A stretch of 64,000 nucleotides of DNA. Source: Jeotgalibacillus aurantiacus (GTDB lineage: Bacteria > Bacillota > Bacilli > Bacillales > Jeotgalibacillaceae). The DNA is taken from positions 124,001 through 188,000 of the forward strand of contig NZ_JACNMS010000001.1 of NCBI RefSeq assembly GCF_020595125.1, read 5' to 3'. The position numbers and the translations under genes are program-made. The stretch's first letter is position 1; every line of letters begins with the position of its first letter. Shown here piece after piece: positions 1 through 64,000 of the stretch. The notes under the pieces were generated by a model, which did not search any database, was not told the DNA's origin, and was given only the letters and a program-made list of their open reading frames with translations.

Positions 1-610
1 GGTCAAGCAGACCTTTTTGTTCGATCATGTTTCCGACAAAAAGAAGGTTTCTGCTGTTTTCAGACCATCCTAATTTGCCTTTGGATTCATTTTTATCAGA
101 AGGCTTGAAGACAGAACGATCAACACCCATGTTTAATAAAAGAGTTTTTTCTTCAGGTACTTTAAACTCCTGAAGCATCGTCTCATGTAATTGATGTCCA
201 ACAGCAATTGCACGGTCACTCTCATGGAGAATTTTTTTCGTCATTGAATGAATGACTGGAGAGATTCTGGCCATTTTATCCAGGTCTCCGCCGTGTGACG
301 TCACAATCATTCTCGTTTTAAAGAGCTTTTTATAGAGCATTGCAAATACGCCGCTCGGAAATAAATAATGAGCATGAACAATATCCGTTTTTTTTCCGTT
401 AGTCAGTAAATAAAGCAGGTTATGTAAAGCCCATATGCCATACTTTCTTAGCGCATTGAATTTACCTGACCTTGGATCTGTTATCGCCAGGACTTTAACA
501 TCGTAGCCTTCTGCTTTTAGAGCTTCTACCTGATTTTTAACAAAGATCCCGAAAGTGGGGTGCTCCTGACTTGGGTACATATTCGTAATGACGACAATTT
601 TCTTAGTCAA
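1..610 (-). CDS. Glycosyltransferase family 4 (GT-B), 3' end cut by window edge
   Basis: The 203 visible codons encode the N-terminal half of a GT4/GT1-type glycosyltransferase. It begins MTKKIVVITNMYPS and contains HAHYLFPSG, then TSHGGD, then GVDRSVF and the start of the second Rossmann domain at LLFVGNMIEQKG, a layout typical of family 4 enzymes that move a sugar from a nucleotide donor to a lipid-linked or polysaccharide acceptor in the cytosol. The start is a TTG with GGAGGTG eight bases upstream; the TTG overlaps the csaB stop codon (TTGACTAA), so the two genes are translationally coupled and probably serve the same secondary wall polymer pathway. The acceptor cannot be read from the sequence. 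Confidence 0.85.
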   Translation of the reverse strand, partial: MTKKIVVITNMYPSQEHPTFGIFVKNQVEALKAEGYDVKVLAITDPRSGKFNALRKYGIWALHNLLYLLTNGKKTDIVHAHYLFPSGVFAMLYKKLFKTRMIVTSHGGDLDKMARISPVIHSMTKKILHESDRAIAVGHQLHETMLQEFKVPEEKTLLLNMGVDRSVFKPSDKNESKGKLGWSENSRNLLFVGNMIEQKGLLD

Positions 611-1757
611 GTTCCACACCTCCGATCAATTTTTTCTTTAATTGTTTAGGGAACTCTGTTGCTTTTTGATGAAGTTCTTCGGAAACAGTCAGGATATCAC
701 CCTGGTGTCTGTCCCAATTAAGATTCATCTCATTTACCATGTGTACGAGATTAAGCTCATCAAGCTGATCAATTTCACAATAAAATGACTCCTGATTAAT
801 AGATGAAGTAAACGCTCCGACTTTTCTATGATAGCCCACACCTATTACAGGTGTGCCGGTACGCACTGCCAGGATCAATGAATGAAGCCTCGTACCAATA
901 ATCAGGTCCTGTTTAGCTGAGAAAGCCATAATATCTTGAGGTTTCATGTTTTTTTCAACTAATGATGTAGCATTCCCGTGAAGCATTTTTTTCTGAATAT
1001 CGTTTACAACCTCTACATCCTGTGGATACTTGGTCGCAAAAAACGTGATCTCTGCCTGCTGTTCTTCAATAATCCGGTCAAGGTTCCGGGCAAAACCCGT
1101 TATGTATGCCTGGTATTTTTCTTCATTGTGAACCGGCCAATATTGTTTACTGTAATAAGGTACAGCAGTCACACCGATTTTTCGAAGTTGATCCGTTTTG
1201 ACTCTCGCGCGATTCCATGTCAATCCAAAGGCAGGATCTGTTGCGAGTTGTATCGGATTTGTCACACCTATTCTTTCAAGAAGTTCTTTGGATTCCTGAT
1301 CCCTGACAGAGATGATGTCTGCTGAAGTCGCCATTTGTTTGATCAGCATCGTACCGAGCGGTGTTGTAATCGGACCCGCTCCCACTCCCCAAATGACTGT
1401 TTTACATCCAAAGCGCTTTGCTAAAAATGCCGGTACACTATAGACAGGCGCATCCCGTTTATAAAGGTCCATTAAGAGACCTCCCCCACCAATGATGAGG
1501 AGGTCCAGTTTCCGTATTGTGTGAATATGGGATCGAATAGTGGCTGTAATGGCCGCGATCTTCGATTTTTTGCGCGCAATAAGCGGTACCGATTGAACCT
1601 GGTGCTCTTCAATTGTCTTATGTGGATGATTGCTAAATACAACAACATCTCTTCTATTTATGCCGGCATGTTCTTCAAGACTTTCAAGTATTCCCGCCAG
1701 AATGGCTTCATCGCCATTGTTATCGTGTCCGTAGTTACCGACTATTCCAATTTTCAT
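603..1757 (-). CDS. csaB: CsaB, polysaccharide pyruvyl transferase
   Basis: The 384-residue protein matches the polysaccharide pyruvyl transferase family member CsaB, which adds ketal-linked pyruvate from phosphoenolpyruvate to the secondary cell wall polysaccharide; that pyruvate is the ligand of SLH domains. Visible marks are the N-terminal GIVGNYGHDNNGDEAIL, the GGGGLLMD segment near residue 90, VIWGVGAGP, VRDQES, and the late GTRLHSLILAVRTGTPVIGVGYHRKV block. ATG start with AGGTGATG upstream. It lies downstream of an SLH amidase and overlaps a glycosyltransferase, the classical csaB context of S-layer bacilli. The many SLH proteins encoded in this window depend on this activity by family knowledge. 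Confidence 0.95.
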   Translation of the reverse strand: MKIGIVGNYGHDNNGDEAILAGILESLEEHAGINRRDVVVFSNHPHKTIEEHQVQSVPLIARKKSKIAAITATIRSHIHTIRKLDLLIIGGGGLLMDLYKRDAPVYSVPAFLAKRFGCKTVIWGVGAGPITTPLGTMLIKQMATSADIISVRDQESKELLERIGVTNPIQLATDPAFGLTWNRARVKTDQLRKIGVTAVPYYSKQYWPVHNEEKYQAYITGFARNLDRIIEEQQAEITFFATKYPQDVEVVNDIQKKMLHGNATSLVEKNMKPQDIMAFSAKQDLIIGTRLHSLILAVRTGTPVIGVGYHRKVGAFTSSINQESFYCEIDQLDELNLVHMVNEMNLNWDRHQGDILTVSEELHQKATEFPKQLKKKLIGGVELD

Positions 1758-1828
1758 ATCATCACCTGGTTTCCTGTCAAATCTGCAATATCCCCATTAT
1801 ATCAATTAAACGTGGAGGATAAAAACAT

Positions 1829-1864
1829 AAAAAAGAACCAGTTTGCATCAGGGCAAACTGGTTC
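1829..1864 (-). terminator. Rho-independent terminator after the SLH amidase
   Basis: A 12-bp perfect stem (GAACCAGTTTGC with its complement, 6-base loop) is followed on the minus strand by TTTTTT. It separates the amidase gene from csaB. Confidence 0.85.
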
Positions 1865-1876
1865 AGATCAGCAAGT

Positions 1877-3742
1877 TTATTTCAGATTGTAATAATCTAC
1901 AATTCCGTCATAAATAGCTGTTGCATATATCTCCATATACGCGGAGCTCGTAAGTTTGGCTAAATCACTTGGGTTTGTCATAAAACCTAATTCCACCAGG
2001 ATCGCAGGGATGTTCTGATTTCTCAGCACATAAAAAGCTTCAGATTTAATACCACGATCTCTCATACCTGCTCTTGTCACAATTTCCCTTTGAACCTCTC
2101 TTGCTAAATAAGAACTCTCAACCGCATTATCGTTATATTGAACATCATAGAATGTTTCAGCACCCGAAACGGTTGAATTCCCAATTGCGTTAGCATGGAT
2201 ACTTACAAAAATCTCACCGTAATTACGGTAAGCAAAGTCAACGCGATCCTGTAGAGAAGGGAACGTATCACCTGTTCTTGTCATTTTCACATTAGCACCT
2301 GCTGCCTTAAGTTTAGCCTCTACCCGGCGCCCTACTTCCATGTTAATTGCTTTTTCTGTATATCCATTAACAGTCGCACCAGGGTCTGTTGCACCATGTC
2401 CTGGATCGATGACAATGATTCGATCCTTCAGAATTGAACCGGAGTTATTAAGAAGTTTTAAATAAGTCTTGTTAACGTAACCTGTCGTACCATTTGCTTT
2501 GATCTTTGCCCAGAAACCGTTGATAGACTCCACAGTTACGCGATCATTAAGCTTTACTGTTGTTACGATAGGATGAGCAGTCCCTGCACCTGAGCGTACA
2601 TTTAAAGAATCAGCTGTCACTTTACCTGTAAGTGCGCTCGTTGGCGTTGGAGTTGGTACATCAATCGTTACATATGCTTTATGAACAAACTGCGGAAGAC
2701 TGTTATGTTCGATTTTAAGCCAATCGCCTTGTGTACCATAAATCACAACTTTGTTACCATTGTTAAGTTTCCCTGTAATTTGAGAAGTTGAAGAAGGCTG
2801 CGAACGTACATTTAAGCCATTCGTATTTACAGTTCCATTTGCCGTCGGAGCACCTAATGGATGTCCTGCATAATCAAGAAATGTTACATATGCTTTATGA
2901 ACGTATGCCATTTTACCATTATAGTCGACCTTTGCCCAATCACCTGAAACGCCGTATACAAATAACCGGTGTCCCGTATTCAACTTCCCAAGAACCGAAT
3001 AAGATGTTCCTGCGCCAGATCTTACGTTCAGACTATCCTCTTTTACTTCCAACCTGGCAATATAAGTATCTTGGGTAGGGGCCGGAGATGGTTCCTGCAC
3101 AGCTAATTTAAAGTCTTCACTCAAACTTCTGCTCATAAATGCAGCAAATTGAGCTCTGTCTACATCCTGATTTGGCCTGTATAATCCATTATTAGCACTT
3201 GAAATTCCATTGTAATAGAGTGCATTGATAAAACTGAAGGCCCAATGTCCTGAAGAAGCATCAGTAAAAACTACCGGCTCCTGAGCTGCAGCTACATCAT
3301 CAAGATCAAAAGCAACAGAAAGAATTTTACTCATTTGAGCTCTTGTTAAGTAACCGTTCGGATTGAAATTCCCAGAATCGTTCCCGGTGAAAACTCCTAA
3401 TCTTGCAGCACGCTCAACCCAGCCTGATGCCCAATGGTTCGGCTGCACATCATCAAATGTAGGAGAGGTTACTTTCAGCTCTGTCTGACCTTTTGCCATT
3501 ACGATCATTTTGGCTGCCTGAGCCCTCGTTACACTATTATTCCATTTATAGAGAGTTGACCCATTTTCTTCATAGCCTGAGATTATTCCTAAACTATGTA
3601 AATAATGAATTTCATCTTTTGCCCAGAAGTCTGATTGAATGTCATCAAAGATGGTCGAGGCTTGAGTGATGTTCCCTGGTATCAAAGAACTAAAAACAAG
3701 GAAGAGTACAGGAATAATCATAAGCCTACCTAATTTTTTCAC
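1877..3742 (-). CDS. SLH-anchored N-acetylmuramoyl-L-alanine amidase with SH3b repeats
   Basis: This secreted peptidoglycan hydrolase of about 621 residues has a signal peptide (MKKLGRLMIIPVLFLVFSS), three SLH domains (about 30-205, with TRAQ motifs), three bacterial SH3 domains (about 225-430, each with LNVRSG/LNVRSQ) and a C-terminal Amidase_3 domain (about 440-621). The zinc ligands and catalytic residues of the family are visible: DPGHG, the Glu in GYTEKA, SIHANA, and VELGFMTN. It should cut the MurNAc-L-Ala bond at the cell surface. I chose the GTG start because AAAGGAG lies eight bases upstream and the signal peptide follows directly; an upstream ATG lacks such a site. It is monocistronic, ending at a strong terminator before csaB. 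Confidence 0.93.
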   Translation of the reverse strand: MKKLGRLMIIPVLFLVFSSLIPGNITQASTIFDDIQSDFWAKDEIHYLHSLGIISGYEENGSTLYKWNNSVTRAQAAKMIVMAKGQTELKVTSPTFDDVQPNHWASGWVERAARLGVFTGNDSGNFNPNGYLTRAQMSKILSVAFDLDDVAAAQEPVVFTDASSGHWAFSFINALYYNGISSANNGLYRPNQDVDRAQFAAFMSRSLSEDFKLAVQEPSPAPTQDTYIARLEVKEDSLNVRSGAGTSYSVLGKLNTGHRLFVYGVSGDWAKVDYNGKMAYVHKAYVTFLDYAGHPLGAPTANGTVNTNGLNVRSQPSSTSQITGKLNNGNKVVIYGTQGDWLKIEHNSLPQFVHKAYVTIDVPTPTPTSALTGKVTADSLNVRSGAGTAHPIVTTVKLNDRVTVESINGFWAKIKANGTTGYVNKTYLKLLNNSGSILKDRIIVIDPGHGATDPGATVNGYTEKAINMEVGRRVEAKLKAAGANVKMTRTGDTFPSLQDRVDFAYRNYGEIFVSIHANAIGNSTVSGAETFYDVQYNDNAVESSYLAREVQREIVTRAGMRDRGIKSEAFYVLRNQNIPAILVELGFMTNPSDLAKLTSSAYMEIYATAIYDGIVDYYNLK

Positions 3743-3777
3743 ACGTTTTTCTCCTTTCAGGTGGTTAATATTGTAAC

Positions 3778-3807
3778 ATTGTAATTCTACCAAAATACCA
3801 GCGTCAA
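3778..3807 (-). promoter_or_regulatory. Candidate SigA promoter of the SLH amidase
   Basis: Minus strand TTGACG, 18-bp spacer, TACAAT, placed about 35 bases upstream of the GTG start. By inspection only. Confidence 0.5.
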
Positions 3808-3973
3808 TTCTATGTTACATTTCTCATCTTTCTGACAAATTCGTCACTTTCATAGTTTAAATATCGGCATGACAGGGAAAGTTATATATTCTTTTACTTA
3901 AAAAAGGTTCTATTTTCCTAACTATTTTTTAAAGTTCTGCATTTAAAAATTCAATAAATAACTATTTCATATG

Positions 3974-4003
3974 ACAAAAGCAGCCCGCCATTCCGGACTG
4001 CTT
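3974..4003 (-). terminator. Terminator of the NAGPA-SLH gene
   Basis: Stem AGCAGtCCG / CGGgCTGCT followed by TTTTGTC on the minus strand, immediately after the stop codon. Confidence 0.7.
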
Positions 4004-4008
4004 CTGTA

Positions 4009-6759
4009 TTATCTGTTTATGATTCTGTATAAGAAGGCACTAAATTGACTTCTTTTTACATGATTATTTGGTTTATAGTAATTCCCATCGTAAAGATTCG
4101 TAATTCCTGATGCGGCTAATGCATTAATTTCCTTATGAGCCCAAAATGAAGCTGGTGCATCTGCAATCGGCTCGCTGTACATGCCTGTTAAATTATATGC
4201 TCTTGTAAGGATTGCAGCCATCTGGGCTCTTGTTAACGGATCCTGAGGATCATAACGTGTTCCATTGTCTCTTCCTGTAATAATGCCAAGGTTCGCGACT
4301 GCAGCAATCTCTTTATAATACGTATGACTTTCACTCACATCCTGAAAGCCGGGGTCCTTTACATTATCTGTAGAGAGATCCATCACCCTGGACAACAAAA
4401 CTGCAGCGTGTGCTCTTGTAAGAGTAGCCTCCGGTTTAAAAGTTCCATCAAGATAACCTGTAATTAGTTCTCTTTCAGTCAAAAACCCGATTTCTTCTCT
4501 TCCCCAATAGTTATTAGCTACGTCTTTGAATATTGGTTCTGCATGATCTTTTCCAAACTCAGCTTTTAGATCATCCAGGTAAATTGTTCCTGTTCCTTGT
4601 TTTTCAGCTTTCGGTTCCGCAACATAAATCTGATTTACTTTTATAGGACCGATCGCTGTCCCAGGAACGGATGCTTTTACATACTTCCAGCCGTTCCAAT
4701 TAAGCATTCCTTCTTCTGTAAAATTAATCGTCAAACTTTCTCCTGAAGCATCAGTGATCTTCCCTCTCAACCAGTGCCCGTTGCCATCTCCGTATACCCA
4801 GAGTCCAATGTAGTCAGGAGTTCCAGCTATCGTGACAGGGTTTGTTGCATTCACATATGCGGCAGTTGTACCTGTTTCACCTGCTGAGAAATCATAGTTT
4901 AATCTTAGAGAAGAAGCACCTTCTCTTGATGGAACTGACCGACTGCTTCCCGGGAATGAAATAGATGCATCAGCCCTCGCTGTACTCACACTCCACATGC
5001 CTGCCGATTCAAGAGAATCAAGTTTAATCGTTCCAGAAATAACATCAATCGTTGCAGAACTTGATAGACCCCTTACAGTTGCTGTAACAGTTGCTTTACC
5101 CGGGGTACTTCCAGCTTTATAAATTCCATTAGCAGAAATGGAGCCATTACCACTCACTTTCCATGAAATTGAAGATGAGTCAACAGATATAGCCCGTCCA
5201 TTCGCATCTGTCCCTTGAACGGAGAGCTGAACAGTGTTTTCAGGCGATAGATATTTTGTACTGTTTGATAGACTGATTGCTTTTAATGTATCTGTTACTT
5301 CCATTGGTATTCTATGGATTGCGTTTCCTTTCTTTGCCACTATAGCTCCTTTCCCAGGTGCAGTAGCAATGAAATAACGCCCATCCATGCTGCCGATATT
5401 ACCTTCGACCGAATAGTCGATATCTTCCTGTTTAAAAGTCAGGTTATGACGATTAATATCAGAAATATAATTGACCGTCATTAGTGACCTTGAACCAACA
5501 GGTATCTTTCCGCCAGCTTCAGAGTTCGCAGATAAATATGCCGGTTCCATATAAGGAGCTTTGCTTACAGCACCAAGAATAGCTGAAACAGAACGCATTT
5601 CCCCGTTAGAAGTAGCATTAATCATTTGTGGATATGCATAGCCATAAGGTCGAGCTACCATTGTAGTAGATCCCCCACCATCAAGATTAAGAGCCTGATA
5701 TGCCCCAATACTCACTAAATATTGAGCAAACTCATTTAAAGTCATACCAGCACTTGCAGTAGTAGCATCAACAGTCACAAGCTTTACTTTTGTTCTGGTC
5801 GAATCTAAAATAACAGCTGTTCTGGCTGCTCTTTGAGTGGCACGTGAACTCGCAGGATCAATCGTCATATTAACTTTTCCATTTTGAACTAAAAGCGGAC
5901 CACTGCCAAGGATGTATTCTGAATTTTTCCATTTATCCTCAACATTCATTGTTAGATTAATTGTGTCACCTTTTTTAAGTGATGTATATTGAGAAACATC
6001 CGTTCCATGAACAGAAATCACGTATCCATCAGACGGCAGCGGAGCATTTCCCGCACCCGGCAGTCGTACACTGTCCACCTTACCTGATATAGTCTCTCCC
6101 AGCATAGAACCGTTCTCAAGCTGTTTGGACAATCCGCGAACAACGACCTCAACACCATATGTATTTTGTCTCGTCCCATCAAATCTCCAGGCAGGAGTAT
6201 AAATGATCGTTTCATTCGTTTGTCTTGTTTTATTGACAGAGGATACATTTAGTTTTTTTCCATTAAATTCGATCGAGGAATCATAAGAAAAAGTACTGAT
6301 CAAAGGCTTCCCTGAAGAATCCACACCAAATGCAGATGGGATACTCATATATTCGTGCATCCCTGTTGAGATCACTCCAAAGGTAGAAACCCTATTGTCT
6401 TTAGCAACTAAATAAGCTGGAAGCGCCGTATTAAAGTGAAAAAAAGACGCGTTAACCGCTCCTACCATATGGTGATTATTTTGAGTTAGCCTTGAAGCCT
6501 GTGTTCTAACCGTATCCAGTGAAGTTAATGGATTTGGAATGCCAATATCTACGCTTATATATGGCGATGTTGTATCAATATCCAAAATATTAGATATTTG
6601 ACCTCTGGCATTATAGGAAAAAGTATTTTGAGTATGCTTTACACCTGGGGTTACCTCGTATGTTGCCGCAGAAGCCTCTCCCCCGCCATTGACCATTGAA
6701 ACTCCTATCAAAACCGTGGCTATCATACAAAAACGTTTGAACGATCTTGTTTTATTCAT
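4009..6759 (-). CDS. Phosphodiester glycosidase (NAGPA domain) with Ig-like, carbohydrate-binding-like and SLH domains
   Basis: The 916-residue secreted protein starts with a signal peptide ending near GGGEASAATYEV. Residues about 50-410 form a NAGPA/DUF2233 domain (AVNASFF, PAYLV, and LNLDGGGSTTMV near the end), a family that cleaves or handles sugar phosphodiesters and is often linked with exopolysaccharide or teichoic acid. A Big-type Ig domain follows (about 495-580), then a galactose-binding-like beta sandwich (about 585-735, IGLWVYGDGNG), then three SLH domains (about 745-916). ATG start with GGAGGT upstream is preferred over an ATG 15 codons earlier that lacks a ribosome site. Substrate is unknown; wall polymer phosphodiesters are a plausible inference. 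Divergent from the subtilase gene. Confidence 0.88.
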   Translation of the reverse strand: MNKTRSFKRFCMIATVLIGVSMVNGGGEASAATYEVTPGVKHTQNTFSYNARGQISNILDIDTTSPYISVDIGIPNPLTSLDTVRTQASRLTQNNHHMVGAVNASFFHFNTALPAYLVAKDNRVSTFGVISTGMHEYMSIPSAFGVDSSGKPLISTFSYDSSIEFNGKKLNVSSVNKTRQTNETIIYTPAWRFDGTRQNTYGVEVVVRGLSKQLENGSMLGETISGKVDSVRLPGAGNAPLPSDGYVISVHGTDVSQYTSLKKGDTINLTMNVEDKWKNSEYILGSGPLLVQNGKVNMTIDPASSRATQRAARTAVILDSTRTKVKLVTVDATTASAGMTLNEFAQYLVSIGAYQALNLDGGGSTTMVARPYGYAYPQMINATSNGEMRSVSAILGAVSKAPYMEPAYLSANSEAGGKIPVGSRSLMTVNYISDINRHNLTFKQEDIDYSVEGNIGSMDGRYFIATAPGKGAIVAKKGNAIHRIPMEVTDTLKAISLSNSTKYLSPENTVQLSVQGTDANGRAISVDSSSISWKVSGNGSISANGIYKAGSTPGKATVTATVRGLSSSATIDVISGTIKLDSLESAGMWSVSTARADASISFPGSSRSVPSREGASSLRLNYDFSAGETGTTAAYVNATNPVTIAGTPDYIGLWVYGDGNGHWLRGKITDASGESLTINFTEEGMLNWNGWKYVKASVPGTAIGPIKVNQIYVAEPKAEKQGTGTIYLDDLKAEFGKDHAEPIFKDVANNYWGREEIGFLTERELITGYLDGTFKPEATLTRAHAAVLLSRVMDLSTDNVKDPGFQDVSESHTYYKEIAAVANLGIITGRDNGTRYDPQDPLTRAQMAAILTRAYNLTGMYSEPIADAPASFWAHKEINALAASGITNLYDGNYYKPNNHVKRSQFSAFLYRIINR

Positions 6760-6981
6760 AGTACCTCCATATAAGTTGATTCTGGTTGTAAATAACCATT
6801 TCACCCTCTAACCTTTTCCATTTTAGTAGATTACTGATCGAAAATACAATGAGATAAAAGTAACAGTATTATGATATTCGTCATTTTAATGAAATTGATT
6901 TGAAATACTTTTGCATATTCGTCATACAATTAGGGTAAATGCCTTATACTATAGTAAAGAATTAGATTGGGGGAACACCTT

Positions 6982-9273
6982 TTGAAATCGTCTCTAAAGT
7001 TACATTTTCTTACTCCTTTTGTCCTTTTTTTGTTTATCTTTTTTCCCTCTAATACTCTTGCCTCTGATCAATGGATTCTTCATTTCAAAAATGCTTCTGA
7101 CTTGGAAGAAACAAAGGAGTTTATCATTCACACTCATGAAATAATTGGAAGTGTTAATAATTCACTGCTCGTTTCAGGGGAAAAACCACACCATCGTCTT
7201 ATAGAAAAAATAGAAGTAAACTATGAAAAGCAAGCTGTAAAGGATGAGATTCCTGACCCGTTAATACAAAACCAATGGGGACTTGGTGCTATTAACCAGC
7301 AAAACGTTCACGGTCTGTTTCCTGAAAAACCGGGAAACCTACTTAAAGACAACTTAATCGTTATAAACGGCAATCAGGAATTAAAAAACAGCTCATCATT
7401 TAAGGCTTCAAAAATTAAAATTGATATGTCGGAATTATCACTCTCGAGGTTATCCATCGAGCTCTCCGCTGCACAAAAGTGGGGATTTGAAGCCAGGGAT
7501 GATAATGGAGATTTAATATCCTTAAATGAAGGGACATTCAAAAAGCTGGATCTATTACTTCCACATGATTTGGATACATCCTATATTGAATTGACATTAC
7601 TTAACTCGCAAAATATCCCTTCTGTTTTTACAATTGAAGAACTTTCAGGAGTTGACAACCCCATTGTAGCTGTACTCGACTCAGGGGTCACCATGCACGA
7701 GGATTTTTGCTCTAACGTTCTGTACAGTCTAAGCAAAGACTATACAAAAGAAGAAATGGATTGGGCCATAGATACATACGGCCACGGAACCCACGTGACC
7801 GGCATCCTGTCTGCTTGTCATGATAATGGAATGGGCATATCAGGCGCACTGGGCAATACTCCAATTGATATACTACCTATGAAAGTATTGAATTCCCGTG
7901 GTGCAGGCTCTGATTTTCAGATAAGCGAAGCTTTATATGATGCGATTGAATTAAAAGTAAGCGCAATTAATATTAGTATTGCTGGAAAAGGAGAAACATT
8001 ACTGCTTAGAGATGCCATTTTGTCAGCTGCAAAAAAAAATATCCCTGTTATTGCAGCTGCAGGGAATTACAATTCACTTACGACTGATGTTTACCCTGCC
8101 TCATATCCGTCTGTCATTACAGTAAGCGGGATTAATCAGGCGTTTCAAAAAGTAAATACCTCCAATTTCGGTTGGGAAGTAGATATTTCTGGACCGGGTT
8201 TTGAAGTGATGAGCACATATACATCACCTCTTTACAAAGCACTTAACGGTACTTCTATGGCTACACCATACGTCACCGGGGCTGCTGCAATATTAAAACA
8301 TCAATATCCGGAAGACCTGTTGATTCACACACGCGAGAGACTGTTTAATTCAACCAGGGATATTATGACGAAGGGTTTCGATTTACAGACGGGGCACGGT
8401 CTGGTTCAATACAGCCCAAAGGATTGGGCGGTTCAACCTGAAGAAAAGTTTGAATGGGTAAATTACCGTGATGGTCAGCCGTTAACATTAAAGGAACTTC
8501 ACCATTTAACAGACCGGTCATTACTTCAAAAAGACCTTTTAGTGTATGCTAACGGAACAGAGATAAGCAAAACTAAAATTAAATCAAATTACCAATCTAT
8601 CGCAATAAACAGCTTCACCAAACCTACAGTAAAGTTATTTAGCGTGGTTCTTGACGGTAACAGGATTCTGCATCAATCATATTTAAACCTTACACAGCAG
8701 AATGCTCTCTCAGATTCGTTTACAGACGTCCCAACAACACATTGGGCTTTTAAAGAAATCAGCGAGTCAAATAAACTTGGAATTGTAAATGGATATTCTG
8801 ATCAAAGCTTTAAACCAAATCAATCAATCAGCAGAAGACACGCTACGATGATTCTTAACCGTCTTTTCCAATGGGATTCTCTCGAAAGCATGGATTCCAT
8901 GTTTGCAGATATTAATGATTTTGATTTTATCAGCCGACATTCAATATTATCTGCTAACAAAGAAAAGGTAATAAACGGATATTCATCAGGAGAATTTAAA
9001 CCGGAGAACCCTTTATTGAGATCTCAGATGGCTCTGATTTTATATCGCGCGTTACAAATCGAAGACACTACTGATTCCAAAGACCTAAAATTTTCAGACG
9101 TTTCATCCTCTGATGAATTTTATCAGGCTGTTTCTTCTCTTACTAAAGCTGGAATTATTACAAATCAGGATCAATTCCGACCATATGATGAAATTACAAG
9201 AGCTCAATTTTCCGCAATGATATCAAGGTCTAATCAATATTTAACACAAAAAAAGAAAGAGACAGCACAGTAA
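6982..9273 (+). CDS. SLH-anchored subtilisin-family (S8) serine protease
   Basis: The 763-residue exoprotease has a signal peptide (MKSSLKLHFLTPFVLFLFIFF), a propeptide-like region, an S8 domain (about 220-480) and three C-terminal SLH domains (about 580-755). The catalytic triad is intact: Asp in VAVLDSGV, His in YGHGTHVTG, Ser in NGTSMATPYV. It should act on proteins at the wall surface. The start is taken as TTG at 6982 with GGGGGA seven bases upstream; a start five codons earlier would put the ribosome site inside the gene. The reading frame ends inside a terminator hairpin. Confidence 0.9.
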   Translation: MKSSLKLHFLTPFVLFLFIFFPSNTLASDQWILHFKNASDLEETKEFIIHTHEIIGSVNNSLLVSGEKPHHRLIEKIEVNYEKQAVKDEIPDPLIQNQWGLGAINQQNVHGLFPEKPGNLLKDNLIVINGNQELKNSSSFKASKIKIDMSELSLSRLSIELSAAQKWGFEARDDNGDLISLNEGTFKKLDLLLPHDLDTSYIELTLLNSQNIPSVFTIEELSGVDNPIVAVLDSGVTMHEDFCSNVLYSLSKDYTKEEMDWAIDTYGHGTHVTGILSACHDNGMGISGALGNTPIDILPMKVLNSRGAGSDFQISEALYDAIELKVSAINISIAGKGETLLLRDAILSAAKKNIPVIAAAGNYNSLTTDVYPASYPSVITVSGINQAFQKVNTSNFGWEVDISGPGFEVMSTYTSPLYKALNGTSMATPYVTGAAAILKHQYPEDLLIHTRERLFNSTRDIMTKGFDLQTGHGLVQYSPKDWAVQPEEKFEWVNYRDGQPLTLKELHHLTDRSLLQKDLLVYANGTEISKTKIKSNYQSIAINSFTKPTVKLFSVVLDGNRILHQSYLNLTQQNALSDSFTDVPTTHWAFKEISESNKLGIVNGYSDQSFKPNQSISRRHATMILNRLFQWDSLESMDSMFADINDFDFISRHSILSANKEKVINGYSSGEFKPENPLLRSQMALILYRALQIEDTTDSKDLKFSDVSSSDEFYQAVSSLTKAGIITNQDQFRPYDEITRAQFSAMISRSNQYLTQKKKETAQ

Positions 9274-9291
9274 TGGCTGTCTCTTTCTTTT
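9252..9291 (+). terminator. Terminator overlapping the subtilase stop codon
   Basis: A 15-bp perfect stem AAAGAAAGAGACAGC with complement ending in TTTCTTTT; the TAA stop lies in the loop. Confidence 0.85.
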
Positions 9292-9316
9292 CGTATATGA
9301 CATCACTGAAATGTTT

Positions 9317-9333
9317 TGTTACATAAATGTAAA
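9317..9333 (+). promoter_or_regulatory. Candidate WalR (YycF) box
   Basis: TGTTAC-ATAAA-TGTAAA matches the published WalR consensus TGTWAH-N5-TGTWAH exactly. A TATGAT -10-like box lies at 9356-9361, so the box sits just upstream of or over the -35 position of the NlpC/P60-SLH gene, the usual place for WalR activation. Confidence 0.6.
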
Positions 9334-9417
9334 ACGAAATGTTCTGACATTATGCTATGATTTCCCTAGTTGATTTTTTAAGAGACTTTGAAACACTACT
9401 TTTGGAGGTACAGGAAC

Positions 9418-10437
9418 TTGAAGTTTATTCGAAGAACGCTAGTTTTAATTTTGACCCTAACGTTACTTATTCCCATGGCCCTTGATGATAACCGAGCATC
9501 TGCAGCATCAGCGACCGATGTCGTAAATAATGCAAAGAGATATCTGGGAACACCATATGTATATGGCGGTGCATCTCCTTCTGGATTTGACTGTTCCGGA
9601 TTTGTTCAATTCATTATGAAAGATGCAGGTGTCAGCCTACCACGAACAACAAGTTCACAGTATGGCGTTGGAACTAGTGTTTCAAAAGAAAATCTACAAG
9701 CAGGCGATTTAGTATTTTTCAACACTTTTGGCAGCGGCGTTTCACATGTTGGGATTTACATAGGAAATTCTCAATTTATTCACGCACATAGCTATAAAGG
9801 TATTAATATCGACTCAATCAATGACCCTTACTACTGGGGATCCAGATATGTCGGAGCAAAGAGAGTGGCTAACTTCTCAGCTGGAACTTCCACACCAGCT
9901 CCTAAACCTACCGGAATCTATGCTGATATCACTAAAAGCTTCTGGGCTTACAATGAAATTGCTTATCTGAAAAATGAAGGAATTATGTACGGTAAAAACG
10001 GAACGGAATATTTCCGCCCATCTGATAGATTAACACGTGCAGAGGTTGCATCTTACCTCGCAGAAGCACTTGATTTGCCTCGCGTAAACTCAAAAGCTCC
10101 ATTTGGTGATGTACCAAGCGGTTATTGGGCACAAGGCGCAATTAACGCTGTAAACAATGCAGGAATTATTACCGGAGATCAGAATGGTAATTTCCGTCCA
10201 ACTGATAACTTGAGCAGAGAACACTTGGCACTGATCTTCACTCGTGCTTTTAACTTAAAAGCCGCTGCTTCCGAAACACCTTTCACAGATGTTACACCGG
10301 ATTACTATGCTTATGATGCAATTCAATCACTTGCAGCTTCAGGTATTACAACCGGTAAGGAAGACGGATCTTTTGCACCTAGAGACTTACTAAATAGAAG
10401 CCAGTTCGCTGCATTCCTTACACGTTCTATTAAATAG
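9418..10437 (+). CDS. SLH-anchored NlpC/P60 endopeptidase
   Basis: The 339-residue secreted cell wall hydrolase has a signal peptide, an NlpC/P60 domain (about 38-155) with catalytic Cys in GFDCSGFV, His in SHVGIYIG and a polar third residue at IHAHS, and three SLH domains (about 170-339). The family cleaves D-gamma-Glu-meso-diaminopimelate bonds in peptidoglycan stems. The start is a TTG with GGAGGT eight bases upstream. A WalR-like box about 85 bases upstream suggests control by the WalRK wall-homeostasis system. A second NlpC/P60 protein in this window, at 52236-53462, uses LysM instead of SLH anchoring. Confidence 0.93.
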   Translation: MKFIRRTLVLILTLTLLIPMALDDNRASAASATDVVNNAKRYLGTPYVYGGASPSGFDCSGFVQFIMKDAGVSLPRTTSSQYGVGTSVSKENLQAGDLVFFNTFGSGVSHVGIYIGNSQFIHAHSYKGINIDSINDPYYWGSRYVGAKRVANFSAGTSTPAPKPTGIYADITKSFWAYNEIAYLKNEGIMYGKNGTEYFRPSDRLTRAEVASYLAEALDLPRVNSKAPFGDVPSGYWAQGAINAVNNAGIITGDQNGNFRPTDNLSREHLALIFTRAFNLKAAASETPFTDVTPDYYAYDAIQSLAASGITTGKEDGSFAPRDLLNRSQFAAFLTRSIK

Positions 10438-10452
10438 ACGATCTGATTGATC

Positions 10453-10497
10453 AAAAGTTTCACCTTCGCCAAAAAAGACGGGGGTGAAACTTTTTTT
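10453..10497 (+). terminator. Terminator of the NlpC/P60-SLH gene
   Basis: Stem AAAAGTTTCACC / GGTGAAACTTTT followed by a T run. Confidence 0.8.
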
Positions 10498-10570
10498 GTT
10501 TTTAATAGGGTTATGTTCAAAACTGTGCTATTATAGTTTAGATTCAGTTCATTAGTTGGAGGTATTCAAG

Positions 10571-11662
10571 TTGAAAAAAGAAAGAATTACCGGGATTGAC
10601 TGGATACGAGCCTTTGCTTGCTTAAGTGTAGTTTGGATACATGCCGTCACCCAGGTATTAGCTAACTATGATTTACCCATACCCTCTGTTGAGATCGCTA
10701 AACTATCTCAGATGGCTTTTATTTTTGCAACCCCTATGTTTGTTATGATTTCCGAGTATTTGTTGAGCTACTCCTATCAAAGTAAAGCACCTCAGGGCTT
10801 TTGGAAGAAAAGAATTCTTTACATTTTAGTTCCTTATTTCACAATGGCGACTGCATACGCAGTTTTTAATACTTTATTAAATACAATGACAATTGAAAGC
10901 TTTTTAAATGCCATGAGAAGCTTCATCTTTTTTGCTGGATGGCATGGATACTTTATTATTATTATTTTCCAATTTTATGTTTTGCATTTTATCTTTAATA
11001 AGTATATTTTGAAATACAATCCGTATTTCGTTACAGCTATTTCATTAGCTATCAATATTGCATTTTTACATTATTTCAGAATGACTGAATCACCGGGTGG
11101 AGCAATCTTTGATGCGATCTGGCAATCGTATGCAAGAGTGATGTTTCCAGCATGGATTGTTTTCTTCGTGATAGCATATTATGCAGGCCGATATTCAGGA
11201 GAGTGGATGGCATTTATCAGGAGGGCTGGAAGCGGTATTTTGCTAATGGCTGTTATGGCAATGCTGTTTATTTTTTATAATGTAGTTGAAGGTCACTATA
11301 TTGTTGTATCGTCCAGACGTGTGGACGTATTGTTTTATACCGTTCTCGTCTTTTTGACCGGGCTTTATTTAACCACTTATATAAAGGGTGTACCGAAATT
11401 TATTAAGTTAATCAGTAAGTATTCATTCTCCATTTACCTTCTGCACATGATGGTGCTTATTCTTTTCAGCCGTTATCTACCAATTGAATTACCTGCACTT
11501 GTGTTTGGGATAACAGCTTTTATAATTGGAACGTTTGGAAGTATTGTTTTAGCCTGGATGATTAAAAAAATCCCGGGCTCCAGTTTATTAATTGGACAAG
11601 TTGACCGTCCTGCTAAAAAGCCGGACAGTACTCCTGTGCTACAGACTAGAAAAGCAAATTAA
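10571..11662 (+). CDS. Acyltransferase family 3 membrane protein
   Basis: This protein of about 363 residues has roughly ten hydrophobic segments and the acyltransferase-3 signature at its N-terminus: RITGIDWIRAFACLSVVWIHAV, in which the Arg and the WIHA histidine are the conserved residues. Members move acyl groups, usually acetyl, onto exported sugars across the membrane. The TTG start with GGAGGT seven bases upstream is chosen. Placed between two SLH exoprotein genes near csaB, it may O-acylate the secondary wall polymer, but that is inference. Two other acyltransferase-3 proteins occur in this window (13127-15118 and 25496-26572). Confidence 0.85.
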   Translation: MKKERITGIDWIRAFACLSVVWIHAVTQVLANYDLPIPSVEIAKLSQMAFIFATPMFVMISEYLLSYSYQSKAPQGFWKKRILYILVPYFTMATAYAVFNTLLNTMTIESFLNAMRSFIFFAGWHGYFIIIIFQFYVLHFIFNKYILKYNPYFVTAISLAINIAFLHYFRMTESPGGAIFDAIWQSYARVMFPAWIVFFVIAYYAGRYSGEWMAFIRRAGSGILLMAVMAMLFIFYNVVEGHYIVVSSRRVDVLFYTVLVFLTGLYLTTYIKGVPKFIKLISKYSFSIYLLHMMVLILFSRYLPIELPALVFGITAFIIGTFGSIVLAWMIKKIPGSSLLIGQVDRPAKKPDSTPVLQTRKAN

Positions 11663-11702
11663 AAAACGGCCGGAGTCCTTTAGGGACTTCAGCCGTTTTT
11701 TT
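11661..11702. terminator. Bidirectional terminator between convergent genes
   Basis: AAAAAACGGC(C)GGAGTCC stem with complement and A/T runs on both sides, placed between the converging acyltransferase and SGNH-SLH genes. Confidence 0.85.
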
Positions 11703-11707
11703 GTAAG

Positions 11708-12979
11708 TTAATACCCCCTGTCGTTAATTAGTAAATCTAATATTTTTGCTGTCTGAGCTTTCGTCATAGGTGAATTTGGTTTATACGTTCCATCCGGATA
11801 CCCCTTTACATATCCATTACCGGACAGTGCACTTACATACTCTTCTGCCCATGCATTACCACCTGTCAAATCCTTAAACTTAACTGGAGTCCCGGGTTGA
11901 ATGTCGAAAGATAACGTAAACACTTTAGCCATTCTTGCTCTCGTCAGGGATGATTCCGGATTAAATTTATCCGCTTTAATAAAAACCCCTTTGTGAGTCA
12001 AAGTAGCGATTGCTTTATAATTCGGATGAGTGAGCGGCACATCACTGAATCCCGGATCAGGAATATTAGTATCGGATTCATCTAAGTATAACGCCCTGTA
12101 TACGGCTTCAGCAGCCTCTGCTTTTGTTAAGCTTGATTGAGGTTTGAATGACCCGTCAGTGTATCCTGACATAAAACCTCTCTGCGTAAGTGGATCGATA
12201 TGAACCTTAGCCCAATGCGATACTGGTACATCTTTATACACAGGAACAGGATGATACACTGTGATAAACTGATTTGCCATTACACGGTACCCGTTCTTAT
12301 TCGGATGAATATCCAGCGGGTTCGGAAAGAACTGTGTCGCATTACGCCCCATCTCAGTATCGATATCTAAAAATGTAGCACCGTTTTGAATAGCCGCTTC
12401 TCTTACCATTCTGTTTAGAAAATTAAATGTCTCGTTTAACTGCCTCTTTTGATCGTCTGTAAGCTGAGGGAGTGGGAATCCATATCCAAGCGCATAAATA
12501 TCAATGTCTGGATTAATCTCATAAATCTCTTTATAAATTTCATTCAATCGCGGTTTCAGAGTAAGAAAGACCGTCGCAATTCGTGAACTGTCGTACCATA
12601 GCTCTCCCGTTTCTAAATCATATTGTAATAAAGAGAGAAAATCATTGCCTCCTGCGGACAAAGTTAACAGACTGGCCTCAGCCAAATCCTTCCTGAGATT
12701 TTCATCTGATCTCAATTGTTCAAGAATATCAGCGGAATTGAATCCTGATATTGCATATTCTTTTGAAAAAGAACTTAGTTTCCCTCTTTTCATAAAATCC
12801 AATGCAATATAATCTGCATAGCTTAAATCTTCTGTTAATTCAGGTGTAATACCTGCTGCGTAAGAGTCCCCTAACGCCAGATAACGTACTTTGTCATGAG
12901 TATCAGCGGATGCAGGAATATTCCAAGACACACATAAGAGCAATGTGATCAGAAAAACTGATAAAAAACGTCGGACCAC
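11708..12979 (-). CDS. SLH-anchored SGNH/GDSL hydrolase
   Basis: The 423-residue protein has a signal peptide (MVRRFLSVFLITLLLCVSW...ASA), an SGNH/GDSL esterase domain (about 30-235) and three SLH domains (about 240-423). The four family blocks are present: ALGDSYAAG (Ser nucleophile), the Gly of block II, SAGGNDF, and DIHPNKNGY (Asp and His). Likely a surface esterase or lipase acting on acylated polysaccharides or lipids; it could remove acyl groups placed by the adjacent acyltransferases, which is inference. Start is GTG with GGGAG seven bases upstream. Confidence 0.9.
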   Translation of the reverse strand: MVRRFLSVFLITLLLCVSWNIPASADTHDKVRYLALGDSYAAGITPELTEDLSYADYIALDFMKRGKLSSFSKEYAISGFNSADILEQLRSDENLRKDLAEASLLTLSAGGNDFLSLLQYDLETGELWYDSSRIATVFLTLKPRLNEIYKEIYEINPDIDIYALGYGFPLPQLTDDQKRQLNETFNFLNRMVREAAIQNGATFLDIDTEMGRNATQFFPNPLDIHPNKNGYRVMANQFITVYHPVPVYKDVPVSHWAKVHIDPLTQRGFMSGYTDGSFKPQSSLTKAEAAEAVYRALYLDESDTNIPDPGFSDVPLTHPNYKAIATLTHKGVFIKADKFNPESSLTRARMAKVFTLSFDIQPGTPVKFKDLTGGNAWAEEYVSALSGNGYVKGYPDGTYKPNSPMTKAQTAKILDLLINDRGY

Positions 12980-13060
12980 CTTTCCACTCCCTCTCTCTCA
13001 TTTTCTTCTATTATACATTGTTCGCTCAAAAGAATGGAAAAAACCTTTTTATTCCCTGAT

Positions 13061-13104
13061 AAAAACAAAAAGGAAGATTACCTATCCTCAGGTAATCTTC
13101 CTTT
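13061..13104 (-). terminator. Terminator of the OafA-like acyltransferase
   Basis: A 15-bp perfect stem AAAGGAAGATTACCT with complement, followed on the minus strand by TTTTTGTTTTT. Confidence 0.9.
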
Positions 13105-13126
13105 CAATCTTTATTATTGATTGGTT

Positions 13127-15118
13127 CTATTGTATTATCTCACTCAAAGCTTCCATGATCTTCTCTTCAAGTGCCGGAGCCATCGTTTTTGCATAAGTAG
13201 CAGTTATATGATGGTTATCACGATAGATCAAAACATTTCCAATTACTGATGGACATTCCTCATCTGTGCAGAAGTATTCTGAAAGATCAGCGAAATAAAC
13301 GTTTGAAGGAATATTTTCAGTTGTTTCCCATGGGGCTTCCTCTGACAGACCTTCTTCTCTTGGAATTGAACATTCACCCGGTGTTTCTTCAACACAAACG
13401 GGAGGATCCATCGGCATTCTTGGGTTATCCCTTATTGCAAAGACATTTGAAATCCCCTCAAATTCTCTCCACATTTCGAGATATCCTTCTGGAACATACT
13501 CATTGCGATTTACGTTTGCTGTAGTAAAGATCAGATCAGGCGGATCCTGTTTAAGAGGCTCAATGACTTCGTTATTCCAATCCATACATGACTCCGTTAG
13601 TGTTCCGTCAAAATCATCTTTTGAGAACCGACAGGCGTCTTTATTATACAGTTCAATTTCGATATTCTGATTTTGCGCAATGATTTCAAGTGCCGGGAAC
13701 CAGTGCCCCGAATGAGATCCTCCAACCAGCGCAATCGTATAATCCGGATTTTCTGTTTCTCCATAAGAACACTTAGCAACCCCATCTTCTGTACGTTCTG
13801 TATAACAATCTTTCTCTGCGTAAAAAGTCGGGAAGTCCGTTTTAGCATTTACTGCATCAGGAATAGGTATAAGATCCGGAGCTGGCTCAAGGCTTTCCGA
13901 AATTGCTCTGGCACCCGGGTAGTCTTCTACACTCGCGTTGTCCTGACTTGCCTGAATCTCTGATAAATAAAGGCTCCAGGAAACGCCAACCAGGATGACC
14001 GGCATCATAAATGCCAGTAAAGCACCGGATAATTTCTTTTTCTGTAACTTGTTATTTAAATTTCTCACAGGTGATTCAATACCCTTTATAGAAATCACTG
14101 AGAGAATAAATGTAACCACAAGGATCATCATCCCCGCAAATACCGATACAGTCTCTGTCTGGAAAAAGGCAAAATAAAACACTAATAATGGCCAATGCCA
14201 TAAATAAAAACCGTAAGAAATACTGCCGAAATAAACAAATGGCTTCGATCCAAGTAACTTGTGAACACCTAAAACACTGGCATTTTCAGCAGAAATAATA
14301 ACCAGGATCACACCAAAAGTCGGAAGTAAAGCTGCATATCCCGGGAAAACATCTGAAACAGGAAGGAGTATTCCTGTCAGACAAATAATAGATAAGCCGA
14401 CCCAGCCAATCACAAAAGTGATCACTTTGTTGAACTTTAAGTAAGGTAACAGAAGTGCGAGTATCCCCCCGAGACTAAATTCCCATGCGCGTGCAAAAGT
14501 ATCAAAATATGCCCAGGGCTGGTTGACTTCAGTAATATAAACAGAATAAATCAGCGAACTGGTAAAGATCAGAATCAACACACCTAAAAGCGTTTTCCGT
14601 AATGCCGTTTTAAATAACCTTGTCGCAATTATATAAGTCAAAAAGATGATCAGCGGCCAGGTAACATAAAACTGCCCCTGAATGGATAGGGCCCAGAAAT
14701 GCTGGAACGGGCTCGCAGTACTATTATCAGCAAGATAATCAACAGCTGTGTTCGCCAACTGCCAGTTCTGGTAATAAAACAATGATGAAAATACCTGAGG
14801 AATCGTCTGTCCCCATGTCGTTCTCGGTAAAATAAAAATGGCTGCAATAGCTGTGACAAAAATGACAGTGTAAGCAATAGGGAAGAGCCTTTTTCCAAGA
14901 CCCAATATGTATTCAGTGTAATTAATCGTTTTTGTTTTTTCTAATCTGACAAGCAGGGTAGTGGTGATTAAATAGCCGGAAACGATAAAAAATACGTCTA
15001 CTCCTCCTGAAACCGATCCAAGCCATATATGATAAACCGCCACAAGGAGTGCGGCTACCGCTCTTACTCCTTCAATTTCCGGGCGGAATTTCTTTTCCGG
15101 TATTCTTAAGTCCGTCAA
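13127..15118 (-). CDS. OafA-like acyltransferase with C-terminal SGNH domain
   Basis: The protein, about 663 residues, combines an N-terminal acyltransferase-3 membrane domain (about 10-360; RPEIEGVRAVAALLVAVYHIW, SGYLI) with a periplasm-type SGNH domain (about 400-663; ALVGGSHSGHW as block I, DNHHITATYA near the end as block V). OafA/OatA-type enzymes take acetyl from cytosolic donors and transfer it to extracellular sugars, so O-acetylation of peptidoglycan or a wall polymer is expected. I place the start at a TTG with GGAGAGG six bases upstream, after which the conserved RPEIEG segment follows; an in-frame GTG 21 codons upstream is possible but has no ribosome site. Confidence 0.87.
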   Translation of the reverse strand: MTDLRIPEKKFRPEIEGVRAVAALLVAVYHIWLGSVSGGVDVFFIVSGYLITTTLLVRLEKTKTINYTEYILGLGKRLFPIAYTVIFVTAIAAIFILPRTTWGQTIPQVFSSLFYYQNWQLANTAVDYLADNSTASPFQHFWALSIQGQFYVTWPLIIFLTYIIATRLFKTALRKTLLGVLILIFTSSLIYSVYITEVNQPWAYFDTFARAWEFSLGGILALLLPYLKFNKVITFVIGWVGLSIICLTGILLPVSDVFPGYAALLPTFGVILVIISAENASVLGVHKLLGSKPFVYFGSISYGFYLWHWPLLVFYFAFFQTETVSVFAGMMILVVTFILSVISIKGIESPVRNLNNKLQKKKLSGALLAFMMPVILVGVSWSLYLSEIQASQDNASVEDYPGARAISESLEPAPDLIPIPDAVNAKTDFPTFYAEKDCYTERTEDGVAKCSYGETENPDYTIALVGGSHSGHWFPALEIIAQNQNIEIELYNKDACRFSKDDFDGTLTESCMDWNNEVIEPLKQDPPDLIFTTANVNRNEYVPEGYLEMWREFEGISNVFAIRDNPRMPMDPPVCVEETPGECSIPREEGLSEEAPWETTENIPSNVYFADLSEYFCTDEECPSVIGNVLIYRDNHHITATYAKTMAPALEEKIMEALSEIIQ

Positions 15119-15267
15119 TCTTTTCCTCTCCATTTCAACAATAGTCATCTTGATATGTTTAACAACATGAAAAACACTCACTAGATCTTTTCATTTCAGG
15201 TCCATTTATTGCAATGATATCACACAAGTTCAATCCATTATTGTGACAATGAATTGAAAACAGGGAA

Positions 15268-15309
15268 AAAAATAAAGATCCCCGGAGAATGATGAATTCT
15301 ACGGGGATC
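15268..15309 (-). terminator. Terminator of the glucosaminidase-SLH gene
   Basis: GATCCCCG / CGGGGATC stem with a GAATTC-containing loop, followed on the minus strand by TTTATTTTTTT. Confidence 0.8.
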
Positions 15310-15318
15310 AACACAATA

Positions 15319-17289
15319 TTATTTAACAATTGGCAGTGTCCGTATATAATGGCCTGATACATAAGCTTCCTGTTTTATTCCTAAATCAGAAGTAATTTTT
15401 ATCCATGGAATATCAGATGCTCCTGAAACTTCTCCTTTAAGAATGACTGGCATATTCGTTTTAGGATAAGTAAACAGTTTTGATGTTTCAGTCAAATCCG
15501 GCGCTTTCCTTACGTTCAAACCATCCGTTGTCGTTATGCCAATTTGAACAGCATTTTGAAGATCACGGCCGCCTAATGCCTTATCAATACGATACATGTG
15601 GCCGGCAGCCTTTGAACCCCAATAAGGGTCCGATGCGTATTTTACATTAAAGCCATAGCCTTTATGACCGAAAGCAGCACCGTTTGCATGAATACCCGTT
15701 GGTGGAATATAGTTTTTATTCCAGAACTCGTTCAACAGTTCGTCTACATTTTCGGCCACTGTTTTAAAGTAGTCATTAGCCGGATTATCATCATATACTC
15801 TTAACCCGAAAAGGTTATTATAGGTTTGAGCCCGATCGCTTAATCCGTATGCAGATTCATGTTGAGCAAGCGCAAGGATCATCAGGGCATTTACGCCCTT
15901 CTCAGCTTCGACTTTCTTGAGATGTGACCCGATTCCAATCAGCTTACTTCGTTTTGATGCATCCTTATAAAGAGTGCTATTCGGATTTCTTTGTTCAAGT
16001 GCAACCAGTTCGTTTAGAATATATTGATTTATTTCATCAGCAGTATAACTCGTTTCGCTTCTTGCAGGTAAATGCTGAAAATACTGAAATCCTTCTGCCA
16101 CCTGAGATCCGGCTGCATTGAAGAAGGTTGATCCATCCCAACTGAAATAAACCTGACCTTGTTGCAATTCGGATGGAGCTGGTCCAACTACGTAACTTGC
16201 TGCAGCGTCGCGGCTATTCTGATAGACTTTGTGGACAAGCTCTCCTGAAGAATTGACAGAATAGCTGGAGCGGTCTTTCAGTGCCGAGAAAGGAAACAGT
16301 TTTACATTTTCATGTTTAACATATCCAACCTTATTTCCAACTTGAACTTTCACCTTTGTATCATCTGAGTCCAGATAACGGAGTTCTGTATCATTTACTA
16401 CATAAGTCCACGCAGAGCTCATAGACTCATTGTAGACATTTGTTAATGAACCTGCTTTTGTCGGTACTGTCAGCGCAATCCCTGTATTCATTTTGATAAT
16501 GGAGTCACCATAAGTCAGTAACTTACCTGAGGAATTTTGCCATGCCTGAAGTGCAGTTTCATAAGAACTATATTCTTTTTCTATAAACAATTCACCGTTT
16601 TGATAGCTGGCAATTCCAAAACCAACGTCCGGCTCGACAGGATCCACAGGTGTCGGGTCTTCAACATCTGTTATTAAATTTAAAAGCCTGTACAATACAG
16701 CAGCAGCCTGTGCACGTGTTGAAAATTCTTTAGGAGCAAAATAAGTTTTGTTATCTATCGTCCTGCCACCCATAATTTCGTAAAATGTAACGACTGAAAC
16801 ATGCTCTTCATATTGTCTGGCAATCTGGCTGTTATCTACATAACGAAGGGTTGCCCTTTTGGATTCAATCTGCAAATAATCCAGTGCTCTTTTAAGCATA
16901 ACTGACATATGAACGCGTGAGATTTTATCGTAAGGTTTAAATGAATCATTATCGTATCCGGTGACTATACCAGCCGCAGCTGCTCCCTGAATCCCTTCAG
17001 CAAGCCCCTGATCATCAGGCATATCACTAAATGTAATGGTTACATCCGGTTCAAGATTTAAAGCCCTTGTTAAAAGTGTAGCGAACTGAGATCGTGTTAC
17101 ATTTGCCTGTGGATTGAAAACTCCATCCCCATAACCCTTCATAATTCCAAGATCAATAATGGCTCTCATTTCTTTCTCCAGGCCATGCCCTGAAATATCA
17201 TCCTCGGCGGCAGCCGAATTAATTCCTATAAGACTGAACATGAGACACATGACAACTAGCAACTTCATACCGGCATATATTTTAACCAT
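15319..17289 (-). CDS. SLH-anchored beta-N-acetylglucosaminidase (GH73-like) with SH3b
   Basis: The protein of about 656 residues has a signal peptide (LLVVMCLMFSLIGINSAAA), three SLH domains (about 30-210), a linker, a middle region of about 230-400 with SH3/GW-like repeats, a glucosaminidase domain (about 410-575) and a C-terminal SH3b domain (LNVRKAPD). The catalytic Glu of the family is visible in ALAQHESAYGLS, and NNLFGLRVYD follows as expected. It should cleave GlcNAc-MurNAc bonds as an autolysin. The ATG start chosen precedes the signal peptide; its ribosome site GGGGAG is at a longer than usual distance. With the SLH amidase at 1877-3742 it gives the surface two glycan/stem cutting activities. 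Confidence 0.9.
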   Translation of the reverse strand: MVKIYAGMKLLVVMCLMFSLIGINSAAAEDDISGHGLEKEMRAIIDLGIMKGYGDGVFNPQANVTRSQFATLLTRALNLEPDVTITFSDMPDDQGLAEGIQGAAAAGIVTGYDNDSFKPYDKISRVHMSVMLKRALDYLQIESKRATLRYVDNSQIARQYEEHVSVVTFYEIMGGRTIDNKTYFAPKEFSTRAQAAAVLYRLLNLITDVEDPTPVDPVEPDVGFGIASYQNGELFIEKEYSSYETALQAWQNSSGKLLTYGDSIIKMNTGIALTVPTKAGSLTNVYNESMSSAWTYVVNDTELRYLDSDDTKVKVQVGNKVGYVKHENVKLFPFSALKDRSSYSVNSSGELVHKVYQNSRDAAASYVVGPAPSELQQGQVYFSWDGSTFFNAAGSQVAEGFQYFQHLPARSETSYTADEINQYILNELVALEQRNPNSTLYKDASKRSKLIGIGSHLKKVEAEKGVNALMILALAQHESAYGLSDRAQTYNNLFGLRVYDDNPANDYFKTVAENVDELLNEFWNKNYIPPTGIHANGAAFGHKGYGFNVKYASDPYWGSKAAGHMYRIDKALGGRDLQNAVQIGITTTDGLNVRKAPDLTETSKLFTYPKTNMPVILKGEVSGASDIPWIKITSDLGIKQEAYVSGHYIRTLPIVK

Positions 17290-17529
17290 CAGATTTCTAC
17301 ACTCCCCATCTGTTATTCTGGATGCACAATACGTAAAATTCTTCCTTATCAACTATCTTATATCCTATCATAAATAGATATAAAATCTTATATGTTTTTG
17401 TAAAAAAAGTTCTTTATTCATTACAAGTTAATTATATAACCATTAACAGGATGTCTTTTTTCTCTTAAACTACATTTATGTAAATGTTTTTAACAAGTAG
17501 TTACAATGCATTGTATTTTACAATATAAG

Positions 17530-17559
17530 TTGATATCATCTGACAATATCCGCTATTAT
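17530..17559 (+). promoter_or_regulatory. Candidate promoter of the O-antigen ligase-like gene
   Basis: TTGATA, 18-bp spacer, TATTAT. The 350-base gap between 17290 and 17642 is otherwise AT-rich, with repeated TTACA/TGTAA words (17470-17525) that resemble imperfect WalR half-sites; no gene was seen there. Confidence 0.4.
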
Positions 17560-17642
17560 TAAATGGTGTTAATAAAGTTATTTAATAAAAATGGATTTTC
17601 CATACTTAAATAAAAAGACTTAAATAGGACAGGAATGAAAAT

Positions 17643-19007
17643 ATGTTTAAATCACTACAGACGAACGAAAAATTGATATTGGTATTTTTCTATTTTATTG
17701 CACTTCAGCCTTTGATTGATGTATTGACTACATTTATGATTGTCCAGCTTGAAATGAGTGCAACGATCGGCGTATTAGTTCGTGTTCTTTTCATGGGGAT
17801 CAGTGCACTTTTTCTTCTGATTAATTGGAAGACAAGCCGCATAGCTAAGTTCTCCGTCATTTATCTGATCGCATGGGGGATTTTCCTTATCCTCAACATT
17901 GGTATCAGCTATATGTATAAACCTGTCTTTATAGCCGGAGAAGAAATCAAGTACCTTGTAAAGTTATCCTATTTCAACGTAATTTTACTGAACTTCGTTT
18001 TCATATTCCGATATTTCTCAAAAAACCTGCAGCTTTCGAAATTACTCTTCCAAAATATTATGGTCGCTGCTCTAATCTATGGTCTTATTATGCTAATATC
18101 AATTTCCACTGGCACTGCTCTTAACAGTTATGGATGGCATAAGATTGGATTTAGCGGATGGTTTTTTGCAGGAAATGAACTTGGTGCATCATTGTCGATG
18201 ATTTTACCAATTGTATTGTATATCGCTATTACGAAAACAGAGTCTTTTAAACAGGTATATTACTGGCTGCCAGTAGTACTCGTCAGCTTCTCCCTCATCA
18301 TGATTGGGACGAAGGTTGGTTTTGGAGCGGTTGCTGGAACGCTGCTTGTAGGACTTGTGAGTCTTCTCATCGCACTTGTCTCTAAGAAAGAGCATAGAGG
18401 TAATTTAAAGGTCAGTGCCATTATCACTCTTATTCTCCTCGCAATTGTAGGTGCAACGACACCCATTTCTCCAGTTTATCAGAATACTTACACTCATGTG
18501 TATTTGATTATGGAAGAAGAGAAGCAGCAGAATGAGGAACCGCCAGAAGATGAGGCAGTTGAGGAAGAACCGGAAACTGACACAAGCAGGTTGAATAACT
18601 TAATACTCAGCAACAGAGACCTGTTCCTGGTTCAACAAAGAGAGTATTATTCTGAAGCTCCTCTGGCTCAAAAAATTGCCGGAATGGGTTATGCAGGTAA
18701 TTTTGAAGAAGCACCAAAAATGATTGAAATGGATTACAGTGATGTTTTCTATTCAACTGGAATTATTGGTACCCTTCTTTATTTCCTTCCATTCCTGTAT
18801 TTCGCCATTAGCGCAATCAGAAGGTTATTAAAAAATGTGAAGTCAATATTCTTACCTCATCACGCCATGTTTATATCAAGCATTGTACTCGGACTTGGAA
18901 TCGCACACTTTGCAGGTCACGTTTTCACAGCGCCTGGAGTAAGTATTTTCCTTGCGATTATCACAGCTTATTTTTATCATTACGTTAAAGAAAATGAATT
19001 TGTATAA
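17643..19007 (+). CDS. O-antigen ligase/polymerase-like membrane protein (Wzy/WaaL type)
   Basis: The 454-residue protein has about ten to eleven hydrophobic segments and one large extracellular loop (about 280-365) that is strongly acidic (EEEKQQNEEPPEDEAVEEEP). The topology and the region FFAGNELGASLSMILP fit the O-antigen ligase/polymerase family, which polymerises or transfers undecaprenyl-linked glycans outside the membrane. In this setting it may polymerise the secondary wall polymer or an exopolysaccharide; the substrate is not visible. It is monocistronic, bounded by its own candidate promoter and terminator. Confidence 0.75.
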   Translation: MFKSLQTNEKLILVFFYFIALQPLIDVLTTFMIVQLEMSATIGVLVRVLFMGISALFLLINWKTSRIAKFSVIYLIAWGIFLILNIGISYMYKPVFIAGEEIKYLVKLSYFNVILLNFVFIFRYFSKNLQLSKLLFQNIMVAALIYGLIMLISISTGTALNSYGWHKIGFSGWFFAGNELGASLSMILPIVLYIAITKTESFKQVYYWLPVVLVSFSLIMIGTKVGFGAVAGTLLVGLVSLLIALVSKKEHRGNLKVSAIITLILLAIVGATTPISPVYQNTYTHVYLIMEEEKQQNEEPPEDEAVEEEPETDTSRLNNLILSNRDLFLVQQREYYSEAPLAQKIAGMGYAGNFEEAPKMIEMDYSDVFYSTGIIGTLLYFLPFLYFAISAIRRLLKNVKSIFLPHHAMFISSIVLGLGIAHFAGHVFTAPGVSIFLAIITAYFYHYVKENEFV

Positions 19008-19014
19008 TAGAGTA

Positions 19015-19055
19015 TAAAAAATGGAACCGCGTTTAAAATGCCGGTTCCATTTTTA
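19015..19055 (+). terminator. Terminator of the O-antigen ligase-like gene
   Basis: AAAATGGAACCG / CGGTTCCATTTTT stem and T run right after the stop codon. Confidence 0.85.
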
Positions 19056-19080
19056 TTTTCTCGATGCGGACATGTCCATT

Positions 19081-19120
19081 GCAAAAAAGGATGCTCAGAT
19101 AACTGAACATCCTTTTTTGC
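19081..19120 (-). terminator. Terminator of the large SLH subtilase
   Basis: Stem GCAAAAAAGGATG-TCAG with complement ending in CTTTTTTGC; symmetrical enough to work both ways. Confidence 0.85.
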
Positions 19121-19125
19121 TACTT

Positions 19126-22100
19126 TTACTGATTATATGAATACTTATTGAGTGTCTCTATCATACGCTGCAGCACAACGGCCATCTGTGCACGTGTTGA
19201 ATAATCCTTTGGTGCAAAACGTCCATCTTTCTTACCTGTCATAATGCCTAACTGCTCAGCTTGATAAACAGCTTCCTCAGCGTATCCATCAATTGACTTG
19301 TGGTCAGTGTAGTTTTGGGCAAAATCGGTAGGTGGGACTAAATATGGATTAACATATTTAACAGCACGCATGATCATCGCCGCCATTTGTTCACGTGTAA
19401 TCTTGTTACCAGGTTTAAACGTGCCATCTAATGAACCATTAACAATACCCGCTTTTTGAGCTGCTTCAATTTCTGCTGCTGCCCAGTGCGATGCCGGAAT
19501 ATCAGAGAACTCCCCTCTGTAATCCTCTGTTGGCAATTGTAATGCGCGAGTCAACAATACAGCAAACTCTGTTCTTGTCAGTTGACCATTTGGCATAAAT
19601 GTATCCGGTGTTTTACCAGTCGTAACGCCAATGGATGCTAATACTTCAATCTGATCTTTTGCCCAGCTGTTTTGAATATCACCGAAAGTGACATCTCTTT
19701 CAGTAATGGTAACTCGACCAGTTCCGTTAAATTCAGCAGTAAACCACTGATCTTTTTTAACCCCACCGGCATACTTCCAAACGGAGTTGTCGTAGTCATA
19801 TAACTGTGCTGAGACTTTTCTCCAGTCTGAAACCTTTTTACCTTTCAAATCAAAAGATGCTTTAAATGGAAGACCGAGATCCATTTCACCGTCTGCTGTT
19901 TCAGCAAATAACCCATAGATTGGCACCAATGAATCCTTATGTTGAATCTCTTCTTGTGAATCATAATTCACTGCGTATAAAAATAATGTTTCCTCATTCT
20001 TATATTTCTCCAGATCCTTTGCTTCTACTGAATAAACAACCTCTTCACCTATCAACTTGATACCATTTTTAGACTTTGATAAAGCTGATAACGCATCTTC
20101 TGTAAGCATAATGCTGTGACGGGTAAGCCCGTTAGTTTCAGGAGCTGCCGGAACTTCAATAAATCCGTTATTAGCATCTTTAATGAATTGATCTACATTA
20201 GAAGAATCAATGTCCGTTAAATCTTTTGCCGGAGCATCAGGACCTTCTTTATAAATAATCAGATCTCTAAGCGTTCCAACATTCCCAGCAGCATCTTCTG
20301 CTGTAAAGACAAAGCGGTTAACACCATCTTCGAGTGGAAGCTCAATATTTTCGATTACATCCTTCAAAGGATTCATCTTTAGTTCAGCTGTTGGTTCAGA
20401 TGAATAAATCTCGTTACCATTCATTCGTACTTTTACATCATCAAAATTATCTTTTAATGATAATGAAACAACTGGATTTTCTGCTGCTTCTTCAACAATC
20501 GAATCCGGCTTATCACTGGTTAATGTTAACTCAGGTGCCTCAGAATCAACGATAACTGTTCTAATGATACTGATCTCATTTCCTTTTTTGTCTGTCGCAG
20601 ATACACGGATATCGTGCACACCATCTTTTTCAAAGATAATGCGGTGGAAGAAATACTTATTGTTTGCATCAAACTCAAACTTTTCAACATCTTCACCGTT
20701 TACCTTAATGTCAGATACTTCATTGCCGTCTGTCACAAAGCCGGACACAAAAATATCTCTCCACTGGTAGGTACCGAAGAATTCAGGTGAATCCAGGAAA
20801 ATCTGTGGTCCTTCTGAATCTTCCCCTTCAAGAACCGTTTCAGTTACTACGTTACCCGCATAGTCTCCAACCATCACCTGAACCGTCTGTCCTTCCTTCA
20901 CACGTTTTGTGAATTCATAAACATCATCTTCAGGAGTCAGATAAAAGTCAATCACACTCATACCGTCAACTAAAACATCTACATACTGAACGCCAAGGTT
21001 ATCTTCTGTATTAAATGTCAGTGTCTGAGAGTCGAAGTCGAAAGTCGCTTCAACTTCAGGCTTCTCATTGTCTACCTTAATTGGAAGAAGAATCGTTTGC
21101 CATTCAGCACCCGGGAAGTCAATTTTGGCCCTTACCTCGAAGTAATACTGGCCATCTTTCACTGTTTTCCCGTTTACTTTTCCATCCCACGCCCATCCAG
21201 GCATGTAAGTAGCGCCTTCTTCGTTTTCACCATCAATGTAATTCTTTCTCAGCTCTCCTTCAGTACGAATCGTTCGAAGGAAATTTTCGTTTTCGTCAAG
21301 GACATTAACTTTAAGTTCTTTAACGTTTCTTAAAAGAGATACAACAGGTAATACTTCATCCTGCATCATATCTCCGTTCGGAGAAAAAGCAATCTTTTCC
21401 GGGTCAGTCGTTCCATCTTCACTGAACCAGTCCTGACCGATTGGATAAGCATAATCCCATTCTCTCTCAACTGCTCTGACAGTAGTATAATCGTAATATT
21501 TCATTTCATCCCATACAGGCAGATCAAAAATTGGTGCCTGAGTCCAGTCTCCGTTAAAACCAACATAAGGAATGCTAAGCATTGGATTTACATCCTCAGG
21601 GTCTGTAAACGTTACAAATCCTTCAGCAAAATATCCGTTTGTAAATGCTTCTGCTGCTGAAACTTCTGCATCGTCAACAAAAACAGTTGCCTCAGATAAA
21701 TCAACCTCAAGAGAAACAACTTCCTCGCTGTTTGCATCAACTGTAACTGTATTCGTTTCTTCTCCATCTACAGTCAGTACTGCACCTGTAATTTCCTGAC
21801 CAAAAATCAAATTCGGTGCAACAAAAATATCAGAGACCGCATCTGTTTGTGCATTAAGTGCTACATCATATGAAACTTGATCTTCTGAAAGGTTTTGAAC
21901 CGTTATATCGAATGTAGCAACATTATTTTCAATTTCTTTCAGTGCAACTGCTGACGTTCCATCCTCTGCTTTCACAATGGAAGGTGTGGAAAGTGCTGCA
22001 TGAAGCTGCATTAATCCTGCTCCCTGACGGCGTGGTGAAACCTTTAATCCATTCGGATCAAGAACCGGATAAGAAGTAGACATCAAAATGCTCTTAACAA

Positions 22101-23904
22101 GCTGGACTCTATCTTCTTTTGAGGCCAGGTTTTCATCTTCAATGCGCTGCATCACAAGCGCAGATCCACCCGCTACGTGTGGAGCAGCCATAGATGTTCC
22201 GCCCATGACAGCATAGCCATTATCGTTATCTGTAGAATAAATACTTCCACCTGGTGCTGTAATCTCAGGTTTGAAATCAAGTGAAGGTGTAAGTCCCCAC
22301 GAAGTGAAGCTACTCATACTTCCACCAGTCGGATTTGGCTGTGTGACCATTTCGCCAGTGAACGCGATTTCGACTGCAACGCCATTTTCAAGCGCATTGG
22401 CAAGCTTATCCCCTTCTGATTTCACCATAAATAATTGAGGGATTGTAATTTCAGGATCAGTCGCCATGCTGACAAATCCATCCGTATTGTTATAAATAAT
22501 CGCCCCCGCTGCCCCTGCATATTGGGCATTCAGCATTTTAGAAACGAAATCAATTTCTCCACGCTGAATTAAAGCGTATTTTCCTGCTACATCAATTCCA
22601 TTAAAATCTTCTTCATACCCTAATCCTGCATCAACCAATTCATAAGTATCCTGAACAAAATCAAATGGATCCTGGTCGTTAGCAACCGAATATGGTGCTG
22701 AACTCTGAGCTTCACCGTCAAAATAAGGTGTCAGAGCTGCAGAATCTACATACAAATTATCCAATGCTGCAACAGTCAGTGCTTCCATTGTAGTAGATGG
22801 AGAACCAGTTAAACCGTAATCTGGATTTGAAGCAAAAGGATAAAATGGATCTCCGAAATGAGCTGAGTTACCAGCTGAAATCGCTACAGCAATCCCGTTA
22901 TCTACCGCTCTTTTAACTGCCTGCTGCTCCGGGTCAGCAGGATTCGTGAACCCAGCTGTTGCACCAAGACTCAAGTTTAGTCCATCTGCTCCAAGCTTAA
23001 TGGCATCATCAATCGCTTTGATGAAGATATCACTGTACGTTGTAGAAATTTGCGGGTCACTACCGAAAACCTTCAAAGCCAGTAATTGCGCTTCCGGTGC
23101 TACCCCTTTAATTCCACCATTCTCTAAATCCCCATTTGCCGCAACGGTTCCGGCAACGTGCATACCATGAGACGCACCTTCTCCAACATCAATCACGTTA
23201 TCGTTTTTATCAAAATAGTTATAACCATACGGCATTTTCTCAGTTAGATAAGCACCTTTAAGCCCGTGCTCTTCGGACAGAGCCTCAACTTCTTCTGCCG
23301 TTAAAGCAGTTTCAGTTCCTTCACTGATCACCATATCTTTATGAGCAAGGTCCATTCCGGAATCAATGATCCCAATTACAAGACCTTCTCCTTTATAACC
23401 ATAATCCTCCCAGGCCAAATCTTTTTGAATAAGTTCACCTGAGTAATTCATATCCGGAGAGATTTCAGGGCGCTCATATTCGTTTGCAATATGTACTTGT
23501 TTAACCCCTTTTAATTCCGCGATATTCTGTACATCCTTCGCATTAATGACTGCACTGAATCCATTAAAAATGGTTGTAAATTCATTTTTATATTCAGCTG
23601 AAGACAAAGCTTTCTTCATCTGTGTCTTCACTTCCGCCTGTGCTTTTAATGCATTTTCATCATATGTTTCCTGCTGCTTTGAAGATAGACTGCGATAATC
23701 ACGCCCGTCCTTCTTTGCTTTTTCCATTGCCGAATCCGCCGCCATTTCAACGATGACACGGACCTTGCTGTTCTCTTTTCCGGAAAGAGAATCGGCCTTT
23801 TCACTTTGTTCTGCATACGGCTTTGCTAAAGGAACCGCTCCATAAGCGGCACTGCCAAAAGCAAGTAGCATTACGATGCAGCTGATTAGTACTTTTTTAA
23901 CCAA
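19126..23904 (-). CDS. Large SLH-anchored subtilase with PA and Fn3-like domains (Vpr/C5a-peptidase-like)
   Basis: The 1592-residue exoprotease has a signal peptide, an I9-type propeptide (about 45-145), an S8 catalytic domain split by a protease-associated domain (S8 about 165-660, PA about 410-520), Fn3-like and Ig-like modules (about 680-1240), a linker and three SLH domains (about 1410-1585). The triad is complete: Asp in IGIIDSGMD, His in SHGMHVAG, Ser in GGTSMAAPHVAG. The start is a TTG with GGGGT upstream. A perfect WalR consensus box lies about 50 bases upstream. Possible roles are processing of surface proteins or nutrient proteolysis. Confidence 0.93.
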   Translation of the reverse strand: MVKKVLISCIVMLLAFGSAAYGAVPLAKPYAEQSEKADSLSGKENSKVRVIVEMAADSAMEKAKKDGRDYRSLSSKQQETYDENALKAQAEVKTQMKKALSSAEYKNEFTTIFNGFSAVINAKDVQNIAELKGVKQVHIANEYERPEISPDMNYSGELIQKDLAWEDYGYKGEGLVIGIIDSGMDLAHKDMVISEGTETALTAEEVEALSEEHGLKGAYLTEKMPYGYNYFDKNDNVIDVGEGASHGMHVAGTVAANGDLENGGIKGVAPEAQLLALKVFGSDPQISTTYSDIFIKAIDDAIKLGADGLNLSLGATAGFTNPADPEQQAVKRAVDNGIAVAISAGNSAHFGDPFYPFASNPDYGLTGSPSTTMEALTVAALDNLYVDSAALTPYFDGEAQSSAPYSVANDQDPFDFVQDTYELVDAGLGYEEDFNGIDVAGKYALIQRGEIDFVSKMLNAQYAGAAGAIIYNNTDGFVSMATDPEITIPQLFMVKSEGDKLANALENGVAVEIAFTGEMVTQPNPTGGSMSSFTSWGLTPSLDFKPEITAPGGSIYSTDNDNGYAVMGGTSMAAPHVAGGSALVMQRIEDENLASKEDRVQLVKSILMSTSYPVLDPNGLKVSPRRQGAGLMQLHAALSTPSIVKAEDGTSAVALKEIENNVATFDITVQNLSEDQVSYDVALNAQTDAVSDIFVAPNLIFGQEITGAVLTVDGEETNTVTVDANSEEVVSLEVDLSEATVFVDDAEVSAAEAFTNGYFAEGFVTFTDPEDVNPMLSIPYVGFNGDWTQAPIFDLPVWDEMKYYDYTTVRAVEREWDYAYPIGQDWFSEDGTTDPEKIAFSPNGDMMQDEVLPVVSLLRNVKELKVNVLDENENFLRTIRTEGELRKNYIDGENEEGATYMPGWAWDGKVNGKTVKDGQYYFEVRAKIDFPGAEWQTILLPIKVDNEKPEVEATFDFDSQTLTFNTEDNLGVQYVDVLVDGMSVIDFYLTPEDDVYEFTKRVKEGQTVQVMVGDYAGNVVTETVLEGEDSEGPQIFLDSPEFFGTYQWRDIFVSGFVTDGNEVSDIKVNGEDVEKFEFDANNKYFFHRIIFEKDGVHDIRVSATDKKGNEISIIRTVIVDSEAPELTLTSDKPDSIVEEAAENPVVSLSLKDNFDDVKVRMNGNEIYSSEPTAELKMNPLKDVIENIELPLEDGVNRFVFTAEDAAGNVGTLRDLIIYKEGPDAPAKDLTDIDSSNVDQFIKDANNGFIEVPAAPETNGLTRHSIMLTEDALSALSKSKNGIKLIGEEVVYSVEAKDLEKYKNEETLFLYAVNYDSQEEIQHKDSLVPIYGLFAETADGEMDLGLPFKASFDLKGKKVSDWRKVSAQLYDYDNSVWKYAGGVKKDQWFTAEFNGTGRVTITERDVTFGDIQNSWAKDQIEVLASIGVTTGKTPDTFMPNGQLTRTEFAVLLTRALQLPTEDYRGEFSDIPASHWAAAEIEAAQKAGIVNGSLDGTFKPGNKITREQMAAMIMRAVKYVNPYLVPPTDFAQNYTDHKSIDGYAEEAVYQAEQLGIMTGKKDGRFAPKDYSTRAQMAVVLQRMIETLNKYSYNQ

Positions 23905-23954
23905 CTCATCAACCCCTATTATGTAATATGTCTTAATTATCAGACATTACTAAT

Positions 23955-23971
23955 ATTACACGAACATTACA
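23955..23971 (-). promoter_or_regulatory. Candidate WalR box upstream of the large subtilase
   Basis: Minus strand TGTAAT-GTTCG-TGTAAT fits TGTWAH-N5-TGTWAH exactly. A TATAATG word lies just upstream of it on the same strand, so the spacing to a promoter is unresolved. Confidence 0.55.
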
Positions 23972-24000
23972 TTATATGGCAAGTAGTTCTTTTATAATAT

Positions 24001-24042
24001 AAAAAAACCGGAACCACTCCTATAAAGAGTAGTCCCGGTTTT
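24001..24042 (-). terminator. Terminator of the SLH/MBL-like gene
   Basis: AAAACCGGGAC / GTTCCGGTTTT stem with a T7 run on the minus strand. Confidence 0.85.
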
Positions 24043-24046
24043 GAAA

Positions 24047-25384
24047 TTAATTTAAAGGATCATCATAAAAGAAATAGTCTGTCCCGTTGGATACAACGGT
24101 CGTAATATACTGATACTGTGGTGCATAAATACTGATCCCCTTTTGATCCAACAGCTGGTAAATGGAATCAGGTGTGTTGGACATGACAACTGCCTGATTT
24201 GGATTAATGCGGTCTAAAAACTCAGCACTGATTAAATCAGGATTTCCTGGAAGTTGTAGAATATCCGCTTCCGAATTTAATGAATTCAGCATGGCTTCAT
24301 CTGCTGTAGCCGCAAATAATACTGTTACATCCTCATGGTTAAAGGTTAAAGTCAAAGCACCTTCGTTAACAGAGGACACGGTAAGCTCGATATCATCATC
24401 ATTTAATATAGATAATCCCTGTTCAGCTTGAATTCTATTAAGGTTGTTCTCTTGTAGAATGTTTTCATACTCTTGAGGTAACGAACCTGTTCCTGCGTCC
24501 ACTACGTTTCTTATCCAAAATTCATTTACAAGACCTTCAGTAAAGCCTTCAAGGCGATCATCTGAGAGGTCTGTTGAGATATAAGTATTAATGTATTCGA
24601 TTCCTATTTTCTTTAAATCACGTATTAGATCATTTTCAGGAAGACCGGCATTAATCAATACAGTCTCCCCTCTCTGAATATCAATAACGGCTGCATCACC
24701 ATTACCGATTCCGAGTCCATCACCCAGAAAATGAATTCTTGCTTCATTATTATCAAAGTCATAAATATAATCATATGTACGTGTAAGAAAAACAGCAAAA
24801 TGCTGCCTGGAAGTATACTCATACGGGCGATATGTACCATCTTCATAACCTGTCGTTATATTTGCTGAAGCAATTTTACTGATATATTCCTGCGTCTCCT
24901 CTGGTAAGTTGAGCGTATCGCTGTAAGTGATGGCGAAGTCTTCAAGTAAACCATATGACTGCACAATGACCTTAGCCATCTGACTGCGTGTTAAAAGTCC
25001 TGATGGATCAAAAAAGCGGGTTCCGTCAGCTGCGGTTTTACCTTGAATAATTCCCATGTCTGCCGCGATTTTCACTTCATTGTAACCGTAAGACCCCGGC
25101 TTCATATCAGTAAAACCCGGATCAGGAGATGGGGTGTTTTTAATGATCTCTTCTGTAAAACCTAAGTCTCTTAAGATCATCTGGACAGCATTAATTCTTT
25201 TAACCTTATCTCTAGGTTTAAATGTTCCATCCGGATAACCATTAATGACTCCTCTCTCAACTAAGCGGTAAATTTCTGATTGATATGAAGTAACATCAGA
25301 AAATTGAGCTGCTCTGGTTTCCCCACCTGAAATTAAGGGCATTAGTAGAATTAAAAGGGCGAGGCTTAATAATGTTTTTTTCAT
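24047..25384 (-). CDS. SLH protein with degenerate metallo-beta-lactamase-like domain
   Basis: The 445-residue secreted protein has a signal peptide, three SLH domains (about 28-205) and a C-terminal domain (about 212-445) patterned like the extracellular MBL domain of ComEC-type proteins: RIHFLGDGLGIGNGDAAVIDI, then TVLINAG, then LKKIGIEYINTYI. Where active enzymes carry THxHxDH this protein has STDLSDDR, so the zinc-binding histidines are gone. It is therefore probably not a hydrolase but a binding or structural protein. The start is an ATG. No partner gene is apparent; it is transcribed alone. Confidence 0.8.
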   Translation of the reverse strand: MKKTLLSLALLILLMPLISGGETRAAQFSDVTSYQSEIYRLVERGVINGYPDGTFKPRDKVKRINAVQMILRDLGFTEEIIKNTPSPDPGFTDMKPGSYGYNEVKIAADMGIIQGKTAADGTRFFDPSGLLTRSQMAKVIVQSYGLLEDFAITYSDTLNLPEETQEYISKIASANITTGYEDGTYRPYEYTSRQHFAVFLTRTYDYIYDFDNNEARIHFLGDGLGIGNGDAAVIDIQRGETVLINAGLPENDLIRDLKKIGIEYINTYISTDLSDDRLEGFTEGLVNEFWIRNVVDAGTGSLPQEYENILQENNLNRIQAEQGLSILNDDDIELTVSSVNEGALTLTFNHEDVTVLFAATADEAMLNSLNSEADILQLPGNPDLISAEFLDRINPNQAVVMSNTPDSIYQLLDQKGISIYAPQYQYITTVVSNGTDYFFYDDPLN

Positions 25385-25495
25385 GGTGTCTCCTCTCTAA
25401 CTTTTTTTACTTTTCCTTGTCAATTCTATCACATTTAAACATCTATTTTAAATTCATGTTAGACTGGCGTGAGCATAACTTTCAAAGGAGTCCTT

Positions 25496-26572
25496 ATGAG
25501 AAAAGAAAGAATTGATTCATTAAAATTTATGCGGGTTGTAGCAATGAACCTTGTTGTCCTGATTCATGTTACCGGACCTGCAATGAGCAATGTCCCTTAC
25601 GATCATTATCTTTATGATGTCTACATGATTCTTAATCAATTTACCCGATTTGAAGGAGCAGTTTTTGTCTTTTTGAGTGGATTGGTTCTGTTTTATAATT
25701 ATGAAGACCGGCCAAATACCCTAAAAACATGGCTGGTTTTTTACCGTAGAAGATTTATGTTCATCTTAGGGCCATATATTTTCTGGTCTTTATTTTATGA
25801 AGGATTTTCGTATTACATGGGGTATCGTCAGTTCGAGGGATTCGATGCTATTTTTAATAACCTGTTGGTTGGTGGATCCTTCTATCAGCTTTATTTTATC
25901 ATGATCCTTGTTCAGCTGTTTTTTTTAACCCCTCTATTCATCTATTTAATTAAAAGATTTCGTTTTCTTAATAAATACATGTTTATTGTGGGATTTGTAT
26001 TAGAAGTAACCCATGTTTTTATCAACTTTCAAACGGGATGGGTTACATTTCCGTTTTTCATGTCCTATCTGGGTAGCTTCCTTTTTGGAGGTTGGGTTGG
26101 CGTTCATTATCAAAAATTAAAAAATATGTGGTCTGGAAGATCCCTCCTGCTATTCGCTATCATGACCATCTCTTTTGGTCTAATTGATATTTACGGCCGT
26201 CATTTCCTTTACAGAATTGGAGACCCATTTCTTCCAATCGAAGCACTAGTCATTATACGTGTCTTATTTAATGCTACGTCATGCTATTTGTTGTTTAAAA
26301 TTGGAATGGTAGTTGAAAGAAAAGCCGCACCGTTCATTCTGAATGGCATCGAAAGATTACGTATATATTCTTTTGGATTTTACCTTGTACATCCATTTAT
26401 CCTTGCACTTTGGTCAAAAGTTCTCGTTCCGGAAACATTTTTCCAGTTTAATTTATTTCTGATGATTAAGTACTTCCTTGTACTGATCAGTTGTTATTTG
26501 TTTATCCGTTCACTGCACTTACTCTTCCCAAAAGCGTGGTTCCTGTTCGGGAATCTACCTTCACCTAAGTGA
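25496..26572 (+). CDS. Acyltransferase family 3 membrane protein
   Basis: This 358-residue multi-span protein begins MRKERIDSLKFMRVVAMNLVVLIHVTG, the acyltransferase-3 signature with conserved Arg and His, and has about ten hydrophobic segments. It probably transfers an acyl group to an exported surface sugar. The ATG start lies five bases after AAAGGAG; an upstream in-frame GTG would place the ribosome site inside the gene. It is related in layout to the acyltransferase at 10571-11662 and, like that one, sits next to an SLH gene. No terminator was clearly seen downstream before the toxin locus. Confidence 0.85.
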   Translation: MRKERIDSLKFMRVVAMNLVVLIHVTGPAMSNVPYDHYLYDVYMILNQFTRFEGAVFVFLSGLVLFYNYEDRPNTLKTWLVFYRRRFMFILGPYIFWSLFYEGFSYYMGYRQFEGFDAIFNNLLVGGSFYQLYFIMILVQLFFLTPLFIYLIKRFRFLNKYMFIVGFVLEVTHVFINFQTGWVTFPFFMSYLGSFLFGGWVGVHYQKLKNMWSGRSLLLFAIMTISFGLIDIYGRHFLYRIGDPFLPIEALVIIRVLFNATSCYLLFKIGMVVERKAAPFILNGIERLRIYSFGFYLVHPFILALWSKVLVPETFFQFNLFLMIKYFLVLISCYLFIRSLHLLFPKAWFLFGNLPSPK

Positions 26573-26674
26573 GCAAAGTGAATAGCACGAACATCATATT
26601 ACAGATCTTGAACACCTGTAGAACGTTCAAATTAAAAGTGGATTTTTTTGCATAAAAAAAGTATAATATAATCA

Positions 26675-26798
26675 AAGATGAAAATGGGGTGTGAGTACAC
26701 CCCATCTCCGCAGCAGCTTGCATTTGCATGGCTGACTCGGTTACATGATGAAGAAATAACCGTAATCCTGCCAGGGGGGACGGTTATTTCTTTTTTTG
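26675..26798 (+). ncRNA. Putative antisense antitoxin RNA of a type I toxin locus
   Basis: A plus-strand transcript is predicted from a TATAAT box at 26662-26667 (weak -35 TGGATT, 17-bp spacer) to an intrinsic terminator at 26751-26797 (AGAAATAACCGT / ACGGTTATTTCT followed by T7). It contains a 5' hairpin (ATGGGGTGT / ACACCCCAT, 26685-26705). It converges on and overlaps the 3' end of the toxin mRNA, the arrangement known for BsrG/SR4 and TxpA/RatA. The limits are estimates; expression is inferred. Confidence 0.6.
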
Positions 26799-26888
26799 GC
26801 TGATTACCAAAGATAGAACTAGACTCAAAATACTAATTACAACAATACTAGCCTGTCCCACAAGACTGAGTGCTTCAAATACGGTCAT
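26784..26888 (-). CDS. Small hydrophobic type I toxin (TxpA/BsrG, holin-like toxin family)
   Basis: A 34-residue peptide begins MTVFEALSLVG, continues as one hydrophobic helix, and ends SLVISQKKK. The MTVxExL start and lysine-rich tail match the TxpA/BsrG group of membrane toxins (Hol_Tox family) of Bacillus, which damage the membrane or envelope. The ATG has an unusually strong GGGGAGGTG site five bases upstream. In the mRNA, a 5' segment (complement of 26916-26930, CAGCAG-GCATTTGCA) can pair with a 3' segment (complement of 26711-26728) through 6 plus 9 base pairs, as in mRNAs of other type I toxins held in an untranslated form. A LexA box lies in the promoter. Toxicity is inferred. Confidence 0.8.
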   Translation of the reverse strand: MTVFEALSLVGQASIVVISILSLVLSLVISQKKK

Positions 26889-26937
26889 CGCATCACCTCC
26901 CCTCGCCCGGGAAGCTGCAAATGCCTGCTGTACACTC

Positions 26938-26966
26938 ATCATATCACAAAACGAACATACGTTCTA
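26938..26966 (-). promoter_or_regulatory. Toxin promoter with embedded LexA (SOS) box
   Basis: On the minus strand TAGAAC, 17-bp spacer, TATGAT. Within it, at 26952-26965, CGAACATACGTTCT matches 13 of 14 positions of the Bacillus LexA/DinR consensus CGAACRNRYGTTYC and covers the -35 and spacer, so LexA should block transcription until DNA damage. Confidence 0.75.
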
Positions 26967-26996
26967 TAATTTGTTGAAAAAAGTACCATTTCCCTT

Positions 26997-27434
26997 CTAT
27001 TGATTCAGAAGAGTAATGATCTCTGTGTCTTTTTCCTTATTTATTTCACCGCATTCAGTCATAGCACAAACACGATTGCGTCCTGATTTCTTAACCAGAT
27101 AAAGTGCTTTGTCAGCTCTTTCATATAAATTTTCACGATTACCTCCCTCATTTCATATATCTGATACGCCTATCGAAACGGTAATATAAATGGTTTGCTC
27201 ATCGGAGATTGTAAAAGAATGGTCATCAATTAATCGCCGCATTTCCTCTGCCCTCTCAATCGTCTCCTGTAATCGGTATTGTGGAAACAACACTGTAAAT
27301 TCTTCTCCACCGTTTCTAGAGACAACCCCACTCTAATCTGTATGTTGAACAATAAGAGCAGCAACTTCTCCTAATACACGGTCTCCTGCTACGTGTCCAA
27401 ACGTGTCATTGGTTCTTACAGAAGCAGTTTTCTA
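26997..27434 (-). pseudogene. Degenerate GGDEF domain (diguanylate cyclase remnant)
   Basis: Minus-strand translation gives a recognisable GGDEF domain: NDTFGHVAGDRVLGEVA, SRNGGEEFTVLFPQY (GGEEF active-site motif), ITVSIGVSD, YERADKALYLVKKSGRNRV. It is broken by two in-frame stops (a TAG just before SGVVSRNGGEEF and a TGA after SIGVSDI) and lacks the N-terminal part of the domain and any sensor. It cannot make a normal cyclase. It lies between the toxin locus and a chemotaxis receptor. Confidence 0.85.
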
Positions 27435-27496
27435 ATATAATCATTCTTCCAAAAGATAATACTCTCAATAAATTCAATTTAATTAAGTCAGAATAC

Positions 27497-27523
27497 TCAA
27501 AAAAGTATTTCATAAGTCGATAT
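27497..27523 (+). promoter_or_regulatory. Candidate SigD (flagellar/chemotaxis) promoter
   Basis: TCAA, 15-bp spacer, GTCGATAT is close to the SigD consensus TAAA-N15-GCCGATAT and lies about 40 bases upstream of the chemoreceptor start, matching SigD control of chemoreceptor genes in Bacillus. Confidence 0.6.
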
Positions 27524-27561
27524 AAATTTAGACAAATAATATAGACAGAGGGGTAAAACAG

Positions 27562-29295
27562 ATGAAAACTGTAAAGGGAAAGCTATTGGGAGTATGCTTA
27601 TCCATCTTACTTGTGCCAATTTTAGTTTTAGGAAGTGTCAGTTATTTTTCTGCTAAAAACAGCTTAACAGAGAATGGACAGGTGATGATTGAAAACTCTG
27701 TGCATCTTGCTCTTCAAATGATTGAAACAGTCAATCAACAAGTGGAAGCCGGGGAACTTTCATTAGAAGAAGCACAGGAAGCCGTTAAGGCACAATTAAT
27801 CGGAGAACTTCAGCCTGATGGAACTCGTCCGATTGAAACACCGGTTGATTTAGGAGACAACGGATATTTCGCTGTTTATGATGAATCGGGCACTTTAATT
27901 GCACATCCAGTTATCGAAGGACAAAATCTTATGGATATTGAAGATGTAAATGGCTTCTCATTTGTAAAGGATGTTTTTGAAAAAGCTTATAATGGTGGCG
28001 GTTTTACAGAATACGCGTGGGCACTGCCAAATGATCCGGAAAAAATTGAAGATAAAATCATGTACAGTGCTTACGATCCGAATTGGGGATGGATTATCTC
28101 AACAGGATCTTATTACTCGGATTTTAACGAAGGGGCAAACGACATTCTCACACTCATCGCGATCACTGCAGCCATCGCGTTAACAATTGGCAGTGTTCTT
28201 GTCATTTTATTCTCAAGAAGCCTTTCAAAGCCAATCATTAAAGTGCGAAATCACTTGAATGAAATGAGTCAGAATAATTTAGCTCTTGCAGATATTAAAG
28301 TAAAAAACAAAGATGAGATTGGCCAGCTCGCCGACAGTTTAAATCAGATGAAAAACAACCTTTCCGGAATGGTGGGGAGAATTTATAACGTTTCTCATAC
28401 ACTAGCTGCTTCATCTGAAGAACTGACAGCCAGTGCGGAAGAAACCAACAGAGCGACAGAACAGATTGCCGGATCTATTCAATTAATTTCCGAAAACGCG
28501 AATGATCAATCATCTAAAGCGATGACATCGAAACAGACCGTTCAGGGAATTTCCGGGCGCATTTCTGATATACGTCAATACTTGATTTCGGTTAATGACG
28601 CTACCAACGATTCCTCCATAAGAGTTCAGGAAGGAAAAAAGAGTATTCAGGACACATCTGATAAAATGAGCACAATCCAGGAAAAAACGCGTGAGGCAGC
28701 TAAAGCTGTACATGAGCTGGGGAGCCAGTCTCAGCAAATTGGACAAATTGTCGGCCTTATCACTGAGGTTGCGGAACAGACAAACCTACTGGCATTGAAT
28801 GCTGCAATTGAAGCAGCCCGTGCAGGTGAACATGGTAAAGGGTTTGCTGTTGTAGCAGATGAAATTAGAAAACTGGCTGAGCAATCAAGCCGTTCTGCCT
28901 CACAAATACAGGATTTAATTACTCATATCCGTAAGGGAATCGATCAATCTGTTTCTTTTATGTCAGAAGGAGAACATTCCGTATCCGAAGGTATGGAAGC
29001 CATGCACCAAACAGGTCAGGAATTCACTGAGATTGAAGCGTCGACGTCTTCTATTGTATCAGCAGCACAAAAAGTTTTAGATGCAGTCAGTGATCTTGAT
29101 TTCAGCGCTTCACAAATGGTTAATTCCGTTCAGTCCACAGCAGAAATGATCGAACACTCATCTGCTGAAAGCCAATCCATTGCGGCTGCTTCAGAGGAAC
29201 AAAGTGCCTCCATGGAACAGGTGGCTGCCAGCTCTCATGCCCTGGCGAAGATGGCTGAGGAATTGAGTGAAGTGGTGGGAGAATTTAAAGTTTAA
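27562..29295 (+). CDS. Methyl-accepting chemotaxis protein with Cache sensor
   Basis: The 577-residue receptor has an N-terminal membrane helix (about 8-30), an extracellular Cache domain (about 35-200; [31 protein letters not shown]), a second membrane helix (about 196-220), a HAMP linker (about 220-275) and a cytoplasmic signalling domain with the conserved hairpin tip region ([21 protein letters not shown]). It should couple a small-molecule ligand to CheA/CheW. ATG start with GAGGGG upstream and a SigD-like promoter. The ligand is not predictable; Cache domains of this single-fold type often bind small carboxylates. Ends at a terminator shared with the converging gene. Confidence 0.93.
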
Positions 29296-29302
29296 AACCT
29301 CA

Positions 29303-29345
29303 AAACATAACAAAAACCACCTGTCAGGTGGTTTTTGTTATGTTT
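29303..29345. terminator. Bidirectional terminator between chemoreceptor and converging gene
   Basis: A 19-bp perfect stem AAACATAACAAAAACCACC with complement, five-base loop; it includes the last codons of the minus-strand gene. Confidence 0.9.
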
Positions 29346-30214
29346 CCATGTAATGTTTCAATCCACTGAGTACCTTCGTCGGTCAACGTATAATGAACTT
29401 TATTAAACAATTTCAGTTTCTTCGTCAATGGTCTCGTACGGCTTAATCCAAGATGAACCGATCTAATCAACCCGTCATAGCCGTATAACTTAACCATTAA
29501 GATATACATAATATTAGGACGGACTGGTCCCTTCATCCCGTGCTTCTTAAGCAGGTACATAAACAAGATGATTCGCTGTTCCATTTCAACGGTCGCATTT
29601 AACATCTTCCTATCTTTTTCAGTTAATTGCCGCATAAAAGATTCCACTAATTTTTTTTGTTCAGCTGATTCATATAATTCAACTTTTTTATTTTCATTAT
29701 CACTGACAATCTGTTTCTCAATAAACGCTTTACCGGATTCAGTGATAAAGTACGTCTTCTGTTTTTCAGATTTTCCGATCGGCTCAAGAAATTTCTTTCT
29801 GACACACTGATTAATACACAGATGAATATTTTTGGGAAGCTGAATACCTGCCTGATTATACATCGTCTTAATTGATTTGGCACTGATCAGCTTCTCCCCC
29901 AGCTTTTCAGAGAGAAAATATGATACACCCAGTGCATACAGCCATTCAATTCTTGTACCAAGCTCGTTAATAAAAGCAGTAAGCTTCTCGTTTCCGACCT
30001 CAGATGTCTCATGATCCGGAATAACCTTTTGCAGGTTAGACGGTGCAGTTTGTGAAACCTCAAACATAATTTTAAGTTTGCCCTGATTTTCTTCCTGATT
30101 TTTCAAATGATTGATTGCAAGTGAAAGATGCTGATTCACTGTTTTAAATGTTCCTTCTACGATGTAATCGAAATCCTGATATTTCATCAGTAACTCCCAC
30201 TTATGATCTTCCAC
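29324..30214 (-). CDS. Hypothetical protein with winged-helix-like segment
   Basis: I do not recognise this 296-residue protein. It has no signal peptide or membrane segment. Residues about 125-175 (LPKNIHLCINQCVRKKFLEPIGKSEKQKTYFITESGKAFIEK, given here only as its pattern of helix, helix, then a beta hairpin ending in TESGKAFI) resemble a winged helix, and a similar pattern recurs at the C-terminus (TKKLKLFNKVHYTLTDEG), suggesting two wHTH-like units. A nucleic acid-binding or regulatory role is possible but unproven. GTG start with GGAGGGG seven bases upstream. It converges with the chemoreceptor gene and shares its terminator. Confidence 0.6.
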   Translation of the reverse strand: MEDHKWELLMKYQDFDYIVEGTFKTVNQHLSLAINHLKNQEENQGKLKIMFEVSQTAPSNLQKVIPDHETSEVGNEKLTAFINELGTRIEWLYALGVSYFLSEKLGEKLISAKSIKTMYNQAGIQLPKNIHLCINQCVRKKFLEPIGKSEKQKTYFITESGKAFIEKQIVSDNENKKVELYESAEQKKLVESFMRQLTEKDRKMLNATVEMEQRIILFMYLLKKHGMKGPVRPNIMYILMVKLYGYDGLIRSVHLGLSRTRPLTKKLKLFNKVHYTLTDEGTQWIETLHGNITKTT

Positions 30215-30454
30215 AAAATCCCCTCCAATAATATACCCCTCTTATAGTTAAATAGTCTTATTTAATAGTAGTATATATTTTCCTCAAAAGCAAATGAAAC
30301 TTCCATCATTGTATATATTTATAAAATATATTTTATTTTCACTAAACGTTTGACTAAAGAATGAAAATAAATTGGAGTATATATGATGAAATCAGTGAAA
30401 AATTATATAATAAACACATTAAGTAAGTATAATTACCTATACCCCGCAACCCGC

Positions 30455-30508
30455 AAGACAAAACAAAAACACGCTCCCTCGAAGGAGAACGTGTTTTTGT
30501 TTTGTCTT
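30455..30508 (-). terminator. Terminator of the SLH 5'-nucleotidase
   Basis: A long stem AAGACAAAACAAAAACACG with its complement, T-rich on the minus strand. The sequence between 30215 and 30454 is AT-rich with recurring GTATATAT words and no convincing gene. Confidence 0.8.
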
Positions 30509-32657
30509 ACTCGTAGAAATCAAGGAAGATCGAAATCATTTTTGCAGCTTGTGAACGTGTTGAACTGTTAGCTGGACGGTACTCATCTCCATATCCGTTA
30601 GCAATTCCAAGCTCGAACATCGTTGATACTGCATTTTGTGTTTCTGCATCATAACGCTCAACATCATTGAAGTAATCAACAGCGTTTGGCGTATACGGTG
30701 TTTCTTCATCCAGATTGTATGCACGGTAAATCATTAGAGCTAACTGTGAACGGCTGACTGGCTGATAAGGCATAAACTTGCCATCCTTACCCATTACGAT
30801 TCCAGCCTCATAAGCTGCTGCGATTTCTGCTTTTGTTTCATCTGCTACATTTCCAAGGTCACTGAACGGTGCATCTTCAGTTGCTTCAAGTCCAAGACTT
30901 CTAACAAGAAGTGAAGCGGCCTGTGAACGAGTTAATGTTCCATAAGGAAGAAATGTTGTTTCAGTTTTTCCTTTGATGACTCCATCATAGTAAAGATCTG
31001 CAACATATGGCTGGAACCAGCTATCGGCTTGAACATCTCCAAATGGAGTCAATGCTGTAATACGCCCCTCAGTCATAGGAGCTACTTCATCAAGGGAAGT
31101 GACATGCTCAATAAATGTTTCATAATCACGGTATCCTGGCTCTGAAACGCGCCCATCAGCATATGCTTCAGCAAATACAGTGTAGTTGTCTCCACCCTTA
31201 GCTGTAAATACGTTTGTTGCCACTTTATACATCATATCTTCTTCTAAAGCTACAGCCTCGTCACCCATCCAGATCATCACATCCTGAACACGTGAACCTG
31301 CTTCCATTGAAGGATCAAAAGAGAACTCCATTCCTGCAACGTGAAGGAATGCCCCATTTTCATTAGGATACTGACTTACACTGTGCTCAAGTGCTTCCAA
31401 AATTTCCGCACCTGACAAATTCATAATCGCAAGATCATTTCCAAAAGGTAATACAGTTAACGCTTCACCGATCGTAATATCACCAGCGTCAATAGAAGCA
31501 CGGATACCCCCACCGTTTTGAAGAGCAATCACTGTATCCTCATCGATTGATTTTGCTTTCGCAAGCATACCATCAGTTATCAGATTTCCAAGATTCGTTT
31601 CTGCAGTACGAACACCGCCAAGTCCACGTGTTCCGTCAAGAAATACTTCGGAAACTGCACCTGTTGATTCTTCCTGAAGATCAGCAATAGCCTCTTTATA
31701 TGGAGCCAGCAATTCTGCTGCTTCAGCATCTTCTTCAGCTTCAGCAACGTCATACAAAGTACCTGCGTAATTTGTAATCGCACCTTCCGCATCAAAAGTA
31801 ACATCCAGCTGACCCAGGTTACTATTGTTTGCACCAGTTTGAACAACTAGCGTCAACTCTTCGTTCCCATCATATACGTATGGCTCATCCAACTGTGAAT
31901 GTGTATGTCCACCCACAATGATATCAATACCCGGAACGTTTTCCGCCAGCAGCTTATCATTATCAAAATTGGCAGAATCATCAAATCCAATGTGAGTCAG
32001 TGCAATAATTTTATTGACACCCGCTTCTTCAAATGCCGCAACTGCCTCTTCAGCAGCTGTAATATAATTTGAGAATGTCACAGGACCCGGGCTGGCAATT
32101 CCTGAAGTTTCTTCAGTCGTTAGCCCAAAAATACCTACCTGCTCCCCATTTACTTCTTTAATGATTCCGTTGTAAATCTCACCGTTGCTAAACTCCCCAG
32201 TGTAAATATCGTTCTGAAGGCCTTCAAAATTTGTATCCATTGAGAAGTCTACATTTGATGCTACAAAAGGAAATTCTGCACCTTTTACAAATTCAGCAAG
32301 CTCTGCATTTCCTTCCGGTCCACCTAAATCAAATTCGTGGTTACCAAATACCATTGCATCGTAGCCCATTAAATTCATAAACTCTAAATCTGCTAAACCT
32401 TGAAATTCATTAAAATAAAGTGTTCCGGAAAATACATCTCCAGCGTCCAAAAGTAGGTTGTTCGGGTTTTCAGCTTTTAACTGCTTTACAAGAGACACAC
32501 GTTTTGCAACATTATCAAGACTCGCATGCGTATCATTCGTATGTAGCACAGTTAAATCAAATTCGTGATTGTCAGCATGAGATATTTGTTCTTGAAGACC
32601 AAATACGCCAAACGCCATTGCCCCAGCAACTGTTGCTGTTACCAACTTCTTATTCAT
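30507..32657 (-). CDS. SLH-anchored 5'-nucleotidase (UshA/YfkN-like)
   Basis: The 716-residue secreted enzyme has a signal peptide, a calcineurin-like metallophosphatase domain (about 33-290; LHTNDTHA, DAGDVFSG, VFGNHEFD, LTHIGFD, GGHTHS) with all metal-binding motifs, a 5_nucleotid_C domain (about 320-500; QNGGGIRASIDAG, FGNDL) and three SLH domains (about 535-716). It should dephosphorylate extracellular nucleotides at the wall for nucleoside and phosphate uptake. ATG start with AAGGATG upstream. A second SLH nucleotidase of the CpdB type lies at 57079-59583. Confidence 0.95.
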   Translation of the reverse strand: MNKKLVTATVAGAMAFGVFGLQEQISHADNHEFDLTVLHTNDTHASLDNVAKRVSLVKQLKAENPNNLLLDAGDVFSGTLYFNEFQGLADLEFMNLMGYDAMVFGNHEFDLGGPEGNAELAEFVKGAEFPFVASNVDFSMDTNFEGLQNDIYTGEFSNGEIYNGIIKEVNGEQVGIFGLTTEETSGIASPGPVTFSNYITAAEEAVAAFEEAGVNKIIALTHIGFDDSANFDNDKLLAENVPGIDIIVGGHTHSQLDEPYVYDGNEELTLVVQTGANNSNLGQLDVTFDAEGAITNYAGTLYDVAEAEEDAEAAELLAPYKEAIADLQEESTGAVSEVFLDGTRGLGGVRTAETNLGNLITDGMLAKAKSIDEDTVIALQNGGGIRASIDAGDITIGEALTVLPFGNDLAIMNLSGAEILEALEHSVSQYPNENGAFLHVAGMEFSFDPSMEAGSRVQDVMIWMGDEAVALEEDMMYKVATNVFTAKGGDNYTVFAEAYADGRVSEPGYRDYETFIEHVTSLDEVAPMTEGRITALTPFGDVQADSWFQPYVADLYYDGVIKGKTETTFLPYGTLTRSQAASLLVRSLGLEATEDAPFSDLGNVADETKAEIAAAYEAGIVMGKDGKFMPYQPVSRSQLALMIYRAYNLDEETPYTPNAVDYFNDVERYDAETQNAVSTMFELGIANGYGDEYRPANSSTRSQAAKMISIFLDFYE

Positions 32658-32849
32658 TCGACACCATCCTTATGTTTTGTATGTGACAACTTCTTCATCA
32701 TACACTTGAACTATTAATCACAGGTAAATCCTATGTAAAAAATAGTACAGAATCATCTGAAAACGCTGTCAACTAAACATATCCTACCACTATTTAAGAC
32801 CCCTAACAACTTTTAATTCGAGATTTTATTCATATTCAGCGTTCAGTTA

Positions 32850-33953
32850 TTATGGTGTAACAATTTCTATTAATTCATATGAAGATACATAATCCTCACC
32901 TTCTTCTTCTGCAAGAATAAGACCAACATTAGGTGCATAATAATAGAAGATATTCATTACTGTATCTTCCACTACTACGACATGTTCAAATGTTCCTGCT
33001 TCTGTTGTAATAGTTTCATCAGTCGCAGTGATCACCATTTCATCTGTAGTCTCATCACTATACTCAGCCCATCTGCGGCCTTCTTCTACTGGATAAACAA
33101 GATTTACGTTATAAAAATCATCTTCTAACCAGCCATCATATAATCCATCAGCATCTTCTCCAGTATGAAACGGATATTCGAAACTACCGTCCATTGAATT
33201 TAACCACTGATCCCAATAAGAATTAACACTCTTATCAAAGCTTAACGTATCCTCTATGCTGTCCGAATAATCCGGAGAATCATAAACTCCTCTCATAATA
33301 TACTGGTTTTCCGGATCAGGTGAATAACTGATATTTTTCTGATCCGTAGTTGAAATAAATTCTTCGTTTAATAAACGTGCCATAAACACTGCAAAATGCT
33401 GCCTTTGAATAGATGCATTTGGTTTAAAAGATTGATCATCATACCCTGTTGTAATGGCATACGATGCTAAAGTATCCACATAATCCTTCGCCCAATGGTC
33501 TTTACTTACATCACGAAATACATAACGCCATTCTTTCTCAAGTTCATACGCTTCTGTTAAAACTTTCGCCATTTGAGCACGCGTTAAAGATCCATGTCGG
33601 TCAAAAATTCTATTCCCTTTCGAATCTGTTTTACCTGAAATAAAGCCCAACTGAACAGCCTTAGCAACCTCATCATACCCATAGTCACCTTTTTTAACAT
33701 CATCAAAACCAGGGTCAGGCGCTGACAAATCATTCACACCCATCTCCCGTAAAATCATCTGAACCGCCTGAAGCCGCGTCACATTCGCCCGCGGCTTGAA
33801 CATTCCATTGTCATAACCATTAATAATCTTCAAGTCAGACAAATAACTGATCTCTTCTTTATAACTTGTCACATCTTTAAAAGACGCATTAACCTGACCC
33901 GTAAACCCTGCAGCAACTACAAAAGCACTTAAAATTGACAATCTCTTCTTCAT
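32850..33953 (-). CDS. SLH-domain protein with unknown C-terminal domain
   Basis: The 367-residue protein has a signal peptide (MKKRLSILSAFVVAAGFTGQVNA), three N-terminal SLH domains (about 24-200) and a C-terminal domain of about 165 residues that I cannot name. That domain has a pattern seen in secreted proteins of bacilli with a beta-sandwich character: VYPVEEGRRWAEYS, then TTEAGTFEHVVVV, then YYYAPNVGLI. No catalytic motif is evident. Its SLH block starts FKDVTSYKEEISYLSDLKIINGY, closely like that of the MBL-like SLH protein at 24047-25384, so the two probably share descent. ATG start. Confidence 0.85.
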   Translation of the reverse strand: MKKRLSILSAFVVAAGFTGQVNASFKDVTSYKEEISYLSDLKIINGYDNGMFKPRANVTRLQAVQMILREMGVNDLSAPDPGFDDVKKGDYGYDEVAKAVQLGFISGKTDSKGNRIFDRHGSLTRAQMAKVLTEAYELEKEWRYVFRDVSKDHWAKDYVDTLASYAITTGYDDQSFKPNASIQRQHFAVFMARLLNEEFISTTDQKNISYSPDPENQYIMRGVYDSPDYSDSIEDTLSFDKSVNSYWDQWLNSMDGSFEYPFHTGEDADGLYDGWLEDDFYNVNLVYPVEEGRRWAEYSDETTDEMVITATDETITTEAGTFEHVVVVEDTVMNIFYYYAPNVGLILAEEEGEDYVSSYELIEIVTP

Positions 33954-34077
33954 TTTTCTAACTCAACCTCTCAATATTTCTGTAACATTATTAACACTTT
34001 TGTAATATCTCTTATTTTTGAGTTGTTCTCAAGAATACATCAGCCTATTAAAGATGGGGAACAAAAGACTCATTAGT

Positions 34078-34129
34078 GGGGACGGAGCGGGTGTTCTTTT
34101 TTCGAGAAAAGAACACCCGCTCCGTCCCC
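34078..34129. repeat. REP-like palindrome 1 (perfect 52-bp form)
   Basis: Arms GGGGACGGAGCGGGTGTTC and its exact complement around a TTTTTTCGAGAAAA centre. It sits between divergently starting genes (SLH protein and LCP), so here it is not a gene-end terminator. Confidence 0.9.
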
Positions 34130-34205
34130 AAAAAAAGTTCGCATTTAGAGTCATTATAATATATAATGTTCTTTATAAAGAACGAAAAGAAAGCAGGTGA
34201 TTTGA

Positions 34206-35126
34206 GTGAAAAAACAAAAAAACAGACGGTTATTAAAGATCTTAGTGATTATGGGAGTGATTATGTTATCAGTTGTTGGTGCTTATATGTTTATGATGTA
34301 TCAGTCTATTGATGCAGCAGCCAATAATATGTATGTTGAGATTGACCGGGAGTTCTCTCCAAAGAGACAGGTACAGATTAGTATTGAAGAAAAACAGCCA
34401 TTTTCCGTTCTGGTTCTGGGTGTAGACGAGCGTTCCGGCGACAGGGGCCGTTCTGATACGATGATTGTAATAACGGTCAATCCTAACCTTGAATCTATCC
34501 AAATGCTCAGTATACCGCGTGATACTTACGTCAACATTCCTGGAAGAGGGATGGACAAGATTAATCATGCTTACGCATTTGGTGATATAGAACTATCCAT
34601 TGAAACGGTTGAGGATATGTTCGATATTCCAATCGACTATTTCGCTAAAGTGAATATGGAAGGATTTGAAGAAGTAGTAGACGCTGTAGGAGGCGTTACC
34701 ATTCAAAATGATTTAGTATTTGAATATTCCGGGATCACCTACCCTGCCGGTGAGATCAGACTGGAAACAGGCGAAGAAGCAATGGGGTATGCGCGGATGC
34801 GTTATGAAGATCCACGAGGAGATTTTGGACGACAGGAAAGACAGCGGAAAATTGTTCAGGGAATCATCAAAGAAGCCGCTGCAGTTGAATCACTCTGGAA
34901 CTTTGATGACATCATCTCAGCACTGGGAAGTAACCTTCAGACCAACTTCGAATTCACCAATTTAATAGACTTTCAAAGAGACTACCGTCCTGCGTTGAAT
35001 ACCATTGAGAACAGCTCACTTGATAGCGGCTCTGGTGAATACATTAATGACATCTATTATTATGTTGTTCCCGAGGCTTCGATTGTTGAGTGGAGCGAGC
35101 GGTTTAAGACACATTTGGAATTATGA
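34206..35126 (+). CDS. LytR-CpsA-Psr (LCP) family wall-polymer ligase
   Basis: The 306-residue protein has one N-terminal membrane helix (about 10-32) and an extracellular LCP domain (about 60-225): LVLGVDERSGDRGRSDTMIV, SIPRDTYVNIPGRGMDKINHAYAFG, YARMRYEDPRGDFGRQERQ, with the conserved arginines and aspartates that bind the polyprenyl pyrophosphate lipid. LCP enzymes attach teichoic acids or capsular and secondary wall polymers to peptidoglycan, fitting the SLH/CsaB setting. GTG start with GGTGAT upstream. The gene is flanked on both sides by REP-like palindromes 1 and 2, the second starting five bases after the stop codon. Confidence 0.93.
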   Translation: MKKQKNRRLLKILVIMGVIMLSVVGAYMFMMYQSIDAAANNMYVEIDREFSPKRQVQISIEEKQPFSVLVLGVDERSGDRGRSDTMIVITVNPNLESIQMLSIPRDTYVNIPGRGMDKINHAYAFGDIELSIETVEDMFDIPIDYFAKVNMEGFEEVVDAVGGVTIQNDLVFEYSGITYPAGEIRLETGEEAMGYARMRYEDPRGDFGRQERQRKIVQGIIKEAAAVESLWNFDDIISALGSNLQTNFEFTNLIDFQRDYRPALNTIENSSLDSGSGEYINDIYYYVVPEASIVEWSERFKTHLEL

Positions 35127-35130
35127 GCCT

Positions 35131-35184
35131 GGGGGACGGAGCGGGTGTTCTTTTTCTGGAAAAGGCACACCCGCTCCGTCCCCC
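35131..35184. repeat. REP-like palindrome 2
   Basis: GGGGGACGGAGCGGGTGTTC with complementary right arm (one arm reads GGCACACCCGC); 54 bp, just after the LCP stop codon. Confidence 0.9.
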
Positions 35185-35259
35185 TAATGACAAACCATTA
35201 AAATTCTAATAAAATTAATCCATTACAAAAATGAATCCCATTTTAAAGTGAGGCACTAG

Positions 35260-36072
35260 ATGAAAACTCAAACGATATCTGTTGTAATTCCAACTTATAA
35301 CCGATTAGCCCAATTGAAGGAATTGCTTATTTCTTTGTCTGTTCAAACACTCCTGCCGGATGAGGTGATTATTGTCAATGATGCTGGTGCTCCAGTTGAG
35401 TTGATCACTGAGTGTTTCCCTCAACTTTCTATTAAAATATTTAACCAGCCTGTAAATCAACTTCATGTAGAGGCAAGAAAAAGAGGCGTAAAGGAAGCAA
35501 CCGGAGAATTAATCATGCTAATTGATGATGATGACTGGATAGTTTCAAGTCATATTGAAAGAATGGCTGCTGCTATTAAAGACTATGACCTGGTTTATTC
35601 AGATGTAGAGATTGTAGAATATCACAACGAATCAGGCTTAAGAGTTCCGGTGAACCGATTTCTTTTTGCTTATGAATTGAATTTGCAGGAGATGCGGAAA
35701 TTCTCTACTTTTGTTCCATCCGGCACCTTATACAGGAAAGCAATCCATGACAGTATTGGTGAATTCGACGCTGAAATGAAAAATTATTGGGACTGGGATT
35801 TTTTCCTGCGTGTATCAGAAGTATTTCGTATTCAGCGTGTCCCTGTTGCAGGCGTAATCTATGATTTTACCCCGGGTCACGACAATCAATCAGCAAACCT
35901 TGAGGGTATGCGGCACTTCCTCGACAAGCTGAGTGCTAAACATAATCTCGGAACTCTTCCCGTGAAAAACTTTAAGCTTCTATTAAAAGAACCGGAAATT
36001 ATTGCCCGGCAAGCAGAGACTCTTCAGGTTTGGGATGGACAAATGCCTTATGTGGACAAATTAATAAAATAA
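35260..36072 (+). CDS. Glycosyltransferase family 2
   Basis: The 270-residue GT-A enzyme shows SVVIPTYNRLAQLKELL at the N-terminus, VNDAG, the metal-binding MLIDDDDW near residue 88 and a later NYWDWDFFLRVSE acceptor-side motif. It transfers a sugar from a nucleotide donor to an unknown acceptor in the cytosol. ATG start with GTGAGG upstream. Its own terminator follows, so it is not in the downstream operon, although function in the same surface glycan pathway is likely. Confidence 0.88.
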   Translation: MKTQTISVVIPTYNRLAQLKELLISLSVQTLLPDEVIIVNDAGAPVELITECFPQLSIKIFNQPVNQLHVEARKRGVKEATGELIMLIDDDDWIVSSHIERMAAAIKDYDLVYSDVEIVEYHNESGLRVPVNRFLFAYELNLQEMRKFSTFVPSGTLYRKAIHDSIGEFDAEMKNYWDWDFFLRVSEVFRIQRVPVAGVIYDFTPGHDNQSANLEGMRHFLDKLSAKHNLGTLPVKNFKLLLKEPEIIARQAETLQVWDGQMPYVDKLIK

Positions 36073-36080
36073 TGTAGTTC

Positions 36081-36126
36081 AAAAAAGGGATCAAATGTTG
36101 ATTTAATAACATTTGATCCCTTTTTT
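36081..36126 (+). terminator. Terminator of the GT2 gene
   Basis: A 19-bp stem AAAAAAGGGATCAAATGTT with complement ending in T6. Confidence 0.9.
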
Positions 36127-36134
36127 AATAGTCA

Positions 36135-36163
36135 TTGACACGAAAGCCCTATTAACTTAAGAT
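36135..36163 (+). promoter_or_regulatory. SigA promoter of the glycosylation operon
   Basis: TTGACA, 17-bp spacer, TAAGAT: a consensus -35 with one of the clearest promoters in the window. It leaves a leader of about 110 bases before the first gene. Confidence 0.75.
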
Positions 36164-36280
36164 AGCGATTATGTTAAAGTGTGTCAGTTAATAGAATCTC
36201 TCTTTCTATGGATTTATTTATTATTGCTGTCAATAGTGGTAGGATTTAGGTATTATGTTTATTTGAAAGGGCTGGTATAC

Positions 36281-37000
36281 ATGCAAAACTCAGATGCAAG
36301 AGTGTTAATTGTCGTTCCTGCGTATAACGAAGGAGCTTCAATCAGAAATACTCTGCATAATTTGCTGACAATTAAGCAGGAGATCCCTGCGCTTGATATA
36401 TGTGTTATCAACGATGGTTCAGCAGATAATACGGCTGATGTTGTGCGAGAATTTAAGAATGTTATTTTAGTGGACCTGCCATACAACCTCGGAATTGGAG
36501 GTGCTGTTCAAACAGGATATAAATTTGCAAACGATTATGGCTACGACATTGCTATACAGTTTGACGCAGATGGACAGCATAATGCTGATGCACTTCAAAA
36601 AATCATTACTTCAATTACAGAAGATGATACGGACATGGTTGTAGGTTCAAGATTCTTAGAAAAAACCGATTATAAAGGCGCTCTATCCAGACGAATCGGT
36701 ATCTATTATTTCACTTATCTGTTACTAGCCTTAACCGGTAAAAGATTTACCGATCCGACTTCAGGCTACCGTGCAATTAATCGTAGAGTAATTGAAATTT
36801 TCGCAAACGACTATCCAAGAGATTATCCTGAACCGGAAGTCCTGATCTCTTTAACGCGAAAGAAATTTAAAATTAAAGAAATCACTGTGAATATGAAATC
36901 GCGTCAAGGTGGACGTTCTTCTATTACTCCTTTCAAATCAATCTATTACATGTTTAAAGTTACACTATCAATCGTCATGCAAAAGATTGTAAAGGAGTGA
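36281..37000 (+). CDS. Polyprenol-phosphate glycosyltransferase (DPM1/GtrB-like GT2)
   Basis: The 239-residue GT2 enzyme has VLIVVPAYNEGASI, CVINDGSADNT, NLGIGGAVQTGY, QFDADGQHN and SGYRAINRR, the pattern of dolichol/undecaprenyl-phosphate sugar synthases. It lacks the membrane anchors of larger GtrB proteins. It should make an undecaprenyl-phosphate-linked sugar in the cytosol. I chose the ATG with AAAGGG nine bases upstream; an in-frame GTG 34 codons earlier would add a hydrophobic segment but lacks a ribosome site. It is the first gene of a five-gene operon with DUF2304, two flippase-like subunits and a GT39. Confidence 0.88.
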   Translation: MQNSDARVLIVVPAYNEGASIRNTLHNLLTIKQEIPALDICVINDGSADNTADVVREFKNVILVDLPYNLGIGGAVQTGYKFANDYGYDIAIQFDADGQHNADALQKIITSITEDDTDMVVGSRFLEKTDYKGALSRRIGIYYFTYLLLALTGKRFTDPTSGYRAINRRVIEIFANDYPRDYPEPEVLISLTRKKFKIKEITVNMKSRQGGRSSITPFKSIYYMFKVTLSIVMQKIVKE

Positions 37001-37010
37001 ATGAATCAGC

Positions 37011-37358
37011 ATGAATGTTATATTATTATCTTTTTTCCTCGTTCTGATTATCTTTCTTGCCGTTATTGAATCTGTCAGAAGAGGAATTTTGGAAACAAAG
37101 TATTCTTTAATTTGGATTATCACTTGTGTCACGCTTGGTATTTTGAGTTCTAACAGTATTTTTATTAATACTCTGGCCAATTGGCTTAACGTATTTTACG
37201 CTCCTTCTCTACTATTTCTGTTTGGTCTGCTGTTTGCCATTATTATGATTTTCGACCTCACAAGACGAATTTCAAAGATGAACAAACAACTGGTCGCGAT
37301 CACCCAGGAGCATGCACTCCTAAAAAAGAAATATGAAGATCGGGAATATGGAAAATGA
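37011..37358 (+). CDS. DUF2304 family membrane protein
   Basis: The 115-residue protein has three hydrophobic segments (about 3-20, 30-50, 64-85) and a basic coiled C-terminus. The segment RRGILETKYSLIWI is typical of DUF2304, a family found beside polyprenol-phosphate glycosyltransferases; it probably anchors or helps the soluble GT2 encoded 10 bases upstream. GGAGTG precedes the ATG. The last four bases overlap the start of the next gene (ATGA). Confidence 0.85.
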   Translation: MNVILLSFFLVLIIFLAVIESVRRGILETKYSLIWIITCVTLGILSSNSIFINTLANWLNVFYAPSLLFLFGLLFAIIMIFDLTRRISKMNKQLVAITQEHALLKKKYEDREYGK

Positions 37359-37699
37359 TTACTTTTTTGTTACTGATAATAAATGTTCTAATGCTCGTTG
37401 GCGGACAAGTACTATGGAAATTAGCTGTTTCACCGATCACGGCATGGTCATTGGAAGCGATTATGCAATTGGTGATCTCACCATTATTTTTAGGTGGAAC
37501 ATTCCTGTACGTAGTCGCTACTGTTCTATGGTTAATCATTTTATCGAAAATGCCTTTAAGTATCGCCTATCCTTTTCAGAGTTTCAGCTATATTCTAGGC
37601 GCCATTGCAGCATATTTTGTTTTTCAGGAAAGCATTTCTCTGGAGCAGGTATCCGGTATGGCTGCAATCGTGTTGGGTGTTTATTTAATTGCAAAATAA
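37355..37699 (+). CDS. Small EamA/SMR-like transporter, flippase subunit A
   Basis: The 114-residue protein has four membrane helices and the DMT-type motif MPLSIAYPFQSFSYILGA. Its size is half that of a standard EamA protein, as in the ArnE/ArnF pair that flips undecaprenyl-phosphate aminoarabinose. It is a paralogue of the 113-residue protein at 38965-39306, with the central motif almost unchanged. The two probably form a heterodimer that flips a lipid-linked sugar. It overlaps the DUF2304 gene by four bases. Confidence 0.85.
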   Translation: MITFLLLIINVLMLVGGQVLWKLAVSPITAWSLEAIMQLVISPLFLGGTFLYVVATVLWLIILSKMPLSIAYPFQSFSYILGAIAAYFVFQESISLEQVSGMAAIVLGVYLIAK

Positions 37700-37723
37700 C
37701 TATTAGAAAGTGTGCTTATATTT

Positions 37724-38968
37724 ATGAAGAGATTAATGAAAAAGCAGTATATTCCCATAGCACTGATTATGCTATTGTCTCTGTCCATTCACCTGTTTTT
37801 CCTGGTCGACAACCCCGGCTTTTACAGTGAATATGGAAGCAGGGACGCAGAAAAATATGACGAAATGGCGCACCAGCTCGTAGAAGAAGGCTTTTACGGC
37901 TATAACGCAGATCATCCAAATGCATATGTAACCCCATCTCATCCACTTTATCTATCGGGAATTATTTTAATTGCCGACGCATTGAACGTGGATAATATGT
38001 TTTTAACTAAAATTTTCAATATGCTCTTAAACATGATTGCATTGCTATCCTTGTATTTTACAGCCAAACTTCTGTTTAAAAATGAGTGGATCGCTTCACT
38101 GACGGCCTTACTTTACGGTACGTATCTTGCCCCACTTCATTTCTTCAGATCTTTATTAACAGAAGCGCCTGGTACTGCGTTTTTCCTCATAAGCCTGTTT
38201 GCACTTGTCTGGGCTCTTAAACAAAACAATTGGAAATGGCATGTTGTGTTTGGAATTATAGCCTGTATCACCATTATGTTCCGTCCAACACCAGCACCAA
38301 TGCTTTTGTTCGCCTGGTTCATTGTCATTTACCAGGTTGGATTCAAACGTGCTGTTGCAATAGGATTTTTATGGTGCGTTGGACCATTACTGGTGCTCCT
38401 TCCATGGGTAATTAGAAACTACCTGGCATTCGGAGAATTCTATTTGTTCTCTTCTCATTCGGGGAACCCGATGCTTGCAGGTACAAATCCGTTTTACCTT
38501 GAAGAGTTCGAAGGGATCTTTGCACGTTATCTTGAACTTGGGATCTCACAAGAAGAATATGCTCAAAAACGTATCATCTGGGGACTGCAGGAAAACTTTG
38601 CCCTTTGGTTCTCATGGTTTACAATCGGAAAAACCATTGTTATGTTTGAATTTGCTGAACCGATCTACAACTACCGCAGCTACTTCAATTCACTGATTCA
38701 ACTATTTATCCAATTGCAACACCTTGTAATCGTCATTGGTGGTTTTGTATTTGGATTTATTTTCAGAAAAAACAAAGCGATTATGTGCCTGTTTGTCCTG
38801 TTATTAGGTTATGTAGCATTCTCAAACATTTTCCTGCCTTTAACGAGATACGGCTCTTACGTCATTGGCGTTATGTGTATCATTACGGCTTACGGCATTG
38901 TCACTTCTGGTAAATGGCTGATTGCCTTTTACCAGAAAATGATTCAGAAAAAGGCGAGTCATTCATGA
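37724..38968 (+). CDS. GT39/ArnT-like membrane glycosyltransferase (GT-C)
   Basis: The protein of about 414 residues has ten or more membrane segments. After the first helix comes an acidic loop (GSRDAEKYDEMAHQL) with the conserved Asp of the GT-C fold, then YVTPSHPLYLSGI; later RSLLTEAPGTAFFL and FRPTPAPM match the PMT/ArnT/GT39 pattern. Such enzymes use polyprenyl-phosphate sugars outside the membrane. The start is uncertain: ATG at 37724 or GTG at 37712. It lies between two flippase-like genes, consistent with use of the lipid-sugar made by the operon. Confidence 0.85.
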   Translation: MKRLMKKQYIPIALIMLLSLSIHLFFLVDNPGFYSEYGSRDAEKYDEMAHQLVEEGFYGYNADHPNAYVTPSHPLYLSGIILIADALNVDNMFLTKIFNMLLNMIALLSLYFTAKLLFKNEWIASLTALLYGTYLAPLHFFRSLLTEAPGTAFFLISLFALVWALKQNNWKWHVVFGIIACITIMFRPTPAPMLLFAWFIVIYQVGFKRAVAIGFLWCVGPLLVLLPWVIRNYLAFGEFYLFSSHSGNPMLAGTNPFYLEEFEGIFARYLELGISQEEYAQKRIIWGLQENFALWFSWFTIGKTIVMFEFAEPIYNYRSYFNSLIQLFIQLQHLVIVIGGFVFGFIFRKNKAIMCLFVLLLGYVAFSNIFLPLTRYGSYVIGVMCIITAYGIVTSGKWLIAFYQKMIQKKASHS

Positions 38969-39306
38969 TCTATTTTCTTATGGTATTGAATGCCATTCTT
39001 TTGGTGACGGGACAGATTTTATGGAAAATCGCCGTCTCAAAACACGAGTCTCTTTCAGCCGGTACCATGGTGAAAGTCATCCTTTCCCCGTTATTTATCG
39101 GCGGCGGACTACTGTACGTCATCGCAACAGGCTTATGGCTCTATATATTATCTGTCATGCCGCTGAGCATCGCATACCCTTTTCAAAGCATCAGCTACGT
39201 ACTCGGCGCCATGGCAGCCTACCTGCTCTTTAAAGAAACGATCACCAAAAGACAGATCACAGGCTTTCTCGTCATCATCTTTGGCGTATACTTAATCGCA
39301 AGCTAA
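38965..39306 (+). CDS. Small EamA/SMR-like transporter, flippase subunit B
   Basis: The 113-residue, four-helix protein carries MPLSIAYPFQSISYVLGAMAAY, nearly identical to the motif of subunit A at 37355-37699; the rest differs more, as in heterodimeric pairs. The ATG overlaps the GT39 stop codon (ATGA) and has AAGGCGAG upstream, so it is coupled to that gene. A longer start within GT39 is less likely. It ends the operon, followed by a terminator. Confidence 0.87.
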   Translation: MIYFLMVLNAILLVTGQILWKIAVSKHESLSAGTMVKVILSPLFIGGGLLYVIATGLWLYILSVMPLSIAYPFQSISYVLGAMAAYLLFKETITKRQITGFLVIIFGVYLIAS

Positions 39307-39340
39307 AAAAAGCTTCCTGACTGAACTTCAGGAAGCTTTT
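39305..39340 (+). terminator. Terminator of the glycosylation operon
   Basis: AAAAGCTTCCTGA with complement and T run directly after the last gene. Confidence 0.88.
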
Positions 39341-39521
39341 CTCATTCATAACCATCCCCATACGCCTGCCAATCCAGAAGAACATTTCCTGGAATTTATC
39401 AAAAAGATGAAAAACATTAAAAACAACTAACAAACCAACCAAAACACTGGCACGAGGAAAAATATTATTGTATGATAATTCAACGCTATCCGGTAATACT
39501 TTGGTTGGTAAGCCATAGCGT

Positions 39522-39595
39522 GGGGGACGGAGCGGGTGTTCTTTTTTGCCAGCTCTGTCCCCTTTACTCAAAAAAGGAACGCCCGCTCCGTCCCC
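39522..39595. repeat. REP-like palindrome 3 (74-bp, inverted inner unit)
   Basis: Outer arms GGGGGACGGAGCGGGTGTTC / GGAACGCCCGCTCCGTCCCC; the inner segment AGCTCTGTCCCC is in the opposite orientation to that in most other long copies, so this copy is the reverse form. Its last C gives the G of the TAG stop of the permease gene. Confidence 0.88.
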
Positions 39596-40905
39596 TAAAA
39601 CAACATCAAAAATCCTCCCGCCAACACAATCATCACCAAAAAATAAACACCATTATATTTATAAGCTACGGTCATCCCGCTCCGCTCAACGCTTGTACTG
39701 ACGATGATATTCAGTGCATTTAATGGAGACAGTGCTGATGCGACCATCCAGGTAAATACGCAGATGAAGGCGAAGAGCAGCGGATCAACATCTGACCCTG
39801 TTGATAGAAAAGCAGTTATCAGCAGCGGAACCGTAATAACCTGATGGATTCCTAAAAATGCGCAGATGGAAACACACAGTACAAAGAATAAGAATAAAAA
39901 TATTAACGAGAATTCTGATGCGTAAATCATCGCATCCTCTAAAAGTGTCCTCACACCTGTTCCTGCCACAGCATTTCCAAAAACCCCAGCACTCAAAAAC
40001 AGACAAATTTCATTTTTCGACTGATGTTGAAGACGGTTTTGAAAGGTACTCATCTCTTCTTTAAAGATCTTCTTCGTGGCCCGGAGCACAAACCAGATTC
40101 CCGGTACGATCAGACTGATCAGGCTGACAAGCAACAGCATTGATTCATCCAGCAGTTGCTCTGAAACTAGCAAGATACCTAAAATCATCAAAACAAACAC
40201 CAGAATTTTGATTAAATCTAGCCGTTCTTTGCGACTGAATGCCGTCATTGAATCATCCTTTTGAAACTTGCCTGCCGGACGAAATAACAGAAGACCGATT
40301 ACAAGCTGAAGAAACGCAAAAGTCACTGCAAGCGGCATAAAGGATAAGTATTGAAGATCAAGATAAAACAAAACAATACCTACCGGAGCGAGGAACGGAG
40401 ACCAGATCATGGCCGGTGTCAAGCCGACGAAATACGATCTCGACAATACCTGAGGCGACGCTTTTATATGCGCAATCAGTCCATTCACAATCCGGATCGC
40501 GCCCATATTCAGCACAGGCGAAACAACCGCGGTCATCGACGAAATGCCATAAAATAAATACCTCGGATGATGTTGATACTGCTCCAGATGAGAAATCGCT
40601 CCTTCAAGCAATCCCTCCCGGCGGAGCGGGACAGACAATAGCGGTGCTAATAGCAATAGCGCCAGAAGTGGAACGTTTTGCGTCAATCCTTCAATGATGA
40701 AATCACCCGTATATATGTGAATCATCATGCCCGCCACAAGCAGGATCATGGTAAATACTTTTGTAAGTCCGGTTAAACGAACCCACATCAGGATAAAGAC
40801 CCCAGCTGTCAGGATGAGATAGATACTGTTAATGATAGAAAAGGATAAAAATTCATTCATTATGTAAAACAAACACATTAAAACAATCAGGATAAATGCA
40901 AGCAC
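39595..40905 (-). CDS. Ion-transporter-superfamily-like permease
   Basis: This 436-residue integral membrane protein has about twelve hydrophobic segments. It resembles ArsB/NhaD or citrate-type transporters of the IT superfamily in its two-halves layout, with SVPLRREGLLEGAI and a later FTWMVASALSPLNALNIIVS helix hairpin. The substrate cannot be told. GTG start with AGGG six bases upstream. The stop TAG is formed with the terminal G of REP-like palindrome 3, so the end of the reading frame coincides exactly with the repeat boundary. Confidence 0.7.
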   Translation of the reverse strand: MLAFILIVLMCLFYIMNEFLSFSIINSIYLILTAGVFILMWVRLTGLTKVFTMILLVAGMMIHIYTGDFIIEGLTQNVPLLALLLLAPLLSVPLRREGLLEGAISHLEQYQHHPRYLFYGISSMTAVVSPVLNMGAIRIVNGLIAHIKASPQVLSRSYFVGLTPAMIWSPFLAPVGIVLFYLDLQYLSFMPLAVTFAFLQLVIGLLLFRPAGKFQKDDSMTAFSRKERLDLIKILVFVLMILGILLVSEQLLDESMLLLVSLISLIVPGIWFVLRATKKIFKEEMSTFQNRLQHQSKNEICLFLSAGVFGNAVAGTGVRTLLEDAMIYASEFSLIFLFLFFVLCVSICAFLGIHQVITVPLLITAFLSTGSDVDPLLFAFICVFTWMVASALSPLNALNIIVSTSVERSGMTVAYKYNGVYFLVMIVLAGGFLMLF

Positions 40906-40972
40906 GACCTTCCCTGCTTTCTCGTTACACTGTTTGACAATCAGTATAACATGTCATTGCATTGCCGACAGA

Positions 40973-41032
40973 GTATGTCCCCCTTTTAAAGAGGGACATA
41001 CCTGCTAAAAAGGCACAGGCGCTCCGTCCCCC
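40973..41032. repeat. REP-like element 4 (diverged)
   Basis: The right arm CGCTCCGTCCCCC is intact; the left part has changed to a separate small hairpin GTATGTCCC / GGGACATAC. Its end is shared with the TAG stop of the sigma factor gene. Confidence 0.75.
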
Positions 41033-41499
41033 TATTCCCTCAGCCTTCTGAGCGCCCCACCCTTCCACTTCTTCACAGCCGAGATACTAACCTGATGCAG
41101 CTCAGCTATTTCTCTTACGGACAATTCGTCGATAAACGTATGCCAGAACCATTTTTTCTGGTGATCGGTCAGCAGCTCGGCATATGGCATGAGCATGTCA
41201 ATTTCAAGCAGCCTGTCATGAATGGCCTCAAGGTTCATCTGCCAGTATTCATCTGACTTGACCGTTTCCCGCTCAGCGATCTTATTTTCTTTTCGCATCA
41301 GGTCAAGCATATGACCGCGGATCAGCTGGTAGGCAAATGGCGCAAACTCACCGTTTTCAGGACTGTACCGCTGGGTCGCTTTCCAAAGCGCAATTCTCCC
41401 CTCCTGCTCATACAAATCACGATCCCGTCTAATATGAAGCTTCCTCATCATATGAAAAATCATCGGCTGAAACTGTTCATACCGCTCTTCAAATGTCAT
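41032..41499 (-). CDS. Small sigma-70-family factor (region 2 plus region 4)
   Basis: This protein of about 155 residues has a region 2-like segment (YEQFQPMIFHMMRKLH, DLYEQEGRIALWKATQRYSPENGEFAPFAYQLIRGHMLDLMR) and a region 4 helix-turn-helix (LSVREIAELHQVSISAVKKWKGGALRRLRE; named here only by position, residues about 125-155). It would direct RNA polymerase to special promoters. ATG start with GGAGAT upstream. No anti-sigma gene is adjacent. It follows, on the same strand, a ComK-like gene, so a role in competence is a guess based on context. The TAG stop uses the first G of REP-like element 4. Confidence 0.8.
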   Translation of the reverse strand: MTFEERYEQFQPMIFHMMRKLHIRRDRDLYEQEGRIALWKATQRYSPENGEFAPFAYQLIRGHMLDLMRKENKIAERETVKSDEYWQMNLEAIHDRLLEIDMLMPYAELLTDHQKKWFWHTFIDELSVREIAELHQVSISAVKKWKGGALRRLRE

Positions 41500-41709
41500 A
41501 CTGATCTCCGATTGGAGACGCGCGTCCACCTTGTATTCTCGAGTGGTTTCAGTATAGAAAAATTGGTTAGGGAACTCGAATGAGTAAACATTGCAAATGA
41601 TGGGTGTAGGATGCTGATTCAGATCGTTTGCGGGGAAATGGTGTAAGTTTAGAAGATAGCGGGTTAAAAATGATCCATTTTAGTATTAAGAAAGGGTCAG
41701 ACTATGACT

Positions 41710-41988
41710 CTACTGTGTTAGGGTTAGAATTCTCGTTCTGGTCGAGGATGATCTATTAACAGTTTTCAAGCTGCTATCAACAGTTTTCAGGTCCCTATCA
41801 ACAAGAATTGTCGGACTATCAACAATGACAGCCTTTTTAAAAGGTCTATCGACATTAATTGACTTACTAACAACAGAAAGTTTCGGTCTATTGACAATAT
41901 GATTGTTACGATCGGCATGCACTTTTGAAGGGCTGGCCAATTCATCCAGCCGCAACTGAATCAAAAAGGTTATTTCTTGTTGTTTCAC
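41710..41988 (-). CDS. Doubtful reading frame made of heptapeptide repeats
   Basis: A 92-codon frame translates the 21-bp repeat array into seven-residue units of the type xVDRPxx (IVNRPKL, NVDRPFK, IVDSPTI, LVDRDLK, TVDSSLK, TVNRSSS). It starts with GTG but has no convincing ribosome site, and its product matches no family I know. It could be a real repeat protein between comK and the sigma gene, or a by-product of the DNA repeat. Confidence 0.3.
   Translation of the reverse strand: MKQQEITFLIQLRLDELASPSKVHADRNNHIVNRPKLSVVSKSINVDRPFKKAVIVDSPTILVDRDLKTVDSSLKTVNRSSSTRTRILTLTQ
41753..41896. repeat. 21-bp direct repeat array (CTATCAACA core)
   Basis: The nonamer CTATCAACA or a close variant begins at 41753, 41774, 41795, 41816, 41846, 41867 and 41888. 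The spacing is exactly 21 bp except for one 30-bp step; a weaker unit is at 41909. Only the core is well conserved. The array lies in the 540-base gap between the ComK-like and sigma genes. Confidence 0.8.
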
Positions 41989-41994
41989 AAACTC

Positions 41995-42028
41995 AAAAAT
42001 CCTGCTCCAAATAAAGAAGCAGGGTTTC
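41995..42028 (-). terminator. Terminator after the ComK-like gene
   Basis: AAACCCTGCTTC / GGAGCAGGATTTTT stem with T run on the minus strand. Confidence 0.7.
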
Positions 42029-42041
42029 TGAGAATATACAA

Positions 42042-42518
42042 TTATTTCCGCTGCTGATACACATCCATGTAAAACAGCTTTGCTGCGCGCTCGTATTGTT
42101 TAATGGCTGTTCTCGGTGAACAGTTGATGGTGAGCGTCTCGTAATTACGAAATAATACTTTTACCTGCTTTGGATCATCCGTTTTCATGAGGTCAACGAT
42201 GTGTTTAAGGAATAACCAGGTGTTGTGTGGACTTGTTGGAGAGTGAGTAGGGAAAGCCAAGATGTCGGTGTAGGGGTCAACAAGCAGTGGTACCTTGTGC
42301 TGAATTCCGTGCCGTACTTTTGCAGAAGCAATGCGGCCCTCAAGCAGAACACCAGCCTGCAGACAGCGGTCATTCAATAAATCCTTCGCCGATTTTGGTG
42401 AGCGAAAAACACCGTTTTGATCATACGCAACCGTCTCATGCTCAATCGAAAAATCATACTGCAGAGCAAGAGTCGTCTCCGTTACGCGATAAGGCTCTAA
42501 CGTAGAACTTCCTGTCAT
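42042..42518 (-). CDS. ComK-like competence transcription factor
   Basis: This protein of about 158 residues resembles ComK of Bacillus: KVPLLVDPYTDILAFPTHSP followed by SPHNTWLFLKHI corresponds to the ComK block KPPIMVDPSNQIFLFPTLSS...CGWI, and the N-terminal EPYRVTETTLALQYDF matches the ESYEVNGATIAVLP region. ComK binds AT-boxes and activates DNA-uptake genes. The protein is shorter than B. subtilis ComK (192 residues) and lacks its C-terminal part. ATG start with AAAGGAG upstream. No clear ComK AT-box pair was seen in its own upstream region. Confidence 0.8.
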   Translation of the reverse strand: MTGSSTLEPYRVTETTLALQYDFSIEHETVAYDQNGVFRSPKSAKDLLNDRCLQAGVLLEGRIASAKVRHGIQHKVPLLVDPYTDILAFPTHSPTSPHNTWLFLKHIVDLMKTDDPKQVKVLFRNYETLTINCSPRTAIKQYERAAKLFYMDVYQQRK

Positions 42519-42655
42519 GAATCCGTCTCCTTTTGCACCCGGATACTCCATCCAGGCCTCCTTATTATGAGAGATTTCTCTCACAAAGAAGGTATTTCGA
42601 CATTTATTTTGAAATTCCTTTTATATTTTTAAAAATATGTAAATTAATTTGAAGA

Positions 42656-42730
42656 GGGGGACGGAGCGGGTGTTCTTTTTTAAAAATAAAGGGACAGAGC
42701 CTGCGAAATTGCACACCCGCTCCGTCCCCC
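42656..42730. repeat. REP-like palindrome 5 (75-bp form)
   Basis: Outer arms GGGGGACGGAGCGGGTGTTC / CACACCCGCTCCGTCCCCC with inner GGGACAGAGC; lies between the SLH/InlB gene end and the ComK-like gene start. Confidence 0.9.
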
Positions 42731-42733
42731 AGT

Positions 42734-45700
42734 TTAATTAGCAGCTTCCATAATCTCATCAAACGCCCAATGCCATTCTGGAACATCAGAAAACTTACGC
42801 TCTTTCCCTTCCTCAGGCAATCTTTCAAAGATGCGATTGAGCACTTTGACTGCCTGTGCACGGGTAAGTGGTGCATTTGGCTGGAAGGTCCCGTTTTCGT
42901 ATCCTGTCATGATGCCAAGCTGACTGATTTGTTCGATCATTTCAGAAGCCCAATGATCTTTCGGAACATCTGTAAATTGATACGTCTCCGTTGAGGCTTC
43001 ACATAAAGAATAAGTGTTACTTCCGCTGCACTTTTGATCAATCCATCTCGTGGCGATAGCGGCCATTTGTGCACGTGTGATGGAGTGGTGCGGACGAAAT
43101 TCACTGGCTGTGTGTCCAGTCATGATACCCGCTCCCCGCACGTATTCAATCTCATTAACTGCCCATGCGCGTTTTAGATCTGAAAATGGGCTGACATTTG
43201 CAGCCGGAACGTTACTTTGCGTGAGCTGCCTTGCAAGCATGGCAGCCATTTGTTGACGTGTAATGGCCGCTTCCGGACGGAATGTGCCGTCTTCAAAACC
43301 TTTGATATAAGGATTAGATGCAGGCTTTTCAGGTTCTGTCGGCTCCTCACCTTCGTCTGGGACATCAGCAAGCTCAAGTGTCAATAATGTAAAGGTAGAA
43401 AATTTGTTCACTTCAAATTGGACTGACTTCTGTCCGTCTGGAAGATCAATAACGGCCCCTTTAATCACTTCTTTTGTGCCATCACTGTGCTCTATAAATA
43501 CGGCAAGCGACTGTAGCTGACCATTGGATATTCCTTGTGGGAGCGGCAATGTCAGCGTGACCGGCCGAGATTGCAAGTTTGTTTCAATGGTCATTGGACG
43601 GCCCAATACTTTAATCGTTGCACCAGCACCAGCTGTTTCCTTTACCATTTCTTCCTGTTTGGCCCGATCCTCTATCTCATTTTTACCGTTTTCCTCTTTT
43701 ACAGGTACCACGCGGAAGTATAAGTCGTCTGTAAACCCGGATAAAGAAGAAACTGGAATATCAATAGTGACATCATTCATATCAATTTGAACAGAGATAT
43801 CATCCTGTGTGAGATTATCGAGGGAATCCTTTGGAATGCTGATGTTTGTTTCTATCACTTCATCGTTCGCATCCGGAATCACGATCCGGGCGATTTTATT
43901 TGTACTTGCCTCAGCAAATTCCTTTACCTTTTCAGGTGTAAGCAGCACGTCATCACTTTTCGTTCCATCCGTATTGGTGGAACGCTTAATAGGCGTTTGA
44001 ACAATCGTACCACCGGTTGAACCATCCGTTACATCCACGACAATTTCTTCGACGCTTGGATCAGGTGTAGGTTCCGGGTTCGGTGATGGGCCAGGTACCG
44101 GAGCAGAGTTTTGATTCCATTTTGCGTAAAGAGTCAAGTTCTGCGTGACCGGTGTCGTGAAAGCATATAGTGACGTTAACGTGTCATTCGTATACCAGCC
44201 GCCAAACTGATAGCCTGAGCGGGTTGGATTCGCTGGCTGAGTCAGCGTGTGTTCGAATAAAACATTCACAGGTAAAACATCACTTCCACCTTTCGAGTCA
44301 AAAGTAACCTGGTATTCATTCGGCGTCCATTTGGCAATCAGTCGGACTGATCCAGTTAAAACTTCATCAAAATCAAATGGTTCAGAATCATTTTCATTCA
44401 CATACCAATCCACAAATGTGTGACCTGTTCTAACGGGATGAGCCGGTTTCGTTACTTTTCCTCCTGGAATAACGGATTGACTTTGTACATCTTCAGGGTC
44501 AACTCTCGTATCAAATTCCACGAGATAGTCCCATCGTGCGTACAATGTCAAATCCCCGGTTACCTGGGTTGGAAAATCGAAAAGAGTTTCAAATGTCTGA
44601 TCAGTAAACCAATTGCCGAAAATATAATCAGCTCGTAATGGATCATCAGGAGACTCCAAAATAGAATGATACTCTTTTGTAACAGTTTCTGTCAGGTCAT
44701 CATAATTAAAATCAAAAATGATCTGATATTCATTAATCATCCATTTTGCATATAGGGTTAAATCACTTGACACTTCCGTATCAAAATCGTACTCCATTGT
44801 CAGCTGTTCATCTGTATACCAGCCAACAAACGTATGGCCTGCTTTCACAGGGCTCTCAGGTTCCGTATAAGTCTGATCATATTCAACTGTTTCAGGGGTG
44901 ACAGATGTGCCGTCATTTGACACGTAAGTAACGACATAAGTGTTGATACTCCACTTCGCATACAGCGTCAAATTACTCGACACTTTCGTATCAAAATCGT
45001 ACTCCGTTGTCAGCTCCTCATCTGTGTACCAGCCGACAAATGTGTGACCTGCTTTTACAGGACTGGTAGGCTCTGAAAAAGTCTGATCATAGTCCACTGT
45101 TTCAGCCGGGACAAATGTGCCTTCATTTGATACATAAGTAACTGAATAGGTGTTAATATCCCATTTTGCATACAGATCGGTATCTGCATAAATAGCTGTG
45201 CCTGGATCAAAAGATTGTGTAAAAGCTTGATCTGTGTACCAGCCTGCAAAGGTATGACCTGCTTTGATAACAGTAAGGTCACCATGCAGAACACCGCCAT
45301 CATTCACAATTTGAGAGACTGGTCCGGTTCCTCCGTTCGTGTTAAAAGTAACCGTGTGCTTTTTGATTTCCCACTTAGCATAAAGCGTGAGATTTCCGTT
45401 TGGAACAATTAATGTATCTCCTGGTTCATACGTCGTCCCCAAACCATCAGCCTGTGTATTCCAGCCTTTGAAATCGTGTCCCGTCTTTACCAAAGAACCT
45501 GTATTCCCTGAAACGGTGACAGTCTGCCCGGCATAATTCTGAACAGACGCGGGGACTGAACCATCTACGGCTCCGTTATCGCTATAACTAATCTCATATA
45601 AAGGTGAAAGCCTCTCTATGACAACCGTATACGTTTTGACAGTCAAATCAGGCGCAGTCACCACAATGCTGATTGTGTTGAGTCCAACATTTAAAGGGAC

Positions 45701-47575
45701 GGTTTGCTGATTTCCAGCCTGACCATTAATCGTTACCGTTGCATCCTGATCAGCAAGCAATACGTCGATTACCGCCGAGTCGACTGTATTGACTACGGAT
45801 TGATTGTAAGAAAGCGTATCAGCAGTGAAATCATCTACGTGCATGTTGTTCACCGTAATGTCCATCAGATCGGCGTTGGATGATTTCCAGATAGCATATA
45901 AAGTCACATTAGCGGGCGGCATCTGGATAGTTTGACCGCTACTATAGTCAGTTCCTGATCCATTTGATGCTGTATTCCAGCCCATGAATGAATGGCCTGA
46001 CTTTTGCAGGTCACCTTCAGTCGCAAGCGTGACAGACTCCCCTTCAGGGAAAGGGCTTGAAGGCGCAGGCACAGTCCCACCTTCATTCCCATTCCCATTG
46101 TAAGTAATGGTATAGGTAGGGATAAGCTCCCACTGTGCGTAAAGGGAAACGTCAGTATTCGGCATCGGGAACGTTTGTCCTGCAGCGTATGCAGTTCCTG
46201 AACCATTCGCTGCCGTGTTCCATCCAGTAAACTCATAACCCGCTTTATCCATTGATCCTTTTGTTGCAACTATGACTGTAGCATCTTGATTATAAGCACC
46301 TGAATCAGCCGGAACACTGCCAGAAGTTGAACCATTTCCGTCATAAGTGACTGAATAAGTTGCAAGCGGCGTCCATTTTGCGTAAAGGGTGATGTTTTGC
46401 TGAATGTTCGTAATCTGATCAGCGTTCTGATAAACTGTTCCGCTGCCATCCTGATTGAGGGTCCAGCCTGAAAATGTGTGACCGGCTTTCGCAAGGTTCC
46501 CTGTGTTTCCGGAAACTAAAACGGAAGCACCGTCTTCAACCGTTGCGCTCACAGGCAAAGAACCTGAATCTGCATTATTCCCATTGTAGGTAACGGACCA
46601 GGTCTTCTTTGTTGTAAAGCTGACAGCTTGGTAAATTGATTTATTACCGGCCGCATCTTTTACAATGACATTATAGTAATAGGTTGTATTCGGCGTTAAC
46701 CCGGTAAGACTCGCTGAAAGCTTGTTCGCTTCAGAATTGCCAATTGAGGTACCGTTTGTTTCAATATTTTGTACCGTGTCCAGGTTGTTTGATGTTGATT
46801 GGTAAAGCTGGTACTCCAGATTCGCTGCTTGTGTCACATTATCCGACGCTGCGTTCCAGTTGAGGGAAGCCGTGGTGGATGTGATGTTTGAAGATGAAAT
46901 GGCAGGATTAGATACAGTTGGTGGTATTGTGTCTCCTGGTGAGATGCCGGTTAGTTGTACCGGACCAGTATTAGTATTGAGATTTCCTGCAATGAATGTT
47001 AAATATTCATCGGGAGTAAAACTTGATACCTGTGGGGTAAGCACTAATGTAATGTAATCATCATCTCCAATATTCTCTTGTGTAAATAAAGATCCTATAT
47101 TAATTTCAACAGGACCTGATACACCATGATTAAATGTTTTAAAAATACTTGCACTATTAGGTTTGATATCAGGATGCGAATTTATTATCTGGTCAGTGAC
47201 CCAGTTATCATTGCCGCCTACACGAATTTCCATAGTAAGTGAACCGCCAGGATTTATAATTGTATTGTAAACCGGATCTTCAGAAATGTTTAACCTCAAA
47301 ACTGCATTAGAGTAGTCCATACTCGGTGGAGCATAGAATTTCAAGTAAGCATAACAACAAAAATCTTCTGGTGAAGGCTCTGATCCACCCAAACTCACAT
47401 CTAAAACATTTTGAAGAGCAGCAAGATCACCTTCACGCCCAACCGACACCTGCCCCACCAATGTCCCTGGCTCCATAGCAGCTTCCGCAACGTTTTGCGG
47501 CACACTAAATGAATGAACAAAAAGCAGCACAAGGGACATTAGCATGACATATACTCGAAACTTCTTTTTGTTCAT
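42734..47575 (-). CDS. Giant SLH-anchored adhesin-like protein with InlB B-repeats
   Basis: The 1613-residue protein has a signal peptide (KFRVYVMLMSLVLLFVHSFS), a unique N-terminal domain (about 35-220), a fibronectin III domain (about 225-325), ten InlB B-repeat (Flg_new) units of 65-80 residues ending in LYAKW-type motifs (about 330-1165, interrupted after unit 3 by a cadherin-like beta sandwich), a proline-rich linker, a domain of about 200 residues and three C-terminal SLH domains. Units 6 and 7 are almost identical, a sign of recent duplication. It is likely a surface fibre or adhesin. It is the last gene of an operon after three tail-collar proteins, 20 bases from the nearest. ATG start with GGGAG upstream. 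Confidence 0.9.
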   Translation of the reverse strand: MNKKKFRVYVMLMSLVLLFVHSFSVPQNVAEAAMEPGTLVGQVSVGREGDLAALQNVLDVSLGGSEPSPEDFCCYAYLKFYAPPSMDYSNAVLRLNISEDPVYNTIINPGGSLTMEIRVGGNDNWVTDQIINSHPDIKPNSASIFKTFNHGVSGPVEINIGSLFTQENIGDDDYITLVLTPQVSSFTPDEYLTFIAGNLNTNTGPVQLTGISPGDTIPPTVSNPAISSSNITSTTASLNWNAASDNVTQAANLEYQLYQSTSNNLDTVQNIETNGTSIGNSEANKLSASLTGLTPNTTYYYNVIVKDAAGNKSIYQAVSFTTKKTWSVTYNGNNADSGSLPVSATVEDGASVLVSGNTGNLAKAGHTFSGWTLNQDGSGTVYQNADQITNIQQNITLYAKWTPLATYSVTYDGNGSTSGSVPADSGAYNQDATVIVATKGSMDKAGYEFTGWNTAANGSGTAYAAGQTFPMPNTDVSLYAQWELIPTYTITYNGNGNEGGTVPAPSSPFPEGESVTLATEGDLQKSGHSFMGWNTASNGSGTDYSSGQTIQMPPANVTLYAIWKSSNADLMDITVNNMHVDDFTADTLSYNQSVVNTVDSAVIDVLLADQDATVTINGQAGNQQTVPLNVGLNTISIVVTAPDLTVKTYTVVIERLSPLYEISYSDNGAVDGSVPASVQNYAGQTVTVSGNTGSLVKTGHDFKGWNTQADGLGTTYEPGDTLIVPNGNLTLYAKWEIKKHTVTFNTNGGTGPVSQIVNDGGVLHGDLTVIKAGHTFAGWYTDQAFTQSFDPGTAIYADTDLYAKWDINTYSVTYVSNEGTFVPAETVDYDQTFSEPTSPVKAGHTFVGWYTDEELTTEYDFDTKVSSNLTLYAKWSINTYVVTYVSNDGTSVTPETVEYDQTYTEPESPVKAGHTFVGWYTDEQLTMEYDFDTEVSSDLTLYAKWMINEYQIIFDFNYDDLTETVTKEYHSILESPDDPLRADYIFGNWFTDQTFETLFDFPTQVTGDLTLYARWDYLVEFDTRVDPEDVQSQSVIPGGKVTKPAHPVRTGHTFVDWYVNENDSEPFDFDEVLTGSVRLIAKWTPNEYQVTFDSKGGSDVLPVNVLFEHTLTQPANPTRSGYQFGGWYTNDTLTSLYAFTTPVTQNLTLYAKWNQNSAPVPGPSPNPEPTPDPSVEEIVVDVTDGSTGGTIVQTPIKRSTNTDGTKSDDVLLTPEKVKEFAEASTNKIARIVIPDANDEVIETNISIPKDSLDNLTQDDISVQIDMNDVTIDIPVSSLSGFTDDLYFRVVPVKEENGKNEIEDRAKQEEMVKETAGAGATIKVLGRPMTIETNLQSRPVTLTLPLPQGISNGQLQSLAVFIEHSDGTKEVIKGAVIDLPDGQKSVQFEVNKFSTFTLLTLELADVPDEGEEPTEPEKPASNPYIKGFEDGTFRPEAAITRQQMAAMLARQLTQSNVPAANVSPFSDLKRAWAVNEIEYVRGAGIMTGHTASEFRPHHSITRAQMAAIATRWIDQKCSGSNTYSLCEASTETYQFTDVPKDHWASEMIEQISQLGIMTGYENGTFQPNAPLTRAQAVKVLNRIFERLPEEGKERKFSDVPEWHWAFDEIMEAAN

Positions 47576-47594
47576 TTTGTGATGCTCCCTTCCT

Positions 47595-48128
47595 TTACTG
47601 TTCTCTGATTGGGTAAATTCCATCATCTATACAAATGATATAATTTAATGCAAGATAAGGCTGCTGGTTGTTATGCGGCTGATTTCCGCCAACCGGATTC
47701 AACGCATCTGCTTTCATCGACACTTTGGTGTCCGTGCCCGACTTATAAGGTTTTCTGCTTCTCCCACTTTCTGTACACCAGATCGCCTGCTCAGGGCTTG
47801 ATACACCGGTAGTTGATGCAGAGCTTTGTGGGATGTGATTATGCAGGGGTGTCTGGGATTCATTTAATGTTACTGTTGGATCTCCTTTTTTATCACCGAT
47901 TTTCCAGTAGATTGTTCCACCGGTTGCCTGACCCTGTTGAACCGGCACACGGTCTCTTAAATCAGGAAGGTTAAAGTATGTCCTGCTGTCTCCACCATAA
48001 ACAGATCCAATCACACTAAATAACCCCTGATATTGATTCACATTCAATGGTGATCCGTCACAAAAAGCCCATCCTTGTGGTGCATAAGTGCCTGAAAAGA
48101 TTTTGATTTCTCCAAGGTATGAATTCAT
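47595..48128 (-). CDS. Phage tail collar domain protein (MdpB-like) 3
   Basis: The 177-residue protein has the tail collar domain at its N-terminus (YLGEIKIFSGTYAPQGWAFCDG, then GGDSRTYFNLPDLRDRVP) and ends YLALNYIICIDDGIYP. It is the third of three tandem paralogues. No signal peptide is present. The domain is found in tail-fibre tips and in bacterial microcystin-dependent-protein-like clusters of unknown function. AGGAGTG precedes the ATG. Collar proteins may bind sugars or form trimeric fibres; this is inference. Confidence 0.9.
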   Translation of the reverse strand: MNSYLGEIKIFSGTYAPQGWAFCDGSPLNVNQYQGLFSVIGSVYGGDSRTYFNLPDLRDRVPVQQGQATGGTIYWKIGDKKGDPTVTLNESQTPLHNHIPQSSASTTGVSSPEQAIWCTESGRSRKPYKSGTDTKVSMKADALNPVGGNQPHNNQQPYLALNYIICIDDGIYPIREQ

Positions 48129-48138
48129 ACTTTCACTC

Positions 48139-48660
48139 CTAACCTCTCGAAGGATAATAGCCGTTTAATGCTATGTAGTACATCATGGTTAAGTAAGGTT
48201 GCATATTTGTGTGAGGTGAGCTTGCACCCGCAGTGGCAATCGCTTCGTCACTCATTACTGTATCCCCGTTTGCCGAATAGGCGTTTACCGTATCAGTGGA
48301 TGTATCCGAGCTGTATACTGTTCCCCATATATTATTGGCAGGAGACAGCTGATTCGCTCTTCCGGAATCAGCAAATACCTGATGCGTGTGATTCGGAATT
48401 TCATTGACTGTTAATGTATGTTGATCTTCACCAGCTGATGTTCCTTGCGGGTTTAAGGGACCTCTGTGCATCGGTACTCTCCCTCTGAGATCAGGTAACG
48501 CGAATGTCGTTTTACCATCTCCACCATACATTGTGCCGATTATTGAATATAAAGCCTGATTTGACTGGATAGACAGCAGTTGTCCATTGCATTCTGCCCA
48601 ACCGTTGATTCCACGCTGATATGGAAAGAGTTGAATATCTCCTACATATTGTTCTCCCAT
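48139..48660 (-). CDS. Phage tail collar domain protein (MdpB-like) 2
   Basis: This 173-residue paralogue starts MGEQYVGDIQLFPYQRG and includes WAECNGQLL, IGTMYGGDGKTTFALPDLRGRVPMH and the terminal YLTMMYYIALNGYYP. The start is the ATG preceded by AGGAGGAAG, which lies inside the last codons of the upstream collar gene (overlap of the two reading frames only if an earlier start is used). It is more diverged from units 1 and 3 than these are from each other (YQRG instead of YAPQG). Confidence 0.9.
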   Translation of the reverse strand: MGEQYVGDIQLFPYQRGINGWAECNGQLLSIQSNQALYSIIGTMYGGDGKTTFALPDLRGRVPMHRGPLNPQGTSAGEDQHTLTVNEIPNHTHQVFADSGRANQLSPANNIWGTVYSSDTSTDTVNAYSANGDTVMSDEAIATAGASSPHTNMQPYLTMMYYIALNGYYPSRG

Positions 48661-48673
48661 GCTTCTTCCTCCT

Positions 48674-49186
48674 TTAATAGTCAGTTGGATATAGACCATT
48701 TAATGCAATGATAAAATTAACGGTAAAAGACGGCATGATATTTGAGTGTGGCTGGCTTCCACCGTAATTGGAAATCGTGTCAGTTCTCATACCAGCCTGC
48801 TGTGTAATATTATCCTTTTGATAATTTGCAAAGCTTGTATAGCCCCATACATTGTTTTCAGGATTACTTAAAGAAGCATTCGTCTGGGTTTTATTCGCCT
48901 GGGCCAGATGAGTATGTGAAGGTAGCTGGCTGCCAGTCAGTGTCACGCTTTCCGCTCCTCCGTTCATTCCTGGAGAATACACATTATTTCTGTGGATGGG
49001 CACTCTTCCACGTAAATCAGGAAGGTTAAAGAATGTTCGCGCATCTCCTCCATATGTAACTCCAATTAGTGAATACAATGTTTCATTATCACTAATCGGC
49101 AGTGCTTGCCCATTGCAGATTGCCCACCCCTGCGGCGCGTAATCTCCGGCAAACATTCTGATTTCTCCTACGTAAGCTTCAGCCAT
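48674..49186 (-). CDS. Phage tail collar domain protein (MdpB-like) 1
   Basis: The 170-residue protein begins MAEAYVGEIRMFAGDYAPQGWAICNG and has GGDARTFFNLPDLRGRVPIH and the ending TVNFIIALNGLYP, as in its two neighbours. ATG start with AGGAGG upstream. It lies 13 bases after the GNAT gene in the same operon. In published genomes such collar genes are commonly tandem with an acetyltransferase and are not part of a prophage; none of the usual tail, capsid or lysis genes are near here. Confidence 0.9.
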   Translation of the reverse strand: MAEAYVGEIRMFAGDYAPQGWAICNGQALPISDNETLYSLIGVTYGGDARTFFNLPDLRGRVPIHRNNVYSPGMNGGAESVTLTGSQLPSHTHLAQANKTQTNASLSNPENNVWGYTSFANYQKDNITQQAGMRTDTISNYGGSQPHSNIMPSFTVNFIIALNGLYPTDY

Positions 49187-49198
49187 TTCATTTCCTCC

Positions 49199-49717
49199 TC
49201 ATCTATTTTCTGAAGATCTCCAGACCATTTTTAAATCGAGGCTATTTTCCTCTATTACAAAAAAATCCAACCGTTTATAAAGCTTTAATGCGGGATTATT
49301 GCGTTTAACCATTAAACGAACATCTTTACCTTTGCTCTGTGCTTCCATTTGAACGAGTTCAATCATAAAAGAGCCTAATTTCTTATTCTGATAATCAGGC
49401 ATAATTGCAATATCGATCAGTTGGATTGAACTATCATCTTCGTTTACCATAAGCCTACCGATTTGATCAGTATTCATTTGCACAATAAAGTTCTTTGCTC
49501 TACTAAACTGGTGTTGATACGATAGCTTTTGAGCCTGCCACTGCATTTTTAAAAAATGGCTTGCCATTTCATCAGACCACTGCCAACTGCTCACTTCTCC
49601 CATCCGGGTGGAAGCAAAAAGCGCGTATAAGAAAGGATCATGATGATTTTCGGCTTCGATCAGCTGAATCGCATGTTGCCCATTAAATTTGTCTGGACAT
49701 TCAGAGATACGGATCAC
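49199..49717 (-). CDS. GNAT family N-acetyltransferase
   Basis: The 172-residue protein has the GNAT core: IQLIDIAIMPDYQNKKLGSFMIELVQ (acetyl-CoA pyrophosphate loop is the degenerate QNKKLGS), then VRLMVKRNNPALKLYKRLDFFVIEE. It acetylates an unknown substrate, perhaps one of the neighbouring collar proteins. It is first in the operon GNAT, collar x3, SLH/InlB. GTG start; a G-rich ribosome site lies somewhat far upstream, so the start is less certain. Divergent from the OmpR-type regulator. Confidence 0.85.
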   Translation of the reverse strand: MIRISECPDKFNGQHAIQLIEAENHHDPFLYALFASTRMGEVSSWQWSDEMASHFLKMQWQAQKLSYQHQFSRAKNFIVQMNTDQIGRLMVNEDDSSIQLIDIAIMPDYQNKKLGSFMIELVQMEAQSKGKDVRLMVKRNNPALKLYKRLDFFVIEENSLDLKMVWRSSENR

Positions 49718-49981
49718 AATTAAGGATTAACCCCCTTCTCATTTACAACTACAAACAAATATTGCAAACCTTATGCTCTGATTATAAAATAGGATTAAAG
49801 TATCAAACCACTAATTTTTTCAATATTCAGGTTAAGATTTCTTAACCAAATAATAAGGAAATAAATCATTGTATGAATGAATACAGAAATGTGTGAGACA
49901 ACACTTTGATGAGGGTTGATTAAAGTAATAAAATACTGATGAGTGTACAGTGGATTTAATTTACTTTAAGAGGGTGAAATA

Positions 49982-50683
49982 ATGAATTCATATATTCTGG
50001 TTTTGACATCAGGTCAGGGAACATTTGATTTCCTTAGCCCTATTATGCATGAACATAGCTTTATTCCCATCACGGTGAAAGACATGACTCAGATAAAAGA
50101 GGTCTTTAAAACATTCGATTTAAAGCTGATTTTGATTATAGTTGATGCAAAAAATGATTCTGGATTTGAATGGTGCAAAGAAATTAGATCCACTTCCATC
50201 ATACCTATTATTTTCATAAGCCCGCTTTATGACGGCACCGAAGTAATCAGAGGCCTTGATATGGGTGCCGATGACTTTATCATCATACCTACCGATCCAA
50301 ACGTACTAGCAGCCAGAATCAGAGCAACTCTAAGACGTTCACAATATCATTCACAGGCAGCCAAAACAGCTAACACAATCTCCCTTAACAAATCGTTTCA
50401 CACAATCACACTTAACTTCCAAAACCAAAAAGCCGACATCAACGGAACAGAAATCATCCTGTCATCAAAAGAATTCCACATCCTGGCCACCCTGATCCGT
50501 CAGCCCAACCAGCCGATCAGCCAATCAGACCTCTACACCACCATCTGGGGAACCGACAGCCTCGGCGACACCCGCACCCTCAAAGTCCACATCAGCCACC
50601 TTAGAAAAAAACTTGAAACTGCAGCACCTGGTACATTTACGATTAATGCTGTTAGGGGTGTGGGGTATGAACTTGGAGTATAG
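49982..50683 (+). CDS. OmpR-type regulator with degenerate receiver
   Basis: The 233-residue protein has an N-terminal receiver-like domain (1-120) and a C-terminal winged-helix DNA-binding domain (about 135-230; SSKEFHILATLIRQP, HISHLRKKLE, VRGVGYEL). In the receiver the acidic pocket of strand 1 is missing (ILVLTSGQG instead of a DD pair) and the switch lysine is replaced (DDFIIIPTDP instead of KPF); the central Asp of IIVDAKND remains. No histidine kinase gene is adjacent. It may act without phosphorylation and control the divergent GNAT/collar/SLH operon. The TAG stop uses the first G of REP-like palindrome 6. Confidence 0.85.
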   Translation: MNSYILVLTSGQGTFDFLSPIMHEHSFIPITVKDMTQIKEVFKTFDLKLILIIVDAKNDSGFEWCKEIRSTSIIPIIFISPLYDGTEVIRGLDMGADDFIIIPTDPNVLAARIRATLRRSQYHSQAAKTANTISLNKSFHTITLNFQNQKADINGTEIILSSKEFHILATLIRQPNQPISQSDLYTTIWGTDSLGDTRTLKVHISHLRKKLETAAPGTFTINAVRGVGYELGV

Positions 50684-50756
50684 GGGGACGGAGCGAGTGT
50701 TCCTTTTTTGGAGCACAGGGACGGAGCCGGTGAAAGTGAACATCGGCTCCGTCCCC
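50683..50756. repeat. REP-like palindrome 6, adjoining the RAYT gene end
   Basis: GGGGGACGGAGCGAGTGTTC left arm, inner GGGACGGAGC, right arm CGGCTCCGTCCCC. It fills the whole space between two converging genes and its first and last bases are part of both TAG stop codons. Confidence 0.92.
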
Positions 50757-51538
50757 TATCTCGCCTTTCTAATCAACCCAACCGAAACACCTAAAATCCG
50801 CGACAGCTGCCGTTGGCTGATTCCCTTAATTTGTTTGAGTTGAGCAATGAGCTGATTGCGTTGTTCGACCGGGAGATTTTTGACTTGAGTGTGGGGAAGT
50901 TTTCCGATGTAGTGTTTCATTTCGTGTAAGGCCTGCTCGTCAGTGAGTGGATTTTTGGTAAGGACAGGTTGCTTGAGGCATTCGTCAGGAGTTGTTTGTT
51001 CGTTGTATTCTTTGAATTTCTGAAATGAGAGGTCAGGATTATCGGAAAAATGGTGGAATATTTCTTGTTTGTTGACGAGAGATGAAAAATAATCGTATTG
51101 CCCGTAATAGCTTTTACAGCTGCTCCAGTCCCATTCGGAGGGTCGCTTTACTAAATTTGCTTTTACAGGATTTTGGTGAACATAACGGATGACCGTGAAT
51201 AAATATCTAATTGATTCCACCGTTTCGCTTCTAAACCTGTCATAAAACACTGGACCGCTCGCCTGGTATTTCCAGTTGTAATACATCGCATAACTACAGG
51301 CGATCCTCTGTATCAATCTTGAGACCGTTAGCTCTCCTTCTTCGAGCACAAGATGAACATGATTATCCATTAAACACCACGCATATAACTTAAACCCCTT
51401 ATCAAGCTTCCCTTTCACTAGAATCTCCAAAAACTTCCGGCGATCCTGCTCATCATGAAAAATCCACTGATAATTAATACCGCGCAGCATGACATGGTAC
51501 ATACCTGTTGAACTCTTTTTTCTTGGTTTTCTTGGCAT
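50756..51538 (-). CDS. REP-associated tyrosine transposase (RAYT, Y1_Tnp / IS200-like)
   Basis: The 260-residue protein belongs to the single-strand, HUH-type tyrosine transposase family. It shows MYHVMLRGIN, the HUH motif in DNHVHLVLE (about 70-78), GPVFYDRFRSE, and the catalytic Tyr in VIRYVHQNPVKANLV. A C-terminal helix-turn-helix-like tail (GISQRQLSRILGVSVGLI) follows. It should bind and nick REP hairpins as single-stranded DNA. The start is an ATG preceded by AGGAGG; a longer frame runs into the palindrome and is rejected. Palindromes 6 and 7 flank the gene directly at both ends, and more than a dozen related copies occur nearby, which is the diagnostic RAYT context. Confidence 0.93.
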   Translation of the reverse strand: MPRKPRKKSSTGMYHVMLRGINYQWIFHDEQDRRKFLEILVKGKLDKGFKLYAWCLMDNHVHLVLEEGELTVSRLIQRIACSYAMYYNWKYQASGPVFYDRFRSETVESIRYLFTVIRYVHQNPVKANLVKRPSEWDWSSCKSYYGQYDYFSSLVNKQEIFHHFSDNPDLSFQKFKEYNEQTTPDECLKQPVLTKNPLTDEQALHEMKHYIGKLPHTQVKNLPVEQRNQLIAQLKQIKGISQRQLSRILGVSVGLIRKAR

Positions 51539-51557
51539 TTTAAAAACCTCCTTTTTT

Positions 51558-51610
51558 GGGGGACGGAGCGCCTGTTCCTTTTTAGAAAAAGGAACAGGCG
51601 CTCCGTCCCC
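51558..51610. repeat. REP-like palindrome 7, upstream of the RAYT gene
   Basis: A near-perfect 53-bp hairpin: GGGGGACGGAGCGCCTGTTCC with full complement. It lies just before the RAYT ribosome site and its last base forms the TAG stop of the next gene. Confidence 0.93.
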
Positions 51611-52191
51611 TAGATGATGTAAAGCCACTCATCCACCACCCGCTTGCACTCCTCTTTTATTTTTCTCACGACCCATCGTTTTGGGATCTCGTCATTTACT
51701 GTGATAGGTGCTTTTGCATAATGTGGCAGCAGGAGCAGGAGGAGCTGATATAGCATGAGGGTTTCGCGGTATTCTTTTTCGAGTCCTTTGAGACCCTGAT
51801 CTGATGAGAGGTAGCGCTTGAAGTAGGTGTCATAATGATTTTGGATGTGTGTTTCTATATGACTGGTGAGGTTTCGTTTAAATTCCTGAAGATCGGCAAG
51901 GTGTTCGTTTTGTCTCAGACATTCAGCTAAATGAAATTCGATTTCCTTGATCATTTCAATATAAAAAACGATTTTTTTCAGTAATTCATGCTTGTAATCA
52001 TCCGGTTCAGAATAGATATAGTTTAGCTGGGTCTGCTTATTTTCTACTAATTTAATTAATTCAACGTGATTAATTTGACGAAGTTGTCTGCTAACATCGT
52101 CTTCGATCATGGCAGACAGGCGATCTTTCTCCGTTTGGACCTGATTCATTTCAACTGGTTCAAGGGATTGCTGCTTTTTAAAAAAGGACAT
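51610..52191 (-). CDS. Hypothetical helical protein
   Basis: I do not recognise this 193-residue protein. It is rich in Glu, Lys, Leu and Gln, mostly helical by composition, without signal peptide or membrane helix until a hydrophobic stretch near residue 150 (LYQLLLLLLPHYAKAP). ATG start with GGGGTGG upstream. It lies 30 bases after the LysM-NlpC gene end on the same strand, so cotranscription is possible. Its TAG stop shares its G with palindrome 7. Confidence 0.65.
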   Translation of the reverse strand: MSFFKKQQSLEPVEMNQVQTEKDRLSAMIEDDVSRQLRQINHVELIKLVENKQTQLNYIYSEPDDYKHELLKKIVFYIEMIKEIEFHLAECLRQNEHLADLQEFKRNLTSHIETHIQNHYDTYFKRYLSSDQGLKGLEKEYRETLMLYQLLLLLLPHYAKAPITVNDEIPKRWVVRKIKEECKRVVDEWLYII

Positions 52192-52235
52192 CAAGACCAC
52201 CCCCAAAAGAAAATAAAAAGCTGCATCAGCAGCTC

Positions 52236-53462
52236 TTAATTATAGAATCTCTTAAAACTTTCAAATTTAGTAGACCAATAAGAATGACTAAGGTTTGTGA
52301 TTTCTACTCCTTTATCACTTGCGTGGATGAACTGGTCATTACCTAAATAAATGCCAACGTGGGAAATGCCGCTGCGATAGGTGTTTTCGAAGAACACTAG
52401 GTCACCCGGTTGTGGTGCACTGACTTCAAAAGATCTCGCATGCATCCCCACCGCATTTGTACGCGTAACGGAAAATCCGGCTTTTTGGAATACGTAGTAA
52501 ATAAAACCGCTGCAGTCAAACCCATCTGGTGAACTTCCACCCCAGGCATAAGGAACATTTAATAATGCAGAAGCCTCTTTTAATAGAGAAGCTGCTCCTT
52601 GAATCGGCACAGCGGGATTAGAAATCTGTTCGGGCGCACCAGGCGAATTGCCTTTCAGCTTTAGCTTCTGTCCGACAAAAATAATATCAGACGTTAAACC
52701 ATTAATCGTTTTTAATTCTGCTAAAGATATTTTATGTGAAAGAGCGATTTTACTTAATGTATCACCGCTTTTCACGATATATTCCACCGTCGATTGTATT
52801 GGCGGTGCGGATGGTGCAGTGACAGGCGGATTATTTACAGATGCATCCGCTGCAATCTTTAGTTTTTGACCAGCGTAAATAAGTGAACCACTTAAATTGT
52901 TAAGGTCCATTAATTTAGCCAGGGTGATATTATGATTGATCGCAATTTTGGACAATGAATCTCCAGGTTGAACTGTATAAATACTTTCTTTCGGTTTAGT
53001 CGCAATCGGAGTTTGAGGAGAGGATCCTGCATTACCCGGAGCTCCTTTTTTAATAGAAAGTACTTGACCTGGAAAAATAATATGAGAGCTGAGATTATTC
53101 GATTTCATTAAATCTTGAAAAGACATACCAGCCTTTGATGCAATCGCTGAAAGTGTGTCTCCAGATTTTACAGTATACGTTGATCCTGACTGCCTGACCG
53201 GCGCAGGAGCGGGCGTGTTATTTTGAACAGGAGCTGCTGCAGCCCCCTTCACCGATAAAACCTGATTTGGGTAAATGAGTTCAGAAGTCAGGTTATTCAA
53301 CTTTTTCAAATGATCAACTGTGACATTATGCTTATTTGCAATCTTCCACAGCGAATCCCCATTCTCAACCTTATAAGTCTCAGCAGCCGCCTCGTCTTCC
53401 ATCCCGACGCCAAACGCTGTCACAGTCGCAGTCGTTGCAAACGCATATAACCACTTTTTCAA
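52236..53462 (-). CDS. LysM-repeat NlpC/P60 endopeptidase (LytE/CwlS-like)
   Basis: This protein of about 408 residues has a signal peptide (MKKWLYAFATTATVTAFGVG), four LysM domains (about 30-275; TYKVENGDSLWKIA, TYTVKSGDTLSAIA, IYTVQPGDSLSKIA, EYIVKSGDTLSKIA) and a C-terminal NlpC/P60 domain (about 290-408) with catalytic Cys in GFDCSGF and His in SHVGIYLG. It matches D,L-endopeptidases such as LytE/LytF/CwlS of B. subtilis that separate or elongate the wall. The start is TTG with GGAG ten bases upstream. A WalR-type box overlaps its promoter. It binds peptidoglycan by LysM instead of SLH. Confidence 0.93.
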   Translation of the reverse strand: MKKWLYAFATTATVTAFGVGMEDEAAAETYKVENGDSLWKIANKHNVTVDHLKKLNNLTSELIYPNQVLSVKGAAAAPVQNNTPAPAPVRQSGSTYTVKSGDTLSAIASKAGMSFQDLMKSNNLSSHIIFPGQVLSIKKGAPGNAGSSPQTPIATKPKESIYTVQPGDSLSKIAINHNITLAKLMDLNNLSGSLIYAGQKLKIAADASVNNPPVTAPSAPPIQSTVEYIVKSGDTLSKIALSHKISLAELKTINGLTSDIIFVGQKLKLKGNSPGAPEQISNPAVPIQGAASLLKEASALLNVPYAWGGSSPDGFDCSGFIYYVFQKAGFSVTRTNAVGMHARSFEVSAPQPGDLVFFENTYRSGISHVGIYLGNDQFIHASDKGVEITNLSHSYWSTKFESFKRFYN

Positions 53463-53570
53463 CCTGCACACTCTCCTTTTCCCATCCAATTAAAAAGCTG
53501 TCCAAGTTTCATTGCGATCTATTGATTCATTTTTCAAAATAATCTTTCATCCTATTTTACTTTGATTTTT

Positions 53571-53599
53571 ATTATAATTGTATTACAAAAGTATTACAA
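53571..53599 (-). promoter_or_regulatory. Promoter with overlapping WalR box for the LysM-NlpC gene
   Basis: Minus strand TTGTAA, 17-bp spacer, TATAAT; within it TGTAAT-ACTTT-TGTAAT (53583-53598) fits the WalR consensus TGTWAH-N5-TGTWAH. Family members are known WalR targets in B. subtilis. Confidence 0.65.
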
Positions 53600-53608
53600 A
53601 ATAAAGCA

Positions 53609-53662
53609 GGGGGACGGAGCGGGTGTTCTTTTTCGACGAAAAGAACACCCGCTCCGTCCCCC
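53609..53662. repeat. REP-like palindrome 8 in a divergent promoter region
   Basis: GGGGGACGGAGCGGGTGTTC and exact complement, 54 bp, centre TTTTTCGACGAAAA. It starts 10 bases from the -35 of the LysM-NlpC promoter and ends 16 bases before a TATAAT box (53678-53683) of the acetamidase gene. Confidence 0.92.
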
Positions 53663-53715
53663 CAGCCCCTCAAGGTGTATAATAAGAGTGAATTTTCAGA
53701 AAAGGAGAGAGACAA

Positions 53716-55029
53716 ATGAGTGAACAGAGAAAAGCAACGGATACTCTTTTGGTGAATTCTTTTATTGATGGGGTACTGGATCCTGCGAAAGAGATGCTTG
53801 GACCGGTCAAGGATGGCGGACATATTATTGCGAATACGGCGCCAGGCTGCTGGGGGCCGATGATTACTCCCTGCATTCGCGGGGGTCACGAAGTAACGAA
53901 ACCTGTATTTGTTGAAGGTGCAGAGCCTGGTGATGCGATTGTGATTAAGATTCATTCCATTAATGTCACATCACTTGCGACTTCTTCAGGTAATGATGCT
54001 CCGGTAGAAGGACGGTTTCTCGGTGATCCTTTTGTTGCCGTGAAATGTCCGGAGTGCGGTACGATGTATCCTGATACGGTGATTGAAGGAATCGGTCAGG
54101 AAGCCATCCGCTGTGCAAACTGTCATGCGGACGTAACGCCTTTCGTATTTACAAATGGGTATACGATCAGCTTCAGTGAGCACGGCGATGTCGGGGTAAC
54201 GGTTAGTAAAGAAGCCGCGAAAACCATCGCACGTGATGGAAAAGCGTATATGAAAACGCCTGAGAACTCGATCCAGAATCCGATTGTAACTTTTGCTCCT
54301 CATGATCTCGTTGGTGTGGTGGCAAGAATGCGCCCATTTTTAGGACAGTTGGGCACAACGCCCTCACGACCGATCCCTGACTCTCATAATGCCGGAGACT
54401 TTGGATCGTTCCTCGTTGGTGCGCCGCATGATTATGTGGTCACGCAGGACGAGCTTGATGAACACCGTACGGACGGCCATATGGATATCAGCCGTGTCAG
54501 AGCCGGTGCAACGATTATCTGTCCGGTTAAAGTGCCAGGTGGCGGGGTGTATCTTGGTGACATGCACGCGATGCAGGGTGACGGCGAAATTGCAGGTCAC
54601 ACCGCTGATGTAGCAGGCATCGTCCATCTTCAGGTTCACGTCATCAAAAAAGCTAATCTAAAAGGTCCAATCCTTCTGCCAAATGAGGACGATCTTCCAT
54701 ACACAGCAAAGCCATTTACAAAAGAAGAACTCGCCTCTGCAAAAGCACTCGCAGCTCAATGGAACATCGAACAGCTTGAACAATCACTGCCAGTATCAAT
54801 CATTGGAACCGGCTCCAACCTGAACCTGGCAACAGACAACGGACTGCAGCGCGCCGCCGACCTCTTCGGCGTCACCGTCCCTGAAATCATGAACCGCACC
54901 ACCATCACCGGCTCCATCGAAATCGGTCGTAATCCGGGTGTTGTCACGATTACCTTCCTTGCACCGGAGCATTATTTGGAGAAGGCCGGGCTACTGGATG
55001 AGGTGAAGAGGCAGTACCCAGGGGCTTAA
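53716..55029 (+). CDS. Acetamidase/formamidase family protein
   Basis: The 437-residue protein belongs to the FmdA/AmdA family, which hydrolyses formamide or short amides to ammonia and the acid. Visible marks are GCWGPMITPCIRGGHEVTKPV near the start, PIPDSHNAGDFGSFLVG and GGGVYLGDMHAMQGDGEIAGHTADVAG, which contains the family's conserved metal and catalytic residues. There is a zinc-ribbon-like insertion (CPEC...CANC, about 113-136). ATG start with AAAGGAGAG upstream. The actual amide is unknown. It lies between two REP-like palindromes. Confidence 0.92.
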   Translation: MSEQRKATDTLLVNSFIDGVLDPAKEMLGPVKDGGHIIANTAPGCWGPMITPCIRGGHEVTKPVFVEGAEPGDAIVIKIHSINVTSLATSSGNDAPVEGRFLGDPFVAVKCPECGTMYPDTVIEGIGQEAIRCANCHADVTPFVFTNGYTISFSEHGDVGVTVSKEAAKTIARDGKAYMKTPENSIQNPIVTFAPHDLVGVVARMRPFLGQLGTTPSRPIPDSHNAGDFGSFLVGAPHDYVVTQDELDEHRTDGHMDISRVRAGATIICPVKVPGGGVYLGDMHAMQGDGEIAGHTADVAGIVHLQVHVIKKANLKGPILLPNEDDLPYTAKPFTKEELASAKALAAQWNIEQLEQSLPVSIIGTGSNLNLATDNGLQRAADLFGVTVPEIMNRTTITGSIEIGRNPGVVTITFLAPEHYLEKAGLLDEVKRQYPGA

Positions 55030-55104
55030 GGGGGACGGAGCGCCTGATCCTTTTTTAAAAACAGGGGACAGAGCTGGAGAAAAGGAACGCCCGCTCCGTC
55101 CCCC
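55030..55104. repeat. REP-like palindrome 9
   Basis: GGGGGACGGAGCGCCTGATCC left arm, inner GGGGACAGAGCTGG unit, right arm GAACGCCCGCTCCGTCCCC. It directly follows the TAA of the acetamidase and ends 14 bases before the next start codon. Confidence 0.9.
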
Positions 55105-55118
55105 TCAAAGGAGATAAA

Positions 55119-55661
55119 ATGAAGAAAACAACCATCTTTCTATTCCTTTTACTAATTTCCAATCTTATATTCGTCACTCTATGGGTTAAGGAGAGGAAGG
55201 AAACAGAACTTATATATTTCAATTTATTGGGTGATACACTTCTCTCGTTCCACCTTTTGCAGGAAAGTAATGAATACATAAATAACCCGGGAGATCTGCA
55301 CGGCAACTTTGCTAGGGGTGTTTATTCTGCAGAAAAGGCAGCTGGTTGGGTTCTGGAAATCTCGTCTTCGGCTGATCAGGAAGAGGCAGCACTAGTAAAA
55401 TTCTTGCATGAAGCACTTTTATTCAAATATTTAAAAGTATTCGAAGAGGACAATTCATCAGACGAACCCATTTCGACTGAACATCAAAACATTATGAAGG
55501 AACTGTATTCAAATCTCGAGGAGGCCTCCTTTCCTGAAAGGTTGAAAACAGAGGAAGACAGGGAACGCTTCTTTATTGCCGTTGAAAAGTTTTTGTGGCT
55601 TGAAGACAGGTGGCCCTGGCCTGAAGACGACCAAGGGAATGGAAAGCCTAGTCCATTTTAA
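55119..55661 (+). CDS. Hypothetical membrane-anchored protein
   Basis: I do not recognise this 180-residue protein. It has a single N-terminal hydrophobic helix (TTIFLFLLLISNLIFVTLWV) and an acidic helical domain outside or inside the membrane (HLLQESNEYIN, WVLEISSSADQEE). No motif is evident. ATG start with AAAGGAG upstream. It is placed between palindromes 9 and 10, with no partner gene in an obvious operon. Confidence 0.65.
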   Translation: MKKTTIFLFLLLISNLIFVTLWVKERKETELIYFNLLGDTLLSFHLLQESNEYINNPGDLHGNFARGVYSAEKAAGWVLEISSSADQEEAALVKFLHEALLFKYLKVFEEDNSSDEPISTEHQNIMKELYSNLEEASFPERLKTEEDRERFFIAVEKFLWLEDRWPWPEDDQGNGKPSPF

Positions 55662-55665
55662 AACA

Positions 55666-55706
55666 GGGGACAGAGCTGGCTAAAAGGCACACCTGCTCCG
55701 TCCCCC
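55666..55706. repeat. REP-like element 10 (single 41-bp unit)
   Basis: GGGGACAGAGCTGGC...ACCTGCTCCGTCCCCC: only the right-hand unit of the long form, itself an imperfect hairpin. It begins four bases after the stop codon of the previous gene. Confidence 0.85.
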
Positions 55707-55777
55707 TGGTTTAAAACAGTCCCAAAGTGGTATAAAGAACTAGGTCGATCATACATAATGACGACTACCTTATCGCT

Positions 55778-55809
55778 GAAGCACGGATTCGATCCCGTGC
55801 TTCTTTTAT
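55778..55809 (+). terminator. Intrinsic terminator-like hairpin
   Basis: GAAGCACGG / CCGTGCTTC, eight-base loop, then TTTTATT. Confidence 0.7.
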
Positions 55810-55825
55810 TTGTTCGCAAACGAAC

Positions 55826-55876
55826 GGTAACGGAGAATCAATTTTTCGTTAGAAAAGGAACGCCCGCTCCGTCCCC
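55826..55876. repeat. REP-like element 11 (decayed left arm)
   Basis: Right arm GGAACGCCCGCTCCGTCCCC is intact; the left arm is changed to GGTAACGGAGAATC. A TATAAT box lies at 55883-55888, seven bases after the end. Confidence 0.8.
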
Positions 55877-55905
55877 TATATGTATAATTGAAACAGGTGA
55901 TGACA

Positions 55906-56988
55906 ATGTTAATTGGAGTGTACAATGATCGTAAAAATCCACTGTCAGTTTTAACTCCGGAGCGGATTAAGGCTTATTTGGAAGTGGCTGCTGAACAATC
56001 TGTGGAGCTTGTGTTTTTCAGTATTGATGAGGTTGATTTTCAATCCTGTCAGATTCAGGGTAAGGGATTTGAGAATGGAACCTGGATCAATCGGTTAACG
56101 AACTTCCCTAAGTTAATTATGAATGATTGTTCAACTTCCCCTGATCGGGTTAAGCATCTTGATAAAGAGAAGTTACTTCGTTTAGAGGTTCCATTTTTAT
56201 CGCATTTGATTGAAGATAAGTTATCGATTTACCAACGTTTAGAGGGAAGTGAGGATTTTTCAGACCTGTTAATACCTTCTTATCCTCTGAGGACACTGAG
56301 AGATTTTTCACAGATTGTCAGAGAATCCCCTAAAAGCATCTTGAAACCAACCAATTCTGGAAAAGGGCAAGGGATTTTTGTTGTTACCAGAAAGAGCGAA
56401 CAATCGTTTATCTTTCAAAATGGTCAGAATAGATCCACATATAATAGATTCTTCACTCAAAAGATGATCAGTGACCTTTGTAAAAAAGGGAACTATATGA
56501 TTCAGCCTTATATCCCTTCATTAACGCTAGAAGGCCACGTCTTTCATATTCGGGTCCATGTGATGAGAAATTCAAAATCAGTGTGGACATGTGGAGCGGT
56601 CATTGCAGACATTGCCGAAAAAGGGTGGCAAATCAGCAATTACAAAGGCAACAAAACCATCCGTGCTATTGACTTATTACATCAACAATTTGAAAAAAAA
56701 GGAATCACGATGTATAACAACATCATCCAGCGCTCACTCAAACTCGCTCAACACATCGATCAATTCTATCCCTTTATGATCGACGAACTCGCATTTGATT
56801 ACGGTCTTGATCCCGACCACAACTTTCGACTATTTGAAGCCAACACCGGCCCAGAAATCATCACATTCGCAGAAACACGCGAAAAAGAACGCGCCAAACA
56901 TCGTATCGGACTGGCCAAAACAGTGGTGCATGCTTTAGAAAAAATTCCGTTAGAGGATAGAAAGGGAAAGCATTTTAAAATTCATTAG
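55906..56988 (+). CDS. YheC/YheD-family ATP-grasp protein
   Basis: This 360-residue protein is of the YheC/YheD ATP-grasp family known from Bacillus spore-coat associated proteins. Visible are the N-terminal domain (IGVYNDRKNP), SILKPTNSGKGQGIF (ATP-binding loop), MIQPYIPSLTLEGHVFHIRVHV, and DELAFDYGLDPDHNFRLFEANTGPE (metal-binding end). The enzymatic product is not known; ATP-grasp enzymes usually join a carboxylate to an amine. ATG start with AGGTGATG upstream. Its TAG stop uses the first G of palindrome 12. Confidence 0.87.
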   Translation: MLIGVYNDRKNPLSVLTPERIKAYLEVAAEQSVELVFFSIDEVDFQSCQIQGKGFENGTWINRLTNFPKLIMNDCSTSPDRVKHLDKEKLLRLEVPFLSHLIEDKLSIYQRLEGSEDFSDLLIPSYPLRTLRDFSQIVRESPKSILKPTNSGKGQGIFVVTRKSEQSFIFQNGQNRSTYNRFFTQKMISDLCKKGNYMIQPYIPSLTLEGHVFHIRVHVMRNSKSVWTCGAVIADIAEKGWQISNYKGNKTIRAIDLLHQQFEKKGITMYNNIIQRSLKLAQHIDQFYPFMIDELAFDYGLDPDHNFRLFEANTGPEIITFAETREKERAKHRIGLAKTVVHALEKIPLEDRKGKHFKIH

Positions 56989-57075
56989 GGGACGGAGCGC
57001 CCGTTCCTTTTTAGAAGCTCTGTCCCCACATAAAAGGGACAGAGCTCGTGAAAAAGCACACGCGCTCCGTCCCCC
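56988..57075. repeat. REP-like element 12 (88-bp inverted pair, BIME-like)
   Basis: Two complete ~40-bp hairpin units in opposite orientation joined at AGCTCTGTCCCC-ACATAAAA-GGGACAGAGCT. It is the full inverted pair of which the 75-bp copies look like shortened forms. It fills the space between two converging genes. Confidence 0.92.
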
Positions 57076-57078
57076 TGT

Positions 57079-59583
57079 TTATTTCAAAAACAACGACAAC
57101 ACCTTCGCAGCGTGTGCTCGTGTAGACGTGCCACGTGGGTCGAAGCTGCCGTTTTCTCTGCCGCTGATGTAGCCGAGTTCGGTTGCGGCGTCGATGTATT
57201 CGGTAAAGACGCTGCTGATGGCGCCTCGGTCTGTGTAGACTGAGTTATTTTCAGCATCGTATGCTTCTCCGTTTTTGACTTCATATGCACGCATGAGCAT
57301 GGCCACCATTTGTTCGCGTGTTACGCGCTCGTATGGGTTGAAGGTTGCTGTAGTTCTTGTTGTAATGCCGTTTTCTATGGCAAGTTCAATTTCCTGCTCG
57401 AGTGTGAGTTCACCATCACTCAGGCCAAGTGAACGCACGACCATGGATAGGAATTGTCCTCTGAGCACAGGATTGTTTGGCTTAAACATACCGTTTGCAT
57501 AACCTTTTACAACATTCTTTTCTGATAGATCATTGATGTAGGCTGCAGCCCAGAATTCTGCCGGCACATCGCTAAATGTTGGCTCTGCCGGGACTTCTGC
57601 TTCTGACTTCATGCTGAAGCGATAAACGCCAAAGCCTCTCTCATCCGTTTCACCTGTATAGCTGATGCGTCCGTCTGCATATTTTTCAGCAGCCGGGCTT
57701 GAAAGGAATGTCACGTTCAGGTCAGCGTCGATCGGCTTGATCTGCCAGTTCTGGTCTGCTGACGGGTTTACTTCGCCAAGCTCTGTGATGTAATCCATCA
57801 GGATCTGGCGGTTTTCTTCTGCTGAATCAACGACAAGTGGTGCATCTGCGAGACCCGGGAAGTTTCCTCCGCCGCCTGCACGGTAGTTATTGGTGATGAC
57901 GATAAATTCCTGGTCGTCAGAAACAGGTTCACCGTTGTATTCAAGGTTGACGATACGATTAGCATCTGCCGTTTTCAGCGTGCCGTCATTGTTATATTTA
58001 GCCGGTTGCGTGATGTCGATTTCGTAAGTCACGCCGTCGATTACGTCAAAGTTAAACGCAGGGAAGTCAGGGTTCAGGAGCTCCTGCTGTTCTGTTGAAT
58101 CCGGATCAACCTGATTGAATTTACCGGCTGACATTTCAAGCCACTCGCGCACCTGTGCACCTGTTAACTGAACGGCCTTTAATGTGTTGTCGTATAAATA
58201 AAGGTCACCTGCACTGCGGATAGTCAGGTCGCCTTCTGCGATGTCTGTGTATTCTTCAATGCTGTTTCGGCCTGCTTTAAATGGTGCCCCTGCTGACAGG
58301 ATTGGTGTGTCTGCAAGCTCTGGTGAGTTAAGGCGAATGTATTCCTCCACGTACCATTTCTGCGCATCCGTTACGATTTGTACCGATGGATCGTCCTCTA
58401 CTAAAGCAAAAAAGCTGTAGATCGGAGCCGTTGTTGTACCAAGTTTTCCTTCAGAATAGCTGATCGTTGCCTGATGATCCGCTTCAACGAATGAAGCAAG
58501 CTCTTCATTGATTTCCACATTGGCAATTGAGCGGTTGGCAGATTGAGAGTCTGTAACCTCCCACTCCCCATTTACCTCTTCAAGCGTCAGGTCGATCAGC
58601 CCGAGGTAGCCGCCGCCAAAGCCGGCCTGAACTGCAGGAACGCCGTTGATCGTTCCTTTGTCAGCATCAATATACGGAAGTACGCCATTTGCATCTTTAA
58701 AGCCCGAGCTTAACTGCGCGCCAGCTGGAGCAGGGAATGTGTTGTGCGTATGTGAAAACGTGATCGCATCAATGCCTTCCACTTCACTTAATGGAAGAAT
58801 CGCATTTTCAGAGAATGCGCCTTTTTCCGCCATCTGATCAAAACCTGTGTGCGCAATCGCAATAATCACGTCCGCGCCTTCTGCCTTCATCTGAGGAACG
58901 TACTTTTCAGCTGATTCCGCAATATCCTTTGAAATGATTTTGCCATCTAAATTTGCTTTATCCCACTGCACAATCTGCGGTGCGACAAAGCCGATATAGC
59001 CAACGTTGATCGTCTGTTCGTTACCTTCTTCATCTATAACCGTTTTCGGCACAATCTTATATGGATCATAAGCCGGCTGGTCATTTGACGGATCGTCATC
59101 CCCGTCATCTACATATGTATTTGCACTCACATATCCAAAATTCGCATCTCCATACACCTGCTCCATAAAGTCAAGTCCATAGTTGAATTCGTGGTTACCA
59201 AGCGTCACCATGTCATAGTCAAGCTCATTCATCACCTTGATCATTGGATGAATTTCGCCCTCTTTCACAGGCTCCACTTTCGCAAAATAAGTCCCAAGAG
59301 GTGTACCCTGAATCGTGTCTCCATTGTCCACAAGCACAGAGTTTTTCGCTTCAGCATGCGCCTGCTCAATGAGAGTCGCTGTCTTCAATAAACCAACATT
59401 CTGATTCATTGTTCCGCGATAATAATCGTACGGAAATACATTCGTATGCAAATCCGTCGTTTCCATAATCCGCAGCTTCACCTGATCACCCTCCGCTGCC
59501 TTCGCGCCATCTGCCAAAACAAAAGGTGTTACCAAAAGCCCCAACGTTAAAACCGATCCTGCAACCTTCCTGCTCTTACCCAA
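57079..59583 (-). CDS. SLH-anchored 2',3'-cyclic-nucleotide phosphodiesterase/3'-nucleotidase (CpdB-like)
   Basis: The 834-residue protein has a signal peptide, a metallophosphatase domain (about 33-310; IMETTDLHTN, VDNGDTIQG, TLGNHEFNYGLDF, IAHTGFD, FSHTHNTF), a 5_nucleotid_C domain (about 370-560; SAGAPFKAGRNSIEEYTDI, RAGGGGNFPGL) and three SLH domains (about 645-834). The TTDLHTN form of the first metal motif is that of CpdB-type enzymes, which hydrolyse 2',3'-cyclic nucleotides and 3'-nucleotides outside the cell. The start is TTG. It complements the SLH 5'-nucleotidase at 30507-32657. Confidence 0.93.
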   Translation of the reverse strand: MGKSRKVAGSVLTLGLLVTPFVLADGAKAAEGDQVKLRIMETTDLHTNVFPYDYYRGTMNQNVGLLKTATLIEQAHAEAKNSVLVDNGDTIQGTPLGTYFAKVEPVKEGEIHPMIKVMNELDYDMVTLGNHEFNYGLDFMEQVYGDANFGYVSANTYVDDGDDDPSNDQPAYDPYKIVPKTVIDEEGNEQTINVGYIGFVAPQIVQWDKANLDGKIISKDIAESAEKYVPQMKAEGADVIIAIAHTGFDQMAEKGAFSENAILPLSEVEGIDAITFSHTHNTFPAPAGAQLSSGFKDANGVLPYIDADKGTINGVPAVQAGFGGGYLGLIDLTLEEVNGEWEVTDSQSANRSIANVEINEELASFVEADHQATISYSEGKLGTTTAPIYSFFALVEDDPSVQIVTDAQKWYVEEYIRLNSPELADTPILSAGAPFKAGRNSIEEYTDIAEGDLTIRSAGDLYLYDNTLKAVQLTGAQVREWLEMSAGKFNQVDPDSTEQQELLNPDFPAFNFDVIDGVTYEIDITQPAKYNNDGTLKTADANRIVNLEYNGEPVSDDQEFIVITNNYRAGGGGNFPGLADAPLVVDSAEENRQILMDYITELGEVNPSADQNWQIKPIDADLNVTFLSSPAAEKYADGRISYTGETDERGFGVYRFSMKSEAEVPAEPTFSDVPAEFWAAAYINDLSEKNVVKGYANGMFKPNNPVLRGQFLSMVVRSLGLSDGELTLEQEIELAIENGITTRTTATFNPYERVTREQMVAMLMRAYEVKNGEAYDAENNSVYTDRGAISSVFTEYIDAATELGYISGRENGSFDPRGTSTRAHAAKVLSLFLK

Positions 59584-59613
59584 AATCGTTCAACCCGCTT
59601 TCGTCATGTATTA

Positions 59614-59633
59614 TGATGGAATGAATTCCATCA
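59614..59633. promoter_or_regulatory. 20-bp inverted repeat upstream of the CpdB-like gene
   Basis: TGATGGAATGAATTCCATCA, symmetrical at 9 of 10 pairs, about 30 bases upstream of the start codon; operator-like, but the factor is unknown. Confidence 0.4.
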
Positions 59634-59682
59634 ATTATCATTTTAGCACAATAAGGATGGGGTTTTTGTTAAATAATTGTTA

Positions 59683-59757
59683 GGGGGACGGAGCGGGCGT
59701 TCCTTTTTACCAAAAAGGGGACAGAGCTGGTGATTTTGAACACCCGCTCCGTCCCCC
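59683..59757. repeat. REP-like palindrome 13 (75-bp form)
   Basis: GGGGGACGGAGCGGGCGTTCC, inner GGGGACAGAGCTGG, right arm GAACACCCGCTCCGTCCCCC; lies between two genes on the minus strand. Confidence 0.9.
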
Positions 59758-59762
59758 TGCTT

Positions 59763-60779
59763 TTATTTCCCTACAAAAACCTGCACAAAATAAGTCCCAT
59801 AACTTCCGCCTTCAGAATACCCAATGCCAACGTGTGTATATCCTGGATTTAGAATGTTGGCACGGTGTCCTTCGCTGTTCATCCATGCATTCATGGCGGA
59901 TGAAGCTCCGCTTTGTCCTGCGGCTATGTTTTCTCCTGCAGATTTTCTTGTGATTCCTTTTTCGTCCATCATTTGAAAGATGGTTCCGTATTTAGGCGAG
60001 AAGTGATCAAAGTAATCGTTATCTCGCATATCAGCTGCTTTCAGATCAGCAAGTTCCTGTACGGCTGGGTCAAGCTTTAACGGAGCAAGTTCTTCAGCAG
60101 CGCGCTCTTTATTTATCAATGTCAGGATCTCGTTCACCATTTGAGGATCTTGTCCACCCGTGCTTGAATCGTCCTTCTGAATTTCACCGTATAATGTACG
60201 GTAAATGAACACCGCCATTTGTGCACGATTCACATGCGCTTCCGGATCAAAACGGTCAGGCGTTCTTCCGGTGGTGATCTCATTAGCTAATAGAGTACTG
60301 ATATAGCCACGTGCCCAATGAGCACTCGTTACATCAGTAAATGTCTTACTCGATGTTCCCGTTAATTCAAATGCCTCTACCAAAATTTTAGACATCTGTG
60401 AACGTTTTAAAGGAGCCGCAGGATTAAATTTCTCTGCTTTCATAAATACACCCTCATCAACTAAAGCAGCAATATAATCATATCCACTAGTCGTTGGGGA
60501 CACATCAGAAAATCCAGGGTCCGGTCGATTCTGTGTATCCAATTCAAGCGCCCTTCCAATCAGCATAGCAGCCTGACCACGCGTCACCTGACGCTCAGGT
60601 TTAAACGTTCCATCCTCAAACCCTCTGATAATCTCCTGATCTACCAGCGGCATAATATAATCATAAGCCCAATAAGACACTGTCACATCAGACAACCCGC
60701 CAAACGACTTCCCTTCCTTACCAGGCAAGAAACTAAGCACCATGACAAAACTCATCAACAATACAGCAAGCTTCTTCAA
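59763..60779 (-). CDS. SLH-anchored CAP (SCP/YkwD) domain protein
   Basis: This protein of about 338 residues has a signal peptide (MKKLAVLLMSFVMVLSFLPG), three SLH domains (about 30-205) and a C-terminal CAP domain (about 215-338) with the family pattern LTLINKERAAEELAPL, DYFDHFSP, SAGENIAAG, WMNSEGHRANILNP and VGIGY. The pair of His and Glu residues that line the CAP cavity are present. Bacterial CAP proteins are secreted and of uncertain role. The start is TTG; its ribosome site GGGAG lies eleven bases upstream, so a start further up is possible. Confidence 0.9.
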   Translation of the reverse strand: MKKLAVLLMSFVMVLSFLPGKEGKSFGGLSDVTVSYWAYDYIMPLVDQEIIRGFEDGTFKPERQVTRGQAAMLIGRALELDTQNRPDPGFSDVSPTTSGYDYIAALVDEGVFMKAEKFNPAAPLKRSQMSKILVEAFELTGTSSKTFTDVTSAHWARGYISTLLANEITTGRTPDRFDPEAHVNRAQMAVFIYRTLYGEIQKDDSSTGGQDPQMVNEILTLINKERAAEELAPLKLDPAVQELADLKAADMRDNDYFDHFSPKYGTIFQMMDEKGITRKSAGENIAAGQSGASSAMNAWMNSEGHRANILNPGYTHVGIGYSEGGSYGTYFVQVFVGK

Positions 60780-60956
60780 AGAAAAACAAACTCCCTTCTC
60801 ATACAAAATCTCTACTTCAGTCATATTGTAAGGGAAACCAATGAGGAAAAAAGCAATATTTCGACAATAAATTTAAAAAGAACCTTTTGGACTAACGGTG
60901 AGGACGTTCAGCTAAAACTTTATTCATGTTAAGAAGAAGCTTTTATCATAGGCTGA

Positions 60957-61027
60957 GGGACAGAGCGCACGTTCTTTTTTTAAGACTCAGGGACAGAGTT
61001 TGCAGAAAGGAACACTCGCTCCGTCCC
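60957..61027. repeat. REP-like element 14 (diverged)
   Basis: GAGGGACAGAGCGCACGTTC left, inner GGGACAGAG, right CTCGCTCCGTCCC. It lies in the 439-base gap 60780-61218, which has no gene but carries elements 14, 15 and 16. Confidence 0.85.
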
Positions 61028-61124
61028 TTTCTTACATGCAATGACCGATTGATAAATATGAATAAATAAAAAGTACCTATATGAGCAAAAAATGTATTCA
61101 AAAACCTCAATCCTTTTTTATCTC

Positions 61125-61164
61125 GGGGACAGAGCATCCTGAAAAGAACATCGGCTCAGTCCCC
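61125..61164. repeat. REP-like element 15 (single 40-bp unit)
   Basis: GGGGACAGAGCATCC...GGCTCAGTCCCC: single-unit hairpin with small mismatches. Confidence 0.8.
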
Positions 61165-61173
61165 ATAAAAAAA

Positions 61174-61208
61174 CGGAGTTGTGCAAAATGCACACCATCT
61201 CCGTCCCC
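61174..61208. repeat. REP-like element 16 (truncated)
   Basis: CGGAGTTGTGC / GCACACCATCTCCG hairpin ending CCGTCCCC, nine bases from element 15. The GGGGA start is missing from the left arm. Confidence 0.65.
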
Positions 61209-61218
61209 TAATCAATAT

Positions 61219-62511
61219 TTATTCATTCTCGTCTAAATCATCATCACCATCATCATCTTCTTTATCATCTTTATCATCTTCATCCATTTCGTACTTGATT
61301 CGGCTGCCATCAGCAAATTTTACATGTACTTCAAGCTCTTCGGGTGTGAATCCTAGTGTCGCAATGATGGATGTGGTTAGTTCTTCTTCTGTCGTTTCTG
61401 AAGTCAAATTCCACTCTTTGACATAGCTGCTTATTAATTCGACTGCTTCAAAATCCTTGTATTCCTGTTCTTCGATACTGTTTTCGATTTCAATTTTGGC
61501 TGATTCTTTTCCTTTTTTCAGCTTGTAAGAAAGTTCGAATTCGTCTTCTCCATTTTCGGCTTCTACTTTCAGATGCTGAATTCCATTCATTGATGAGCTA
61601 TTATCTGGTAATGTCGTATATACTGAAGCTTCCTGTACAACATTGTCCAGGACATAGAGCTCAACGAAGTCACCCTGTCGAATCTGATCTGCAGCCATAA
61701 ATCTGGTATCGTATTGTACTAGCAAGTTTTTATTTATTGAATAGCTCTGCGCCTCGCCTGTAAACGAGTTGACACTGATCAAACCATCTTCTCCATCAAA
61801 AGAAATGCTTTCAACCTGGCCATCAACTGTGACTGATCCATTTTCTTCCAACATATTCCCATAAGATCTATCTAAAACTGCAGCCATTTGTGCACGAGTA
61901 ATTGTTTTATGCGGATTAAAATTCCCTTCAAGTGTTCCAGTGAAAATGCCATATTCCAATGCTACATTTACATAACCAATGGCTCCAGCCGGGATTTTAT
62001 CCAAGTCATTAAAATCAGGCAATTCATTCATTGAAGCGAGGGCTTCATCCTCAAGTCCCAATGCTCTTACCAAAACACCTGAAACCCATAATCTTGTAGC
62101 AGGTTTATAAGGATTGACAACTGTTTCTTGCATTTCAAAAAGTCCGTTTTCAAGTGCTACAGCCACATACCCTTTGACGTTGTCCGGTAAAGCTTTTGCA
62201 TCCTTGAATTGTAGTGTTATTTCATCTGGATTCATAGCCTTAGCTTCATCCTCAAGCCCTAATAACCTGACAGCAGTAATGATTGTCTGCATTCTCAGAA
62301 CCGGTGCGTTAGGCTTAAATGTTCCATCTTCATATCCCTGAAAAATTCCCTTTTCCTTCATCCGTCCAATCGAATCCTTAACCCACTCAAGCTTTTCTGT
62401 ATCCTTAAAATCAATACTAATCGTCTCCCGATCCTCTTCAGCGAAAACCGGAGCCTGATACAATCCAAAAACAAGTAAAGCAATCATAAACGAAACCAAA
62501 ACTTTTTTCAT
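61219..62511 (-). CDS. SLH protein with C-terminal YusW-like domain and acidic tail
   Basis: The 430-residue secreted protein has a signal peptide (MKKVLVSFMIALLVFGLYQ), three SLH domains (about 33-225), a middle domain (about 230-300, TVDGQVESISFDGEDGLISV, perhaps a small beta-barrel) and a C-terminal domain similar to YusW (about 315-410, FELSYKLKKGKESAKIEIENS, EELEVHVKFADGSRIKYEMD), then a highly acidic tail DEDDKDDKEDDDGDDDLDENE-like of about 22 residues. No catalytic motif was seen. ATG start with GGGGAGG upstream. The first SLH domain is diverged (LEWVKDSIGRMKEKGIFQGY). Confidence 0.82.
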   Translation of the reverse strand: MKKVLVSFMIALLVFGLYQAPVFAEEDRETISIDFKDTEKLEWVKDSIGRMKEKGIFQGYEDGTFKPNAPVLRMQTIITAVRLLGLEDEAKAMNPDEITLQFKDAKALPDNVKGYVAVALENGLFEMQETVVNPYKPATRLWVSGVLVRALGLEDEALASMNELPDFNDLDKIPAGAIGYVNVALEYGIFTGTLEGNFNPHKTITRAQMAAVLDRSYGNMLEENGSVTVDGQVESISFDGEDGLISVNSFTGEAQSYSINKNLLVQYDTRFMAADQIRQGDFVELYVLDNVVQEASVYTTLPDNSSSMNGIQHLKVEAENGEDEFELSYKLKKGKESAKIEIENSIEEQEYKDFEAVELISSYVKEWNLTSETTEEELTTSIIATLGFTPEELEVHVKFADGSRIKYEMDEDDKDDKEDDDGDDDLDENE

Positions 62512-62615
62512 CGAATACCTCCCCGAATGAATTTTTGAGACTTAAATCCTATTTTATATAAGGATAGTCACATTTATTAATTTAAAAAAGAGTATAAAGG
62601 AGTGTTTTTGATTAA

Positions 62616-62686
62616 GGAGTGCGGAGCGCCCGTTCCTTTTTTAATAAAAAGACAGAGCTGCTGTTTTGAAAGCCCGCTCCGTTCCC
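62616..62686. repeat. REP-like element 17 (diverged)
   Basis: GGAGTGCGGAGCGCCCGTTCC left, inner GACAGAGCTG, right AGCCCGCTCCGTTCCC. Confidence 0.8.
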
Positions 62687-62690
62687 ATTC

Positions 62691-62987
62691 TCATCTAACC
62701 CCACCAGCATATAGATAAAGTAGCAACATCACTAAAGAAAACATAATCGCTCCTAAGCTAACAGGTATCTTTATTTTCTTTGTCAATAACCAGTAAGCAA
62801 CATAACAGATGATGCTCATAGCGGCCGTGAATGGAATGATAGTTAAGTATATGTACAGACTTATGATTACCGATTCCAATAGCGGTTGTTCCAGCCTGTC
62901 ATTATTATGAAAATATGTAACCACTAAAAATTGATATACGAGCGAGCATAATAGAAAAATACCGGAAAACTTAAGTAACCTAATCAC
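62691..62987 (-). CDS. Hypothetical small membrane protein
   Basis: This 98-residue protein has three to four hydrophobic segments (about 5-25, 37-65, 75-95) with a short polar loop (YFHNNDRLEQP). No family is recognised. GTG start with AAGGGAT upstream. Its stop codon is four bases from REP-like element 17. Confidence 0.6.
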   Translation of the reverse strand: MIRLLKFSGIFLLCSLVYQFLVVTYFHNNDRLEQPLLESVIISLYIYLTIIPFTAAMSIICYVAYWLLTKKIKIPVSLGAIMFSLVMLLLYLYAGGVR

Positions 62988-62999
62988 AGTTATCCCTTC

Positions 63000-63098
63000 T
63001 CACCAGTTAAATTCGATTCCATAATACTCCTTAATCACTTTGTTCAAAACCGGGTGTGACTTCGTATGGTCCAGCTCAATAGGAAGAAAATCATTTGA
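63000..63098 (-). pseudogene. In-frame continuation of the upstream gene beyond a TGA stop
   Basis: Directly after the TGA of the 174-codon gene the same frame stays open for 32 codons and gives SNDFLPIELDHTKSHPV...EYYGIEFNW, which looks like ordinary protein sequence, then stops. It could mark a nonsense mutation in a longer gene. Weakly supported. Confidence 0.35.
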
Positions 63099-63623
63099 TC
63101 AGTCGTTTTGTTTGACTGAAAATCCTGTATATGTAAGATTAACTGGATCATTGGACAAGATCACTGACCTGTGATGTTGAACACATTGCATAGCGATCTC
63201 ACTGCGATTTCCCTCTTCATTCACAAAATAAAAAGCATAGTTTATTGGAATACCGGGCTGAATACTTGAAATTAAATCAGGTGAGGAAGTCGCATAATAA
63301 CCTTCTTCATTGATAGAATAAGTAACATTCAATTCATCCTCAAATTCCGTGGGCTCAGCAGATGCCAAGTCATTTACCACAACGAATTCCCCGGAAAAAT
63401 GCTCAGGTATCAAAAATGTCACCGTCCCCTCTCTTATCGGGTCCATCTCCGATAACAATTCATCTTCCTTCATCTCTACTTCCACTGCTTCTCCTTTTAC
63501 TGAACTGTCATTACCATTCCCCAAAAACATATTCAAAGGAAAATACAATAAAATAAATGAAAAAGCAAAAATCAAAACACCAAATCCCAACAAAACATGC
63601 CAGAAATCAAACAACCTCTTCAC
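63099..63623 (-). CDS. Hypothetical membrane-anchored protein
   Basis: This 174-residue protein has one N-terminal hydrophobic helix (FWHVLLGFGVLIFAFSFILLYF), an acidic linker (EAVEVEMKEDELLSEMD) and a beta-rich extracytoplasmic domain (TVTFLIPEHFSGEFVVVND). It is not recognised, although the latter segment resembles Ig-like folds of small lipoprotein-like proteins of bacilli. GTG start with AGAGGGAT upstream. The stop TGA is followed by 32 open codons in frame (63000-63098). Confidence 0.6.
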   Translation of the reverse strand: MKRLFDFWHVLLGFGVLIFAFSFILLYFPLNMFLGNGNDSSVKGEAVEVEMKEDELLSEMDPIREGTVTFLIPEHFSGEFVVVNDLASAEPTEFEDELNVTYSINEEGYYATSSPDLISSIQPGIPINYAFYFVNEEGNRSEIAMQCVQHHRSVILSNDPVNLTYTGFSVKQND

Positions 63624-63717
63624 AACAATCCCTCTTTTCCAAATTTCTCTTTTTATCGTAACATAACTGACATATAAACAGAAGATAGTTTGTGAAGTTT
63701 TTCACAATAAAGATAGT

Positions 63718-63791
63718 GGGGACGGAGCGCCCGTTCCTTTTTAGCAAGAAAGGGACAGAGATGGTGAAAAGACACACCCGCTCCGTCCCCC
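63718..63791. repeat. REP-like palindrome 18 (74-bp form)
   Basis: GGGGACGGAGCGCCCGTTCC, inner GGGACAGAGATGG, right ACACACCCGCTCCGTCCCCC; begins 95 bases upstream of one gene start and ends three bases from the next gene stop. Confidence 0.9.
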
Positions 63792-63794
63792 TCT

Positions 63795-63998
63795 TCAAAA
63801 ATCACTCTTAAAAAAAGGCTGTAATTTCATCTCTTCTATGATCAATTTCATAGAAGTCACATGCCGAGAAGCTAATTCTTCATCAATGACTTTTATTAAA
63901 TGGTCACGAAGCACTGGATCCAAAGTGTTCTCTGTTCGAGATGTTTGAATATAGTCCCTATCTATGTTCTTTAGAAAATCAAGAAGCTGAATATACAC
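63795..63998 (-). CDS. Hypothetical protein, possibly truncated by the window edge
   Basis: The 67 visible codons encode a soluble, charged, helical segment (FLKNIDRDYIQTSRTEN, LIKVIDEELASRHVTSMKLIIEE). The frame stays open to the window edge, so a GTG at 63998 may or may not be the true start. No family was recognised. The TGA stop lies three bases from REP-like palindrome 18. Confidence 0.45.
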   Translation of the reverse strand: MYIQLLDFLKNIDRDYIQTSRTENTLDPVLRDHLIKVIDEELASRHVTSMKLIIEEMKLQPFFKSDF

Positions 63999-64000
63999 AT

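Follow-up and report, generated by a model that had tools for sequence, protein, structure and literature searches.

A gene for a Y1 HUH/Tyr protein of the RAYT (TnpAREP-like) type lies in Jeotgalibacillus aurantiacus directly between two hairpins, and hairpins with the same arms recur on both sides of it. The question raised by this locus is whether the protein is the source of the hairpins around it. The window (the whole 64,000-nucleotide stretch that was analysed) is C1:124001-188000 of genome G000, an assembly of 3.5 Mb in 19 contigs; the genus belongs to Bacillota, as the first-pass annotation had judged in calling the host a Firmicute.

The RAYT gene and its protein

The start of the gene is the ATG at 51538, the mechanical open reading frame extending to a GTG at 51628. 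The encoded protein matches Pfam Y1_Tnp at 4.9e-12 and bears the HVHLV and IRYVHQNPV motifs on which the first-pass annotation had relied, the Y-x3-N-P signature being read directly as RYVHQNPV. An alignment of 16 rows of relatives showed H60, H62, Y119 and N123 to be invariant. In a tree in which the branches of E. coli RayT and IS200 were long, the protein grouped with RAYTs and apart from IS200/IS605, in agreement with the annotation; its best fold match was 4er8. It is a RAYT-type protein, the tree and the fold match ruling out an ordinary IS200 transposase. Mobile, near-identical copies of the IS200/IS605 type were also rejected: G000 holds just two Y1_Tnp genes, which are divergent (42-43% identical to each other), the second RAYT lying 31 kb from the one in the window.

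The structure model of the protein has C-terminal helices. In a profile search HTH_23 matched 10 of the 16 aligned rows, all weakly (best 0.0016), and scored 0.044 in the window protein, a weak value below the cut-off. This weakly scored C-terminal helix-turn-helix indicates subclass 2.1 ('TIRYT'), so the window RAYT most likely belongs to the HTH-bearing class, i.e. Quentin's subclass 2.1 or Di Nocera's TIRYT. With NCBIfam REP_Tyr_transpos (NF047646) it scored 68.7 bits, below the cut-off of 80.

Hairpins in the window

Hairpins of 73 bp and 52 bp with GGGGACGGAGC arms immediately flank the gene (Table 1), as the first-pass annotation had correctly described; both are repeated elsewhere, and the two are inverted relative to each other. 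The last base of the gene's TAG stop codon is part of the left hairpin, and the TAG of the upstream gene abuts the same hairpin. The ribosome site had been said to lie against the right hairpin, and AAGGAGG is indeed 5 bases from its edge; through this hairpin the RAYT might, as that annotation proposed, control its own expression. Folded as single-stranded DNA, the 52-mer of this right hairpin reached -32.3 kcal/mol (z = -12). When up to 1 mismatch was allowed, 36 GGGGACGGAGC arms were counted in the window (0.27 expected), a number attained in 0 of 100 shuffles. They fall into 16 groups, and splitting the degenerate four-arm group by hand gave 17 places, from 34078 to 63790. The 'sixteen more palindromes' announced earlier thus do share these arms over this span, but the places besides the flanking pair number 15, some of them merely single arms. 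An Rfam scan of window positions 33000-64000 yielded no family at its gathering score. Large proteins with S-layer-homology domains are encoded at 42734-47626 and 57079-59583, and the hairpins lie within a cell-surface gene region.

Table 1. The RAYT gene, its ribosome site and the hairpin elements of the window (window positions)
Feature	Position	Strand	Remark
52-bp hairpin with GGGGACGGAGC arms	34078..34129		
52-bp hairpin with GGGGACGGAGC arms	35132..35183		stop codon 6 bp before
73-bp element	39523..39595		
Single arm	41021..41031	minus	
73-bp element	42657..42729		
73-bp hairpin element, class B	50684..50756		at 3' end of RAYT gene; outer arms plus one inner half-hairpin; imperfect
RAYT gene (TnpAREP-like Y1 HUH/Tyr protein, HTH-like tail)	50756..51538	minus	260 aa
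Shine-Dalgarno AAGGAGG of RAYT	51547..51553	minus	read from sequence
52-bp perfect palindrome, class A	51559..51610		20 bp upstream of RAYT start codon, against ribosome site
52-bp hairpin	53610..53661		
73-bp element	55031..55103		acetamidase/formamidase stop codon 2 bp before
40-bp single hairpin	55666..55705		one inner-type and one outer-type arm
Single arm	55866..55876	minus	
87-bp element with inner arms	56988..57074		
73-bp element	59684..59756		
Degenerate element(s), four arms	61018..61208		one mismatch in each arm
Single arm, one mismatch	62676..62686	minus	
73-bp element	63718..63790		

Forms and placement of the elements

Elements of class A (52 bp) consist of the outer arms alone, those of class B (73 bp) include one inner half, and those of class C (96-100 bp) are made of two inverted hairpins of ~40 bp with GACAGAGC as inner and GACGGAGC as outer arms, a combination that gives each hairpin a G.T wobble on one strand and an A.C mismatch on the other. 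The inner arm GGGGACAG fits the GGGGWSAS motif of the flanking repeats of subclass 2.1; the outer arm GGGGACGG departs from it at one base. The BIME-like units foreseen in the annotation do exist, as doublets of two inverted 40-bp hairpins measuring 96-100 bp in G000 and 97 bp in the sister species (G009), and they make up a minority of the elements. One orthologous site carries the 97-bp form in G009; its G000 counterpart has the same two ends but lacks 59 bp in the centre. Half-hairpin modules are also lost or gained at element edges. Five-arm tandem arrays were seen at L117 (G001 C25:96.5-96.8 kb; period 59 bp) and L112 (G012 C1:3737.8-3738.0 kb; 50 bp).

Beside the hairpins of G000, J. alimentarius, J. 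terrae and B. massilionigeriensis the 5' GT[AG]G foot is absent, the commonest flanking bases being CAGG/CTGG/TAGG in G000, TTTG in both J. alimentarius and J. terrae, and CATG in B. massilionigeriensis. Among elements with a neighbouring stop codon, intra-ORF elements being excluded (2 in G000, 4 in J. alimentarius, 3 in B. massilionigeriensis), those within 15 bp of the stop were 28 of 40 in G000, 15 of 24 in J. alimentarius and 9 of 28 in B. massilionigeriensis; random placement in the same gaps gave 34%, 35% and 15%, respectively.

The hairpins crowd around the gene

In the G000 genome the exact arm was found 102 times, against 0 for the reversed pattern. Of the 62 places formed by 100 of these arms, 18 lie within 20 kb of the RAYT (0.71 expected) and 26 within 40 kb (1.41 expected). 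The corresponding numbers were 16 (0.51 expected) and 27 (1.01 expected) in J. alimentarius, with 92 arms in 43 places, and 14 (0.49 expected) and 14 (0.98 expected) in B. massilionigeriensis, with 82 arms in 51 places. The RAYT is inside the densest 60-kb stretch in all three genomes and inside the densest 20-kb stretch in one of them. Since the places are not independent, binomial P values merely describe this crowding. J. terrae has 86 arms; the 68 among the matches listed are all at C2:58-119 kb, and its RAYT is at 81 kb. This genome-wide crowding at the gene had escaped the first-pass annotation, as had the HTH tail and the absent GTAG foot.

Satellite clusters devoid of any Y1_Tnp are also present, at C1:502-521 kb and C1:820-828 kb in G000, and at four places in B. 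massilionigeriensis.

The Y1_Tnp genes themselves often occur as two or three within ~30-105 kb of each other (L087, L089 and other RAYT loci), at 175/206 kb in G000, 233/308 in G001, 237/311 in G006, 81/165 in G011, 54/116 in G015 and 3738/3783/3841 in B. massilionigeriensis.

Genus members with and without a RAYT

The GTDB family as sampled is the genus itself, and 12 Jeotgalibacillus genomes were compared. Hairpins of the form GGGGAC(31-61)GTCCCC numbered 12 to 40 in the six members with a full-length HTH RAYT and 0, 0, 2, 2, 2 and 19 in the remaining six; the reversed-pattern control gave 0-6. The exact arm, present 102 times in G000, was found 0, 0 and 1 times in the three sampled members lacking any Y1_Tnp. 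These counts bear out part of the annotation's proposal that the window protein is the source of the palindrome family. The proposal proved too simple in view of the second RAYT, the RAYT-less satellites and two genomes, G009 and G004.

G009 has 68 exact arms and no orthologue of the window RAYT, its only RAYT being 42% identical; gene loss or a gap in its assembly (about 50 contigs) would explain this. Its satellite clusters are at places orthologous to those of G000, so the satellites predate the species split. In G004 there are 19 related hairpins and no Y1_Tnp; they belong to another subfamily and are dispersed over 1.23-3.40 Mb of the chromosome. Most of the G004 hairpins have the form GGGGACGGAGTT..TTTTTAGAATSATT.. 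Of 15 orthologous element pairs aligned between two species, several were nearly unchanged, and J. alimentarius and J. terrae mostly share their elements. The species-pair alignments yielded not one whole element with a clean pair of empty and occupied sites, and no fresh insertion was seen.

Different RAYTs, different cores

A cross-table of hairpin cores was drawn up for 15 RAYT neighbourhoods plus 3 further stretches of G006. Every RAYT neighbourhood was richest in one core, the others being nearly absent. Core GGGACGGAGC was counted 18 times around the window RAYT of G000, and GGGACGTA[GT]A 12 times around the second RAYT of that genome and 10 around its G009 relative. Core GGGACGGAG[GT]T marked J. 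alimentarius (23), J. terrae (18) and the G006 RAYT at 311 kb (15), and GGGACAGACC marked G003 (7) and the G006 RAYT at 237 kb (3). Beyond these, GGGACGGTTC was found in three Bacillus (24, 16 and 5), while B. salacetis had GGGACGGTC (3) and Olsenella GGGACGTTT (13); the cores of two Coriobacteriaceae MAGs were GGGACGGAGG (4) and GGACCGAGGT (11), the former deliberately overlapping GGGACGGAG[GT]T. Some of these neighbourhoods are clouds, while others hold little beyond the flanking pair. Because the cores had been selected at these very loci, the diagonal of the cross-table is partly a matter of construction; the empty off-diagonal is not, and neither is the pair in G006, where two RAYTs 74 kb apart have two unmixed cores, one of them with only 3 arms. 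A flanking 10-mer (non-AT-rich) repeated at least 5 times in the locus was found at 13 of 34 distinct RAYT loci (36 loci, L028 being the same as L087 and L029 as L089); the other 21 had fewer repeats or none.

In the family of the second RAYT, the orientation of half-sites is mostly uniform within clusters without full palindromes, and showed no consistent tie to gene strand or GC skew. Around the G009 relative of the second RAYT (L078-L081, G009 C22:81-124 kb), 17 of 19 GGGGACGTATATTTTGAATCATTCG-like sites have one orientation whatever the gene strand. To the right of the window, L004:4600-11640 (G000 C1:208.6-215.6 kb) contains several plus-strand genes after which come a hairpin of terminator-like form and then an oriented site that ends in CGAATGAAACAGAATCTACGTCCCG; all 12 such sites among the copies listed point in the same direction. 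Among these genes are a duplicated pair (a small gene plus a nucleotidyltransferase-like one) and a GIY-YIG-like gene, named by eye. With the second RAYT and comM next to it, this stretch resembles an array of cassettes.

Comparison with known systems

The comparisons below concern the excerpts of each paper that bear on these systems. TIRYT/TIRtron (Di Nocera 2013, PMC3733652) is the TnpAY1 subclass 2.1 of Quentin 2018 (PMC6006769), where 20 of 26 TIRYTs fall, and, as cited there, RAYT group 1 of Bertels 2017. These proteins resemble those studied here in the Y1 HUH/Tyr core, Y-x3-NP, a C-terminal helix-turn-helix and dimers, and in flanking inverted repeats that mostly start with GGGG, with repeat families in some genomes. 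Di Nocera 2013 reported TIR families, and its relevant passages describe most REP families as genome-wide. In the relevant passages of Quentin 2018, subclass 2.1 is described as without REP-like sequences by automatic or manual search; unlike this, the hairpins found here are strong, occupy 43-62 places per genome in the three for which places were counted, and crowd at the gene. According to the excerpted literature, the GT[AG]G foot beside the hairpin belongs to subclasses 2.2, 2.4, 2.5, 2.7 and 2.8. The double-foot REPs of subclass 2.4 (PMC6006769) likewise are long palindromes with the same foot at both ends, and could be explained by central deletion of an inverted doublet, a deletion also seen here, but their GT[AG]G foot is missing from the present elements. 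As with the REPIN/BIME (Bertels and Rainey 2011, PMC3116915), the larger unit is an inverted pair of hairpins (the 96-100 bp form), whereas shorter forms and local spread prevail here and the REPIN doublets of SBW25 are said in that paper to resemble random placement.

Local accumulation is already known for GTAG/proteobacterial RAYTs. Nunvar 2010 (PMC2817692) described REPs crowding near rayt, in regions of up to about 200 kb, in three marine Gammaproteobacteria and in Thauera, and its authors inferred preferential REP formation nearby. Those RAYTs are proteobacterial (Pseudomonas-like in Thauera), while the present ones are from Bacillota and Coriobacteriia and differ in the HTH tail, the want of a GTAG foot and the several gene/core pairs. 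What the present loci add is therefore the class (HTH-bearing), the phyla in which it occurs and the pairing of genes with cores. Searches of the open-licence literature brought up no publication on such clouds in Firmicutes.

Origin of the hairpin cloud

The observations are probably explained as a whole by a RAYT/REP-type system in which the protein copies its own hairpin mostly into nearby DNA. The RAYT protein would bind its hairpin as single-stranded DNA, and the HUH/Tyr centre would cut and rejoin it. Copies would be placed mainly in nearby DNA, often just past stop codons, presumably by single-strand copying with a short-range or cis preference. Repeated short-range copying from the flanking pair, together with rarer distant seeds, would generate both the cloud at the gene and the satellites, and compact palindromes could arise when a two-hairpin unit loses its middle. 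Here we infer movement of the hairpins, the single-strand chemistry and any regulation. Counting against this mechanism are the RAYT-less clusters, G009 and G004, the failure to catch an insertion, the few repeated flanks at several RAYT loci, the REP_Tyr_transpos score and the absence of the GTAG foot.

The RAYT might instead be a passenger in a repeat-rich, variable surface-gene region, the hairpins being an old intergenic repeat kept for its structure (at mRNA 3' ends, or for topology). Elements that adjoin stop codons would suit such a repeat, as would satellites and a sister species without a matching RAYT, the several orthologous pairs that have barely changed between two species, and the G004 hairpins in a genome with no Y1_Tnp at all; however, the core varies between RAYTs and goes with the gene even inside one genome, and the densest 60-kb stretch holds the RAYT in every genome tested, which makes this reading unlikely. 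An origin from another transposase, the hairpins being its non-autonomous, MITE-like elements and the RAYT just one of many genes flanked by chance, would be more improbable still. Inverted repeats of 50-100 bp, and half-hairpin modules that come and go at the edges, are in keeping with such elements; against them, the RAYTs of several taxa have their own core on both sides, a weak argument in that the genome-wide transposase search covered the Y1 family.

Compatible with copying by the RAYT, though itself unlikely, is the idea that hairpins bound gene cassettes, the segments between two of them being gained, lost and shuffled as units through the RAYT or homologous recombination. The RAYT region is variable: G000 (92 kb) and G009 (80 kb) have just 12 scattered BLAST segments in common. 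When the clouds of J. alimentarius and J. terrae are compared, each of the 5 indels that change length by at least 250 bp meets an element at one end or both. Measured in J. alimentarius, 9 of 10 ends come within 60 bp of an element, a distance that takes in 45% of the non-coding bases. Some of the pairs compared have a gene flanked by two elements in one species and just one element in the other, and the formamidase gene, bounded by two hairpins in G000, lies in a changed gene order in G009. Yet the same ends measured in J. terrae give 6 of 10 within 60 bp, the events are few and their ends not independent, and the G000/G009 satellite clusters give no clear excess, with 4 of 9 indels meeting an element. 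Recombination between hairpins suffices, since as repeats they account for the deletions by plain recombination; the RAYT may act as well. A very unlikely reading is an integron-like device made up of the HTH-class RAYT and its hairpins, in which hairpins would delimit one- or two-gene units of the variable surface-gene region and the RAYT, helped by acting locally, would move or delete them, each RAYT keeping its own island of interchangeable cassettes.

How RAYT hairpins spread is still called poorly understood (PMC8266576, in the excerpt concerned). A RAYT class without REPs in a large survey (PMC6006769, in the part devoted to it) is accompanied in Bacillota by clouds of hairpins that are strong, cognate to the gene and very local, and there are similar signs in Coriobacteriia. 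A genome in which two RAYTs keep their cores unmixed offers a natural experiment on specificity and on action in cis or at short range, and laboratory hosts of the Bacillus type are easily manipulated. The hairpins are associated with the RAYT and crowd around it. Several RAYT genes are surrounded by hairpins that differ from one gene to the next, which suggests copying by each enzyme of its own hairpin, mainly to sites close by.
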